Below, in pieces: positions 1 through 7,174 of a DNA stretch of 7,174 nt. This DNA comes from Pseudomonadota bacterium. GTDB taxonomy: Bacteria; Bdellovibrionota_C; UBA2361; OMIW01. Each line of letters begins with the position of its first letter. Position 1 is the stretch's first letter. The notes under the pieces are model-generated. The model saw only the letters and a list, made by a program, of their open reading frames with translations. It was not told the DNA's origin and made no database searches. The stretch lies in contig OMIW01000200.1 in the NCBI GenBank assembly GCA_900299205.1, positions 1 through 7,174 of the forward strand. The letters are read 5' to 3'. The translations under genes and the position numbers were made by a program.

Positions 1-340
1 CCATTTCCTGAGCGCGCGCCACAGTAAATCGGGCGAGCAAGGACCTGTCGGACTCAGTAAGTTCGAAGGGCGCGAAACAAATCGCCTCTATCGCCTCTTC
101 AGCTTTCGCTACCTCCTCGACCTTCACTTCGTCATCGGCCGCCATGGCGAGAGCCAAGGCCTCCACGAAGCCCATGACTTCCGCTCCATATCGTTCGGAA
201 AGGTTCATAATCACAAAAAACCGTTTGACGGCAAGGGTATCCCAGTCGAATTTCAGAAGCAATAGTTCGTAAGCGATTACCGTTATTATCCGCAGTGGGT
301 GATTTCGAGGGGGTGAGGGTGAGCAATGACAGCCTCCCAT
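1..340 (-). CDS. Partial CDS with TerB-like helical region (runs off left edge)
   Basis: Seen: a minus-strand frame is open from ATG at 340 to the window edge, giving 113 residues with the C-terminus missing. Residues about 45-113 are helical and acidic. They include the stretch ALAMAADDEV (residues 63-72) followed by glutamate/lysine-rich helix, which resembles the A-x-x-AD-G/D-x-V-x-x-E pattern of TerB-like (tellurite resistance TerB) domains. That match is by eye and not certain. The start is doubtful. ATG340 lies three bases after the upstream stop (TGATAAATG), suggesting coupling, but the first 16 residues (Cys, Pro and Ser rich) look unlike the rest. TTG at 262 and ATG at 208 (in frame) are alternatives; ATG208 would still keep the whole TerB-like part. 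No clear Shine-Dalgarno sits before any of them; a GGGGAG lies 13 bases ahead of ATG340. I infer a cytoplasmic or membrane-associated protein in the same transcript as the upstream fusion gene. Function unknown. Confidence 0.6.
   Translation of the reverse strand, partial: MGGCHCSPSPPRNHPLRIITVIAYELLLLKFDWDTLAVKRFFVIMNLSERYGAEVMGFVEALALAMAADDEVKVEEVAKAEEAIEAICFAPFELTESDRSLLARFTVARAQEM
215..232 (-). terminator. Weak terminator-like hairpin plus T-run
   Basis: Read on the minus strand, GCCGT-CAA-ACGGT is followed directly by a run of T (the A6 at 215-220 on the plus strand). The stem is only four Watson-Crick pairs plus one G-T pair, which is short for an intrinsic terminator. It lies 110-130 bases after the fusion gene's stop and inside the open frame of the next gene, just before that gene's in-frame ATG at 208. 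It may end or attenuate the fusion transcript, or it may simply be coding sequence. It leaves almost no room for a promoter if translation starts at 208. Confidence 0.25.
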
Positions 341-343
341 TTA

Positions 344-3300
344 TCAGTAATTGCTCCCCACGGAAAAGTGGAATCGCATGCGGGGTTCGTATTCCTCTGG
401 GTTCAGTGGGAAGCCGAGGTCGAACCCGACGGGGCCGATCGGGGAGAGGAATCGTACCCCGACACCGTAACCGGTGCGTTGGTCGGTGAGGGAGGGATGC
501 TGATCGCGGAGGAAGACATTTCCGATATCGATAAAGGTATGGAGTGATACCCTTTCGGCGACCCGGCGCTGGAGTTGGATGCTCGAGGCGGAGAGGATAT
601 CGCCTCCGATCACGTTGCCGAGTTCGCCACGGGGGCCGAGGGAGTTTTCGCGGAATCCTCGTATTGAGTTCCTCCCACCGAGATAAAACCGTTGGGTAAT
701 CGGAATGTTGTCAGTACCGCTTAGCCCCTTGGCTGCGCCCCATCGGGTACTCGCTGCGAGAGACCATGGGCTGATGGGGGAAAAGAGGGGAAGTATAGTC
801 GATCCCCGGACGACACCTGAGAGGTACGAAGCATCTGAGCCCAGGGCGTTGGTTGCGAGTGTACCGTCGAAGCCAAGGGTGTATCCCGAGGTCGGCATGA
901 GGGGAGCATCGCGTCGGTCGATGGTAAGAGAGGAGTTCAGAGAGCTGAGGAGAACGGTGCCGGAGTCAAATCGGCTGAGCTGGACATCGGCGGGGACGTT
1001 GAAGATTGATTCGCGAGCAAGGGAGTGACCGAGAGTGAGGCCGACGCCGGTTGTGTCAGCGCGGTACAGGTAGGAAGACGCGATGCTCCGCTCGACATCG
1101 AATTCCTGGGTGGTCGTTGAGAGTTTTTGGAAACGAAGGTCCTCAACGAATGAATAGGGCGAATCGAGGATTGAGGGAATTGAGTAGAGGACCGACGCTA
1201 TTCCCTGCGATACTTCAAGAGTGCTCGGGAGTACGAAGAGATCGGCTCGAAAGGAGAGCTCTCGGCCATCAAGAAAGAGCGAACGATCGGAGGCCTCACC
1301 GAAGACGTGCGCTCCGAACTGTGAGTTGGCACCGCCTCCTAGTCGTAGGAAGCTCAAGGGACGCTCAACAACCTTGATGGTAAGCTCCCGAAGAAGAGGG
1401 TCGGGAGAGGGGTTTTCACTAAAAAGCACCGATGAGAAGAGCCCGAGCTTGAGAATCTTACGACGTCCCTCCTCGAGGGCGCGTTGTGCCCATGGCTGTC
1501 CTTCGCGTATACGGAGCGCATTGAGGATGGCGCTGTTCGGGACCGAGACATTTCCCTCGATGATGATGCGCGAGAGGGTGACGGGAGCGCCGGGTTGTAC
1601 CTTGAGGATGAAGGTGGGCGCGACGGTTTCTGAAGTATTCGACGATTGCGCCTGAAGTGAAAGGGCGGCTCCGTGATAGCCTGCATCTTTGAGCTGCTGA
1701 GCGAGGTCAGTGATGAGATCGTTAATGGCGCGGGTGCTGACGGGCTGATCGGGAAGTTTTGGTGGGGATATATCGAGAGGAAGTCCCGCGATAGTGGCAA
1801 GTCGCACGAGGCGGCGGTTACCCTCGGCGATCAGATAGCGGATAGCGGCGCGATTTCTCGTGGAGGGGATAATCTCGTAGGAAACGGTCGTACCTGTGTA
1901 GCCGAGGTCGCGGTAGATGTCTTCAATGACTGTGGCGTTGCCCCGAATATCTTCATCGACCGCGAACCGAGGGGACAGGAGCGAAAGCCCGGGTGTCGTC
2001 CGTTCTCTTTTTTTTATCTCCTTTTGAAGCGCGGTGACGGAGAATGCTCTGGTTCCGATGAACTCCACCTTGCGGACGGTGACAAGCGATTGTTCATTAA
2101 TCTGGATTTGATAACGAACTTCGTCCCCCGTTTTACCCTCGGGATTCTCGGTGGTGAGATCCTCTCGTTGGTGAGAGACGGTCGCGTTGAGGTATCCCGC
2201 TCGGCGATATCGTTCGGCTATGGAATCGGCGAGAAGGATGATGCTGTTGTTGCCAAAAGGAAGGGTGCGGTCGAGAAGATTAACGGTCTCGAGGAGTTCA
2301 TCACTCGAGAAGTGGGTATTGCCGGTGAAGACGAAGGTATGCCGGGGGCCTGGGTCGATGCGAAGGTTGAGGGTGTGGGTCGTGCCGGGTTTTGATGTTT
2401 TTGCCTCTGAGGGCTGATAAGAACTTTCAACACGGTTGGAGAAATATCCCTGTTCGCGGAGGTGGCGAATTATCTTCGAGCGGGCATCTTGTTCGAATGA
2501 AGCGGTTGCAAGGGTACGTTTTGATAGTGAGTCGATTATCTTGCGAGGGAGAAGCGATTCGCGAATGTCCCCCTCGAGGGAAATTCCCTCGACGTAATGA
2601 GGTTCGCCCTCGTCGATAAAGATATCAAGAGCCGCACACAACTCTCCTTCGGTGGTTTGGCGAGGGGTCACGGTGCAGCGGGCGGTGACCGCCGCGCTTC
2701 GGTAGCCACGCTCGTGATATGCAGTTGTCACGCGACGGGTGAGCGATTTAACTTGAGCAGCGTTGATCGGCCGAGTCCGTTTTATCTTGGCGAGTTGGAG
2801 GATTTGGGAACTTTCAAATGCGTCATTACCGATAAAAGAGATCGTGAGAGGAACCCGCTCTTTTGATTTGAGGGTGAGTGCAACATCGACACCGAGCTGA
2901 GTACCTTGCCGAAGTGAGTTTGATTCGAGAGTTCCGGTGAGGGTGACAGCATCAAGGAGCCGATAGTCGAGCCGAGCGCGCGACTCTGAGACAGGACCAC
3001 TGAAGAGTCCTTCGCCAGATAGAGATATTTTGTCGGTAACTCTCTTGGTCGCGACAACGGCAGGGTCGATACTTCCGGTTGAGTTGTTATAAGCTGGCTC
3101 AACCGAGAGAGTATCGATGCGGGTAAGTCGGTTGAGGAGCGTACCCCCCGAGAGGGGGCCGTTTTGATCGAAGAGGGAGATGTCGCGATAATTCAGCCCG
3201 ACACCGAAGCGGCTCATCGTGGATTGTCGGGTGAGGTCGGAGCGCCCACCGCCTCCCGTTAAAAGGGCGAGGATTTCGCGCTGCGAGAGGCCTCTATCCG

Positions 3301-6106
3301 AGGAGAGAAGGATCTTGGGATTGTCAGCAGGACCGCGCGCCTCAAGGATAACAGAGTTGGTCTCACCGATCGATGACAGGATGGTGGCCTGCCCGAGGAT
3401 CTCAATTCTGGGGAGCGGTTGGTCCTCCTGAAAGATGACGTTTCCAGAAACGAGCGAGAACTTGGTCTCTTTGAAGCCGAACCATCCAGAAAGAGCCTCT
3501 GCCTTGCCGACGATGACAGGTCGGGCAGAGGTACCAGTGATCGCGAGATCGGCCTTTAACTCAGCCTCAGCCCAGTTGGTCGCGAGGAAGAGATCGTGAT
3601 CGCCGTGGATGGTGAGGTTAAGCTCAAGGGCACCCTCAGAAGGGGCTCTCGCAGATGCTGTCTGTTGCCTTTCACCGATAAGTGATTGGGAGATCAGTTT
3701 TGCAACAGCACCGAGTCCAATATTCTTCTCGAACGACGCAGATTGAAGGGTAAGAGTCCCGCCAAGCTGAGGAGTAAGGCTGGGAGACCACGTTATCGAG
3801 AGGTCACCATCAGCGGTCGTGGAGAGATCCGCGATGGCGTCGAAGCGAACCCCGGTGATGGTTGCGGAGATGAGCGATGTTTGGGGGGTGGAGAGATTGA
3901 TGGTCCCCTTCGCAGTTGCAGTGCCACCATTAATTATTCCACTCAATGATGAAATGGTGAGCTGTTTACCATCGAGTTGACCGTGACCGACAATTTCATT
4001 CGCCTCGATCGCTGACTGAGTGAGAGAGACCCGCCCCTTGCTAAAATCAACCGAGCCGGTGAATGAGGGCGTTCCGATGGGCCCGCCGATCTGGACTGAA
4101 CCTGAGAAGAGTCCCGAAGCGTTGTCAACGGCAGGGATGAGATCAAGCAGACTCTCGAGTCGGATACCCCCGGAGAGCTTTGCTCTGTATCCTTCGGCGA
4201 GCGAGACCCACCCTGTTGCGGCAAGTGCGCTGCCGTTGCCACTGAGGGCAAGGGTAGCAAGGTTTGCGCGCCCTCCTTTTATCGCGATCTTCGCAGGGGA
4301 GGGGAGAGCCATCTCGTAAGGTTGGCAGCCGATGCGGAGAGAGTCTAGGGCGGTAGCACCGTTGCCCGCAAGGGGGTTGTCGAGCGAGTAGGTGTACGAG
4401 GTCGTCGCGGATATTGAGAGGCAGAGCTGTTCGGTAGGCGAAATAGGAGGAGTGAATTGGGCGAGGGTCAGGGTAAGGGTGCTCGGTGTCGTGCCGTCGA
4501 TGATGATGGAGCTTTTCACCTTTGCTCGACCAGTCTCGTCTCCCCCGGTTACCGAGAGGGTGCCATCCTTGAGGATGAGATTACCTTTGAGTATGTGGGG
4601 CACCGGGTAGAGACCCGAGAGGGGTTGGTAACTGACATCGAGGGTTCCTTTACCTCGGATGCCGGTAGTTGTCAGAGGGCCGGAAAGGGCCATACTCCCT
4701 GAGATGAGAAGATCATCCACAACTGACGGGGCGCGGATATCGGAAACTCGAAGGCCAGTCGCGGTGAGGGAGAGATCCGTGAAGGATGGATCATCGATGG
4801 TAGAGAGGTTGAGAGAACCCTTAGCTCGGAGGGTGTTCTGGTCGGTTGTGAGGGTGAAGCCGAGGATGCGTTCGCGAAAGGTGCCGTTGGCGATGAATGA
4901 GCCGAGATTATAATCGAGAAAATGCCCGGCGGCCGCTGCAAGATTGAGATCTAGCTCAGGCCGCTCGAGGGTGCCTGAGAGGGCAACCCTGAGGGTCGCA
5001 TCGTGAGCGCTGACAACATCGGTCGTGAGATGATCGAGGTGGAGGGTCGCGCTTCCGATGACGGTGTCTCCGCGCAGGGTAAACGCACCGTTGGCGATCG
5101 ATGTGCCTCCTCCCTGAGCGGTGATATCGCGGAGAGATACGATAGGATCGCCGTGGTTGATATCGACGGTGAAGCGACCCGACGACTTATCAAAAATGAA
5201 GAGTGGAGTGCCACCGGGAGCCACGGTAAGGGGAGGAGTACCCTGGAGGTTTCCATCAAAGCGAGGGCTCCCCAAGGTGTCTGACACCGTTGTTGTGCCG
5301 GTGACGGTGCCGATGAGGGTGGGTGATATTCCGAGCGATTCGGCATGAAGAGTGAGCGACCCCGAACCCGAGAGTTCGTTGTCCTTATCGGTATTCGATG
5401 TTGCCGAGAGGAGCAGCGCGGTCTGTCGATGTGCCACTGCGATGGTATGAAAGATGGCCTCAGCCGAGGTGATCGTCAGTTCGGAGCGGGCTCCCCCGAC
5501 GGTGAAGGTGTGTTCAAGGCTAGGGCGGGGATAACGGACTGAAATATCGTTGATGACGGGAAGAAGTTTGAAGGTATCGTCGCGGTTGCGGTGAACTTCG
5601 AGCGATACCCCATGAGCGTGAAGCTCTGCGGTCCGAAATCGCTCTAAAAAACTACCATCGGAAACAGTGAGTCGCTCGAGGAGGATCCGCCATCGGTCGG
5701 GGGTATCCTTCTCGGGGGGGAGTGGAGCGGTCAGGTGATCGATAAATCGGAAGGTGCCGCTCTCTTCGCCAACTCCCTCGGCGTGAGTGCCGATAAGTTC
5801 AAGGTGGTCGAGATGGACCTGACGGGAGAGAATATCGCGGAGCCCGAATCGAGCTCGAAGCCGTTTAACCGTCAGGTGGGGAGTGCCCCTGACCATCAGC
5901 TTGACGTTCCGGGCTTCGGCTGAGAGGGTAAGGAGAGAGATGGAGGCGGACTCATATACGATAGAGCCGCCACACGCAGTAACCGCCTCATCATCGAGGA
6001 GTCCGATAAGAGAGCGGACGGCCTCTTTTTTGAGCTTTCCGCCGAGGATGAGACCACTGCATACGAGCGCCAGGGTGAGAATGAGCAAAAGGCGCTTAAC
6101 CGGCAT
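344..6106 (-). CDS. TamB-Omp85 (TamB-TamA/BamA) fusion, trans-envelope assembly/transport protein
   Basis: One uninterrupted 1920-residue frame. Residues 5-22 are an uncleaved-looking signal anchor after a basic start, as in TamB. Residues 24 to about 720 are AsmA/TamB-like beta repeats (G-x-P-x-x-x-G units near 278, 378, 675). Residues about 720-1078 match the TamB C-terminal domain (DUF490): SGWFGFKETKFSL at 873, GPADNPKILLSS at 925, SQREILALLTGG at 941. Residues 1086-1583 hold six POTRA-like repeats, each with a helix ending in GY (G1134, 1220, 1304, 1402, 1476; GL at 1555). Residues 1584-1920 are an Omp85 barrel with IRGF (1815-1818, the loop-6 motif), FIDIGN (1858-1863) and a BamA-type end, FHFSVGSNY. 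E. coli TamB, TamA and BamA have 1259, 577 and 810 residues, so both halves are full size. Family role: TamB/AsmA-like proteins bridge the envelope and carry lipids or aid outer-membrane protein assembly; Omp85 proteins insert barrels. ATG6106 is the only plausible start (in-frame stop about 19 codons upstream) and lacks a Shine-Dalgarno. A lone TATATT (6196-6201) could be a -10, without a good -35. Confidence 0.93.
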   Translation of the reverse strand: MPVKRLLLILTLALVCSGLILGGKLKKEAVRSLIGLLDDEAVTACGGSIVYESASISLLTLSAEARNVKLMVRGTPHLTVKRLRARFGLRDILSRQVHLDHLELIGTHAEGVGEESGTFRFIDHLTAPLPPEKDTPDRWRILLERLTVSDGSFLERFRTAELHAHGVSLEVHRNRDDTFKLLPVINDISVRYPRPSLEHTFTVGGARSELTITSAEAIFHTIAVAHRQTALLLSATSNTDKDNELSGSGSLTLHAESLGISPTLIGTVTGTTTVSDTLGSPRFDGNLQGTPPLTVAPGGTPLFIFDKSSGRFTVDINHGDPIVSLRDITAQGGGTSIANGAFTLRGDTVIGSATLHLDHLTTDVVSAHDATLRVALSGTLERPELDLNLAAAAGHFLDYNLGSFIANGTFRERILGFTLTTDQNTLRAKGSLNLSTIDDPSFTDLSLTATGLRVSDIRAPSVVDDLLISGSMALSGPLTTTGIRGKGTLDVSYQPLSGLYPVPHILKGNLILKDGTLSVTGGDETGRAKVKSSIIIDGTTPSTLTLTLAQFTPPISPTEQLCLSISATTSYTYSLDNPLAGNGATALDSLRIGCQPYEMALPSPAKIAIKGGRANLATLALSGNGSALAATGWVSLAEGYRAKLSGGIRLESLLDLIPAVDNASGLFSGSVQIGGPIGTPSFTGSVDFSKGRVSLTQSAIEANEIVGHGQLDGKQLTISSLSGIINGGTATAKGTINLSTPQTSLISATITGVRFDAIADLSTTADGDLSITWSPSLTPQLGGTLTLQSASFEKNIGLGAVAKLISQSLIGERQQTASARAPSEGALELNLTIHGDHDLFLATNWAEAELKADLAITGTSARPVIVGKAEALSGWFGFKETKFSLVSGNVIFQEDQPLPRIEILGQATILSSIGETNSVILEARGPADNPKILLSSDRGLSQREILALLTGGGGRSDLTRQSTMSRFGVGLNYRDISLFDQNGPLSGGTLLNRLTRIDTLSVEPAYNNSTGSIDPAVVATKRVTDKISLSGEGLFSGPVSESRARLDYRLLDAVTLTGTLESNSLRQGTQLGVDVALTLKSKERVPLTISFIGNDAFESSQILQLAKIKRTRPINAAQVKSLTRRVTTAYHERGYRSAAVTARCTVTPRQTTEGELCAALDIFIDEGEPHYVEGISLEGDIRESLLPRKIIDSLSKRTLATASFEQDARSKIIRHLREQGYFSNRVESSYQPSEAKTSKPGTTHTLNLRIDPGPRHTFVFTGNTHFSSDELLETVNLLDRTLPFGNNSIILLADSIAERYRRAGYLNATVSHQREDLTTENPEGKTGDEVRYQIQINEQSLVTVRKVEFIGTRAFSVTALQKEIKKRERTTPGLSLLSPRFAVDEDIRGNATVIEDIYRDLGYTGTTVSYEIIPSTRNRAAIRYLIAEGNRRLVRLATIAGLPLDISPPKLPDQPVSTRAINDLITDLAQQLKDAGYHGAALSLQAQSSNTSETVAPTFILKVQPGAPVTLSRIIIEGNVSVPNSAILNALRIREGQPWAQRALEEGRRKILKLGLFSSVLFSENPSPDPLLRELTIKVVERPLSFLRLGGGANSQFGAHVFGEASDRSLFLDGRELSFRADLFVLPSTLEVSQGIASVLYSIPSILDSPYSFVEDLRFQKLSTTTQEFDVERSIASSYLYRADTTGVGLTLGHSLARESIFNVPADVQLSRFDSGTVLLSSLNSSLTIDRRDAPLMPTSGYTLGFDGTLATNALGSDASYLSGVVRGSTILPLFSPISPWSLAASTRWGAAKGLSGTDNIPITQRFYLGGRNSIRGFRENSLGPRGELGNVIGGDILSASSIQLQRRVAERVSLHTFIDIGNVFLRDQHPSLTDQRTGYGVGVRFLSPIGPVGFDLGFPLNPEEYEPRMRFHFSVGSNY

Positions 6107-6252
6107 GGGAGGGTGCGATGAAGACGGTGGACCGCTCGACGATAACCGACTCGGACTCGGTCAGCCCCGTGGCGAATTTACCGCCGAGGAGCGCAAATAT
6201 ATCCCATTACGGTACAATTAAGGGGTAAAGTCTTCAAGGGTTTCGAGCTGTT

Positions 6253-6675
6253 CTATAATCGACAGTTAGCACACCTTGTCACGACCTGAACCGATCCCTC
6301 CCGAGCCAAAGGGACCCTCGAGCGGAGGACATAGAACCCTCCTTGTTGGGGGGCAAGGCGAGATGGACCTCTGAGTTGGAGCACGATGCCATCGCTGAGC
6401 TCCGCATAGACGATGATATCGGTAGCCGGGTGACTCCCGAGGTTGCGAACCTCGACATTGAGGTGCCGCAACTCAAGCCCTCGCTGATTTCTCACCACCA
6501 GGCAAACGGGCTCATCAGCTCGCAGCCTCGTCAGTGGCCTGAATCCGGAAGAGGGCGCAGTATTCTGAGCGTCCGATCGCCGGGGAGAGGCGCAAGCGGA
6601 GAAAGAGAAGCCTCCGATTGAAGCAAGAGATACCAATGCCACGCGGAGGAAAAGGGGGAAGATTTGAGCGATCAT
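6253..6675 (-). CDS. Probable exported small lipoprotein with FxLYD/CARDB-like beta-sandwich
   Basis: A 140-residue protein. Residues 1-27 form an export signal: one Arg at 11, a hydrophobic core (VALVSLASIGGF), then FSAC with Cys28, an imperfect lipobox because position -3 is Phe. Cleavage by signal peptidase I near ACA-S is the alternative. After a Pro/Ser-rich linker (about 29-50), residues 55-133 alternate hydrophobic and polar strands. The stretch VEVRNLGSHPATDIIVYAEL (74-93) resembles the 'conserved NxG/S, then strand' core of FxLYD or CARDB-type immunoglobulin-like domains in exported proteins. That is a resemblance by eye, not a search. The protein ends CANCRL, with C135 and C138 as a CxxC pair and one more Cys at 58. 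ATG6675 is taken because an in-frame stop lies three codons upstream; it has no Shine-Dalgarno and sits in a possible hairpin. It ends 146 bases before the fusion gene with no visible terminator between, so co-transcription is plausible. Function unknown; a periplasmic accessory to the fusion is only an inference. Confidence 0.72.
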   Translation of the reverse strand: MIAQIFPLFLRVALVSLASIGGFSFSACASPRRSDAQNTAPSSGFRPLTRLRADEPVCLVVRNQRGLELRHLNVEVRNLGSHPATDIIVYAELSDGIVLQLRGPSRLAPQQGGFYVLRSRVPLAREGSVQVVTRCANCRL

Positions 6676-6704
6676 GCCCGATCATCGGCAGGTCGGGTGA
6701 TGAT
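6671..6704 (-). promoter_or_regulatory. Inverted repeat covering the start codon of the small lipoprotein gene
   Basis: On the minus strand ATCATcaCCCGA (6704-6693) can pair with TCGGGcATGAT (6681-6671) across an 11-base loop. The second arm contains the ATG at 6675-6673, so in mRNA the start codon would be paired. A competing perfect palindrome, CCGAT-G-ATCGG (6678-6688), lies inside. This would fit translational control or a poorly accessible start, but hairpins of this strength also occur by chance. Confidence 0.3.
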
Positions 6705-7003
6705 GTTTCGCAAAACAGCACATACATTTATTTTTTATGTTGCCGTGGCACTGGTATCTGGTTTGAGGAATCTGACGAAAATTCGCCAGAGGTGACGGAT
6801 ATCTCTATGACGGAGTGGCAAGGCATCGCGAAGAGATTTACCTGAAGCTAGTGTCAACAGTCCCAGAAATGTGGCGTACCCAGTTGAATCTTTCGTATCA
6901 AACGAAGTGCTCAGGCGGGGAGGGCGCTAGTTTGAGCGATAGAGGGTTGTCAGGTCGAGAAGAGTTTGAGGAGCCGATGACGAATCTGTTGCCTCTGAAG
7001 CGG

Positions 7004-7020
7004 GCTGAATCCGATTCAGC
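7004..7020. repeat. Perfect 8+1+8 palindrome GCTGAATC-C-GATTCAGC
   Basis: The two arms are exact reverse complements around a single central base, which suits a dimeric DNA-binding protein better than an RNA hairpin. The core CCGATTCAG recurs at 7093-7101. No T-run follows on either strand, so it is not an intrinsic terminator. The target gene, if any, could be the lipoprotein gene to the left or a gene beyond the right edge. Confidence 0.5.
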
Positions 7021-7043
7021 GCGCAGACGGACCTGAACATACA

Positions 7044-7057
7044 AGTCTGGGCAGACT
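7044..7057. repeat. Perfect palindrome AGTCTG-GG-CAGACT (6+2+6)
   Basis: Exact dyad symmetry with a two-base centre, 23 bases to the right of the 8+1+8 palindrome. Its sequence differs from that palindrome, so these are not copies of one operator. It could be a binding site or a chance palindrome. Confidence 0.4.
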
Positions 7058-7090
7058 CTCTGGTAAGTCCGAGCACTAGCTTTTCTCGAC

Positions 7091-7104
7091 GGCCGATTCA
7101 GGCC
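7091..7104. repeat. GGCC-GATTCA-GGCC dyad sharing a core with the 7004 palindrome
   Basis: GGCC arms flank GATTCA. The nine-base core CCGATTCAG (7093-7101) is a direct repeat of 7011-7019, 82 bases away. GATTCAGGCC (7095-7104) also appears in inverted form at 6536-6545 inside the lipoprotein gene. The shared core is the only reason to treat these as possibly related sites. Confidence 0.35.
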
Positions 7105-7134
7105 CTAATCATCGTCATCACCAAGACCGCGCTT

Positions 7135-7160
7135 TTGACCCCCACAATCTTTCTTATACT
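7135..7160 (+). promoter_or_regulatory. Possible promoter near right edge (TATACT; minus-strand TATAAG overlapping)
   Basis: TATACT at 7155-7160 fits a -10 on the plus strand. TTGACC at 7135-7140 would be its -35, but the 14-base spacing is short. On the minus strand the overlapping TATAAG (7158-7153) is also -10-like; its -35 would lie just outside the window. Either could drive a gene beyond the edge or the lipoprotein transcript. Weak support only. Confidence 0.22.
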
Positions 7161-7174
7161 GTGAGATATCGGCA

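Follow-up and report, generated by a model that had tools for sequence, protein, structure and literature searches.

Does this locus truly encode TamB and an Omp85 protein as a single chain, and if so, what might such a chain do? On the minus strand of the window, i.e., the whole 7174-base stretch of DNA analysed here, positions 344-6106 form one intact frame of 1920 codons from an ATG to a stop, corresponding to a protein of 1920 aa.

Domain composition of the fused frame

Pfam profiles recover both halves of this protein. The TamB domain (PF04357) is matched with E 1.3e-35 and 123.8 bits against a cut-off of 22.4, the POTRA model (PF07244) reaches 2.4e-34 for the whole protein, and the Omp85 barrel (PF01103) is matched at residues 1638-1918 with E 1e-45, the last two also far above their cut-offs. 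These three matches follow one another along the chain and uphold the original prediction of a real fusion with TamB in front; together with AlphaFold2 models, they also confirm its coordinates, domain order and completeness (Table 1). To this we add a count of six POTRAs, for which the prediction gave no number. The combination of POTRAs, a 16-stranded barrel and an IRGF motif is that of the Omp85 superfamily. At the other end of the chain, a hydropathy scan places the sole strongly hydrophobic 19-mer (2.2) within the first 21 residues, the best beyond residue 60 being 1.24, and the N-terminal helix carries no obvious signal-peptidase site as judged by eye.

Table 1. Features of the fused gene, in window coordinates
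Feature	Residues	Position	Strand	Basis or remark
Whole fused gene		344..6106	-	1920 aa; ATG at 6106, stop 344-346; one frame in 25/28 same-order genomes
N-terminal hydrophobic helix, predicted inner-membrane anchor	3-21	6044..6100	-	hydropathy and model
TamB beta-groove, ~46 successive amphipathic strands	47-936	3299..5968	-	AlphaFold2 model, Foldseek/VIA, strand alternation
Pfam TamB PF04357 (former DUF490)	726-1063	2918..3931	-	Pfam
TamB C-terminal six strands	999-1080	2867..3112	-	both AlphaFold2 models, VIA
TamB last strand	1068-1080	2867-2905	-	both AlphaFold2 models
Fusion junction, TamB last strand to POTRA 1	1081-1086	2849..2866	-	alignment and structure models
POTRA 1	1087-1168	2603..2848	-	family-specific HMM; homologous to second POTRA of unfused relatives
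POTRA 2	1170-1253	2348..2599	-	family-specific HMM
POTRA 3	1256-1339	2090..2341	-	family-specific HMM
POTRA 4	1342-1430	1817..2083	-	family-specific HMM
POTRA 5	1434-1507	1586..1807	-	family-specific HMM
POTRA 6, barrel-proximal	1509-1584	1355..1582	-	family-specific HMM
Omp85 16-stranded barrel	1585-1920	347..1354	-	Pfam PF01103 and model
IRGF motif	1815-1818	653-664	-	within barrel; corresponds to (V/I)RG(F/Y) of Omp85

AlphaFold2 was run in two overlapping parts (residues 1-1086 and 800-1920) on orthologue alignments. In the first model, one N-terminal helix (residues 3-45) is followed by about 46 strands in succession and by a C-terminal domain whose end is formed by six strands. The second again has the six strands at the TamB C-terminus, then the POTRAs and a barrel of 16 strands, with a mean pLDDT of 76.7 and values mostly of 85-95 in the barrel. 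The relative placement of domains is uncertain in these models (pTM 0.54 and 0.50). The best PDB match of the N-terminal model is 9xdc_B, the TamB of the TamAB cryo-EM complex (Foldseek, E 1.4e-11); further, VIA aligns it with TamB in 9xdd_B (Z 16.9, rmsd 3.9 over 268 residues) and with the TamB taco 5vtg (Z 12.8, rmsd 2.6 over 132 residues). Thus, the model has the extended beta-groove with a hydrophobic face and the taco fold that characterize TamB, and the hydropathy alternation along its strands exceeds that of all 2000 shuffles. The six terminal strands mimicking OMP strands, another TamB trait, are present in both models. Additionally, the N-terminus of the N-terminal model matches Vps13 (Z 9.0), and a structure search with the C-terminal model finds BamA and TamA. 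A profile comparison with E. coli TamB (91% probability) ends short of the junction, which the structural alignment reaches.

The gene is flanked upstream by an ORF of 140 aa (window 6253-6675, minus strand) with a lipoprotein-like start (FSAC) and no Pfam or NCBIfam match. Downstream, an ORF on the same strand (window 2-340) is cut by the contig end, and its portion 2-205 has no Pfam match.

Conservation within the order

The window is the entire contig of a fragmented MAG, a situation that favours reading the joined frame as an assembly error, or as a one-off fusion in a single MAG. Against this, TamB and Omp85 occupy one frame of the same length (1720-1942 aa) in 25 of the 28 genomes of the same order, drawn from many assemblies and in some cases from contigs of 50-100 kb; in the other three (G008, G013, G025) the locus is interrupted, apparently by contig ends. 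Moreover, identity over residues 800-1920, the half that includes the junction, is 32-38% within the order. The conservation of the fused frame in independent assemblies rules out an assembly error, leaving this reading with practically no credence, and the low identity indicates that the fusion is old. Throughout the order the fused frame is the norm, and the separate-gene arrangement in close relatives against which the original prediction had hedged is not what these genomes display; no unfused tamA or tamB was seen in the order. Those of its members that bear names are MAGs labelled Deltaproteobacteria, Oligoflexia, Bdellovibrionales and Ca. Dadabacteria.

Identity of the Omp85 half and genomic context

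The Omp85 half had been taken for a TamA/BamA protein. By score, POTRA number and tree it is neither BamA nor proteobacterial TamA, and instead is a TamB-partner paralogue. It scores 290.3 bits with the NCBIfam BamA equivalog, just below the cut-off of 297.15, which one unfused partner and other fusions narrowly exceed, and 113.2 bits with the TamA equivalog as against a cut-off of 625. Its six POTRAs, delineated with family-specific HMMs, compare with five in BamA and three in proteobacterial TamA. In the barrel tree, the window's order and family f14 group together (100/100), and they join the unfused tamB-linked partners (98/93), apart from the BamA of the phylum.

The genome itself (2.45 Mb, 89.75% complete) encodes LptD and, on contig C161, a separate five-POTRA BamA (802 aa, 595.8 bits). 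Hence, the fusion is not the BamA of this cell, and a BamA-TamB fusion accompanied by loss of BamA is ruled out. Profile searches of this incomplete genome found no TamB besides the fusion and no separate TamA, such that the proposed check for bamA, tamA and tamB returned only bamA as a gene of its own; a separate tamA or tamB could have been missed because the genome is about 90% complete. The same type of search gave no match to AsmA (PF05170) or YhdP (PF13116), and, as judged from these two AsmA-like families in an incomplete genome, the fusion may be the main AsmA-like bridge of the cell. Elsewhere in this genome (L050:5601-7499, G000 contig C28), there is a 632-aa protein that matches POTRA once, and weakly, but does not match Omp85.

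Unfused relatives and the origin of the fusion

In other orders of the phylum, 11 genomes carry tamB and omp85 as separate, adjacent genes on the same strand with tamB first. Most of these pairs are spaced by -4 to +14 nt; two show longer apparent overlaps, which are probably due to starts having been called too far upstream. The original prediction regarded the order of the two halves as a reversal of the usual gene order, retained for the sake of membrane geometry; it is simply the gene order already present in the unfused relatives.

The unfused Omp85 proteins possess a signal-peptide-like N-terminal stretch and an extra first POTRA, both of which the fusion lacks. POTRA-specific HMMs detect counterparts of POTRAs 1-6 in the same order in most unfused partners after about 110 residues, and in several of them these leading residues match a POTRA and so represent an additional first (seventh) copy. 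In the alignment, the last TamB strand of the fusion occupies the place of the last strand of that first POTRA, and about 7 residues join it to POTRA 1. Canonical TamB has, according to one survey (PMC4494059), a free C-terminus ending in F or Y; the fusion has no such free end, as the chain runs on into POTRA 1, a departure that counts against its acting as a TAM. The unfused TamB proteins of the sister orders (L131-L141) terminate in a strand and a tail of about 10-25 residues, and not in the terminal F of canonical TamB. The simplest reading of these sequences would be that adjacent tamB and omp85 genes fused in frame through a deletion which took away the tail and stop of TamB together with the signal peptide and first POTRA of Omp85.

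The junction also bears on whether the protein persists as one chain. Cleavage in the periplasm between TamB and POTRA 1 would yield an ordinary two-protein TAM, with the fusion fixing only stoichiometry and co-export. This is compatible with the sequence, and the unfused relatives work with two proteins from overlapping genes. However, the short junction lies between two predicted strands, contains no disordered linker and shows no large gap across the aligned same-order orthologues; further, the loss of both the first POTRA and the free TamB tail suggests that the joint itself is structural. On balance, we regard cleavage as quite improbable; the permanent covalent conduit of the original prediction is a hypothesis about both the intact chain and transport through it.

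Recurrence of the fusion

The fusion is not unique to the genome of the window: it extends over the whole order, and related fusions are found in family f21 of the phylum and in Acidobacteriota. In the barrel tree, f21 falls within the unfused partners (100/99), and the Acidobacteriota fusions form their own clade (100/99), which includes one unfused protein. A single origin of all fusions, as far as the barrel domain is concerned, is rejected by the AU test (p 1.7e-47 for all fused rows held together). Uniting the order with f14 and f21 is likewise rejected (p 0.013), a value that applies to a group chosen after the tree was viewed and including f21 as a long branch. The fewest changes between the fused and unfused states number four on the unrooted barrel tree, a count that is blind to fusion versus fission. 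As the barrel tree and the AU tests reject one fused clade, the fused state has changed several times.

TamB is present in 123 of 149 sampled Acidobacteriota genomes, and in 35 of these 123 it lies in a frame of at least 2000 aa. All 21 of the long frames inspected contain both domains (four confirmed with Pfam), and one such fusion is located on a 5.985 Mb contig. Acidobacteriota fusions of about 1960-2430 aa are common (L142, L143-L158, L091, L094, L101, L124). Some genomes combine a fused TamB-Omp85 with a second TamB not fused to it (G072, at L175 and L152; G059), and in G072 a separate Omp85 follows closely on the end of the second TamB. The longest frame with a TamB match seen, of 2779 aa, is from an Acidobacteriota genome (G181:C18:226097-227119). 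Omp85 barrels were also noted in frames of 1451-1515 aa with no TamB match (L159 in G116, L160 in G099), whose start codons are uncertain. The order of TamB-Omp85 pairs varies by phylum, with omp85 first in Krumholzibacteriota-type MAGs and tamB first in Zixiibacteriota-type MAGs (L072-L121).

Proposed mechanism

We consider it probable that the gene encodes a single-chain TAM which arose by in-frame fusion, bridges both membranes and most likely moves phospholipid. Its topology, its use as one uncleaved chain, its lipid cargo and a TamAB-like hybrid-barrel contact are what we infer. The N-terminal helix would remain in the inner membrane, and the TamB beta-groove would span the periplasm and carry a hydrophobic cargo toward the outer membrane. 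The TamB C-terminal strands would then reach the barrel rim, with the chain continuing directly into the six POTRAs and the outer-membrane barrel, which the cell's separate BamA would presumably fold and insert. By analogy with E. coli TamB, which has been implicated in phospholipid transport, the cargo would most likely be phospholipid.

In E. coli TamAB, the last strand of TamB pairs with strand 1 of TamA, and both hybrid and non-hybrid states exist (PMC12800296). The end of a strand paired in this way would lie in the periplasm, so that the chain could continue into a POTRA. This geometry fits the junction, given that residue 1081 of the model is aligned with residue 1259, the last of E. 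coli TamB (VIA, judged from the ends of the aligned ranges, at an rmsd of 16 across both domains), and that POTRA 1 starts at 1087. Several barrel-only PDB matches of the model of residues 800-1920 begin at model residues 203-206, i.e., at strand 1 of the TamB C-terminal six. The model hints that the TamB end sits at the barrel seam and that the last TamB strand contacts barrel strand 1; at a pTM of 0.54, the seam contact stays a hint. A stronger version, in which the TamB C-terminal strands permanently complete the Omp85 barrel of their own chain to form a continuous, never-dissociating 1:1 lipid conduit, representing a new and repeatedly evolved class, is possible but doubtful.

Alternatively, the protein might chiefly serve OMP or autotransporter assembly, with TamB as a scaffold that passes unfolded barrels on to the Omp85 insertase joined to it, and with lipid transport a minor activity. 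Barrel assembly is a known Omp85 role, the fusion retains an intact barrel, gate region and IRGF motif, and such a handover has been proposed for the Borrelia BamA-TamB (PMC13382580). However, the same genome has a dedicated BamA, the tethered TamB end could block the gate, a question also raised for Borrelia (PMC13382580), and the long hydrophobic groove with its Vps13-like N-terminal match suits lipid transfer equally or better. We hold a primary role in OMP assembly to be unlikely.

Implications and comparison with known systems

The component parts and the partnership of TamB with Omp85 are already known; the single-chain architecture is new to the literature searched, in which subscription journals are thinly covered. 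The original prediction likewise knew of no described example, and the passages and word searches covered in the two main surveys (PMC4104836, PMC4494059) contain no mention of a fusion. Several groups of little-known two-membrane bacteria make TamB and its barrel partner as one giant chain, so that the cell would have a pre-assembled bridge with which to build its outer membrane. Surveys that treat TamB and Omp85 as two genes have overlooked a sizeable group, some of the Acidobacteriota among it. The repeated occurrence of natural fusions indicates that the two proteins can function when permanently joined 1:1 and that the free C-terminus of TamB is dispensable. Further, the overlapping tamB-omp85 genes suggest an intermediate route to such a bridge, and the fusion offers a single-gene construct for structural and transport work.

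The E. coli TAM shares with the fusion the TamB groove and six-stranded C-terminal domain as well as the Omp85 barrel with POTRAs, its TamB anchor has a predicted counterpart in the fusion, and in its structure the TamB end reaches the Omp85 barrel (PMC12800296). However, it consists of two proteins encoded with tamA before tamB, its TamA has three POTRAs and its TamB a free C-terminus; the fusion is one chain with TamB first and six POTRAs, and in this sense is not a two-polypeptide TAM. The hybrid BAM-TAM of Borrelia is alike in that the TamB partner is an Omp85 other than TamA (PMC11361582, PMC13382580), and the Spirochaetes gene order, TamB-BamA (PMC4494059), likewise has TamB first. Unlike the fusion, this system comprises two proteins, and the partner is the sole, canonical BamA, whereas the fusion's partner is a separate paralogue beside a retained BamA. 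The second BamA of Acidobacteriota, as described in PMC4494059, resembles the fusion's partner in being a TamB-linked Omp85 paralogue beside BamA, and in some cases has seven POTRAs, as do the unfused relatives described here; that survey gives for Acidobacteriota only a BamA-before-TamB operon, whereas we find many with TamB-Omp85 in one frame. Finally, a one-chain bridge from inner to outer membrane has a precedent in the transenvelope MlaD of Veillonella parvula, in which one chain combines an inner-membrane anchor with an outer-membrane barrel of its own and is a proposed phospholipid bridge, although it belongs to the MCE family, has an unrelated barrel and is proposed to act in retrograde transport (PMC10665443).
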